A stretch of 43,579 bases of DNA, from positions 1 to 43,579 of the IMG/VR virus record IMGVR_UViG_3300045125_000029. One strand, 5' to 3'. This document shows, piece by piece, positions 1 to 43,579 of the stretch (its first letter is position 1; each line of letters starts with the position of its first letter). The translations under genes and the position numbers were made by a program. This DNA is from a virus. Below the pieces are notes generated by a model, which was not told the DNA's origin, ran no database searches, and was given only the letters and a program-made list of their open reading frames with translations.

Positions 1-82
1 CGCGCGATTTGCATAGCGCCCCCTACCCCGCCCCCACCCCCGCCCTTGTCGCGCAGAGTGTGCAAATAGGGTGCAGATTACA

Positions 83-136
83 TAATACACCTTATGCGAT
101 ATCAAAATGCTAATGATATCAATGGGTTAGCATCGC
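83..136. promoter_or_regulatory. AT-rich nested inverted repeats within the terminal repeat
   Basis: TGCTAA (108-113) faces TTAGCA (127-132), and GCGAT (96-100) faces ATCGC (132-136). Two GATATC palindromes lie between. The block is much more AT-rich than the surrounding genome and lies upstream of the rightward genes. It could be a replication origin element, a terminase recognition site or an operator; I cannot choose between them. Confidence 0.4.
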
Positions 137-200
137 ACGTCGTGGCGCAACTGACATAATGCACACGCTAAGGCCACGGAACCGGGCGGCAAACGCTAAC

Positions 201-215
201 TGTACAACGTGTACA
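201..215. promoter_or_regulatory. TGTACA double-box palindrome (left)
   Basis: TGTACAACGTGTACA is two TGTACA boxes nine bases apart. The same arrangement with one base changed (TGTACAAAGTGTACA) is at 43261-43275. A further single box is at 298-303. This looks like a recognition site for a dimeric DNA-binding protein in the control region that joins the two genome ends. Confidence 0.45.
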
Positions 216-456
216 ATAGACAGTGTGCCTTGCCGCGTGTGTAGGTGAGGCAAGAAAGGCGGGAACGCGTTCCGCAATTCGTACTTATTGCACCCTTTGT
301 ACAATCCAACTAATCCGGTCCTATCCTTCGAATTACACACTCTGTCCAATTGCACAAAATGACCGATTTGGCGCAAGTGCAAGGGTGCAAGTGGACTGGA
401 CATTCCCAAATGTCCAGACGCACTAAGCCCGCCTAGCACAACGCGAGTTTTACAGG

Positions 457-475
457 TAGTTTAATCGTTAAACTA
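457..475. promoter_or_regulatory. Operator-like palindrome TAGTTTAA-TCG-TTAAACTA
   Basis: This is a perfect 8-bp inverted repeat around TCG, about 100 bases before the first rightward gene. A second, nearly identical copy starts 35 bases downstream. Paired palindromes just ahead of an early gene are typical repressor or activator sites. The protein that binds is not evident, although the HTH protein at 6501-7565 is one candidate. Confidence 0.5.
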
Positions 476-491
476 TCTACACCCTGCAAGG

Positions 492-510
492 TAGTTTAAT
501 CATTAAACCA
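492..510. promoter_or_regulatory. Operator-like palindrome, second copy
   Basis: TAGTTTAATCATTAAACCA matches the palindrome at 457-475 in 17 of 19 positions and carries the same flanking G (GGTAG). It lies about 60 bases upstream of the start at 573. The gene-free stretch 1-572 otherwise holds only the terminal repeat and TGTACA boxes. Confidence 0.5.
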
Positions 511-572
511 TTATGACATTGCGCCTATTAGCCGGTAAGCTTGCGCGCCGGTAAAGCGAGAGGGTTTCATCA

Positions 573-966
573 ATGGCCAATAGCGAATTGCAACAGTGGC
601 AGGAACGGCGCGACAAGTTTACACGGCGGTCTAGGGCGTCTTGTCGTCAAATGCCCGCATTGTTGACATGTGACGACGTGGCAAGCTTGGAACAGTGGCC
701 ACTTGGCAGCGTCAAGACGGATCAGGCGGCGGGTTCGGGCTGGACTGACTGCCTGTTGTTCCTTGTTGATACTATCAGGATAGGCGGCGCGCGCGCGGCG
801 CGTGCGGTATGATGGGCGGTTGTACATATCGTACAGCCGCATTCCGGGCGGGCGTGTGTATCTTGACGGCGAGTTGACTGCGCTGGCCCTAGAGTACGTT
901 ACGCACGTGTACGGAATAGACGCGGAAAGCGACAAGATGCACAACGCGACGCTTAAGGGGTATTGA
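573..966 (+). CDS. First early gene, hypothetical protein (frameshifted)
   Basis: Starts at ATG 573, preceded by the purine-rich GCGAGAGGG. The first reading frame runs to a stop at 812. From about 790 another frame continues with plausible protein (YDGRLYISYSR, then YLDGELTALALEYVTHVYGI) to TGA at 964-966. One missing or extra base in the GC-rich run near 790-800 would join them into a protein of about 130 residues. I recognise no family. It is the first gene behind the operator pair, where lytic phages usually place small host-takeover proteins. The N-terminal half may hold a further indel. Confidence 0.45.
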
Positions 967-990
967 CAAGACGTGTTTCCGGCTTATCCT
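963..990 (+). promoter_or_regulatory. Possible sigma70-type promoter
   Basis: A perfect -35 box TTGACA (963-968) is followed after 16 bases by TATCCT (985-990), which matches four of six consensus -10 positions. It overlaps the stop of the preceding gene and lies about 60 bases ahead of the start at 1054. There is no experimental support. Confidence 0.4.
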
Positions 991-1053
991 GCAAAGCAGG
1001 CGAACGAACGACACGCCAAGGACGCCGCACGGCACAACACAAGGACACACGAC

Positions 1054-1465
1054 ATGGCACGCACCTACTACACACTCTGCAAGTACGACACCGACAGCGG
1101 GCGCTTGGTTTGACGACTTCGCGATTCGTACAAGAAAGCCGAAGTTCTGGCGGAACGTGACGCCGCACGCGACGACGGCACGAAAGCCGCGCAACTTCCG
1201 TAGGATTGTCGACAACCGACGGCACGCGCGACGCACTGATTGACGCACGTGGCCAAGCTGAACAAGGTGCGATGATCATGGGCGCTAAGTTCGTATCGTA
1301 TGGCACGAACGCTTTCGTGTGGCGTTCCACATGGGCCACACTGAAGCGGACAGTTCGAAAGCGCTGGCAATCGCGCAAGTTCGTACCAACGCGTACGTTG
1401 CAAGGCTCGCGCCGTCTAGTCTTAGAAACGCCGAACTGTTCAACACTCTCGCAAAAGGAATATGA
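1054..1465 (+). CDS. Hypothetical early protein (several frameshifts)
   Basis: ATG 1054 has a good ribosome site (AAGGA). The protein opens MARTYYTLCKYDTDSGRL, stops at 1113 in that frame, and resumes in another frame with DSYKKAEVLAERDAARDDG. It continues from about 1206 with DGTRDALIDARGQAEQGAM and then AFHMGHTEADSSKALAIAQV. At least three indels are needed to read it through. The tyrosine-rich opening and charged helical middle match no family I know. The last 60 bases are similar to the untranslated leader before 2463, so the true stop may be near 1419. Confidence 0.4.
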
Positions 1466-1471
1466 CCAAAT
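1405..1471 (+). repeat. Conserved leader sequence, copy 1
   Basis: This segment aligns over some 60 bases with 2397-2464. Both carry CGCAAAAGGAAT just before the ATG of the next gene, and both share a TAG-TTAGAA-CGCC pattern upstream. A shorter third copy (CCCTCGCAAAAGGACAGA) precedes the ATG at 4828. These look like duplicated translation leaders, or processing signals of an early operon. Confidence 0.6.
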
Positions 1472-2385
1472 GACGCTCATGAACGTGAAAACCCGCCCGC
1501 GCCGTCGATTTGTCGCAACGCGTCTTGCTGGTGCAACTTTCCGTTTCGCAGTGGACGGCGCGCAAGCTTGACAAACGCGCGACGGCATGACATCGCCGAA
1601 CGGAACGACGCCAAACGCGACAGCGGGCCGTTACAATAAGACGCTTGTCGCACGCGGCGCACTCGCGGCAATCGCTGCAATCGTGGCCAGTGCTGCGCGA
1701 CAGGATCACATGGCATACAGCCCTGCCATGGCTGCAGGACGGAACCCGCATCATGCCGGTTGACGCGTTCAAGGTGTACGCCGCCAAGATGCAAGCGCAT
1801 CGCGAAAGCTTTGAAAGGAAGTCGTCTGACTTTCTCGCGAACTATGACGACTATATTGAAAGCGCGCGCGCGGACCTTGGCGCGCTGTTCAATCGGGCGG
1901 ATTATCCGTCCAAGGCGGAACTGTGCGCGGCGGTTCGGCTGGCGCATCAACACTTTCCGCTGCCGAACGGCATCCGACTTTCGCGTGGATTTGGACAAGG
2001 AAACCGCTGACAGCGCTGCAAGCTGACATGCAGGCGGACATTCGAGGCGCGTTCAAGACCGCCATGTGCTGACGTTCCGCAGGGCGCTTGCACGACGTGG
2101 CGCGCGCCATGTCTGGACAAGCTGAACGCGTACAAGCCCGAACTCGGAAAGCAGGGAAACCCGTTCCGCGACAGCTTGGTGGAAAACGTGCGGGAACTGG
2201 TCGCGGTTCTGCCTATGCTGAACGTCACCGGCGACGCGCGGCTTGCCAAGGCGATTGAGGACGCACGCGCCAAGCTTGTGCGGCACGATGCGCAAGACCT
2301 GCGCGACGACGCGGCATTGCGGCAAGAGACAGCCAAGGCCGCCGCCGACATCGCGGACGCAATGGGCGCTTTCATGGGCGCATGA
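1470..2385 (+). CDS. MoxR/VWA-associated helical protein (multiple frameshifts)
   Basis: Starts at ATG 1470, four bases after an AAAGGAA leader. Pieces in different frames join into one protein of roughly 300 residues: an N-terminal LLVQLSVSQWTARKLDK segment, then RYNKTLVARGALAAIAAIV, a middle block at 1750-2010 (DDYIESARADLGALFNRADY) and a C-terminal block at 2176-2385 (SLVENVRELVAVLPMLN). At least five indels interrupt it. The sequence is mostly alpha-helical and charged. From memory of similar phages, a protein of this type sits directly before a MoxR ATPase and a VWA/metallopeptidase gene, as here. I treat it as the third member of that module. A DUF3150-type assignment is possible but unproven. 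Confidence 0.55.
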
Positions 2386-2394
2386 CGTTTCTAG

Positions 2395-2415
2395 GCTAGG
2401 CGCGCGTCGCCTAGC
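2395..2415 (+). terminator. Stem-loop between early genes
   Basis: GCTAGGCG (2395-2402) pairs perfectly with CGCCTAGC (2408-2415) around a five-base loop, and TTTAG follows. It sits ten bases after the stop at 2385. The T-run is short, so it may act as a weak terminator or as an mRNA stabilising or processing hairpin ahead of the MoxR gene. Confidence 0.45.
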
Positions 2416-2464
2416 TTTAGAAGCGCCAAAGCTTCGCAACCCTCGCAAAAGGAATAGACCAGAT
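2397..2464 (+). repeat. Conserved leader sequence, copy 2
   Basis: Partner of 1405-1471. It ends in AACCCTCGCAAAAGGAATAG just upstream of ATG 2463. The strong AAAGGA ribosome site lies within the shared part. A shorter relative precedes 4828. Confidence 0.6.
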
Positions 2465-3465
2465 GGAAACCCTTGAACTGAAACCGACCGACGCCCGCGC
2501 CGTGATTGAGGCGCACATTGACGCGAACAACCCGGTTTTGTTGACCGGCCAGCCGGGCGTCGGGAAGTCTGACGTCGTGCGGCAAATCGCGACGGCGCGC
2601 GGCTGGAATGTTATCGACTTGCGGCTGTCCACGATTGACGCTGTGGACTTGCGCGGTCTTCCCATGCTGGACGGCGGCAAGGCGCGGTTCGCGCCCATGG
2701 GCGAACTGCCCGACGCGAACCGCGACGGCGCGGCGGGCATTCTGTTTCTTGACGAACTGCCGCAGGCCGCGCCTCGCCGTCCAGAACGCCGCCTTTTCGC
2801 TAGTCCTTGACCGGCGCATTGGTGAATACCACTTGCCGCCCGCGTGGCGCGTCGTGGCGGCAGGAAACCGGCTGCAAGACCGGGCGGGCGCGAACCGCGT
2901 CAACAGCGCCCTAGCGAACCGCTTCGCTCATGTGGCCATGACGCATGAGCTTAACGACTGGTGTACTTGGGCGCTGGCAAACGACGTCGCGCCCGAACTG
3001 GTGGCGTTCCTGCGGTTCCGGCCCGGCTTGCTTGTGGATTTTGAACCCGACCGGGCGGTCAACGCCACGCCGCGTACTTGGGTTATGGCGGGCAAGCTGT
3101 TGAACCGCGCCCTGCCGCCGCAAGTCGAAAGTGCGGCCTTGGCAAGCGTCGTGGGCGCAGGCCATGCTGCCGAACTTCTCGCGTTCGTGCGTATCTGGCG
3201 CGGCCTGCCGTCGCCTGACTTGGTACTCATGAACCCGCAAGGCGCGCCCGTGCCGTCCGACGGCGCGACGCTGTACGCCCTTTGCGGCGCGCTGGCGCGG
3301 CGTGTGACGCACCAGTCGATTGACGCATTCGTGACGTACGTTGACCGCCTGCCGCCCGAATATGGCGTCATCGCCATGCGCGACGCGACGGCGCGCGACG
3401 CGACGCTTGAGAAGACGACGGCGGCAATTCGCTGGCTGTCTGCAAATTCCAATATCTATCTGTGA
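2463..3465 (+). CDS. MoxR-type AAA+ ATPase (one frameshift)
   Basis: An AAA+ ATPase of about 333 residues. Walker A is GQPGVGKS at residues 29-36, Walker B is ILFLDE at about 93-98, and a sensor-1 like VVAAGNR lies near residue 130. The frame breaks near 2770 (first piece 2463-2810, second piece in the frame ending 3465). Across the break, ELPQAA joins to QNAAFSLVLDRRIGEYHLPP, the expected AAA+ region after Walker B. MoxR ATPases normally work with a VWA-domain partner to remodel or activate proteins, and the next gene is such a partner. The start is fixed by the AAAGGAA leader. Its role in the phage is unknown; early host takeover is an inference from position. Confidence 0.85.
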
Positions 3466-3475
3466 GGGCGAGACA

Positions 3476-4714
3476 ATGGCACAAACACCAGCCGAAGTTA
3501 AACTGTCGCGGGCGCGGCGCATATGATCCTGAACGCGCCCTTTTATGCGGTCTTGTCGCTTTCCATGCAATTCGTGCGGCGCGATGATATCGACACAATG
3601 GCGACAGATGGAAAGTCGATATTCTATAACGACGCTTTCGTCATGGGCGAAGACGACGAAACAATTCGCGGCGTCGTGGCGCATGAGGTCGCGCACGTGG
3701 CCAACCTGCACCACACGCGGCGCGGCGGGCGTGATCCTGACGACTGGAACAAAGCGTGCGACTATGCGATTGACCCGCAACTTGAAAAGGACGGGTTCAA
3801 AGTCAGCTAAGTTCGGGTTCGTGAAACCCGAATATTTCGACATGAGTGCAGAACAGATTTACAGCGCCTTGCAGGCGGGAAAGCAAAAGGAACAAGACGG
3901 CGCGCAAGGGCAACAGCCGCAGCGTGGCCAAGGCGCGCCGCAGGCGGGCGCTACGGCACCACAAGCGCCCGCGCCGCAGGGTGAGCAAGGCGCGCCCCTG
4001 CAACAGCCTGCTAGCGGCGTTCCTAGCGCCTCTGGCATGGGGCGCGGCGGTGTACTTGACGCCGCGCCAGACAGTGATCCCGCCGCGCTGCAAGAGGCGG
4101 AACTTGACGCCATGGCCAAGACGCTACAGGCGGCGCAAGCTGCCAAGGCGGCAGGCAAGGGCAGCGCGGCAGGCAAGCTTGCAGCCGACGCAATCCGCAA
4201 GCCCGTTATTGACTGGCGCAACGTGCTGCGGCGGTTCGTCGATAGCGCGGCGCGCGTGTCGCAACAGTGGCACCGTCCGAACCGTCGCCACGTGCACGCG
4301 GGCATGTACCTTCCCGGCAACGTACCTGACAGCATGGGCAAGTTAGGCGTCGTGTTTGACGTATCGGGCAGCACGTGCAACCCGCGAACCCTCGCGACGT
4401 TTCTAGGCGAATTGCAGGGCGCGATTGATGACGCAATGCCCGCGCAAACCGTCATCTTGCTTTGCGATACCAAGATCAAGGCGCGGTACGAGTACGAACC
4501 GGGCGAACCCTTGAACGTAAAGCTTATTGGCGGTGGCGGGACGAACATGCAACCCGCCATTGACGAACTGCAAGACGCTGCGGCGGTAATCGTGTTCACT
4601 GATTGCGACTTTCCGCGCGAACCGACCGATAGGGGCGTGCCGACGCTTTGGGCCAAGTACGGGCGGCGCGGCAAATACCCCGCATGGGGCGAAGCAATCG
4701 AATTGCCAGAGTGA
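3476..4714 (+). CDS. DUF2201-type metallopeptidase/VWA-like protein (two frameshifts)
   Basis: About 412 residues. The N-terminal domain has the zinc-peptidase motif HEVAH at about residue 70 (GVVAHEVAHVANLHH). A Gln/Ala/Pro-rich linker follows (about 3890-4080). The C-terminal VWA-like domain has the metal-site motif DVSGST at about residue 295 and later GGGGTNMQPAI and FTDCDF. This domain order is that of DUF2201 proteins, which pair with MoxR ATPases. Pieces: MAQTPAEVKLSRARR from ATG 3476, 3523-3810, and the frame ending 4714; one indel near 3522 and one near 3808 rejoin them. It begins ten bases after the MoxR stop. The Asp-x-Ser-x-Ser site appears intact. Confidence 0.85.
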
Positions 4715-4720
4715 CTAACC

Positions 4721-4743
4721 AGGCGCGCCGTCGCGGCGCGCCT
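4721..4743 (+). terminator. GC-rich stem-loop after the MoxR/VWA module
   Basis: AGGCGCGCCG (4721-4730) and CGGCGCGCCT (4734-4743) form a perfect 10-bp stem with a TCG loop, followed by TAATTAG. It lies six bases after the VWA stop. A possible promoter (TTGACA at 4756-4761) follows at once, so this is a likely transcription boundary. Confidence 0.6.
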
Positions 4744-4755
4744 TAATTAGACCAT

Positions 4756-4784
4756 TTGACAGTGACGCAATACGCGTGTACAGG
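4756..4784 (+). promoter_or_regulatory. Possible promoter after the stem-loop
   Basis: A consensus TTGACA (4756-4761) with a 17-base spacer leads to TACAGG (4779-4784), a poor -10 box. It is supported mainly by its position between a hairpin and the gene at 4828. The spacer also includes a GTGTAC segment. Confidence 0.3.
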
Positions 4785-4827
4785 TAAAAGAAAACGACTG
4801 CTTAACCCTCGCAAAAGGACAGAAGCC

Positions 4828-5307
4828 ATGGCCGACTTTAATCCAACACACGTGCGCGCGATAACCAAGTATGGCGCGCCAATGGGCAGGCCGTCGCGCC
4901 TGACTGACGAACCGTCCGAAAAGCTGTACTTGCGGCGTGTCATCCTTGACGCTGGCGGCTACGACAAGGGCGGCGCGTATTGGGGCATTGCCACGCGCGG
5001 CGGTCCCGGTCATCTGTACATCGCTTTCAGCGAAACTTTTACCGCATACGTGCGCGCGTGGGATCACGCATCGGCCAAGGCAAAGGTCTTGAACTCGCGC
5101 CCCATGCGACTTTCTGGCGGTGACGACATGGAACGCAACCTAGTTGACCTGATCAGGGCGGCAACTGCCCTGCAAGCTGCCGTGCTGGCGTATCATTCGA
5201 CCGAAGACGTGGCCGAGATTGAAGCCATGCACAAATGCCTAGCCAGCGCGTCAAGCGCCTTGCGCCACGTCCAGACCGCGCACCATACAAAAGGAAAGAA
5301 GCCATGA
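4828..5307 (+). CDS. Hypothetical phage protein
   Basis: Intact, 159 residues. ATG 4828 is chosen because AAAAGGACAGAAGCC lies just before it. The N-terminal half is a compact alpha/beta stretch with a repeated aromatic-glycine pattern (GGYDKGGAYWGIATRGG). The C-terminal half is helical with alternating Leu/Ala (DLIRAATALQAAVLAYHS). I do not recognise a family or any catalytic motif. The stop overlaps the next start (ATGA), so the two are translationally coupled. Confidence 0.7.
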   Translation: MADFNPTHVRAITKYGAPMGRPSRLTDEPSEKLYLRRVILDAGGYDKGGAYWGIATRGGPGHLYIAFSETFTAYVRAWDHASAKAKVLNSRPMRLSGGDDMERNLVDLIRAATALQAAVLAYHSTEDVAEIEAMHKCLASASSALRHVQTAHHTKGKKP

Positions 5308-5653
5308 AGGCAGAAGACTTGTACACGTGGCGACCGATGCACACCGCGCACGGACTGACGATATGGGCTTACGGAAACCAACACCGCCGTTACGTGGCAA
5401 TACGTCGCGACGTTGACGGCCAGCGGCTGAACCGCGAAATACCGCGTGTACGCTGCGGCGCGGACAGGCGATACCGCTGTACCGTGCGTTTCAGAACGTG
5501 GTGACGAAAGAAATGTCGCTCGTGCTGTCGCAGCTTGACATTCCTGTCGTATGCACCCAATGTCTTGCCGTGGCCAAGCCGTACTTGCGGGCGCTCGAAG
5601 ACCTGCTAGACGACCACACCGTGAAACAACGTATCGTAGTGAGGACTTCATAA
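5304..5653 (+). CDS. Hypothetical phage protein (one frameshift)
   Basis: Starts at the ATGA overlap with the preceding gene, behind AAAGGAAAGAAGCC. The first piece (5304-5504) begins MKAEDLYTWRPMHTAHGLTI. After an indel near 5440-5475 the other frame continues IPLYRAFQNVVTKEMSLVL to TAA 5651-5653. The joined protein is about 116 residues. The C-terminal part contains CTQC, which on its own is not enough for a zinc site. Function unknown. The stop overlaps the next start as TAATG. Confidence 0.5.
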
Positions 5654-5793
5654 TGCGTGGACGCATCCGCAACGTACTTGGCGACGTTTTGTTCGTCGTC
5701 ATTCTCGCCGTGGCTATGTACGGCGTGCTGATGATCGGCGAAGAAAAGGTGTGCAGCGACGAAAAAGAGTGCTTGACGCTGTACGATAACTAG
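5653..5793 (+). CDS. Small single-pass membrane protein
   Basis: 46 residues, intact, starting inside TAATG. After a basic N-terminus (MRGRIRN) there is one hydrophobic segment (VLFVVILAVAMYGVLMIG, about residues 12-29), followed by an acidic tail with two cysteines. The positive-inside rule predicts that the N-terminus is cytoplasmic. It could be a membrane-targeted takeover or superinfection-exclusion peptide; nothing in the sequence proves this. Confidence 0.55.
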   Translation: MRGRIRNVLGDVLFVVILAVAMYGVLMIGEEKVCSDEKECLTLYDN

Positions 5794-5826
5794 TTTACGC
5801 ACGTATATGACCGAACGCGAAGGGTG

Positions 5827-5855
5827 TTGACAGCCCGAAACGTGAGGGCTACCAA
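5827..5855 (+). promoter_or_regulatory. Possible promoter before the 5890 gene
   Basis: TTGACA (5827-5832), a 17-base spacer and TACCAA (5850-5855). The -10 match is poor (three of six). It lies in the 96-base gap between the small membrane protein and the gene at 5890, where a promoter is plausible. Confidence 0.3.
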
Positions 5856-5889
5856 GGCAACCGCTACCATCAGATCAGGAGATACAACG

Positions 5890-6314
5890 ATGGCCAAGAC
5901 CCCGACCCCCGCCGCCGAAACCGTCTCGACCGTGACCGTCGGCAAGTTCACCTTGACGTTGGCGTCCCGGTTCCCGCCGCTTCGCGCATCGCGTCCGCCA
6001 AGTCCGACGACGCCGAACGGCTGGAAGCGATGCCCGTCGGCGCGTCCTATCTGGAACCCGTCGCCGTGCCCGACAGCGTGACCGACGCCGCCGAACGCGA
6101 AAAGACGTTCAAGGAGAAGGCGCGTTCGACCACGAACCGCCTGTCGGGGCTGGTGCGCCGGTTCAAGAAGAACCATGCCGACTACGAGTTCGCCTTGCGC
6201 ACCGTCCCCATGCAGGGCGTCCGCGTCTACCGGATCGAGAAGGCCGCTGAACCCGCCGCCGCTGCGGCCCCCGCGACCGGCACCGAAGGAAGCCCCGCGC
6301 CTGCCAGCGCGTAA
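5890..6314 (+). CDS. Hypothetical basic/helical protein (one frameshift)
   Basis: ATG 5890 follows CAGGAGATACAACG. The first frame gives MAKTPTPAAETVSTVTVGK. After an indel at about 5968-5976 the other frame gives RIASAKSDDAERLEAMPVG and continues intact to TAA at 6314. The total is about 141 residues. The middle (SVTDAAEREKTFKEKARST, then RRFKKNHADYEF) is charged and helical, and the C-terminus is an Ala/Pro tail. The motif FALRTVPMQGVRVYRIEK suggests a DNA-interacting or beta-sheet segment, but I cannot name a family. A tRNA-like gene lies downstream. Confidence 0.6.
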
Positions 6315-6393
6315 CGCTGTCGCGTGCCAGTGCCGCCTTGCCTTGCGAGGGTTCAAGGCGGCACCCCAAGCGGCAGAAATGTACGCAAAAGAC

Positions 6394-6473
6394 GGGCGTG
6401 TAGCTTAACGTAGAGCAGACCGGGTTCCATCCTTCCGCCCGGTTCAGTGTGGGTTCGACCCCCGCCGCGTCCA
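6394..6473 (+). tRNA. tRNA-like gene with enlarged anticodon loop (possibly Gly-TCC)
   Basis: The acceptor arms GGGCGTG (6394-6400) and CGCGTCC (6466-6472) pair over seven positions including wobbles. The D stem is GCTT/GAGC with a short loop. The T arm is canonical: GTGGG, TTCGACC, CCCGC (6449-6465). The anticodon stem GACCGGG/CCCGGTT (6418-6424, 6438-6444) encloses 13 bases (TTCCATCCTTCCG). With the usual 5-bp stem the loop would be 17 rather than 7 bases. A TCC triplet fits tRNA-Gly. The encoded tail after discriminator A is CCC rather than CCA. It may be a real tRNA with sequencing errors, an inactive tRNA, or one altered on purpose. Confidence 0.65.
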
Positions 6474-6500
6474 CCCTCGACCATAACGACAGGATGCGTG

Positions 6501-7565
6501 ATGTACTTATCCGACTGGCTTCCCGACAAACACACGGTACTCGCGCAGGTGGCCAAGCTGCCGAAGTTCGCGCAGATGCCGGAACCCGCGCTTTGCGAAG
6601 CGGCGGCGAAGATCGTTCAGGCGCAAGTCGCGGAACGTCTGACGTACGAAATCCACATTTCCGTCAGCGACGCCGTGGCGCAGTACGAAGCTGTCAACGG
6701 CAAGTATCCCGACGACTTGGGCGACGAGGGACAGCGCCGCCGCGACGAATACGAAAGCGGACTGGACGACGTTATGGAAAACGTCTTTCAGGAATACGAG
6801 GCAGGGCTTTCGCAGAACTGGTTGGGCACGAACACTATCGACAGCCGCGTGTGGGAAGACGACGGCCCGCAGCGTGTGGCGTCCAGTGCGGCCAAGGAAA
6901 TCTGGCGCACCCTGACGACCGGCAAAACGCCGTCGCAGGTACTCGCGAGTGCGGGTATCGTTTCTTCCGACTTCAACACGCTCGCGACGTACAACGCGAC
7001 CCAATCCGAGGACACCGAAAACATGGCCCTTTCCCTTGATGAAGTCTTGGTGAAGATCAAGCAACGCATCGGCACGAACTTTGACATGCTTGTCGTGTAC
7101 GAAGACATGCAGACCATCTTTGACGAGGAAGACGAAACGCTCGTGCAGTCGGCGGCGTCGCGTCTCGGGATCGACATGCAAGACGCCGAAGTTTTGCAGA
7201 TCGCCGCGCTGGAATTTTCCGACGCACCGGATGAACTGACGACGCGTCTTGCCGCTATCAACGCCGGGCCTGAAAAGGCGAAGCGCCAGCCGCGCGCACA
7301 GAAGGCACCCGCCGCCCCCGTGGCCGGTCAGCTTGACGGTTCCGTGCTGGAAGCCTTGAAGACGTGCGGCGTGAGCGAAACCGGCATGGCGGAACAGCTT
7401 GGCGTGTCGCGTTCGACGTTCGTCAACTACGCCAAGAACAAGTCGCCGTTCGTTCCCGACGCCGAACAGTACAAGCTGATCCGGGGCGAAGTCGTGGCGC
7501 GGGCGAACATGATGCTCGCCGCCTTGGCCACGCTGGACGGCACCGAACGCACCGAGGTCGCGTAA
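6501..7565 (+). CDS. Helix-turn-helix protein with large acidic helical domain
   Basis: Intact, 354 residues, from ATG 6501 (AGGA upstream). The first 250 residues are acidic and helical (DEGQRRRDEYESGLDDVMEN; MALSLDEVLVKIKQ). An Ala/Pro/basic linker follows, then a C-terminal helix-turn-helix at about residues 291-316 (SETGMAEQLGVSRSTFVNYA) like those of XRE or sigma-type regulators. It is the only clear DNA-binding regulator among the early genes and a candidate for binding the TAGTTTAA or TGTACA sites near the genome ends. That link is inference. It opens a run of intact, tightly packed genes (6501-9822) and couples to the next gene through TAATG. Confidence 0.7.
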   Translation: MYLSDWLPDKHTVLAQVAKLPKFAQMPEPALCEAAAKIVQAQVAERLTYEIHISVSDAVAQYEAVNGKYPDDLGDEGQRRRDEYESGLDDVMENVFQEYEAGLSQNWLGTNTIDSRVWEDDGPQRVASSAAKEIWRTLTTGKTPSQVLASAGIVSSDFNTLATYNATQSEDTENMALSLDEVLVKIKQRIGTNFDMLVVYEDMQTIFDEEDETLVQSAASRLGIDMQDAEVLQIAALEFSDAPDELTTRLAAINAGPEKAKRQPRAQKAPAAPVAGQLDGSVLEALKTCGVSETGMAEQLGVSRSTFVNYAKNKSPFVPDAEQYKLIRGEVVARANMMLAALATLDGTERTEVA

Positions 7566-7732
7566 TGAGCGTGACCGCGCGATACATGCTGGCGTCCATC
7601 GTCTTGTGCGCTGTCGGCTTCGCCGGGTTCTTCATTCTTCACGCGCATCCTTTCGCGCGTGGCGTTTGGCTTCTGGCGTTTTCGATCATGGGGCTTGCGG
7701 CGTGGGTCATCGCCGAGGTAAACAGGGGATGA
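7565..7732 (+). CDS. Small two-pass membrane protein
   Basis: 55 residues, starting in TAATG at the end of the HTH gene. Two hydrophobic segments (YMLASIVLCAVGFAGFFIL and ARGVWLLAFSIMGLAAWVIA) are separated by a short HAHPF loop and followed by a short polar tail. This is an inner-membrane hairpin. It is far from the lysis cassette, so an early membrane role such as exclusion is more likely than a holin role, but this is unproven. The next gene overlaps its stop by four bases. Confidence 0.55.
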   Translation: MSVTARYMLASIVLCAVGFAGFFILHAHPFARGVWLLAFSIMGLAAWVIAEVNRG

Positions 7733-7899
7733 CAGCCTTGGCTTTTCCGTGCGCGGCGAAGGTATACAGCGACGGCTCGTGGTACTGCGCCGTGTGCGGG
7801 ATCAGGGGCGACAGCGACGAAGCGCCCGAAGACTACTGCCCTAAGCGGAGGACGCGCCCGCCGAATGACACGCCGCCTGCCGGAACAGATAACGAGTAG
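7729..7899 (+). CDS. Small cysteine-rich protein
   Basis: 56 residues, ATG overlapping the previous TGA. It contains WYCAVCG and later YCPKR, so three of the four cysteines needed for a zinc ribbon lie in one cluster, with one more near the N-terminus (FPCAAK). It may be a small zinc-binding protein. The next gene overlaps it by 35 bases in another frame, which is typical of this compact block. Confidence 0.45.
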   Translation: MTALAFPCAAKVYSDGSWYCAVCGIRGDSDEAPEDYCPKRRTRPPNDTPPAGTDNE

Positions 7900-8203
7900 C
7901 GACACGTTTCTTTGGCGCATATGCAAGGCGCTGGACGAACCGCCCCGGATGCTGGCGGCGAACATAGGCGTTGACTACGCCGACTTGGAACCGCTGCTGG
8001 ACCCGCGCCACATGCTTGCGGAAATCGACCGGGATGAAGTATGGTGGAAGCTGTCCGAGTACGTGGACAGGCGGCTTGGGCTTATCCTAGCCGTGCGTAC
8101 GGAACTTACCAAAGCCCTGCACAAAGACAGGGCGAAACGCGCCGCCCGCATCGCGCAGATGGTGGCCAGAAAGCCGAAGGGATCGCCACGTGGACGAACG
8201 TGA
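7865..8203 (+). CDS. Conserved phage hypothetical protein
   Basis: 112 residues, intact. The sequence is helical (WRICKALDEPPRMLAANIG; VDYADLEPLLDPRHMLAEID; EYVDRRLGLILAVRTELTKA) with a basic C-terminus. MLAANIGVDYADLEPLL resembles a helix-turn-helix, but I cannot identify the rest. Similar proteins occur in this phage group by my recollection. It overlaps both neighbours (35 bases upstream, 14 downstream), supporting co-translation. Confidence 0.6.
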   Translation: MTRRLPEQITSSDTFLWRICKALDEPPRMLAANIGVDYADLEPLLDPRHMLAEIDRDEVWWKLSEYVDRRLGLILAVRTELTKALHKDRAKRAARIAQMVARKPKGSPRGRT

Positions 8204-8684
8204 TTTAGAGATAGAGAAGCTTCGCACCGAACTCGCCGCGATGACGAAAGAACGCGATGACCTAGCGGCTATCGTGTGGGGGAAGATCAAGGGCAAAGCG
8301 CCGAGTATGAACATGGGCGGTCAGCCCGCGCCGCAAACGAAGTGTGCGATGTGCGGGCAAGACTGCACCGGCCACGCCCCGAACATGGCGTACGGCGTGC
8401 GTTACTGTGATTTGTGCGTCGCGCGCTACACCGACGACTACATACTGGAACACGCGCGGGGCGTCATGGCATCTGGCGGCGCGCTAGTCGTGGACAAGAA
8501 CGGCGCGCCGGTTAACAAGCCGGTCCTGCGCCCCGCGCCGGTATACCCTACGCCGGTATACAAAGACCCCGTGGCGCAGAAGATCGCAGAAGCGCCGTTC
8601 AAGGACACGACGGATACACAGATTATCGACCGCAACGAATGGGATGCGTGGGTCGCGTCTCTTACATCAGGACACACGCCATGA
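8190..8684 (+). CDS. Hypothetical protein with coiled coil and CxxC zinc-like site
   Basis: 164 residues from GTG 8190, chosen because it gives the full-length heptad helix (LEIEKLRTELAAMTKERDDL). Two cysteine pairs follow (CAMCGQDC and CDLC), which could form one zinc finger. The C-terminal third is proline-rich with a PVYPTPVYKDP repeat. No family recognised. It is coupled to the next gene by ATGA. Confidence 0.55.
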   Translation: MDERDLEIEKLRTELAAMTKERDDLAAIVWGKIKGKAPSMNMGGQPAPQTKCAMCGQDCTGHAPNMAYGVRYCDLCVARYTDDYILEHARGVMASGGALVVDKNGAPVNKPVLRPAPVYPTPVYKDPVAQKIAEAPFKDTTDTQIIDRNEWDAWVASLTSGHTP

Positions 8685-9034
8685 CCGAAACGCTTATGCC
8701 GTCGCCGAAACCTATCCGCACGTTTGACCTTGCCGTCAGTGTCAGCGGTTGGCTTGACGGGACGATTGACGACTGGCCCGCGAACATTCAAGACGGACTG
8801 TACGCCGCGCTTGAACGCAAGGCGAAGGAAATCCAGCTTCCTATCGTTATCGTGTACAGCAAGTGTGAGATTGACCCCGACGTTCCCGAAGGCTCGCCGG
8901 GCCACTTCTACCTGCACGTCATCGCGAGTGAAATCGTGATCGCGGACGAACGCGCGCTGCGACCGGGCACCGTGCAAAAGGCGCTGGCGCAAGAGATTGA
9001 ACAGGTGATGCGTGACCTTGGTTTTAGGCATTGA
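8681..9034 (+). CDS. Hypothetical phage protein
   Basis: 117 residues from ATG 8681, overlapping the previous stop by four bases. The core alternates strands and helices (FDLAVSVSGWLDG; IQLPIVIVYSKCEI; FYLHVIASEIVI) and ends in a helix (EQVMRDLGF). I recognise no motif. Its 3' end overlaps the resolvase gene start by 23 bases. Confidence 0.55.
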   Translation: MTETLMPSPKPIRTFDLAVSVSGWLDGTIDDWPANIQDGLYAALERKAKEIQLPIVIVYSKCEIDPDVPEGSPGHFYLHVIASEIVIADERALRPGTVQKALAQEIEQVMRDLGFRH

Positions 9035-9590
9035 CCCCGGCGCGCACGGCGCGTTCGCGGTGTACGATACGAACACCCGGCGCTTGGCAAGCGAAGTGCT
9101 TGACTGCCCGTTGTGGTATCAGACCGTCGGGAAGAAGAAGCGGCCAAGGATCGACACGCTGGCCATTGCGGATATGTTCGACGTGTACGCACTCATGGGC
9201 GTTGACCTTGTGGTCATGGAAGCCGTCGGCGGGCGCGGCGGGCAAAGCGCCGTGGCAGGTTTCGCGTTCGGCTACACCGTGGGCATTACCTACATGGCGG
9301 CGTTCTACAGCGGGATCGTCATTGAAACAGTGCCGCCCGGTACGTGGAAACAGATGCTCAATGTACCCGGCAAGTCAAAGGCGGACGACAGTGCAATCCT
9401 CGCTCGGGCTGACGAACTGTTCCCGCACGACCGCCACCAGTTTCGCGGCCCGAACGGCGGTAAGAAGATCGACCGCGCCGAAGCGGCCATGATCGCCAAG
9501 TTCGGCGGGGATATCATCTTGCCGACGCTGCAACAGACACCGGGCGTTGAACTGCGGCTCGCCTACCGCGCTGCTGATACAGGGGCTTGA
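9012..9590 (+). CDS. RuvC-like Holliday junction resolvase
   Basis: 192 residues from GTG 9012. The RNase H-fold motifs are intact: LGIDPG with Asp at about residue 8, VVMEAVGG with Glu at about 70, and IDRAEAAMIA with Asp at about 154 and Glu nearby, giving the acidic catalytic set of RuvC nucleases. Such enzymes cut four-way junctions and branched DNA, so it probably resolves replication or recombination intermediates before packaging. It sits at the end of the small-gene block and just ahead of the replication module, which fits. The family is clear; its exact substrate is not. Confidence 0.85.
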   Translation: MTLVLGIDPGAHGAFAVYDTNTRRLASEVLDCPLWYQTVGKKKRPRIDTLAIADMFDVYALMGVDLVVMEAVGGRGGQSAVAGFAFGYTVGITYMAAFYSGIVIETVPPGTWKQMLNVPGKSKADDSAILARADELFPHDRHQFRGPNGGKKIDRAEAAMIAKFGGDIILPTLQQTPGVELRLAYRAADTGA

Positions 9591-9591
9591 C

Positions 9592-9822
9592 ATGGACGAA
9601 ACACTTAAAGCTGAACTTGACGGGTTGATCAGCCAAACCGGCGACGCCATTGCGGCGCTGTGTGAGCAGATGCTAAAAGGCAACTGGACCGACGACATGG
9701 GGCACCCTGTACGTATGAACACCGCCATGCTAGCGATGCGGGGACGCCTTGTCGCTCTTGGCGAGTTCCGCGCACGCCACCTTGGCTACGGACCGTTCAA
9801 CATGCCCGCTACGAGGTACTGA
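9592..9822 (+). CDS. Small helical hypothetical protein
   Basis: 76 residues from ATG 9592, directly after the resolvase stop. It is helical (LKAELDGLISQTGDAIAALC; AMLAMRGRLVALGEFRARHL) without recognisable motifs. The next gene starts one base after its stop. Confidence 0.5.
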   Translation: MDETLKAELDGLISQTGDAIAALCEQMLKGNWTDDMGHPVRMNTAMLAMRGRLVALGEFRARHLGYGPFNMPATRY

Positions 9823-9823
9823 C

Positions 9824-10237
9824 ATGCCGTTACCTCTCGCAATCGCGGGCACGACCCGCCGCATGGCCGAAAACCAAGATGAATACTTCACGCTGCATAT
9901 ACGCGACGAAGTAATGGACGGCGTGCCCGTAATGACAAGCGCGTGGGAATTTACCCCGGCTGAACTCGCGACACTGAACGCGGGCGGCAAACGTGCACTT
10001 GACGATTGTCGGCTACGCGCATCCGCCCGTAATGCTGCAAGTCAAGACAAGGAAAGCGACTGGATCATGCGGTTGCACAGTGTACGTTTTAAGCGAGCGC
10101 CGTATTCAACGGCGGACGCATACAAGCGCAGCGAAATTGTGCGTGACTTGTGCACGTTGTACGGCTGCTATCTTGAACGAGTGTTCGCGACGAACGATCC
10201 GTCGTATAACGTCAAGTGGATGGCACGCTACGAATGA
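9824..10237 (+). CDS. Hypothetical protein, probably frameshifted
   Basis: One open frame runs from ATG 9824 to the TGA at 10237 (137 residues), but its coding character changes near 9990. The first part (EYFTLHIRDEVMDG, then TPAELATLNAGGK) continues more naturally in the neighbouring frame as HLTIVGYAHPPVMLQV. The end (SVRFKRAPYSTADAYKRSEI and RDLCTLYGCYLERVF) is good protein in the original frame. So either two indels are present or two short genes are fused by one. Function unknown. Confidence 0.4.
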   Translation: MPLPLAIAGTTRRMAENQDEYFTLHIRDEVMDGVPVMTSAWEFTPAELATLNAGGKRALDDCRLRASARNAASQDKESDWIMRLHSVRFKRAPYSTADAYKRSEIVRDLCTLYGCYLERVFATNDPSYNVKWMARYE

Positions 10238-10245
10238 GGCAGCGC

Positions 10246-11605
10246 ATGGCACAGTTCCCCCTGTTCGACTACCAAGCCAAAGCCGCCGACCTCATGGCGA
10301 CGCGCGAACGCTTCGGCCTGCACGACGAAATGGGTATCGGTAAGACAGCTACCACGATAGGCGCGATGGACCGGCTAGGGGCGAAGCGCGCCCTTATCAT
10401 CGCCCCGGCCATGCTGCGCGAGAACTGGATGAACGAGCTTCAGGCGGTTCGCCACCCTTGAACGCCGCGTGTAAAGGACGCACGATCCACGACTACATCG
10501 CGTGGTCCCGTGGCCGCTTTGATGTACTCATTACGTCGTATGAACAAGCGACGAAGTGGGCACCGAATTTTGTCAAGCAGGGCGAGTTTATCGACTTCCT
10601 CGCGATGGACGAAGCGCACTATTTGAAGAACTCGGAAACGAACAGGACGCGCGCCATACTAGGGCACGAAGCGGGCGGCATGGACAGTATATCGCTGTTC
10701 GCTGAACACGCGTACCACGTAACCGGCACGCCCATGTCAAACGATCCGATGGACGTGTATACTTTCTTGCGATTTTCACGCGCCATAGACATGCCGCCTG
10801 AACAGTTTGTGAAGCTGTTCTTTGAACGTCAAGTCGGGACGTACAGTGCGCGCCACTTTGTCAAGCCCGACATGATACCGCAGCTTCAAAGCCTAATCTA
10901 CAACAACAGTATTCGGCGAACGCACGGCGACGTCGGTATGCAGTTGCCGCCCATTTGGCTGAAAGAAGTCATTCTTGAAGGCAACACTATCGACCTGCAA
11001 AAAGCGTGGGAAGCCTACCCGAACCTTGAAGGTGCAATTATCGCCGCTATCCAAGACGGCGACTTTAGCAAACTGACTGCCGAGCATATTGCGGTGATAC
11101 GTAGGCTCGTAGGCAAGGCGAAAGCCGTACCTTACGCCGAACTGTTGAAGTCGGAACTAGACGCACTGCCGACGAAAGCGCGTGGTGTTTTGCTGGCACA
11201 CCGAACCGCTGTTGCACGTGGCACACTATCTGCGCAAGTTCGGATACGGCGTTGTGACAGCCTACGGCGACACGGTCAGAACGCGACCGACAGGAAGCCG
11301 TGCGGTTGTTCATGACCGACCCGCATACGCACGTGTTCGTGGGAAACATAAAGGTCGCTGGTGTCGGGCTTACGCTCACGACGTCTTATGAAATAGACAT
11401 GCTGGAAAGCGATTGGTCGCCCGCAGGCAACGCGCAAGCTATCAAGCGTGTACACAGATACGGCCAGCAACAGGCGGTCCACGCCCGTTTCATAACGCTG
11501 GCCAATTCGATTGATGTTGCCGTAAACCGCATCGTGCGCGATAAGACGGCAAGTATCGCACAAATCGAGGGGCACACAATGACTGCCAGCCCCTTGACGG
11601 TCTAA
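10246..11605 (+). CDS. SNF2-type DEAH helicase (three frameshifts)
   Basis: A superfamily 2 translocase of about 450 residues. Motif I is MGIGKT at about residues 29-34 (EMGIGKTATTIGAMDRLG), motif II is MDEAH at about 120, motif III is HVTGTPMSN, and the C-terminal helicase half has GLTLTTSYEIDMLESDWSP and the arginine-finger motif VHRYGQQQ. Pieces: 10246-10461, 10458-11315 (diverging near 11205), a short stretch near 11182-11290, and 11300-11605. It would remodel or unwind DNA during phage replication or recombination. ATG 10246 is preferred for its GAGG; ATG 10234 overlapping the previous stop is the alternative. Confidence 0.85.
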
Positions 11606-11650
11606 CGACCCGGCAGTAAAACATGTTTACGCAACCTAGAGGTAACTCCC

Positions 11651-12172
11651 ATGCAAATCCTGTTCGACCCGACCGAACCCCGCCGACGTCGCCGCAGCGA
11701 TGGCGATCGATCGAACAGCGGCTCGGGCCAAGTCGCCCGCACGCCCCGGTTCCGGTGGCCCAACCGATGGCCGCCCGCGCCGATGCACCGCCCATGGCAC
11801 CGCCGCGCCCACTCCGGTCGCCCCGCCGATGGCTGCACCGCCGGCACCCGCGCCTGGTCGCCCCGCCGATGGCGCACCGCCTGCGCCCACCTGGCTACGC
11901 GCCCTGCGCCCACTGGCTCCCGCCTCCGGCCCGCCCCGGCTCCGCCCCGGCTCCTGCCCATGGCACCTGCCCTGGCCCCCGCGCCCGCTCCGGTCGCCCC
12001 GCCGCACCTGCCGGTCGCGGACCACGCGGCGCTCGCTGCGCAAGTGCAGGCGTACGCGTCGAAGCACAGCGCGAAGGCGGCGAAGGCCAAGCTGGCGGAA
12101 TACGGCTACACGGGCGCGCAGTCCGTGCCCGCCGAATACATTCCGTTCATGATGCAACAGCTTGCGGTGTAA
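11651..12172 (+). CDS. Pro/Ala-rich linker protein (frameshifted)
   Basis: ATG 11651 (AGGTAACTCCC upstream) begins MQILFDPTEP, then another frame gives DVAAAMAIDR. The middle (about 11760-12010) is low-complexity, with repeated units encoding Ala-Pro-Pro-Met-Ala, and its frame changes cannot be placed exactly. The final part, from about 12000, is a compact helical domain (ALAAQVQAYASKHSAKAAKA, then EYGYTGAQSVPAEYIPF) ending at TAA 12172. A short helical domain on a long flexible tether suggests an adaptor between replication proteins, which is an inference from its place between helicase and nuclease. Confidence 0.55.
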   Translation: MQILFDPTEPRRRRRSDGDRSNSGSGQVARTPRFRWPNRWPPAPMHRPWHRRAHSGRPADGCTAGTRAWSPRRWRTACAHLATRPAPTGSRLRPAPAPPRLLPMAPALAPAPAPVAPPHLPVADHAALAAQVQAYASKHSAKAAKAKLAEYGYTGAQSVPAEYIPFMMQQLAV

Positions 12173-12210
12173 CGCACCGTGAGCAGAGGAACGCGAACAC
12201 CGACGGTTTA

Positions 12211-13540
12211 GTGCATCCCAAGCTGACCGCAACGCGCTTTGCTTGGGATCATCTAACCTGTTGGCTCGCGTTCCTCAAGCGCCGCCGTCTACCTACGCGA
12301 TTGAGGGAACGAACGCGCACGCTGTTCTTGAAGCGGCGTTGCGGCACCGCATACGCGACGCCCGCGAAGCGCACCGCGACTACTCGTGTCTGTTTGACGT
12401 TGATCTAGACGACGGCACGAACGAGTTCTACCTAGTCGATTGATACAGCGCTTAACTACATATACGACTTGTGGGACCAATACCCCGACGCGGTTGTGTA
12501 CATCGAAGCAAGAAATACCCGTACCGGTGACGAACGCGGTTGGCGAAGCGGACGGCTTCGCTGACTTTGTGCTGTACGTTCCGGCGCTGCGCAAAGCGTG
12601 CGGTGATCGACTACAAGCACGGCGCGGGTATCGCTAAGGAAGCCGACTGTCGCCAGTTGAAACAGTACGGCGCGGGCGTAGTGTACGGGTTGCTGGCCGA
12701 CGTGCCTGACTTGGAAGACGTGACGCTCGTTATTCGTGCAGCCGCGCGCGTTCCACGTTAAGCTAGGGCCGATACGTGAACACGATACAACGGCGCTACG
12801 CGCTTTGGGTCATATCTGGAAGAACTTGACGCTGTTATCGCAGAAGCTATCGAAGCCTGACGCGCCGCTAACGCCCGGCGTAGAACAGTGCCGCTTTTGC
12901 GACGCGTGTTGCGTTTTGCCCGGCGAGAGAGGCAAGCGCGCTTCAAGTAGCGAACTCTAGTTTTACGCAGATACGCGACTTGCAGCATAGCGGCTCTGCC
13001 CGAAACGCACCTTGATGGACCTGCAGCGTCTTGCGTACGTTCGCGCGAACGCGTGGCGGTTGCGTAAATGGCTGGACGAAGTGGATCAACGCTGCTACGA
13101 ACTGGCGCAGGGCAGGGCACCACATTCCCGGCGCGAAGCTTGTCGAAGCTGCACCGAAGCGCAAGTACTACGGCGAGGACCGCGACGTGGCGCACAAGCT
13201 GGCCGCGTTGCTAGGCGAACCCGCAACTGACGGACGGCGTTTGGCAACTGTACAACCTGTTCGACGCTTACCCGGCGCTTGAAACAAATGTTCCGTCCGC
13301 ACCTTGTGCCGCTCACGACGGCTGAAAAGCTTGTCGTGGAAGCGTACAAGAAGCGCGCAGGGCGCGGGCAGAAAAAGAAAGCGGCGGAAGACGCGCGGCA
13401 GTCGTTCGCGTTCCTGACGTTGAAAGAGACTTCCGGCACCCTCACGCTTGTTAGACGAGGATGACGAAAGACCAGCGGTGAACAGCGTACAGAACACCTT
13501 TGCACAGATCAACGCCGCTGCACTACCCGCACCTAAATAG
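12211..13540 (+). CDS. Cas4/DUF2800-type PD-(D/E)XK nuclease (many frameshifts)
   Basis: Pieces at 12243-12443, 12440-12637, 12540-12761, 12736-12960, 13012-13282, 13279-13464 and onward to TAG 13538-13540 join into about 440 residues. Recognisable motifs in order: STYAIEGTNAHAVLEAAL (entry helix of YqaJ/Cas4-like exonucleases), GEADGFADFVL (metal-binding Asp), VIDYKHG (catalytic Asp-x-Lys) and a C-terminal cysteine cluster CRFCDACC, which may hold an iron-sulphur cluster. The C-terminus ends NTFAQINAAALPAPK. It probably resects DNA ends together with the SSB encoded next. GTG 12211 is the likely start but is uncertain because the first indel lies close by. Confidence 0.7.
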
Positions 13541-13560
13541 TCTGTACAGGAGACAGAAGA

Positions 13561-14511
13561 ATGACGACTACCATTGTCCGCGACAGTATCGTGGGGGATC
13601 AGTGGATACAGCAAACCGCTGCCGCCGTCCCCGTGCAACGCGTGATCGACCAGAAGACAGGACAGCCGACAGGCGATATCCTGACCGGGCCGGTTCGCTT
13701 GGCGTTCGACACGCTGTTCAAACTTCCGCAACCGACGGCGCAAATCCAGAACCCGAAGTACGGCGCTTCGCTTCTGTTCACGCCGCTGGCCGACTTCCGC
13801 ATCTTCTATGAAGAATACTACGCCGTGTGCCAGCGCGAGTTCGCGGACCACTTCAACGCGCAAACCGGACAGTACTACGGCCTGCACTCGCCGTTCCGCG
13901 ACCAAGCCGAAAAGATGAAGTTCGGCGGGTTCACCGCAGGGTGCGTGTTCATGACATGTACCAGCAAGTACAAGCCGGGCGTCGTGGACACGATGGGCAA
14001 CCCCGTGCTGGACGAAAGCAAGGTGTACCCCGGCGTGTGGGCTATCTGTTCAGTGTCGCCGTACGCGTTCAAAGACCCGCGCAAGAAAGGCGTGGCGTTC
14101 GGCCTGCAGAGCGTCATGCTGATCGGTGACGATACGAAGTTCGGCGGCGGCGCGCCCGACCCGAACCAGACCTTCGGCGGCGTCAAAGGCGCTATCCAGC
14201 GGCCCGTTATCAGCGCCGGGGCACTCGCGCACATGCCGCAAGGATCGGCGCAGCCGGGCAGTCCCGTCCGGGGCCGGGCGGGGTTCATGCCCCCGCCTGC
14301 AGGTGGCACCTACGCCCCGCAACCGGGCTTGCCGCCCACAACGCTGCAGCCGCCCGTGCAGCCCGGTCCCGCGTACGGTAACGTGGGGATGGGTGCGCCA
14401 GTTATGCCCGGCCAGCCGCAGCCGGGATACGCCATGCCCGGCCAGCCGTCGCGCGGCCCGGTCCCGCAGGGCTTTACGTCGTGGCAGGAATACGACGAAC
14501 TGATGGGCTGA
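13561..14511 (+). CDS. Enc34/DUF2815-type ssDNA-binding protein
   Basis: Intact, 316 residues, with a strong CAGGAGACAGAAGA ribosome site before ATG 13561. The first 215 residues match the phage single-stranded DNA-binding family typified by Enterobacter phage Enc34 (LAFDTLFKLPQPTAQIQNPK; GCVFMTCTSKYKPGVVD; VYPGVWAICSVSPYAF; KGVAFGLQSVMLIGDD). The last 100 residues are a Pro/Gly/Gln-rich tail with a repeated MPGQP unit, ending in an aromatic/acidic tip (WQEYDELMG) like the protein-recruiting tails of bacterial SSBs. It protects ssDNA for the nuclease, helicase and polymerase encoded around it. Confidence 0.85.
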   Translation: MTTTIVRDSIVGDQWIQQTAAAVPVQRVIDQKTGQPTGDILTGPVRLAFDTLFKLPQPTAQIQNPKYGASLLFTPLADFRIFYEEYYAVCQREFADHFNAQTGQYYGLHSPFRDQAEKMKFGGFTAGCVFMTCTSKYKPGVVDTMGNPVLDESKVYPGVWAICSVSPYAFKDPRKKGVAFGLQSVMLIGDDTKFGGGAPDPNQTFGGVKGAIQRPVISAGALAHMPQGSAQPGSPVRGRAGFMPPPAGGTYAPQPGLPPTTLQPPVQPGPAYGNVGMGAPVMPGQPQPGYAMPGQPSRGPVPQGFTSWQEYDELMG

Positions 14512-14516
14512 CGACA

Positions 14517-16697
14517 TGACAGACGCGTGCCCGCCGCACATATCGATTCTTTGAAACGCGCAGCGTGACAGACTTGCGTGTGGCGGGCGTACACAAATAC
14601 GCCGAAGACATGACGACATGGCCGTGGGGCTTTAAGTGGCGTATCGGAAACTTCGGCGCTGATGAACGAATGGCGTCCCGGCTGGCCTGACCCCTTGCCT
14701 TTGCCGCAGCACGTCGCGGCGGGCGGTAAGGTTGTGGCGCACAACGCGGCGTTTGAACGCACGATATGGAACGGCGTCGTGCGTGCCCGCATATGTCCAC
14801 ACTGGCCACCCCTGCTTATTTCTGCAGCAAGACTGTACGATGGCGCGCGCCGCCGCAATCGGGCACCCGCAATCGCTCGACCGTTTGGGCGACGCCATGG
14901 AACTGTCCATGCGCAAAGACGGTGAGGGACACAAGCTTATGATGAAGATGGCGCGCCCCCGCCGCTTCAACGCTGACGGTTCAATCACGTGGTGGGACGA
15001 ACCGCAAGACATACAGAACTTGATGGCGTACTGCGCGCAAGACGTCGAAGTCGAAACCGTTGCCGACGCCAACGTGCCGCCGCTATCCGCCGACGAACTC
15101 GCCGTTTGGCGACTGGACCAGACGATTAACGACCGGGGCGTGTGCGTAGACGCGTTCGCCGTGGCGCGGTGCGCAGGCGTAGTCGAATATGCGAAAAAGC
15201 AGAACGACCGCATTATGCGAGATATCACAGACCGCGAAGTCGCTAAGTGCACAAACGACGCTAAGATCATTACATGGCTAAACGCGCGCGGCGTCGAATG
15301 TACGTCGCTCGCCAAAGGCGAAGTAGAAGACGTTGTGTTTTTGGCGCAGAACCAAGGCGACGACCAAGCGTCTAAGGCAATCAGGCTGCGCCAAGCGGCA
15401 TGGAAGACAAGCACCGCAAAGTACAAAGCGATGCTTCTATGTACGTGCGCTGACAACCGCATCCGTGGAATGCTTAACTACCATGGCGCGGCGACGGGAC
15501 GTTGGGCTGGCCGCTTGGTGCAGCCGCAGAACTTGCCGCGCGTTGACCCCGACGACAAGCCGCTGCAAGAAAAGATTGCGTATCTGCACACGCTTATCAA
15601 CGACCAGCGCAATTCGCCGCGTGACATATACGACGGCTTGGCCATGGTGTACGGCGACTTGGAACCGCTGAACATTCTCGCCAAGGCGCTACGGTCTATG
15701 TTCATCGCCGCGCCGGGGCATAAGCTTGTCGGCGGCGACTTCTCTAACATTGAGGGCGCGTTAACGCTTGGATTGCTGGCGAAGAATGGAAGCTGCAGGC
15801 ATTCCGCGACTACGACGCGGGAACCGGACCCGACTTGTACAAGCTGGCGTATGCGCGTTCCTTCAACGCGTCCGTGGAAAGCGTAGGCAAAGGGCGAAGC
15901 GCCAAATCGGCAAGGTGCAGAACTCGCGCTAGGCTTCCAGGAAGTATCGGTGCGTACATTACGATGGGCGCGAACTACAACGTCAACCCGTTCGATTTGT
16001 CTTGGCCCGTGTACAACGCCGCGCCGCCCGAACAGTGGGATAAGACGGCGGCGATGTATCATCGCAAAGGCGTTTCGAAGTACGGGCTGTTTGAACGCGA
16101 GTGGACCGCGCTTAAAATACTTGTGGACAACTGGCGCGCGGCGCATCCGGCAATCGTTCAATCGTTGGTGGAACTACGGTGACGCTGTTATCGCCGCCGT
16201 AGCCGCGCCGGGGAATGTGATCCACCCCGAACACACTCGACTGATTGGCTACTATTCCGACGGGCGCTGCCTGTGGTGCATCCTGCCCGACGGTCGGCTG
16301 TTGTGTTACCCGTCGCCGCGCCTCGTGGTGGAAGACGAAGAATACTACAACGACCGGAACGAACTTTGCGTGCGCACACGTCGTAAAGTTACGGTCATGG
16401 GCATTGACAGCCGCACGCACCAGTGGACGCGTTACAGCCTGTACGGCGGTTTGCTTTGCGAGAATATCGTGCAGGCCACGGCACGCGACTTGATGAAAGA
16501 CGCGATGTTTCGCGCAGAACAACACGGCTTTACGCTGATACTCACGGTGCACGACGAACTCCTTGTCAGAAGTGCCGTTGCATTCGAACTACCACACAGA
16601 AGCGATGTTCGCGCAAATCATGTCGCAAAAGAAACCGGTGTACGAAACCCTGCCAGTTTCGGTAAGTGCGTGGGAAGACACACGGTACGTTAAATGA
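14517..16697 (+). CDS. Family A DNA polymerase with 3'-5' exonuclease domain (several frameshifts)
   Basis: About 725 residues. The exonuclease domain begins with an [11 protein letters not shown] segment at 14550-14590 and carries [17 protein letters not shown] at about 14720-14775. The polymerase part has motif [10 protein letters not shown] at about residue 405, a motif-B region with [13 protein letters not shown], the [20 protein letters not shown] segment typical of this phage polymerase type, and motif C LTVHDELL at about residue 677. Pieces: 14517 to about 14550, the 14662 frame, 14732-15886, 15835-16182, 15950 frame to about 16570, then the frame ending at TGA 16697. It copies the phage genome. 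All key catalytic acidic residues of the polymerase part appear present. Confidence 0.85.
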
Positions 16698-16970
16698 GGG
16701 ACAAATGGGGCCGCTACCAAACAGGCAACAAGGCTGTTCGACTTGCTCGCGGCCCAACCAGACGTGGACGTAGAGATACGCCTTATCTACGGACACGTGT
16801 ACGAAACGCAGAATACAGCCGACCACATGGCCAAACGACCGGGCGGCGTTCGCTTTATGCAGCAAGGTCTTGGCCCGGTCATCAAGCGGCTTAACGAACG
16901 TCTTGACGGCGCTATGGTTATACGCCCCGGCAAGACAAAACAAACGTACAGATTGCATAGCGCCGGGTGA
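16694..16970 (+). CDS. Small winged-helix-like protein (one frameshift)
   Basis: ATG 16694 overlaps the polymerase stop (ATGA). It reads [13 protein letters not shown] and, after an indel near 16730, continues LLAAQPDVDVEIRLIYGH in the frame ending 16970, about 91 residues. The pattern of a helix, a second helix and VIKRLNERLDGAMVIRPGK followed by QTYRLHS resembles the winged-helix domain of response-regulator outputs, so it could bind DNA. The family assignment is tentative. Confidence 0.5.
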
Positions 16971-16973
16971 GAT

Positions 16974-18945
16974 ATGAGCAAGTTGCAGGCCGCACTTAGC
17001 CTGGCGCGGGGCTTTCCCGTGTTCCCGCTTGTGCCGAACGGTAAAGAACCCTTGTACGACGACTGGCCGTCTATCGCGACGACGGACCCGAACGCTATAC
17101 GCCAAATGTGGACGGACCCCGTACTTCAGGCGTTGAACGTGATTGCAACATAGGCACGAAGTGCAACGACATGGTTGTCGTTGACGTTGACGTGAAGGAC
17201 GGCAAGGACGGACACAATGAATACATGCAACTCGGTGGAACGTACGAGACGCTTGTTGTACAAACTACTAGCGGCGGATACCACTGCTATTTCGAAGGCC
17301 CGGATAGTGCAAACATTTCTATCAGTAACGCCGTCGATATCCGCAGCCACAACGGGTTCGCGGTCGCGCCGGGATCAACTATCGACGGCAAAGCGTACAC
17401 AATCGTACGCGACGTTGCGCCGGTATGGGTTCCGTACAGTGTCGAAAGCAGATTGCAGCCGCCGTACTCGCGCCGTGAAGGTGCGGTGTCGGAAGCCCTC
17501 GACACGCCCGCCGCAGTCACGGCAGGTATCCGCTTTCTTGAAAGCGCACCGCCAGCGATAGAAGGCCAGCGGGGCGACGAAACAACCTTTGTCACCGCCG
17601 CGCGCCTAGTGCGCGTGAACTCGCCCTTGTCGGTCGATACCGCGTTCAGTCTTATGGCGCAGTACTACAACCCGCGTTGTGTGCCGCCAGTGGCAATTAG
17701 ACGAGTTGCGGGAAAGGTCGAAAACGCTGCAGCATACGGCACGGCGGACATGGGTCGCCTAGACCCGTCTGTCACCTTCGCCACGGTGAGCGTTCAGCCC
17801 CCGCCGTCTATCTTCGCCCAAGTGCAAGCGGTATTCGGTAACGCTACCGCCCCGGCCCAACTGCCGCCCCGGCCTTGGATGATTGACCGGCTGTTGATGC
17901 TGCACGAAAACACCCTGTTGCTCGCGCCCGGTTCTGTCGGCAAGTCGTCCCTTGTGCTGGCCATTGCGGCGCATCTGGCGCTAGGGCTAGACTTCAACGG
18001 ATACCGTACGCGCGTTCAGTGCAAGTCTGTCGTGTACAACGGCGAAGACGACGTGAACGAACAGACACGCCGCCTGTTGGCGATTTGCATCGCGTACAAG
18101 CTGGACTTTGACGTGGTGCGCTCGCGCGTCATGCTGCTATCTTCCGACCACATAGACCTTAAGCTTGTCGCGGCGCAAGGCCACGTGCCGTACCGTAACG
18201 ACGCGATGTACAGACAGCTTATCGAAGTCTTGTCCGACCCCGACGTCGGCATGTTCGGCGCTGACCCTTTGATTGACATGCACGCCAGTGGACGAAGGGA
18301 ACAACGTCCACATGAACTTTGTCATGCAGACATTCAAGCACGCGGCTAAGGAAGGCAACGTAGCGAACTTGATTGCGCACCACACGTCGAAAGGCGGCGG
18401 GCAGAAGCAAAGAGGACCGCGTAGGCAACATGGACATTGCTCGCGGTGCGTCCGGTATCGTGTACGTAAGTCTCGTATCGCGTACACACTCATGAACGCG
18501 ACGCAACGAAGATTGCGAGGAATACGGTATGCAGGACGCCGAACGAGGCTTGTGGGTTCGTCTTGACGACGCCAAGATGAACTTGGCGCTGGCGTCCAAC
18601 AAGGCGTCGTGGTTCAAACGCGAGACTGTGCAACTGACGAACGGCGACGCCGTGGGCGTGCTGCGCCCTGCCACAATGGCCAAGAGTACCGGACAGATAC
18701 GGATACGTCTTGCGGATATCCTCATGGATACAATGACCGCTAACGGACAAGCTACGATGACGATAAGTCAAGCCGTGGCCGTGGTGAAGACGAACGAACC
18801 GCTGTACGCCAACAAGACTGACGCCGACGTGAAGAAAAGGCTTGAAGGACTGTTCGCAACTGCGGTAGAAGTGAAAGGACGAACGCTGCACGCGCGCCGT
18901 GAGGGCGAGGGTGCGAAAGCGTCGCTAGTCATAGTAATGGAATGA
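16974..18945 (+). CDS. Primase-polymerase fused to RepA-type helicase ATPase (several frameshifts)
   Basis: About 655 residues. The N-terminal prim-pol domain has GFPVFPLVPNGKEPLYDDWP at the start, the catalytic Asp-x-Asp in VVVDVDVKDG at about residues 70-72, and TSGGYHCYFEGP and SHNGFAVAPGS. The second domain is a RecA-fold ATPase with Walker A APGSVGKSS at about residue 317 and Walker B FGADPLIDM at about 425. The C-terminus has MNLALASNKASWFKRETVQL, seen in RepA-like helicases. Pieces: 16974-17153, 17108-18349, the 18273 frame, and 18529-18945. It would make primers and unwind the fork for the polymerase encoded upstream. Confidence 0.8.
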
Positions 18946-18949
18946 CGAC

Positions 18950-19223
18950 ATGTCCAAAAGATTTCTCGTACACGTACACCGCACCGATAAAGTCGGGACG
19001 TGTTTCTGGCTTACCGAAGACAGCACGTTGACGACCGACGTGACGCTGGCGTACGAGTTTACAAATCGCGCGGCGAGTACACGCGCTGTACTGGACATGA
19101 TCAACGGCGAAGCCGAAAAGTTGAGCGAGTTCTGGCGGACTTATATCATTCGAAGCGTTTGAACACCCGGTCGAAGCCGCAGAACTTCCGGCGTCGATTC
19201 GAACGACAATGAAGATGCACTAG
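18950..19223 (+). CDS. Small hypothetical protein (one frameshift)
   Basis: ATG 18950 starts MSKRFLVHVHRTDKVGTCF. The open frame stops at 19162, but an indel near 19140 restores EAFEHPVEAAELPASI to TAG 19221-19223, giving about 90 residues. It is a mixed alpha/beta protein without recognisable motifs. It follows the primase by four bases and precedes the zinc-finger gene by two. Confidence 0.5.
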
Positions 19224-19225
19224 CC

Positions 19226-19540
19226 ATGCGGGTCACGACAGAGTGCCTAGAGTGCGGTGCGAACTTCACGGCCAAGGGCTACGGCAAAGACTTCTGCGGG
19301 GCGGCGTGCCGTCAGAAGTTCAACAACAGGCGCGCCATGCGCGGTGCTGTCCTGTACGATCTGGTTATGGCACAGATTGAAACGCCAGTCATATACGACA
19401 AGTACGAACTGGCCGGGCGCAGCGCCCGTATGATCGAAGCTTGGCGGAAGGAAGATCGGGAAGCGGAACGGACGCGTACGACGAAACGTATATTCGAGAT
19501 ACACGTTGCTACGTTGCCGTACCAGTTCACCCGCTCTTAG
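19226..19540 (+). CDS. Treble-clef zinc-finger protein, last rightward gene
   Basis: 104 residues, intact. The N-terminus has two cysteine pairs (CLECGANF and CGAACRQKF) spaced like the C-terminal zinc fingers of small phage and transposon DNA-binding proteins. A basic and then charged helical region follows (RMIEAWRKEDREAERTRTTK). It probably binds nucleic acid. The gene ends the rightward unit, and its last 14 bases overlap the end of the oppositely oriented gene at 19527-19865. Confidence 0.65.
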   Translation: MRVTTECLECGANFTAKGYGKDFCGAACRQKFNNRRAMRGAVLYDLVMAQIETPVIYDKYELAGRSARMIEAWRKEDREAERTRTTKRIFEIHVATLPYQFTRS

Positions 19541-19865
19541 CGCGCTCCACCAGTACGGCAACGAGATTGTCAAGTCGTGTGTTCGACTGCTGCGTGTGCG
19601 TACGCACTTCCGCTGCCAGCCCTTGAAGCGCGACGTTCATCTGTTGCACGTGTGCGTCAAGATCGGTGCGTTTGCTGTATTCGTCACGAACGCGGTTGAT
19701 GCGCTCGTGCAGGGCCTTGGCTTCTTTGTCGGCTTCGTCGCGCGCTTGGTTCACCATGGCGGTAAACGTACCGATCAATGATCGGTCGCGGGCGATGACA
19801 CCGCCGACAACGGTTAGCAGACCGATGACACCGCCCGCGAGGGCGGCGAGTTCGGCGACTTCCAT
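19527..19865 (-). CDS. Membrane-anchored coiled-coil protein, lysis cassette
   Basis: 112 residues from ATG 19865. An N-terminal transmembrane helix (LAALAGGVIGLLTVVGGVIA, about residues 5-24) is followed by a long charged coiled coil (NQARDEADKEAKALHERINR and later heptads to VLVERAKSG). This layout fits an inner-membrane spanin or a DUF2730-like protein. Its place next to holin-like and lysozyme genes favours a lysis accessory role. A matching outer-membrane spanin was not found. It ends convergently with the zinc-finger gene. Confidence 0.55.
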   Translation of the reverse strand: MEVAELAALAGGVIGLLTVVGGVIARDRSLIGTFTAMVNQARDEADKEAKALHERINRVRDEYSKRTDLDAHVQQMNVALQGLAAEVRTHTQQSNTRLDNLVAVLVERAKSG

Positions 19866-19873
19866 CGGATAGC

Positions 19874-20095
19874 CTACCGCGTGCCGAACTTGGCGAAGAT
19901 ACCGCCAGTCAGGCCCACCGTGGACGCCAGCATGGCCGCGATGCCCTGCAAGCTGAACTGGATCGTCAGCCAGTCGGAACCGTCGAAGGCCACGTTGATC
20001 CAGCCGATGCCCCATGCGGCGAACAGGCCGGGCACGGACGACGCGGCGTAGATCGCCAGTCGCACGAACACGTTGGTAAGGATACTGGTGATCAC
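19874..20095 (-). CDS. Holin-like small membrane protein
   Basis: About 73 residues from GTG 20095, chosen because AAGGAAGCGCC lies just upstream; the open frame extends further without a ribosome site. There are two hydrophobic stretches (about residues 9-30, with LAIYAASSVPGLFAAWG, and 42-66, with GIAAMLASTVGLTGG) and a short basic end (FAKFGTR). With the SAR-type lysozyme encoded directly upstream this could be a pinholin or holin. The class is inferred from context, as holins lack sequence motifs. Confidence 0.55.
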   Translation of the reverse strand: MITSILTNVFVRLAIYAASSVPGLFAAWGIGWINVAFDGSDWLTIQFSLQGIAAMLASTVGLTGGIFAKFGTR

Positions 20096-20156
20096 GGCGC
20101 TTCCTTTCGTTATAGCGAAGACGTACACAAGCGATACTCCGCCTGCCTGCGGTTAG

Positions 20157-20620
20157 TCAACCCCGGATGACCTTTCCGCCCGCCTTATCCCATTTCAGGA
20201 GTTCGGTGCACGCGGCGCGCCAGTCGCCAGCGTTGGCCCGCTGGCGAGTGTGGACCGGCAAGCCGCCCCGATGCCGACGTTGTAGGTCCACGACGTCAAG
20301 GCCACCTGTACGCCCTGCGGCTGCGCCGGAAGCGACGGAATGCACGCCGTCAGCCCGTCTCTGTAGCCCTTCAAGGACCGCGCCAGCATGTCTTGGCACT
20401 CGCTTGCGGTGTAGCTGTCGCCCGGCCCGACGCCCTTCGTCTCGCCGTAGCACACCGTCCACACGGGCGGCGACGCAATGCGGTCAAGATACGCGTCGGT
20501 GCGCAGCCCTTCCCACGGCCCGACGAAAGCCGCCGTGGCGATAAGCACGGCCCCCGCCGCGCCAGTCACTTTCTTCGCGGGCGTGTTGAACAGCGACTTG
20601 ATCCAGTTCCATAACGACAT
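20157..20620 (-). CDS. SAR endolysin, T4-type (GH24) lysozyme (frameshifted)
   Basis: About 154 residues from ATG 20620. An N-terminal weakly hydrophobic helix (GAAGAVLIATAAFVG, about residues 20-34) just before the catalytic region is the mark of a signal-anchor-release endolysin. Catalytic Glu is in WEGLR (about residue 37), followed by YLDRIASPPVWTVCYGET, with Asp at 46 and Thr at about 55. The Asp-Thr spacing is three residues longer than in most relatives. ALTSWTYNVGIGAA is conserved. The frame breaks near 20270, and the 3' piece in another frame ends DKAGGKVIRG at 20157. It degrades peptidoglycan at the end of infection. Confidence 0.8.
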
Positions 20621-20630
20621 GATGCGTTCC

Positions 20631-21086
20631 TCACATATCGGCGTATTTGCGGAAAAAGTCGTCAAGCTGTTCAGCCGTTTTGCCTTGCTGCGCGGCGAGT
20701 GCGACGACAAGCGCATCGTTGCGAAGCACGACGGACGGCAGTTTGGCCTTGGTACGCGCCGCGAAACGCTGCGCTTGCGGCAGGCCAGCGATAAGCGCGT
20801 TGACCGCAGCGGGCAGTTGCCGGTTCGCCCACGCGTCGCCCTCTGTCTCAGTGATCCATCCCTCGGCGACAAGCCCGATAAGAAGCTGCGCGAAGGAGAG
20901 TTCTTGCGGAACGGGTGACGGCATGGGCGGTGTTGCCTGCCACTTACCACCAATCCACTCAAAACCCGCCCCCGGCCTCAAAGGGACTTCGGTCGTTCCC
21001 TCGAGGTACGAGGCCCGAACCGCGCTAGACGCACCTCCGACAGCCTGCCAGTAGCCACGTTGCGGGTGATAAAAACCTACTTCCAT
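20631..21086 (-). CDS. Tail-fibre-associated hypothetical protein
   Basis: 151 residues from ATG 21086 (GGAAGGAAC upstream). Two further in-frame ATGs at 21104 and 21122 lie in an 18-base tandem repeat, the former overlapping the fibre stop as TAATG. The N-terminal part (VGFYHPQRGYWQAVGG, then GTTEVPLRPGAGFEWIGGKW) resembles the beta-rich proteins found directly after tail fibres in this phage group. The C-terminal part is helical with a Glu/Gln-rich end. A fibre-assembly or attachment role is possible by position. Confidence 0.6.
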   Translation of the reverse strand: MEVGFYHPQRGYWQAVGGASSAVRASYLEGTTEVPLRPGAGFEWIGGKWQATPPMPSPVPQELSFAQLLIGLVAEGWITETEGDAWANRQLPAAVNALIAGLPQAQRFAARTKAKLPSVVLRNDALVVALAAQQGKTAEQLDDFFRKYADM

Positions 21087-21103
21087 TGGCGAAGTTCCTT
21101 CCA

Positions 21104-22593
21104 TTAGCGAAGTTCCGTCCATCCAGTTAGCGTCCCAGACCCACTAACAAGCCTGAACCGATAGTAAACCCCATTCGGGACAACGACCGTTCCGCACACG
21201 GTGGCGTCTGTCCAAGAGGACCCTACGTTGTGAGCGTTACTTGCCACCACGACCCAAGTCGAGTTATTTAGCGAAACCTCAATTACCAGATTTGAAGCAC
21301 CTGCAGTCGACGCCCTTGGCGCGATGACAATCGGTCGCCCGGTCGTGTTCTGGTAGCTGGTTCCGATAACCCTAGAACCGCTCACACTCTGCCAAGTCTG
21401 ACCCCACCCGAGGCTGTTTGCCGTCATGTGCTGCTCTGCCATCAGCGGCGTCATAAGCTTGGTGTTGTCCGTTCCGGCTTCGGCTTCGGCCTGCGTCGCC
21501 AGCCTCGCGTCAAGCTGCTGTTTCGTCCGCAGCGACGACATGAACGAAGCGTTGTCGGCCCCTGCTTCGTGCCAGTGCTTGAGACGCCAGCCCGCTACCG
21601 CGCACGACCCACGATTGCAGCGCTCCCGCTACGCGCCGCCTAGAATGTACAATTTCGCTCGTAGCATGGAACAGCGACATGCGCTCGTCGTCGGCGTCCA
21701 TCCGGTCGATAATCACGATGCCAGTGTCAGCCGCGACTACACCAGCCGGGAAGGTTCCAAGCGTCGTGCCGTCGAAACGATAGATACCCGACGCCAGCCC
21801 CGCCGTGTCTAGATTGGCAATCAGCGGCGCGTTGCCGGTAATGCCGTAGCCGAAGTTCTTGAAGTCAGCGGACGCCGCACTCGCCGCCGCCGCAGCTGCA
21901 CTCGCCAGTGCCTTTGCTGCGTGGTGCAGCGCGGAAAACTGCCCGGCGACAACCGGAACGTTTTCGGCCTTTTGCGCCCAATCGTTTGCAAGTTGCGCGG
22001 AACCTGCCGCTGCCGTGGCCGAATTGCTCGCCTCGGTCGCTTTCGTCAACGCAATCGCGGCGTTGGCCTGTGCGTTCGCGACGTCCTGCCCGGTCGGCCC
22101 GGCCACGATCTTGCCGTTCTTGTACAACAGCGTCGTGTCTTCGATAAGTTCTTCAATCTGCGGGTCTTGATCGACGTTCTTCGGCGACAGCTTGATAGCG
22201 CGTTGAAGCTGTTCGCCTTGCTGCGAAAAAACGCATCGCTGTTCTGTCGAACTCACGGGACAGAAAGCGTAGGTCGCGCACCGCGCCTTCCGACGTCACC
22301 GTCAGAAAGTCCATGACACGTCGGATGACGATACGGTTCGTCTCCGTCGGGTCCGCCGCAATCAGGTTGTTGATTTTTGTCAACAGCGACGCGGTTGGCG
22401 TTACCGTAAACGTGTTGAAGTTCACCGTGTCAAGCGCCACCGTGTAGTCGGTGTTGTATACGGCGATAAGGCTTTCTTTGCCGTAGTACACAACGACGTC
22501 TTCGACCTCGAACGCGGGGAAGTTGACCGGGATCGGCACGCCCGCAACGATATCCAACGCCTGTTGCGCTACCTGTTCTGTCGCGATTGCCAT
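21104..22593 (-). CDS. Tail fibre protein with T7-type N-terminal domain (frameshifted)
   Basis: About 495 residues from ATG 22593. The N-terminal domain (VPIPVNFPAFEVEDVVVYYG, then TNRIVIRRVMDFLT and RFLSREFDRTAMR) is the tail-attachment domain of T7 gp17-type fibres. A helical Ala-rich shaft follows (NAAIALTKATEASNSATAAA), and the C-terminal receptor-binding part is beta-rich (WQSVSGSRVIGTSYQNTTGR). Pieces: 22153-22593, 21510-22256 and 21104-21541; indels near 22240 and near 21540-21640. It would bind the host surface. The distal domain is short (about 140 residues). Confidence 0.8.
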
Positions 22594-22596
22594 TGC

Positions 22597-25500
22597 TTAT
22601 CCCCCGAATTGCGGTGCGCGGCTAGGTGCGTCTTGCCCCGGTGCCCACCAATATTCATTGCCACGTTCTTTCTTCTGGTTCGTCTGTCGCCGCTTCCACT
22701 TCGAATACGCTTTCGGGTCCGCGATTTCCTGCAGGCGGTCGAACACTTGACGCTCAAGCATAAGACGCGCCCACCAGATAGACGTACCGGGCGTGTACCG
22801 GCGTGCGAACTCGACGGCCTTTGCGGGAACTTACCTTCAAACTGGCCGTCGGACAAGCTGCCAAGCGTGTTGGCGAACTCGAAGGTGTCGCCAAGCAGAA
22901 GGTCCGTCGTGTCGCCAAGGAACTGCACAAGCGGCCCTGCGGCCACGTCCTGCGGTCCCGCCCCGAACTCGTTTACCCCGGTAAACAGAAAGTCGCCCCA
23001 AATCGACAACGCCCCGCCAGACAAGAACGCCTTGCCTAGAAATTCAGGGCTGTCCATCGGCAGGGGGTCACGGCCCCGCGATAGTTCGCGCAGTTGAGTT
23101 CCCAAGGCCCCCACCAACGTCATGCCCGCCCCTAAGCCAGCGTAGAACGCGACGCGGCCTTTGACCGACGGCGACATCATGCCAAGCCGCCCATAGATCA
23201 TCATGAACGATATCGGGAAGTTCTTGTACATGCTGAACGAATACAACAGCGCCCCGGCCAGCGTATCGGGGCGTGTCGTGCTTTTCAGCGCAACACCGCC
23301 TTCAATCGTGCTTTCGGGAACCATCGTCTTCGCTTCGTCGTAGATCATGCCTTGGAACTTGCGGAACAAAGCGTCGCGGTTCGGCATGTCCGTTTTCAGC
23401 ACGTCGATTGGCCGCATGAACTGCACACCTTTGCGCGGTTCCCACGGCTGTACCGCTTTGCGCAGCGCATCCCATTCGTCTGCCGTAATGCCGTAGCGCT
23501 CCATAACGCGGTTGAACGGCAGTTGGTCAAACGTCATGTCGCGCGACCGGTGCAACAGCCCCATGAACTCCGATTGTACCGACCAGCGCGCGGCGCGCGT
23601 ATGGCCCGCCATAAGCGAAAGACGCATAGTCGTTTCAGACAAGTGGCGCGACGCGGCGGGACCGACGGTCGCTACACCCGTCCAGCGCGACGCGGCGTAA
23701 GTCGCCATAACAGCTTGATCCATTACAAAGCCGCTTTGGTTCGCGATGACGCGCTGAAAGTCTTTCCCCGTCGCAAGGGAACGTAGCGGGTCGGCCACCA
23801 ATGATTTAAGGTAGGTGGACACGCCGCCGAAAAGCCCCATGTTGTTCAAAGCACGTGTTGCCACGGTTTGCATAAAGTCGCCGGGTATGGCGAGAAACGA
23901 CGCACTTCCGAGTTGCGCGGCGGTGAGAATGTTCGACGTGCCTGTTACCAGCGCGCCGAACGCGCTGTGCGGGTCCATTGGATTTTGACGCGTCGCCGTT
24001 TCGAACATGGGTTCGAATTTGTTTTTCAAGATTGCTTCGGCGTGCGCAAGTTCTTGCCCGCCATATTTCGAAGCTTCTTTGCGTACGATTGACTGCAGGT
24101 TCATCGCAGTCATTTCGGGGTTCGGCCCGAACGTTTCAATCAACGCAATCTTGTGCGACATGTCTTCGATATGGCGCACCATGACTTCAAACGGATTGCC
24201 GTCGCCGTACGCCTCGTGCGCTTGCAACCAAGCGTCGGCGTTCTTGTAGTGCATAAAGCGATGATTGTCGATCATGTTTCCGACAGCCCGCCCGCGACCG
24301 CGAAACGCCGTTGCGTCAATCTTTGACGCGCCGTCAGAAACAAGAGTGTCGAACACTTTGCCAAGCACCGCCGCGCGGTCTTTCGGTTCGATCATCTTGC
24401 CGTCAGGCCACCGCGTCTTGTTCCAATCCAATTGGTCAAGGTGCATCTTTACGAACGCTTCGCGCCCGCCTTTCGCGACGCGCACGGCGTTCATTGACTG
24501 CGGCATGTAGCGCGAAAGCTTGCTCATGGTTCCGCCCGCCGCGTTGAACATGTCCACGGCCAGATCAGCGATTTTTAGCCAAGCGTCGGCTACAGCTTTG
24601 GCGCTCGCGTCGCCCGTAGCCTCGCCCGCCACTTCGCGTACAATGTTCGGAAGGTGCGCTTTACCTTTTGCCGACCGAATGCGCCTTTGCCGACCGTTTC
24701 AGTGTGTCGTTGAAAAGCGCATAAAGTTGCCCCGGATTGTATCTTTGTTCGTCGTGTACGAAAGGCCGGAAAAGCGCGGATCGTGTTCAATCAAAGACAC
24801 AGCGGCGCGGGCCACCGCCGTACCTTTGGAACCGCGTTTGCCGTCCATAAGAAACTTGGACACTGGCGCGTCTGCGCCTTGCTGTACACGCGCGATGTTT
24901 TCAGCTTGGATAGCCAGCATCTTTGCGCTACGTTTAGCGCGTTCTTGCGCCTCGCGCGATATGTTTTCGAATACCTCTTTCATCGCAAACATGCCAGCCG
25001 CGCCGGGGTCCTTGCCGTCGGCTTGGTGCGCTTTCATGCGGTCTTGAAATTCGTCAGTGATTTCCTTGATACGCTTGTGGCCGAAGCCCCGCGCTTTCAA
25101 GCCGTCACGAATGCAAGTTACGAACGACGCGGCATCGAACATGTTGTAATCGCCTCTAGTTCTGTTTCGCTGTTGCGGTTCGTTTCGATCATTTCGCGCA
25201 CTGACATTTCTTTGGCGGTGCCGTCGTCAAGTTCAACAAACAGCCTGTCGTCAAGCGAAAACTTATGGTTGCCTACAGTGAGCGTGTTGTCTGCCGTTTC
25301 GCCAAGCGCGCTTTTCATTGTTTGGCGAAACGCTTCCAAACCTTCGTCAAACACTTTGGCTTCTTCTGCCAATACGCGCTGTGCAGTTTCGGCGGAAGTC
25401 ATTCCTGTTTGATCCGGTCGGGCGCGGCGCATGACAGGGGACCGGTCGGCCAAGGCAACAGCGGTGTCGTAATCCGGCAACGCGTCTTTTACAGGTGCGT

Positions 25501-27085
25501 TGACTTCCGTCCGCCCCGCTTTGTACGCGTTCCAAACTTCGTCCATAAGCGCCGTGTCAGGTGCCCATTCGCCACGCGCTTTTGCGTACGCACGCCCGAT
25601 AAGCGGCGCAAGGTCGCGCATCTGTTCGTCAGCTTTGGCGAGTTCTTTGCGCACCGCTGTAATGTCTGGTGTCTCTTTGTCTTCGCGGCTTCCAACAGCT
25701 TCGCTTTGTCGGCACGCGCTTCTGCGATTTCGGCTTTGATATTCGTCTTGTTCTTAATGCCTTGCACCGAACGCCGCCGCGCTTCTAGCGCAGCGATACG
25801 CTTGTCAATCGCTTCAAGCGTCGTATCGACGTCCTTGGCCCGGCCCTGCCCGAGTTCTTCAATCCAGCGGCGGAACGTTTCTTTACGCTCCAATAGCTTT
25901 TCGTAGCGCATGAACGCCGGTTCGTCTGCCGCACGCGCAGCTTGGTAAAGACGGTTGTTGTTCAACGCTGCCGATACGTCAACCTGTGGGTTCGCCGTGT
26001 CGGGCGTGTACGTCGCCGCATCGGTGCGTGGCTTGACGAACGCGGGCGGCGGGGCATCCCACTTATCCAGAACACCCGTTATTTCGTTAAGATCGGCAAC
26101 AGTTCTGGCCTTACCCACCCGGATACCGGACAGGGGCGCGACGTCCGCCAGATAGTCGATATGCGCAGAAGGGTCCGCTTCCAGACGGGCCGCTCCCGCC
26201 TCGACCTTAAGCTGATCGGGCGGCGGCAGTGCAAGCCGTTCAGACGGTTCGCCTACGACGTCCGTAACCTTGGGCGGCGGATCGCTTGGCGTGGACCGGA
26301 AGAACCTGCGGCTTCCATAGGCCAGCACCTCGCCCCCGCTTGGATTACGCCACCCGCGACCGCAGCGCCCCTACCCGCGTGAGGGCGTCCTGCCACCCGC
26401 TCGACAGGCCCATAAGATCACGGCTTTCCTGCACGCCGGTAAACTGGTTGATCGCTTCGATTGCGCCTTGCGACCCCGACTGCATAAGAATGCGCTGCAG
26501 CGCCGTCTTGCCCGCGCCGCCAATACCCAACGTGGCGAAGTTCAGCGGGTCGGTAGTCGGTTCGACTGACGCTTTCACCGCGCCGATGAACGAACCGAAC
26601 GAACCACCCCACGTACGCCGTTGCGTTTGGTCCAGAATTTCAGCGTTGCGTGCGTCGCGCGCAACGACTTCGAACATTTGTTTCGACGTGTACAAGTGTA
26701 AATCGGGACGTGTGCGCTGTATTTCAGTGATCCGTTTGTCGTACTCCGCCACACGTGCAGCCGTTTCAGGGTCCACGTACCTGTCGCGCGCGACGCGCGC
26801 CGCGCCAGCATACACCCCGCCCATATCGTAGTCAAACGCATCCGACAGCGCGGCGTCTGTCGTGTTCAGGTAAGGTACGTCGTCAATGCCAGCTTTGCGC
26901 AGTACTTCTGCCTGCTTGTAGTCTTGTTCGTAGAATGCGTACTCCAAGCCGTACAGCGAACTCGTCTTGCGCTGCGCGTCAACCGAAGCTTCGTAAGACG
27001 CCCAAAAGCCGACAAGCGGTCCAAGCGCGGCGCTTTCGACCGTGACGGAAGTCGCGTCCTGATTTACGTCGCCAAGTATCGTCAC
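22597..27085 (-). CDS. Large internal virion / ejection protein, gp16-like (five or more frameshifts)
   Basis: Five open stretches in series (26345-27085, 25489-26328, 25118-25654, 24699-25142 and 22569-24632) read as one protein of about 1,490 residues, with the end (FARRYTPGTSIWWARLMLER to PSRAPQFGG) in yet another frame stopping at 22597. It is helical with scattered hydrophobic stretches (LGAGMTLVGALGTQL; GASKIDATAFRGRGRAVGNM) and no enzymatic motif. Size and place, last of three internal proteins just before the tail fibre, match the T7 gp16-like ejection protein that forms the DNA channel across the cell envelope. GTG 27085 overlaps the previous stop (GTGA). Confidence 0.75.
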
Positions 27086-29947
27086 GGCACCACCCTGTTA
27101 CCCGCGTCGTCGTACGCCCACGAAAAGCCGTACTTCTGTTCAAGCGCCGACAGTTCTTCTGCAGTCAGTGTTTCATCGGCCAGTGCGGCGGCGACGTCAG
27201 CGGCTTGTTGCGCCCGTCCTTCCGGCGACTTCGGCGGCGCGCCGGGCGGGGCCAAGCGAAGCGCTTCCGCTTTAGCCGCGTCTTCCGCTTGCTTTTGATC
27301 CATTTGCGTTTGCTTGGCCGTCAGTACGCGGTCAATACCTTCCTTCGTCGGCACGAGAATGAACGCTTCCATGCGCCCGTTTGCCGCAGGGTTGCCGGTA
27401 ACAAGGAACGTGCCGTCGTCAAGCGCCACTTTGTACCGCCCACCGCCAACTGCGCGAAGTGTAGCTTCGTCCTGCAAGTCGCGCGGGTCCGCGATTGTAC
27501 CGTCAACATAGCGCGGCGGCGTGCGCGTTTCCGAAAGCGCCGTCCAGTCCTGCACTTCCATAACGCCGAAAGCTTCTTCGATAAGTTCGCCACTTACGCC
27601 GGGCGGAAGCGTCGTCTTTTCGCCGTTCACCACGCCGATAGCCGGGCTGTCGCCGCGCCCGCCAAGCACCTTGTCCACACTCGCCGCGAACATGTCTTGG
27701 TCAAATGTACTTTGGCCACGGGCAACCGCAGTTTCAACGTAGTGTGCAATAGCCGCGTTGAAGATAGATTGACGCTGCGCTGGCGCTACGTCAAACAGCG
27801 CATTCCCCGTTGCTGTCGTAAAAGCGTTCGCGAGTTCCGTGTCGCTCGCGCCGACGCCTTTCATAATATCGGGGTTTTCGTCAATGCGCTTCTGTCCGCG
27901 CACGATATCTGACGCGGTATCCTGCGCACCTGCCTTAAGCGCAAGTCCACCCGCGTACGCGTACGTCGGGTCCGTTTGCCCAAGTTGCTTCATCGCCGCT
28001 TGGGCCATGCCGCCGCCCATGTTCTGCACTTGCTGCAGCACCGCCAAGACTTCATCGGCGGTGCCTTCCTGCAGTTGCTTTGACAGCGCCGACGCTTCGT
28101 CAGGCGTGAACGGTTTCATGTCGCCTTGCGGAATGCTGTAGTAATCCGCGACCGACCGCGCTTCGCGGCCACGCTGCGCCATACCTTCCGGCGTCATGAT
28201 ATCGGAAAGCATGGTGTTGCCCACACCCGCCGCGAACCCCATGGGGTTGTCTTTCAGCGCGGTTTCCGTCTCGTTTCACGACGGCTTCGCGCGTCTGGTT
28301 GTCGGCGTACGCAACGTACGTCGTTCCGCCACCGAACCGACCGCCAAGCTTGTTGTACAGTTGTTGCAGCGTAAGCGCCTGCCCGTTCGGCAAATAGAAC
28401 TCGCTCGGATTGGCCGACGCCGCTTGCGGCAAGAGTTCAGCCGCCGATTGGTTCGGATCAGCCGCCATTCCCTTAAGCAGCGTCGTCACCCCGCCGCCGC
28501 CCAAGAAATGCGCCATGTACATTTCGCCGTCAGTCGGTTCGCGACCGGTGACGTTGCGAATGATATTCGCGTTCTCTGCCGCGTACGCCGCTGACAGAAG
28601 AATTGAAACGTCGGGGTTCCCGCGCAACTCCAACAGTTCGGCGTCTGACAGCGCCGACATGTCGATACCCGTAATCGACTTGACGACGGCGACGTTAGAA
28701 GGATTGCGGCCAAGCGCCAGCATCGTTCCGTCAACGATTTGGCCTACGCCCTGCGCGCTGGACGCGCCCGCCAAGTTCTTGACGTTGTAGTCGATATTGC
28801 CGTTTTCGTCAGCTTTCAACTGACTGCCGTACTCACGCCCCACCATACCCGCGAGATACGTCGCCGGGATACCGTACGCCGTGGCCGCGTTGTCGATAGC
28901 GGTGACGACGCGTTGCGGCAGACCGGCCACCGCGCCGCTGTCTTTGTTCCCTTCAATGATGGCGCGCTGTTGGTCTAAGGGAAGTCCGCGTGTCGAACGA
29001 ATGATTTCTTGGTCACGCGCGATACGCGCCATACGTGCTTGCGTGACCGGGTTTTCGGATTTGTCCACAAGCGATTGCGCCGCTTGGATTTCTTCATCCG
29101 GCAACAACATCGTCACGTCGGTTGCGCGACCTTCAAGAAACTCAACGGCGGCGCGCGCATCTGCATCCGCTTTTGTCGCGATTGCACTACGCGCTGACTT
29201 TGCGTTTCCTTGCAGACTTTCCAAGCCTTCGCTTGACAGCTTACCCGCCCAATCCTCGTTCTGCAAGTCGCTGATAATCGCATCAACGTCGTGCACGTCT
29301 GTCGCGCTTTCAAGCCGTCCTTCGAAGTACGTCTTCGCCGCTTTCTGCGACCAGCTTGTTGCAGCCGCCGCTTTTGCCGTGGCCGGAATGTTGCCGTTCG
29401 CGTTGATAACGTCGATACCTTGCTGTACCAGTTCGTCGTATTGATCCGGCTGCAGCCTTATGCGGTTGTCAAGACCGACAAGCGACGTGTTCAATTCGTT
29501 TGTCGAATGTTCCGCCGCAATCCCAAACTCGTACGTCGCCGACCGCGAAGACACGTTGTTGCGCTGCCCCGCCATGCGGCGCTTAAATTCCGCGCGTGTC
29601 TTGTCATCTTCGATCTTGTCGGCTTCTTCCTCGACCCACGTGTCAAACTCGGAAAGCACGCGCTCTTGATAGCCTGCCCCGTCGGGTCCGACCTCGTTCC
29701 GCAGCGCCAGTTCACGCGACGTAAAATCAGCCTGCGCTACACGGTTCGCCACGTCTTCCTCGCGTTTGGCGTCTACGCGCGCCTGTATGCCCGCACCCGC
29801 GTCTTGCAAACCGCCGCCAAGCATGGCCAGTGCACGCGCTTGCGGCGCGCCGAACGCGTCAGCGCTGACCGGGGCCGTCGGGACGCCTTGGTTTGTCCGC
29901 CCGGTGCGCGGGTCGATTTCCGTCGTGATAGTCGGGATACGCGCCAT
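27082..29947 (-). CDS. Internal virion protein with lytic transglycosylase-like domain (one frameshift)
   Basis: About 954 residues from ATG 29947. The N-terminal half is helical (ALAMLGGGLQDAGAGIQARV). The middle, about residues 325-500, has a transglycosylase fold: ATAYGIPATYLAGMVGREYG with the probable catalytic Glu, SSAQGVGQIVDGT and EMYMAHFLGGGGVTTLLKG. One indel near 28270 joins NQTREAVVKR to KDNPMGFAAGVGNTM, and the rest ends at 27082. It would be carried in the virion and open the murein locally as DNA enters. It is the gp15/16-like ejection protein that carries the enzyme. Confidence 0.85.
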
Positions 29948-30449
29948 TATGCTGTCCTTTGCAGATACGTACCCATGCCAGCTAAGACCCTGCCCCAGCG
30001 CGGCAAGTGGCAGCGCCGCGCCGGGCAGACTGGGCTTCGGCACGCGACAGCGTTGCGCTTTCGCTAAGTCCAAGCATTTGCAAAGCGCCTTCCCGGCCAC
30101 GGATTTTGCCTTCGTACTCGATACGGCGGGCGTCCGTTTCCTGTTCGGTCGCGGTGTCTGTAAGAACGTCAAGCGGCGAACCCGCGAGTTCCACGCCAGA
30201 CGCTCCGTACGACGCACGTATAGACGCCATGATACGACGGCTTTCGCGGCGCTTGTCTTCGGCGGCGATACGCGACTGTTCCATAGCCGCTTTGCGGTTT
30301 TGATCCGCCACGACGATATCGCGTTCAGCGACTTTCGCGCTGTATTCCGCTGCCGCCGCGCTCGCCTGCATACTCTGATACGTACCGACCGCGCCAAGAA
30401 CAGCGCCGCCGATAGAGAAAGCTGTCGCGAGTGGGGCTAGTACTGCCAT
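29947..30449 (-). CDS. Internal virion protein, gp14-like (frameshift near end)
   Basis: About 167 residues from ATG 30449 (GTGAGGGAATGAC upstream, overlapping the previous TGA). An N-terminal hydrophobic helix (PLATAFSIGGAVLGAVGTYQ) is followed by a long helix rich in Ala, Arg and Glu (KRRESRRIMASIRASYGASG) and ESATLSRAEAQSARRG. The open frame stops at 29982, but shifting near 30000 gives GMGTYLQRTA to a TAA that overlaps the next ATG (TAATG), a better end. It resembles the small ejection protein of T7-like phages. Confidence 0.7.
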
Positions 30450-30450
30450 G

Positions 30451-30886
30451 TCATTCCCTCACTATCGCGTACATGTATTCGTCGTTACCGTCGGGTCCGT
30501 ACGCACGCATAGGCTTCGGCGTTTCAAGCGTCGCTCCGACTAGCAACGCAAAGCGCTGTCCGTCGATAAAGTCAGCGGCCACCGTGATTTCCACCCGTCG
30601 ATAGGGCGCGACCGCCAGCACCCGTTTAACCTTGCGACCTATCGTTAGCATATGCTCCCCGGCCTGCCCTGACAACAGCATCCATGCAAGCGCCCGGTGA
30701 GTGTGGACCGGGATCAGCCCGGCCATGCCCAAGCACTTGCTTTCGTGCCATGCCGTAAGGGCTACCGGCCCTTCCAGAAGGTGCGCGGCCCCGACCCTAG
30801 CAACGCCTCGTGGTCCCGCCTTTGCGCAAGCTGCGGCACGAGGTATTGAAGGTGCGCAGCGCGGAAAGGGTGAACTCGACGGTCAT
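30451..30886 (-). CDS. GNAT-like virion-associated protein (two frameshifts)
   Basis: ATG 30886 starts MTVEFTLSALRTFNT. After two indels (near 30830 and 30810) the frame runs on through AHLLEGPVALTAWHESKCLG to the stop at 30451 (its last 93 residues are open from 30732), giving about 145 residues. RVLAVAPYRRVEITVAADF and ALLVGATLETPKPMRAYGP follow the C-terminal half of GNAT acetyltransferases, but the pyrophosphate-binding loop is not clear. Such proteins occur after the tail nozzle gene in related podoviruses (T7 gp13 position). Enzyme activity is doubtful. Confidence 0.6.
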
Positions 30887-30920
30887 CTGTCTTGCGTGTG
30901 TAGCTGCGGCAGGATGGCCG

Positions 30921-33658
30921 CTATGTTAAGGGCAAAGGCGTGTGCTTTGGTCGCATAAAGCGCACCAGTCCGTCAAGATCATAACCCGGCGCGGCGATGA
31001 CGGGCTGCAGTACCCCGGTGAACAAAGACGGGTCTCGATTTCCCTGTACGCGTCTCGTACTTAAGCGGGTCCATAATGTACTCGCCGCGCTCGTGGTTGT
31101 ACACGCCGACTTCCCCGCCGTAGCTGCGCCATACGTGCGCGGCAATGGAGTGTACACGCTTTGTCTTTCCTTGCGCCGTTCCGTCAGCCGCCCCGGCTTC
31201 CAGCCGCTGCAGTTCAACGTACGCGTCGAAGCCAAGGCCAAGGATTACGTCTGTGGCGCTGAACGGCAAAGTTACCGTACCGTTTGTGACGGTTAGCGGA
31301 CCTACCGGCTTTACGTCCGCCAGCCCGTACACGTCTTCGCCTTCAAGATGGTGCAGCCCCGTTATCGTGTCGGTTTCCGCGCCGCTGTAGCGCAGCGCGC
31401 AGTCTACAAAATGCGCGTCTTCGATTTGCGTGTCAAAGTCCCAAAGCGCGTCAAGCGCTCGACAAAGCGGCGTTCTACGCCGTTAATCGTACGCCGCACC
31501 ACAAGCCAAAGCGCGTCTTGCAGTCCGTCCGCTTGAGGCAGTACCGCTATGCTTTCGACGTAACCGCCGAAGTCGTGTCGGTGCCAGCCAACCACGCCTT
31601 CGTCACGGTTGTACGTCAGCCCAACAACTGTTCCGTCTTCGCGCCGCATCCACACGATACTGTACGGCTCTTGTGCATACGCCATTTCCTTGAAAGGAAC
31701 CGCACCGATGTGCGTCGCGAGTTGCGACATAGACGGCGAACGGTAGTTGTCCGCTTCGTACACGAAAGCAAATTCCCGCACTTGTCGGCCACCGCGCTGC
31801 ACGTACAGCAATTGGCTGTCGATACGAACAGGTTCGACAAAATCGCTGCCCCGGCGAGTGGCCGGCGCGCGTCTGGATTGCGCGCAGTAAGCGCGTCGCC
31901 GCCTTTGCCCTTCAAGCTGTATTCTTCGGAACCGGTTCCGATAAGCAGCCCTTTGTCGTCCGCACTTAGCCAGCGCACGCGTGACAGCTTACGCGAGTTC
32001 AGTCGAAACGCCATCGCGCTGTCGTCCAGCACGACACCTTGGCTGTCCGTTTGGCTGAACGTTTCGTACGCGCCGGTCACGGACCCCGACACCAGATCAG
32101 GGAAGCTTTCGGAACCGGCGCACCACAATCTGTCTTCGGACCATTCTGCAGTGTTCGGCCACCCTGTCGTGTTCGACCAGTAGCCAAGCCGCCATTCGCG
32201 GATTGGCGTAAGCGACACTAAAGGCTCGCCAAGCAGCGCGACCGTAATAACCGTCGTGGACACGACCGTCGTAATGCGGCATTCGCGCCAAGCGCCGTCA
32301 GTACCGCGAATACGCACCAGACGCCCCACGTCGGTTGACAAGAACCCAACGTCGTTGTTGATACCCGTCGTCGCGTCTGCCGTAAGGTTAAACGTTGTGT
32401 TCGCCTTGCGAATAACAAGGCGTGCCACCCGCGTTTCAATCAAGCCGTTACGCAAGCACGCGCGCACGTTCAGCCGGTACTTAGAATAGACAGTCGTGTT
32501 CGCAATCGGAATGAAAGGTGACTTGTATCCGTCGTACAGCACAAATTCGTCTTGCCGGTCCAGTTCCACCCACGCCGAACCGTTCCATCCTTCGAAAGTG
32601 AACTTTGACGGCGCGTAGTCTTTCGCCGCGTATGACGCGTCTTGATTGTCGCGCGCGATGTGTATTGTGTAGCCGTCGGCGGCGAACGCCACGGCGGGCG
32701 TTACTTCAAGAATACCCTTTTGTTGTTCTGCCGAAGCCCAATACGTGTCTTCGTCGTTATCGAACGCACGGAACGCGGTTCCGATAGCAAGGGTGTAGCC
32801 GATGTTGCGCTGCAGGAATTGAACAGGCGTGGCCAGAGTACCGGCGATGGCGGGGCGTTCCGACGACGCCGAACACGTGTCAGGCCCACCCGCGTTACTC
32901 GACATTACTGCGATAGCGTTGCCCGTCGCCGAAGGCGTCAGCCGCGTCGGCGTGGCGTTCGTGGGCATGTACGGGCCGTCAACGAATTGCACGTCTTCCA
33001 GCCGCCAGTCGTAATCGGCAAAACGCGATATCTTTTTCGTGCGCGTAGTGGAAAACAAATACAACACGTTCACGCTTTGCAGCGCAACGAGTTCGCGCCG
33101 CTGCGCTTCCGTGTATGAACAAGCGACGTGGTAAACGCGCGCAACCGTCCCGGCGCTTATAGCGACTGTCGCGGGCCAACTACTTTCCAGCGTGTAGTTG
33201 TTGCCTACCTTTGTGACGACGCGCAGCGGAACGCCAGCAAGCCCACTCGCCACCGAAACGTTCAACACCACGTCGTCGCCGACCGCAGCGGCCAACGTTG
33301 CTGAATTGCAAACGATAGGAAAGCCGGGCAGTGACGTAATCGTCATCGCCACGGGTGCGTACGTCTGCAAGCCGCCAGCTTCGCTGTAGAAGCGCACCCG
33401 GTCACTCGCGAACTCTAGTACGCGCGCTTCCTCTGTCGAATACACGAACGGCACAAGCCGCGAGTACTCCGCGTGGCGCGCCGCGTCGTTTAGAAGCATC
33501 GTGCCGGATCGTCCGATAGCTGGACCTTGCGGCGCGGCGACGTAGTTCAGCATCGCTTTGGCAGACGCCGCGTACCTGTCCAGATCGGGCCTGCCGCCCA
33601 TGAGGTCGCTGAACTCTCCCGCGTTGAAGGAACGGACTGCCGGGGACGCTTTGGCCAC
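30921..33658 (-). CDS. Tail nozzle protein, tail tubular protein B-like (three frameshifts)
   Basis: About 912 residues from ATG 33658. It opens RSFNAGEFSDLMGGRPDLDR and NYVAAPQGPAIGRSGTM, the recognisable start of gp12-type nozzle proteins in this phage group. Further on it is beta-rich with many Thr/Val. Pieces: 31616-33658, 31404-31811, 30979-31332 and the frame ending 30921; breaks near 31865, 31440 and 31045. It forms the distal tail tube through which DNA leaves. Its gene follows the tubular protein A gene, as in T7-like phages. Confidence 0.85.
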
Positions 33659-33661
33659 GGT

Positions 33662-34228
33662 TTAGTACCTCGCGGTAAGGAACGAGTAAACGCCGTCGTC
33701 GCTCGTGTTGTCTTCCGCGCCGATAGTGTACGCGTTTGTGCGCCCCGCGTCTGTCACTGCCGAGTTGTACAGCGCCATGACGTCGCTTTTCTTTGTGTTC
33801 GATTGCGTCACCAGTTCAACGCACTCGTAAGCGATACGGCACGCAAGCACTTCGACAAACAGTGCGTCAAATTCGGCTTCTGGCACGTTCTTGATGTAAT
33901 CGACCTTAAGTTCAGACTGCGCGCTGAACACAAACCGCCCGCCTTGCTTCCACTCCGCGTACTTGCCGCGCACAACGCGCACGCAATCGGGCGGGATGAC
34001 GAATTTGTAAGGACGTTCGCTGTCGGTCAGCGTTTCGGTCAGCGAAAGCTGCACGCCGTATTGCGTCGCGAACACCCACCGCCGCTTGGCGAGTTCAGTG
34101 CGTTTCCACACGGGGTATCCTGTCGCGATGAAACGTTCAAGCGACGTGCGCGGCGGATCAATGCGTTCGATTTGCGACGACGCAATCTTGCCAAGCCCAA
34201 GGTTGATGACTTCGACCGGGGTGTACAT
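33662..34228 (-). CDS. Tail tubular protein A-like adaptor
   Basis: Intact, 188 residues. It opens VEVINLGLGKIASSQIERI, which is the usual N-terminus of the gp11-type adaptor (EVINRALLKLG pattern), and contains PYKFVIPPDCVRVV and VEVLACRIAYECVELVTQSN. It sits between portal and nozzle in the virion. The next gene starts three bases after its stop, so the two are co-translated. No anomalies. Confidence 0.85.
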   Translation of the reverse strand: MYTPVEVINLGLGKIASSQIERIDPPRTSLERFIATGYPVWKRTELAKRRWVFATQYGVQLSLTETLTDSERPYKFVIPPDCVRVVRGKYAEWKQGGRFVFSAQSELKVDYIKNVPEAEFDALFVEVLACRIAYECVELVTQSNTKKSDVMALYNSAVTDAGRTNAYTIGAEDNTSDDGVYSFLTARY

Positions 34229-34246
34229 TGCGTCGTCGCTTTCCGC

Positions 34247-34732
34247 TTATTCGTACAGGTAGGCCAGCAGAAGGTCCACGGTGATACCAGCCGGGAACGT
34301 GCCGCCGTTGACCGTGCCGAAAATCAGCACTTCGTCCAGCGAGTACATGTCGTACCGGATCAGCGTGGACAGGACCGCCGAGTTCAACGCCGCCGACACG
34401 TCGATTGCGTTGGCCAGCGCGTTGTTGCTTTCCGGTTCGATGGGCGTCGTGTCCGCAATCGGCGGGCGCTTCGAATACGCCCCGTGGCCGACGTGCAGCG
34501 TACGCGCCGCGCCGAACACGCCGCACGACAGCCGCGACAGCGACGGAAGGATGCGCTTGCGACCGGGCGGAAGCCAGCCGAAACCAAGGGTCGAACCCGC
34601 CGCCACACCGCCGACCGGCGACGTCACGCGCGCAGCAAGGAAGCGCAGCTTCCCGTGTTCGTCAATCGGCGTGCGGCGGTAGGTTTCCGCCAGTTCCGCC
34701 GCGTCAACGGTCTTTCCAGATGCAAGTGCCAT
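34247..34732 (-). CDS. Capsid cement protein, Bbp16-like
   Basis: 161 residues from ATG 34732, preceded by AAGTGGAGACAAACAGC; the open frame extends further upstream through a hairpin-rich gap and should not be used. It starts MALASGKTVDAAELAETYRR and has LPPGRKRILPSLSRLSC, ARTLHVGHGAY and NAIDVSAALNSAVL, the pattern of the Bordetella phage BPP-1 Bbp16 family, which stabilises the capsid as trimers at its symmetry axes. It is encoded directly after the major capsid gene, separated by a terminator-like stem that may set its expression level relative to the capsid. Confidence 0.85.
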   Translation of the reverse strand: MALASGKTVDAAELAETYRRTPIDEHGKLRFLAARVTSPVGGVAAGSTLGFGWLPPGRKRILPSLSRLSCGVFGAARTLHVGHGAYSKRPPIADTTPIEPESNNALANAIDVSAALNSAVLSTLIRYDMYSLDEVLIFGTVNGGTFPAGITVDLLLAYLYE

Positions 34733-34758
34733 GCTGTTTGTCTCCACTTGACAGCAAA

Positions 34759-34779
34759 CGTACGTGGGAAGCACGTACG
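34759..34779. promoter_or_regulatory. Perfect palindrome between capsid and cement genes
   Basis: CGTACGTG (34759-34766) and CACGTACG (34772-34779) flank GGAAG. It lies just downstream, in the sense of transcription, of the GC-rich stem at 34786-34811 and upstream of the cement gene's ribosome site. It may be a second hairpin in the leader of the cement mRNA, or a processing site. Confidence 0.4.
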
Positions 34780-34785
34780 CGAAAG

Positions 34786-34811
34786 CCCGGCGCGCGTCAT
34801 TGCGCGCCGGG
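34786..34811 (-). terminator. GC-rich stem-loop after the major capsid gene
   Basis: CCCGGCGCGC and GCGCGCCGGG form a perfect 10-bp stem with a six-base loop, 12 bases after the capsid stop. On the transcribed strand it is followed by CTTTCGCG, so termination may be partial. A leaky terminator here would give more capsid than cement and tail transcripts. Confidence 0.6.
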
Positions 34812-34823
34812 TAGTCACCCGTC

Positions 34824-35759
34824 TTACGACGGCGTTCCGGTTTCCACGGCTTCGACCATGAACACCTTGTCTTCATCAAGCCGCGTCGCGCCGCCCGTGA
34901 AGGTCGCGTGCGCCTGCTTGATGTTGTTCTTGTCGGGACGCGGGCTGATAATGATCGACAGCGCGTCCCACGAACCATAGTGCATCCCGTCGGGAACCCA
35001 CGCCGGGCACTGACGGATGGTCGCGGGACCGGCCACGATGTTCGTCGGAATGCCTTTGCCGCCCGCCGACGTTCCGTTGTCTTCGTAGGGCACGAACACG
35101 AACCCCATGAATTGCGACACTTCGCCGTCCACCAGCGGTTTGACCGCGTTGTAGTCGTTCGACCCCACCGCAACCTCGCCGAGAAGATCGTCAATCTGTT
35201 CGGCGGTGACGGCGATGTACGGCTTGACCATGCGCAGTTGCAGGTGACGCTTCTTCATAAGCTTGCGCAGCGCGCGCAGCTTGGCGACGGTGAAACGAGT
35301 ACCGCCGTGCGCGACGGTGTTCGTCGCTTTGGACGACGTGTTCGTCGTGCCGTCCTTGCCGGTACGGGCCGTCGCGAAGAACTTGGACATGATGATTTCG
35401 TCCATCTTGCGCGCTGCGGCTTCGCGCATCCGTTCGACGTACGGCGAAGTCGGCTCGTAGATCATCTTGAGCACGTCCAGCCGGTCGATGAAGATGGCGC
35501 AGTCATATTCGCTGCCGGACACCCACCGTTGCGTGTGTTCGACTTCCGTGACTTTCGTATCGCCGTACGGCGTGTTGCGTTCGATGAACTCGACGGGGCC
35601 GAGAAAGTTCACGACCTGCGCGCGTTCGCCCGTGTACGTCGAATTGGACACAAGGCCCATGAGCAGCCCGCCTGCTTTCGCAAGCGCGGCCTGAACGTTC
35701 GCCGTGTACATCTTCACGTGATGTTCGGGAACGCTGTATGTTGCGATGGTTTCAGGCAT
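34824..35759 (-). CDS. Major capsid protein
   Basis: Intact, 311 residues from ATG 35759 (GGGGTGAAATCCT upstream). Features include VQAALAKAGGLLMGLVSNST, the HTQRWVSGSEYDCAIFIDRL segment, a long spine-like helix (EAAARKMDEIIMSKFFATAR) and RALRKLMKKRHLQLRM, consistent with a HK97-fold shell protein of the type in BPP-1-like podoviruses. Between scaffold and cement genes it has its own terminator on each side, fitting very high and separate expression. It has no frameshift. Confidence 0.85.
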   Translation of the reverse strand: MPETIATYSVPEHHVKMYTANVQAALAKAGGLLMGLVSNSTYTGERAQVVNFLGPVEFIERNTPYGDTKVTEVEHTQRWVSGSEYDCAIFIDRLDVLKMIYEPTSPYVERMREAAARKMDEIIMSKFFATARTGKDGTTNTSSKATNTVAHGGTRFTVAKLRALRKLMKKRHLQLRMVKPYIAVTAEQIDDLLGEVAVGSNDYNAVKPLVDGEVSQFMGFVFVPYEDNGTSAGGKGIPTNIVAGPATIRQCPAWVPDGMHYGSWDALSIIISPRPDKNNIKQAHATFTGGATRLDEDKVFMVEAVETGTPS

Positions 35760-35840
35760 AGGATTTCACCCCAAGAGTTGTGTTGCGTACCGTTGCCAAG
35801 CGGTAAGAGGGGTGTTCACTATGAAAGCGGCCCTCGGAAG

Positions 35841-35869
35841 GAAAAAGGGTAGCCTAGCACGGCTACCCT
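35841..35869 (-). terminator. Intrinsic terminator between scaffold and capsid genes
   Basis: AGGGTAGCC (35846-35854) pairs perfectly with GGCTACCCT (35861-35869) around TAGCAC. On the - strand the stem is followed by TTTTT. It is a textbook factor-independent terminator 35 bases after the scaffold stop. A promoter for the capsid gene would therefore have to lie in the 80 bases between it and 35759. Confidence 0.85.
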
Positions 35870-35903
35870 CTGAATACGCGTCTTTTAGATACCCGTCAAG
35901 CGG

Positions 35904-36842
35904 CTAGATACGCGCGTAAAGACGGACCATAGTCTGAACCGCATCGGCATGGCCGGGGTTGTTCTTGTCCGTGTACTTCGCCTGAAAGTCTTTGTCGGCC
36001 TGCAGCGCGTTGATACGCGCCTGCGCCTGATCGCGGGTCATCGTATCGGGGTTGTTCGGGTCAGGGGTGTTGCCGCCCAAGAACCCGCCTTCGTCGGCTT
36101 TGCGCCCGATGGTCGCAAGAAGTTCCACGATAGCCGCGCTGCCGATATGCTGTTCAACGGCGGAAACGAGTTCAGGCGCAATACCAAGCGCCTGCATGGC
36201 GCGTTGGCCAGCGGCTTTGTTTTTGTCCAGATCGCCGCCCCACTTCGTCGCCAGCGCGTCAAGCGCGCCTTGGTTGGCCGCAGCGTCGGCTTCCGTCACC
36301 CGCTGATTGGTTTCCGCGACGTACGCATTCCATTTGTCGGACAGGATTTGCGCCTGTTTCGGCGTCAAGCCCGCCTCGTGGAACGTCGGCTTCGCCCAAT
36401 TCAACATGCCTTCATCCGGCGTGAAGCCTTCGGCAAACTTGATATCGTACTTGTCGGGCGTTTCGGGGCGACCAAGCTTGTTGTAGAACTCGTTCCACTT
36501 TTCGGGCGGCGCGTCTGCGGCTGGCAGACCCACCACGGTAGGATCGCCCGTCTGCAAACGTGTCAGGTTGTAGTTCGCCAGCGCCAGTTCGGCGGGCGAC
36601 TTGTACCCTTTGGCCAGCAGGTGCGCTTTCGCTTCGGGTTCAGGAATGAACTCGTGCCACGGCTTCGCGGCTTCGCCTTCGCCGATTTTCCACACGCCGC
36701 CGTCTTGCGTCTGCCACGGCGCGGTCAGCGCGGGCGGGTTCGACGGCGGGTTCGACGGCGGATTGCCACCGCCACCGCCACCGCCCGTCCCGCCACCTTC
36801 ACCTTCGCGCATGATTTGCTTGAAGCCGATTTTCTTCCACAT
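35904..36842 (-). CDS. Scaffold-type capsid assembly protein
   Basis: Intact, 312 residues. A Gly-rich stretch near the N-terminus (GGGTGGGGGGG) and a repeated NPPSNPP unit lead into a helical, acidic protein (DNA-free) with KYDIKFAEGFTPDEGMLNWA, EADAAANQGALDALATKWGG and QARINALQADKDFQAKY. This acidic, coiled, Gln/Ala-rich composition and the place directly before the capsid gene are typical of podovirus scaffolding proteins. No protease motif was seen. The function rests mainly on context and composition. Confidence 0.8.
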   Translation of the reverse strand: MWKKIGFKQIMREGEGGGTGGGGGGGNPPSNPPSNPPALTAPWQTQDGGVWKIGEGEAAKPWHEFIPEPEAKAHLLAKGYKSPAELALANYNLTRLQTGDPTVVGLPAADAPPEKWNEFYNKLGRPETPDKYDIKFAEGFTPDEGMLNWAKPTFHEAGLTPKQAQILSDKWNAYVAETNQRVTEADAAANQGALDALATKWGGDLDKNKAAGQRAMQALGIAPELVSAVEQHIGSAAIVELLATIGRKADEGGFLGGNTPDPNNPDTMTRDQAQARINALQADKDFQAKYTDKNNPGHADAVQTMVRLYARI

Positions 36843-36851
36843 GGTGTTTTC

Positions 36852-37220
36852 CTATTTTTGCGCAGTTGCATACATTCGGTGCAGCGTGTCGAAGTCGAAT
36901 TTCGTGTATTCCGTGATACGCTGCAAAACTTGTTTACGTCCAGCCATTACGTCCTGCAAACGTGCGTCGTTAAAGAAATGCACGTCGCCTTTGACGAACC
37001 AAAACAAGTCTTGCATGACGAACTCGATATCGCCACGTGTCGGGTTGCCCGCCTCGAATACAGCGATGTACGCCTGTTTCGTGCGTTTGATATGCGCAGC
37101 CAACAACGCGTCTGTCGTCGCTTTGGCTGTTTCTTGTTCTTTTGCAGCGGCGTTCGCCACGACGGGATCGAAAACGTCAAGATCGCCTTCGCCGTCGATA
37201 AAGTCGTCAACGTCTGCCAC
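36852..37220 (-). CDS. Bbp19-like protein
   Basis: 122 residues, intact, overlapping the portal gene end by 14 bases. A helical protein with AYIAVFEAGNPTRGDIEFVM, FVKGDVHFFNDARLQDVMAG and RKQVLQRITEYTKFDFDTLH, which follow the pattern of the Bbp19 family: variable residues, an FxxDxR segment, and GRKxVxxRI near the end. It lies between portal and scaffold genes as in related phages. The role in the virion is unknown. Confidence 0.7.
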   Translation of the reverse strand: MADVDDFIDGEGDLDVFDPVVANAAAKEQETAKATTDALLAAHIKRTKQAYIAVFEAGNPTRGDIEFVMQDLFWFVKGDVHFFNDARLQDVMAGRKQVLQRITEYTKFDFDTLHRMYATAQK

Positions 37221-38889
37221 GCCGTCCCCCTGCCTGCATTTCGCTTACCGTCTTAGCCGCAGAGGCAATAGCCGGGGCGTTCTTCAACAGTTCGCCCTCT
37301 TGCTGTTGTTCTGCCCGACCGCTGCGCGCCTGCTTGACCTTATCCGGGTCGCGCATCCACCGCGCAGGCACGGCCATGTGTTGCGCAATCTCGGGAATTG
37401 CCACGTCAAAGTCGTAATGGTCCAGCGCGCCGGGGTCTTGCGTCGCTTGTGCAATGTTCAGCGACATTTCCACCGACCGCATGAAACCGCTAACTTCTTC
37501 GGCGTACATGCTTTTCGCCAGCGGCGACGTGTACACGACTTCGTACTCACCTTCCGCCTCCTGCAGTTCGGGCGGCATCGGCGGCAGTTTGCCCATTTCG
37601 GCAAGAAGATCAATTTCACGTTCGATAGACGGTCCCGACAGTTCGCTATGGGCACGCCCCATTGTCGGCGCGAGAAGCGCCGCCTTTTCGGCGGTGCGTT
37701 CCATGACTTCGGTAGCCGTCATTTCCGGCGTCTCTGTCAAGATTTGAAACAGCGTCACAAAGAAGCTGTCTTCAATGTCGCGGCGTTCGTCGGCCAGTAG
37801 GTTTTCTGCAACGCGGAAGTTGCCGGTTTCCATGGCCTTGACGAGTTGCCGTCCTTGCCTGTCGATAGCACCGTAGTTCACCGCGCCGGGGCGTTGGTCA
37901 AACTCGCCGTTCATAGCGTTGTCGTCGGAAGCAAGGATGACCGGATCAACCGCCTTGTTGCCTTGCTTCAAGACCGTTTTCTTGATTTGACTGGCCGTTC
38001 CAAGCGCCGCGATAGACAGCACGGCTGGCGAGTACCCATAGGCGTCACCGGCCACGGTTTCGGTGCGCGGTATCTTGTACGGCATAGACCGGTAGCCGGT
38101 TTCTTCGCCGACAAACGCTTTGTCCTTGACGCACACGTACACGGAATGCCACGGGTGGCGGCGGCGGTCAATCGCCTGCGGGTCATAGTCTTCGCTGCGG
38201 CATACGTAGTGCACGAACTCGAAGTACGCGGTTTCGTCCGGTTGCGGTTTGTTGGCTTCCGCCTGCAGCGCAACCGGCATCGGCACGCCGGGAAACTTCG
38301 TCTTGAATTGGCGAACGTTCAGAAAGAAGCGGCGAAACACGTTGGTAATTTCGCCGTCGTCGTCCGCCAGAAAGAACACGTCGCGCATGGAACACGCGAT
38401 GTATTTGAAACCCGGAACCGGGTTGTGCAGCGACACCTTGCGCTCGCCGATGTACAGCGGCCCGTTGCCGTATACGCCCATAGACTTGTAGACTTCGTTC
38501 GTGCTGATTTTGAAGCGCGCTTTCGGATCGTACCGGTAGCGAAACAGCATCGTCGTCAGTTCGTCAAAGTAAGCACGCACGCGCGGCTTGTTGCGCAGCG
38601 ACGCGTCAGGACGGCGTAAGGCCGTGCCACTTCTGGCCGTCGGGGGTGATAAGGCGATGAAGCACCGACGCGTATTTCAAAGACTGCGCGCGCCCGTCGT
38701 GTCGTACGATACCCGGCGCGCCGCCTCTGTCTTTGCATTGAACGGCGCGGGACCGTCAGTAAGCCACTGCGAATACATGGCGGGCAGACAGTGCGCCGAC
38801 GCGGCGCGCCAGCCGGGTTCGTGCGGCTGTCGAAGTTGCTTCGCCTGTTCGTAAAGCTTGCATACGGCTTCCGCGTCAGCGTTCGGCAT
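37207..38889 (-). CDS. Head-tail connector (portal) protein (two frameshifts)
   Basis: About 560 residues from ATG 38889. It starts CKLYEQAKQLRQPHEPGWRA; pieces are 38677-38889, a short segment (ASVLHRLITPDGQKWHGLTP) at about 38600-38680, and 37207-38580. Key stretches are VYKSMGVYGNGPLYIGERKV, YIACSMRDVFFLADDDGEIT and YGYSPAVLSIAALGTASQIK, seen in T7-type head-tail connecting proteins. It forms the dodecameric ring at the capsid vertex, where terminase docks and the tail attaches. The TerL gene and a small gene lie upstream. Confidence 0.85.
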
Positions 38890-38890
38890 C

Positions 38891-39099
38891 TTAGGCCCCC
38901 GCGCCTAGAAACCGAACCGCAGACGACACGGGCTGCGACGTGCCCGTGGCACCGAGAAAGGTCGAAGCCCGGCCACCCCGGCTAAAGAACGCCCGCCGCT
39001 GCGCTTCGGCAAGGGCTTGCGTCTCCCGTCACTGCGGGTTGGGGCAGGCGGCGGCGGGTCGGGATACCGCACTTCTGGCATCTTGGGGCGTCCACCCAT
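38891..39099 (-). CDS. Small head protein between TerL and portal (one frameshift)
   Basis: ATG 39099 follows TerL's stop. It reads MGGRPKMPEVRYPDPPPPAP; an indel near 39030 restores QALAEAQRRAFFSRGGRAST and AVRFLGAGA to TAA 38891-38893, one base before the portal start. About 69 residues, with a Pro-rich N-terminus and basic centre. A small Pro-rich protein in this place is common in related podoviruses; function unknown. It is too broken for a naive gene call, but the overlap with the portal start supports it. Confidence 0.6.
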
Positions 39100-39108
39100 G
39101 TCGTTCCC

Positions 39109-40655
39109 TCACATACCTAGCGGGTCTTCCTCGACTTTGGCCAGCCGACCGCGCGAGTTCGCCGCGTGCATCCTATTGACGTCACGACGCGCCACGCGCG
39201 CCGCGAAAGTGAGCATCAAGCTATCGGCTTCGTCGGGGCTTGGCAAGCCCCTGTCCGCCATGTCTTCCTTGCTTTCCATAAGCATCTTTTGCGATTGCTT
39301 CTGATAGCCGTACCGAATAGACGTCAGTTCTTTCGTCAGGTTCGGACAGTTTTCCGGCAACACGCCTTCTTCCCACAACCACGTGCGCATGGCGTCGTAC
39401 CATTCGGCCCGGTTGTTGTAGTACTTCGCCGGTATACTCGACGGCGCGCCGGGGTACACTTCGGCCACCGGGTACTTGCGGTGTTTCAGCAAGTCGATAA
39501 GCCCCGTCGTCGGTCCAGTGCCTTCGATCACGATAAGATCGGGACGCGTCCCGTCCAGCTTCACGGGACACGACCTTGAACGCTTCGATACTGTTCATGC
39601 CGCGAAACTCTGAGCGACGGAAGGGAACGTGCGTCGCGTCCTTGGCGGTACGATATGCGGAACTTGTCGCCGTTCGGTGAGCGTGAACCGTCTACGCCCA
39701 TGATAAGCGCTGCGCCATTGTCGCCCCAATCGTCGCGCTTTATTGCCATTTGTACCGCTTCCATAGGTATGAAAGCGTCGAAACTCGTGACAGGCGGTTT
39801 ACCCAAGATACGAACGCGCACTTCGTCGCTGTCGATACCGTACTTGCGTATGATATCGTTCAACGCGTTTTTGTTCGTAAGTCGGACAGATCGGCTGTCC
39901 ACGTTCATCGTATAGTACATGTCGGCGTGCTTTTCGAAGCAATCGACAAACTCACCGTCGGGACGCGTCATGTTTCCGAACGCAAAGAAGAACGCTTCGC
40001 CGTCGGTAAGCGCACCGTCAGCGACTTCCCAAATCTTCGACATTACGCCCGACGCTTCGTCAAATACGACGAACACGGTCTTGCCTTCGTTGTGCAGCCC
40101 TGCAAAGGCTTCCGTGTTCGTTTCGCTGACGGTCGCCGCTGTCGTACGATAGTTCTTCTGTTCGTCTTCGGGATACGCCGCAAAGCTAAACGTCGTCGCT
40201 GTCCACTTGAACCAATGCTTGTTCAGCGCCAGCTTGTGCCACTTCGCCAGTTCCGGCCACGTTTTATCTTCAAGCTGAAATTGTGTACTCGCAGTGACAG
40301 CGCCGCGTGTATCGACGCGCGTACTCATAAGGAAATAAATGACCCACGCCACCAGCGCCGACTTGCCGACGCCGTGGCCGGAACCGACTGCAGATCGCCA
40401 CACCAGCATATCCATGCCAAGTTCGCGGCGCGCCTTGTTCTCTTTGATATGTTCGCCGAGTTCGATCAGCAGTTGTCGTTGCCAGTCTTCCGGCCCTTGC
40501 TTGTCGGCTAGGGGGTTCGCCGAACCGTCGGGCATCGTGGGCATACCCCACGGGAAGACGGCAAGCACAAAGCCAAGAGGGTTGTCGTAGAACGACGCAA
40601 CGAACGTCGCAAGTTCACGTTCTTTAGCGATACTCAATCCGCTGTTGATCGCCAC
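39109..40655 (-). CDS. terL: Terminase large subunit (two frameshifts)
   Basis: About 515 residues from GTG 40655. The ATPase domain has Walker A GSGHGVGKS at residues 91-99 and Walker B VFVVFDE at 194-200, followed by a coupling region with SETNTEAFAGLH. The nuclease domain has MGVDGSR (first Asp), LIVIEGTGPTTGLIDLL (second acidic) and PSPDEADSLMLTF (third Asp). Pieces: 39561-40655, a short part of 39221-39598, and 39109-39564, with breaks near 39640 and 39570. It cuts and packages the genome. Unusually, the small-subunit gene lies upstream on the opposite strand. Confidence 0.9.
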
Positions 40656-40694
40656 GTACTTTGCCCCTATATTCGACGCGGAAAGGAGTTCACC

Positions 40695-41171
40695 GTGTCA
40701 CTGTCGTATACCAACATGTCGGCTGCACTATATGCGATTAACGAAATCGGTCAAGGCCGCACGGAAACGTCGGCTTGTGACTTGGCGAACATTTCTGTTC
40801 TGACGTTTAAGCAGACCGTGCAAAGCGACGAAACGTTGCAAGCGCTGTACGCTGACGCCGTTCAGCGCGGTAGCGACGCGTTGGTAGACGCGTTGATTGA
40901 CGTGGACACGCACCGTATCTACGGGCACACCGACAGCAAAATGGCCAAGGTGCAGTCCGATAATATCAAGTGGGTTTTGGCGAAGCGTGACCCCGAACGT
41001 TTCGGTGAGCGTATCCAAGTGAAACACGACGTTTCGCTTGACCGCGTTATCACTGACGTTCTCATGGCGGCGAAACAGCGCAGCGCCCCGTCTTTGCCGC
41101 CGCCAGATATTGAGGACGCCGTTGTCGTTGATGACGACGCCGCCCTCTTGCGCACGTTGATGTACGGTTAA
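40695..41171 (+). CDS. Terminase small subunit-like protein, inverted
   Basis: 158 residues, intact, from GTG 40695 with a strong AAAGGAG site. An N-terminal helix-turn-helix-like segment (TETSACDLANISVLTFKQTV, residues 20-39) precedes VDTHRIYGHTDSKMAKVQSD and KWVLAKRDPERFGERI, a pattern seen in phage terminase small subunits that recognise pac/cos DNA. The acidic C-terminus has DDDAAL. It is the only rightward gene in the late half and is divergent from TerL with only 39 bases between starts. Its 3' end overlaps the 320-residue gene by a few bases. Confidence 0.75.
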   Translation: MSLSYTNMSAALYAINEIGQGRTETSACDLANISVLTFKQTVQSDETLQALYADAVQRGSDALVDALIDVDTHRIYGHTDSKMAKVQSDNIKWVLAKRDPERFGERIQVKHDVSLDRVITDVLMAAKQRSAPSLPPPDIEDAVVVDDDAALLRTLMYG

Positions 41172-42130
41172 GGCGCTTGATAGCCTTGCGCGTTGACGTA
41201 CACTTGCGCACCAGTCGTGATGCACGCAAAGTTCAGAACAGCGTTCAGTGACGTTTTCAGCGGCGACGGGAACGTGAAGTCTTCCGCGCCCGAGTTGATC
41301 GGCAGTTGTCCGCGCCAGATAACCGTTGCCGCGCCGTCCTTCAACACGACTTCCGTGGCCACCGTCGCCGAAGCGTTGCGCAACTGAATGCTCGTGATGT
41401 AGTTTCGCAGCGTCGCGCCCCTCGCGGGGGCGAGTGCGACGTCTGTCGTGTTGATGACGCCGCCAGCCGGGGCGGCGAACGACCAGTCCATTTCAGGCAC
41501 GTTGTACGGCTTCGTCACCAGCACGCCCGAAAGCGTCGTCACCAAGTCCGCGACGTCGTTTGCCGCGACGACCGCAAGGTTCGTGGCCACCGCACGGCCA
41601 CCGATGCGAACCGGGTTGCCGGAAATCGGGCTGTCGTGGGCCACGTTGCCCGCCGCCGCAACCGCGCCGCCGCCCGGCTGTCTGACTTCCGCGTCGATGT
41701 TGCGGCCCATAGCGAACGCGCGAACCGTACCACCCACAAACGCCGTGGACACGCGCACGCGCATGAAGCGCGCGACGACCGGCACAAGGAAGATACGCGA
41801 CGCGCTGGCCGCGATGGCGACAGCGCCAAGAACCTGCGCGCCGCCAGCAACGTTGAACTCGGTAACGGGCGTGTTCAACGCGGCCACAGTCGGATCGTTC
41901 GTCTGTTCGAAGATAACGGCCCCGGCGCTGATACCAGCGCTGCCGATGACTTGCACCGCGACTTCAAGACAGTCGCTGACGTCGGTCCATCCGTTCACCA
42001 GCAGCGACAGAAGGTCAAGGTTCAGCGTCGTCTGCGGCCCGCTGTCGTACACGGCGGCGGGCGTACGCGGCCCACTCGCACCGCCTGACAGGATCACGCC
42101 GCCCGCCCCGTCTCTTACCGGATAGTCCAT
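41168..42130 (-). CDS. Virion structural protein, possibly tail-associated
   Basis: Intact, 320 residues from ATG 42130, with GGGGGCGAGC upstream and a terminator just beyond that. It is beta-rich and Ala/Val-heavy, with SGNPVRIGGRAVATNLAVVA in the middle and a C-terminal part with a jelly-roll-like pattern (VVLKDGAATVIWRGQLP). Similar proteins in other phages are annotated as virion structural proteins. I cannot say whether it decorates capsid or tail. It is in its own transcription unit between a terminator and the convergent TerS gene. Confidence 0.65.
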   Translation of the reverse strand: MDYPVRDGAGGVILSGGASGPRTPAAVYDSGPQTTLNLDLLSLLVNGWTDVSDCLEVAVQVIGSAGISAGAVIFEQTNDPTVAALNTPVTEFNVAGGAQVLGAVAIAASASRIFLVPVVARFMRVRVSTAFVGGTVRAFAMGRNIDAEVRQPGGGAVAAAGNVAHDSPISGNPVRIGGRAVATNLAVVAANDVADLVTTLSGVLVTKPYNVPEMDWSFAAPAGGVINTTDVALAPARGATLRNYITSIQLRNASATVATEVVLKDGAATVIWRGQLPINSGAEDFTFPSPLKTSLNAVLNFACITTGAQVYVNAQGYQAP

Positions 42131-42174
42131 GCTCGCCCCCTTTGTGCGCGTTTATCTGCTAGACGTATCCCACG

Positions 42175-42206
42175 AAAAAGGCCCCCTGTCCAGAAGACAG
42201 AGGGCC
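42175..42206 (-). terminator. Intrinsic terminator in the late unit
   Basis: GGCCCCCTGTC (42180-42190) pairs with GACAGAGGGCC (42196-42206), with one mismatch and a CAGAA loop. On the - strand a TTTTT run follows (42179-42175). It lies after the gene ending at 42271 and before the 320-residue gene, which would need its own promoter. Confidence 0.85.
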
Positions 42207-42270
42207 AGTTGATGAAGCAGAACCTTCCGGCCCCGACAAGGATTGCCCTCTCGCGAAGGACGCCCCCTGT

Positions 42271-42622
42271 TTACGTCACGGGCGGCAAATCGTCAATAGC
42301 CCCGTGAAGCATCTGCCCGGCGTTCAGACGCCGGTTCAGCGCCGCCACTTCGTCGCGCTTTTCGTCAAAGCGCCGTGGCGAGGCGCAGCTTGTCGGCCTG
42401 CAGCGTTTCGACCAGCACGGACAGTTCGCTTTCGTCACCGACCGGGACGCGAACCAGATCATTCGACCCGTCGTACCGATAGGCCACGCCTTCCTTGGGT
42501 TCGCTGAACGTGCCGTCGTCTTCACGCACGCGCCAGCGTTCCAGCGGAACGACGTCGCCGGTCGCCACGTTGACGAACCCGCGCCCGTCTTCGTACATAT
42601 ACGCGTTGCCGTCGTTCGGCAC
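42271..42622 (-). CDS. Hypothetical protein (one frameshift)
   Basis: GTG 42622 (one base after the previous TGA) reads MPNDGNAYMYEDGRGFVNVA and is open to 42365; an indel near 42370 restores RFDEKRDEVAALNRRLNAGQ in the frame ending at 42271. About 117 residues: a beta-rich N-terminus and a coiled-coil end (ELSVLVETLQADKLRLATAL continuing into the second frame). Like the upstream gene it joins a small globular part to a heptad helix. Function unknown; it may be a virion or late accessory protein. Confidence 0.6.
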
Positions 42623-42623
42623 T

Positions 42624-43037
42624 TCACTTCGCGGTCGCCGCGTCCAGTTTCACCAGTCCGCGCAGTTCGTCGGCGTACTCGTAGACAGCACCGTCCACCA
42701 GCGCGACGCCCATGTGATCGACAAGGAACGTAGGCGCTTCGTCGGTCTTGGACGTTTCCGCATCCACGAATGCGCCGTCAAAGATCACACCATCCACCGG
42801 CAGACCTTCGGCGCTGCAAAGCAACCAGCCCTTCACGTCGCCGTTCTCGTGCAGATCGGGCAACACCTGCAGGCCCGCAGCCTCGACCCACGCCGCCGAC
42901 CGCGCCACGTGCACGGCGACTTCCGCCGTTTCCACGCCAGCGCCTTGCGTCAACGCGCCTTCCAGTTGCGCCGTCAAGCGCGAAACTTCCGCCTTCAAAG
43001 TCGCATTCTCGTCAAGCAGTTCGTCTTTCGTCGCCAT
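42624..43037 (-). CDS. Coiled-coil hypothetical protein, first leftward gene
   Basis: 137 residues from ATG 43037 with AGAAAGGACTAGGACT upstream; the frame extends further without a ribosome site. It has an N-terminal heptad helix (DELLDENATLKAEVSRLTAQ, residues 5-24) and a C-terminal beta part (GVALVDGAVYEYADELRGLV). It starts the leftward unit, so the control region 43038-43579 must contain its promoter. It is translationally linked to the next gene by near-contact (TGAAGTG). Confidence 0.6.
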   Translation of the reverse strand: MATKDELLDENATLKAEVSRLTAQLEGALTQGAGVETAEVAVHVARSAAWVEAAGLQVLPDLHENGDVKGWLLCSAEGLPVDGVIFDGAFVDAETSKTDEAPTFLVDHMGVALVDGAVYEYADELRGLVKLDAATAK

Positions 43038-43122
43038 AGTCCTAGTCCTTTCTGTTGCAACAGTAAGGCCAGCCGTACCCACCGCGCGCACATAGTCAAG
43101 ACGCCGCAGGCACGATTTTCAG

Positions 43123-43275
43123 TTGTACACTTTGTGTAGCCGCGTCCTTATCGTGCGGATAGGTGCGCTCGTTGTACACGCTGCGTACTTGTACAACGTG
43201 TCGGGCTATTTGTACAAATTGCTGTGATTTTTCTGACAGTTGTACATTGCGTCGTGTGTTTGTACAAAGTGTACA
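43123..43275. promoter_or_regulatory. TGTACA box array in the right control region
   Basis: Seven TGTACA hexamers begin at about 43124, 43173, 43190, 43211, 43241, 43261 and 43270, most with a preceding T (TTGTACA). The last two form TGTACAAAGTGTACA, matching 201-215. The gene-free stretch 43038-43323 otherwise has only AT-rich spacers. It lies between the leftward start at 43037 and the terminal repeat, so on a circular or concatemeric molecule it separates late-leftward from early-rightward genes. It could be operators, iterons of an origin or overlapping promoters. Confidence 0.6.
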
Positions 43276-43323
43276 TTTATTTTTACAGTGCGTGTAGGAG
43301 AAAACGCCCGCTTCGGGGGTTCA

Positions 43324-43579
43324 CGCGCGATTTGCATAGCGCCCCTACCCCGCCCCCACCCCCGCCCTTGTCGCGCAGAGTGTGCAAATAGGGTGCAGAT
43401 TACATAATACACCTTATGCGATATCAAAATGCTAATGATATCAATGGGTTAGCATCGCACGTCGTGGCGCAACTGACATAATGCACACGCTAAGGCCACG
43501 GAACCGGGCGGCAAACGCTAACTGTACAACGTGTACAATAGACAGTGTGCCTTGCCGCGTGTGTAGGTGAGGCAAGAAG
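43324..43579. repeat. Terminal direct repeat, right copy
   Basis: Same sequence as 1-258, with a C run one base shorter and an A run probably one base shorter. The window ends inside the repeat or exactly at its end. It carries a second TGTACAACGTGTACA. Confidence 0.9.

Follow-up and report, generated by a model that had tools for sequence, protein, structure and literature searches.

What would a phage remodel with a MoxR-type AAA+ ATPase, a metallopeptidase-VWA protein and a third protein, all encoded side by side? This question is raised by a locus at the left end of the plus-strand gene block in a 43.6-kb virus record, which is referred to here in its full length as the window. The original prediction of a three-gene module at positions 1470-4714 is borne out, except that the protein described as helical comes first, followed by the MoxR-type ATPase and the metallopeptidase-VWA protein (Table 1). 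The plus strand carries early and replication genes up to about 19 kb (coding for a RuvC-like resolvase, a helicase, a Gp2.5-like SSB, DNA polymerase A and a primase), and the minus strand carries mostly structural genes (terminase, portal, protease-like, major head, tail, transglycosylase and head proteins).

Table 1. Coordinates of the module in the window, and of a neighbouring family in other loci.
Feature	Position	Strand	Remarks
Leader 5' of DUF3150, diverged copy of the MoxR leader	1391-1467	+	aligned with other leaders
DUF3150 protein	1470-2385	+	several indels; tblastn with intact L002 protein, E 2e-89
Hairpin leader 5' of MoxR	2384-2460	+	17-bp-class hairpin
MoxR-type AAA+ ATPase (N4 gp24 family, phrog_1297)	2463-3465	+	frame change near 2770
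Walker A GQPGVGKS	2547-2570		MoxR
Walker B ILFLDE	2739-2756		MoxR
Sensor-1 Asn	2851-2868		MoxR
NRF	2905-2931		MoxR
Sensor-2 PR	3070-3087		MoxR
Metallopeptidase (DUF2201_N), flexible linker and VWA/MIDAS (DUF2201) protein (N4 gp25 family, phrog_1314)	3476-4714	+	
Zinc site HEVAHVANLHH	3679-3714		metallopeptidase domain
MIDAS DVSGST	4355-4375		VWA domain
GGGGTN	4529-4546		VWA domain
FTD	4592-4609		VWA domain
Strong hairpin closing the module	4710-4755	+	z -4.2
phrog_1965 family, examples	L184 7627-8316; L211 9321-9980; L034 12392-13033; others		

State of the genes and their leaders

All three reading frames are broken by small indels in the window, several of them in the DUF3150 gene, with further frame changes near 3515 and 3805 in the gene of the metallopeptidase-VWA protein. 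The two main fragments of the DUF3150 protein match the DUF3150 profile with E-values of 7e-28 and 2e-27, and a sister contig (L002) carries all three genes intact and in the same order, with all ATPase, zinc-site and MIDAS residues present. Comparable breaks relative to L002 occur in other genes of the window (a gene at 0.6-0.96 kb, genes at 5.3 and 5.9 kb and the helicase gene at 10.2-11.6 kb). The indels thus look like sequencing error and not like decay of the module, and a reading of the window copy as pseudogenes was rejected. In the pairwise alignment of window and L002, changes are commonest at the third codon positions of all three genes (138/239, 140/239 and 158/293), as expected under purifying selection.

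A 69-nt hairpin leader is duplicated perfectly in L002, 5' of the DUF3150 gene (8630-8698) and of the MoxR gene (9607-9675). The leaders had been predicted to be conserved, which applies to the one preceding MoxR: its hairpin is kept (z -2.1 in the window, about -4 in L002), with one compensatory change of a stem pair between the two sequences (T-A to G-C). It does not apply to the leader of the DUF3150 gene, whose window copy has diverged and folds no better than shuffled sequences (z +0.75, compared to -3.7 in L002); this copy has decayed or is misread. The hairpin 3' of the VWA gene recurs at the same place in L002 with a different sequence (z -5.7). Leader and closing hairpins may represent processing or termination sites. 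As an observation on the record itself, several genes between 0.6 and 11.6 kb are split by frame changes of one base when compared with the sister contig, which suggests an error-prone assembly with unreliable ORF calls.

Domains and folds of the three proteins

The Walker A/B, HEVAH and DVSGST motifs named in the original prediction were all located in the window. The ATPase shows the complete set of motifs indicating MoxR membership, i.e. Walker A and B, sensor 1, arginine finger and sensor 2, and its L002 version matches Pfam AAA_5 over the cut-off (E 2e-9), Pfam AAA and phrog_1297 of the PHROGs collection (E 3e-91). The best sequence match of the ATPase profile is Midasin, followed by weaker matches to CbbQ/NorQ, and a match to bpMoxR stays below its cut-off (19.8 bits, cut-off 27).

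The metallopeptidase-VWA protein of L002 matches DUF2201_N (PF13203, E 4e-50), the DUF2201 VWA domain (PF09967, E 3e-16) and phrog_1314 (E 7e-89). Among 36 homologs, the HExxH motif with a further His and Asp (H80, E81, H84, H89 and D106) is invariant or nearly so, as are the MIDAS residues D297, S299, S301 and T358 (invariant) and D378 (nearly so). The structural model (pLDDT 81.7) consists of two domains joined by a disordered linker (residues 151-190, pLDDT < 50). The closest fold to the VWA half is that of the Midasin MIDAS domain (8ql1, E 2e-4), and NorD from the NorQD complex (9qhe) matches less strongly. The N-terminal half weakly matches selecase and M48 peptidases, and a SprT-like match of this protease domain is weak and stays under the Pfam cut-off. 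The label "HNH endonuclease" given to phrog_1314 by PHROGs was rejected, since the domains are a metallopeptidase and a VWA domain. Many RefSeq phage records carry the same annotation for homologs of N4 gp25, which consist of these two domains as well.

The DUF3150 protein of L002 matches PF11348 with an E-value of 8e-7 and yields a confident model (pLDDT 89.8, 42 sequences). This model contains two helices of 43 residues, in keeping with the predicted helical protein, but has an alpha+beta and not an all-helical fold. Its comparison with the PDB by fold produced no match (best E 0.27), and convincing scores against a library of viral structures were obtained only with proteins of its own kind. 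Sequence searches against the PDB returned coiled-coil-like hits only (apolipoprotein A-IV, spike helices), which were judged as chance. The DUF3150 proteins are acidic, with a median pI of 5.9.

Linkage, distribution and relatives of the trio

Scans with single sequences for close relatives were nearly empty, recovering one with the MoxR protein of the window and none with its VWA half; therefore, alignments were used as queries. They matched 769 cultured phage records for MoxR and 443 for the VWA protein, and N4-like phages are frequent among the best matches of both. The assumption that MoxR-VWA pairs are mainly bacterial is not supported, as the pair corresponds to gp24/gp25 of phage N4 and also occurs in jumbo phages. 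DUF3150 proteins were found in 4 cultured phages only, in numerous viral contigs, and on 42 plasmids, most of which come from Burkholderiales.

When loci were fetched by DUF3150, 76 of 80 viral contigs contained all three genes on one strand within less than 6 kb, and 54 of 80 genome loci contained all three. The search for the trio in other mobile elements thus recovered a conserved set in phages and plasmids, whose composition and strand are constant. Its gene order, which had been expected to be conserved, varies: 164 of the 179 trio loci are arranged as MoxR, DUF3150 and VWA protein (M, D, V), 14 as DMV like the window, and one as MVD. The D, M and V distances correlate in viruses at 0.89-0.92 (0/500 permutations). 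About 35 viral contigs contain the MoxR-VWA pair without DUF3150, and a 42-sequence profile detected no hidden DUF3150 in the pair-only loci, including those of the N4-like phages LUZ7 and JWAlpha. In 17 pair-only contigs a phrog_1965 protein, whose weak Nmad5 match lies below the cut-off, is encoded between MoxR and the VWA protein. A role as replacement third subunit was rejected, since this protein also occurs downstream of 41 complete trios and is more likely a frequent neighbour.

The trio is also present on large Burkholderiales plasmids. A tree of the VWA protein nests the plasmid copies among the viral ones, with at least three switches between plasmids and viruses forced by well-supported branches; note that this is a quick tree with long branches, and that some contigs called viral may be misclassified. 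In many plasmids, although not all, the trio lies between PRTRC and T4SS genes. VirB11 is encoded near 34 of the 54 genome trio loci, and PRTRC ThiF near 25 of the 54 and in no viral locus, for which reason a general link of the MIDAS domain to the ubiquitin-like PRTRC plasmid genes was discarded. A protein of about 510 residues is encoded directly upstream of the trio in 47 plasmid or genome loci (e.g. L013 5033-6592, L010 5651-7171) and has no match in NCBIfam or Pfam.

A different partner accompanies DUF3150 in chromosomal loci lacking the full trio: in 21 of 26, it adjoins a classical AAA ATPase (PF00004) of one homologous family, as it does in phage Tunturi_3. These loci belong to Planctomycetes, Deltaproteobacteria and the one phage. 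The occurrence of DUF3150 with two kinds of AAA+ ATPases suggests that it is a partner of such enzymes. The loci with classical AAA ATPases (L156, L160, L162, L165 and others, as well as L009 of Tunturi_3) also include small conserved genes, which presumably recall DUF2997/DUF1257 (Ycf35-like).

The predicted early placement is supported by the viral contigs, where DNA polymerase A, whenever it was found near the module, is encoded downstream of it and on the same strand (45 of 45 cases), and the terminase genes, wherever they were found, lie upstream and on the opposite strand, so that the module opens the early/replication operon. In the cultured phage with the portal protein most similar to that of the window, MW202898, none of the three profiles found a match, although it has the terminase, portal, major head, tail and head proteins as well as RuvC, helicase, SSB, DNA polymerase A and primase in common with the window. 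Profiles of all three proteins did not find the trio in BcepC6B, BUCT708 and Vibrio 1.182.O either. The module is therefore accessory to both virion formation and replication in this group. Inherited as a set, shared with large bacterial plasmids and absent from the closest known relative, it probably acts on some component of the host cell and not in the construction of the virion.

Several known systems resemble parts of the trio. The N4 genes gp24/gp25, which count among the core genes listed for N4-like phages (PMC4193335) and belong to the Schitoviridae core, encode a homologous MoxR and metallopeptidase-VWA pair on one strand and in the same order, in a middle-early position upstream of the replication genes as in the window; however, no DUF3150 was found in the N4-like loci of LUZ7 and JWAlpha, in contrast to the window and L002. 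Whether gp24/gp25 are essential is not discussed in the main text of the CRISPRi-ART paper. The same pair with the same domain fusion is described for group 2.2 jumbo phages, and the passages on this pair do not mention DUF3150 (Iyer et al., 2021; PMC7824862). These passages also cite another virus-encoded MoxR and VWA pair, p618/p892 of ATV, an archaeal virus with tail development outside the cell, where the peptidase domain is missing. NorQ-NorD and CbbQ-CbbO likewise combine a MoxR ring with a partner carrying a linker and a C-terminal VWA domain, and NorD is a structural match to the VWA part, whereas the N-terminal metallopeptidase and the separate third protein are particular to the trio, which has no adjoining metalloenzyme gene. 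Midasin/Rea1, the best match of both the ATPase profile (by sequence) and the VWA part (by fold), differs in being a single chain with six AAA modules and the MIDAS domain on the same polypeptide, and the trio consists of separate proteins and includes a protease. Finally, the MoxR-vWA ternary conflict systems (Kaur et al., 2020; PMC7159879) resemble the trio in having a third conserved protein, but their third components (VMAP, iSTAND, FtsH, beta-propeller) are replaced here by DUF3150, and the trio lacks effector domains and is carried by phages and plasmids.

Possible functions

With about even confidence, we favour the reading that the trio constitutes one ATP-driven machine for remodelling or proteolysis, acting early on a host complex with DUF3150 as adaptor. 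As judged from its full set of motifs, the MoxR ATPase would be the ring motor, and its partner, by sequence and model, has a zinc metallopeptidase domain at the N-terminus and a VWA/MIDAS domain at the C-terminus, joined by a disordered linker. By analogy with NorQD and Midasin, the VWA domain may dock in the AAA+ ring and be turned by ATP hydrolysis, pulling the linker and whatever its other end holds; for NorQD, docking of the VWA partner in the ring and twisting of the linker upon ATP hydrolysis have been described (PMC13036017). DUF3150, going by its linkage, would bring in or position the target, which the metallopeptidase would then cut. Position and distribution suggest an action at an early stage of infection, or, for plasmids, while they are being established or maintained, against a host protein or complex in the service of takeover or counter-defence. 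It counts against the adaptor role that N4-like phages and the pair-only viral contigs do without DUF3150, and against a host target that the adjoining replication genes would fit equally well with a role in the replication complex of the phage. The neighbouring genes do not point to any particular defence or host target. PADLOC gave no convincing match, with weak AAA matches for the ATPase and none for the other two proteins.

The main published alternative is a chaperone and maturation protease for virion assembly, which would fold, insert or process head or tail proteins. Assembly with peptide processing was proposed for the pair of group 2.2 jumbo phages, in passages that cite ATV p618/p892, for which such a role is shown, as precedent (PMC7824862), and in roseophage RPP1 the gp24/gp25 homologs are close to an extra cluster of structural genes (PMC4193335). 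However, the latter homologs are absent from the 13 listed virion proteins of RPP1/RLP1, and N4 gp24/gp25 are middle rather than late genes (PMC4193335). Together with the early operon remote from the structural genes, the relatives sharing the head-tail genes without the trio, and the same trio on plasmids, which make no virion, this renders a role in assembly rather improbable for the trio. Among the three roles left open by the original prediction, virion maturation therefore recedes, and host inactivation and defence evasion are retained. The plasmids have also a bearing on an involvement in DNA delivery, i.e. in assembling the T4SS on plasmids and a matching injection apparatus in phages: T4SS genes directly follow the trio 3' on many Burkholderiales plasmids, which agrees with the frequency of VirB11, but other trio plasmids have no adjacent T4SS genes (Rhodovastum, Cupriavidus pRK1-1, Simplicispira), and the phage tail genes belong to the opposite operon, leaving this the least probable of the proposals.

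Somewhat more weight than to virion assembly is given to a role in the replication or partition of the element itself, with the trio remodelling this machinery by loading, stripping or recycling replication proteins, but we still regard it as unlikely. The invariable position upstream of DNA polymerase A in viruses is consistent with it, as are the ParB or PRTRC genes that adjoin the trio on several plasmids; on the other hand, MW202898 manages with a homologous polymerase, primase, SSB and helicase, and the replication genes differ among the trio-bearing elements. Freeing DNA of stuck or crosslinked proteins, where AAA+ unfolding would feed a SprT-like protease in the manner of p97-SPRTN, would fit the SprT-like match of the protease domain and the chromosomal loci of DUF3150 with classical AAA ATPases, one of which contains a SprT-like gene and three UvrD nearby. 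Since that gene occurs in only 1 of 26 loci, the match scores lie under curated cut-offs and DUF3150 is acidic, this proposal appears very unlikely.

Returning to an early action on a host complex, a bolder version, to which we give little credence, would see in DUF3150 an AAA+ adaptor of new fold that forms, with MoxR and the VWA-tethered metalloprotease, an early disassembly-and-cut machine of phages and conjugative plasmids, with which they would take apart a defence or control complex of the host as they enter. The pair of MoxR and metallopeptidase-VWA protein in phages is already known. In the literature searched, which contained no mention of DUF3150, no description was found of the set of three that includes it, of phages and plasmids having this set in common, or of a second kind of AAA ATPase as partner of DUF3150. 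The pair represents core genes of a whole phage family, and the third subunit, the carriage by plasmids and the close relative lacking the trio turn the role of these genes into a testable question. At the same time, the uncharacterised DUF3150 family gains a likely role as partner of AAA+ ATPases of two kinds.
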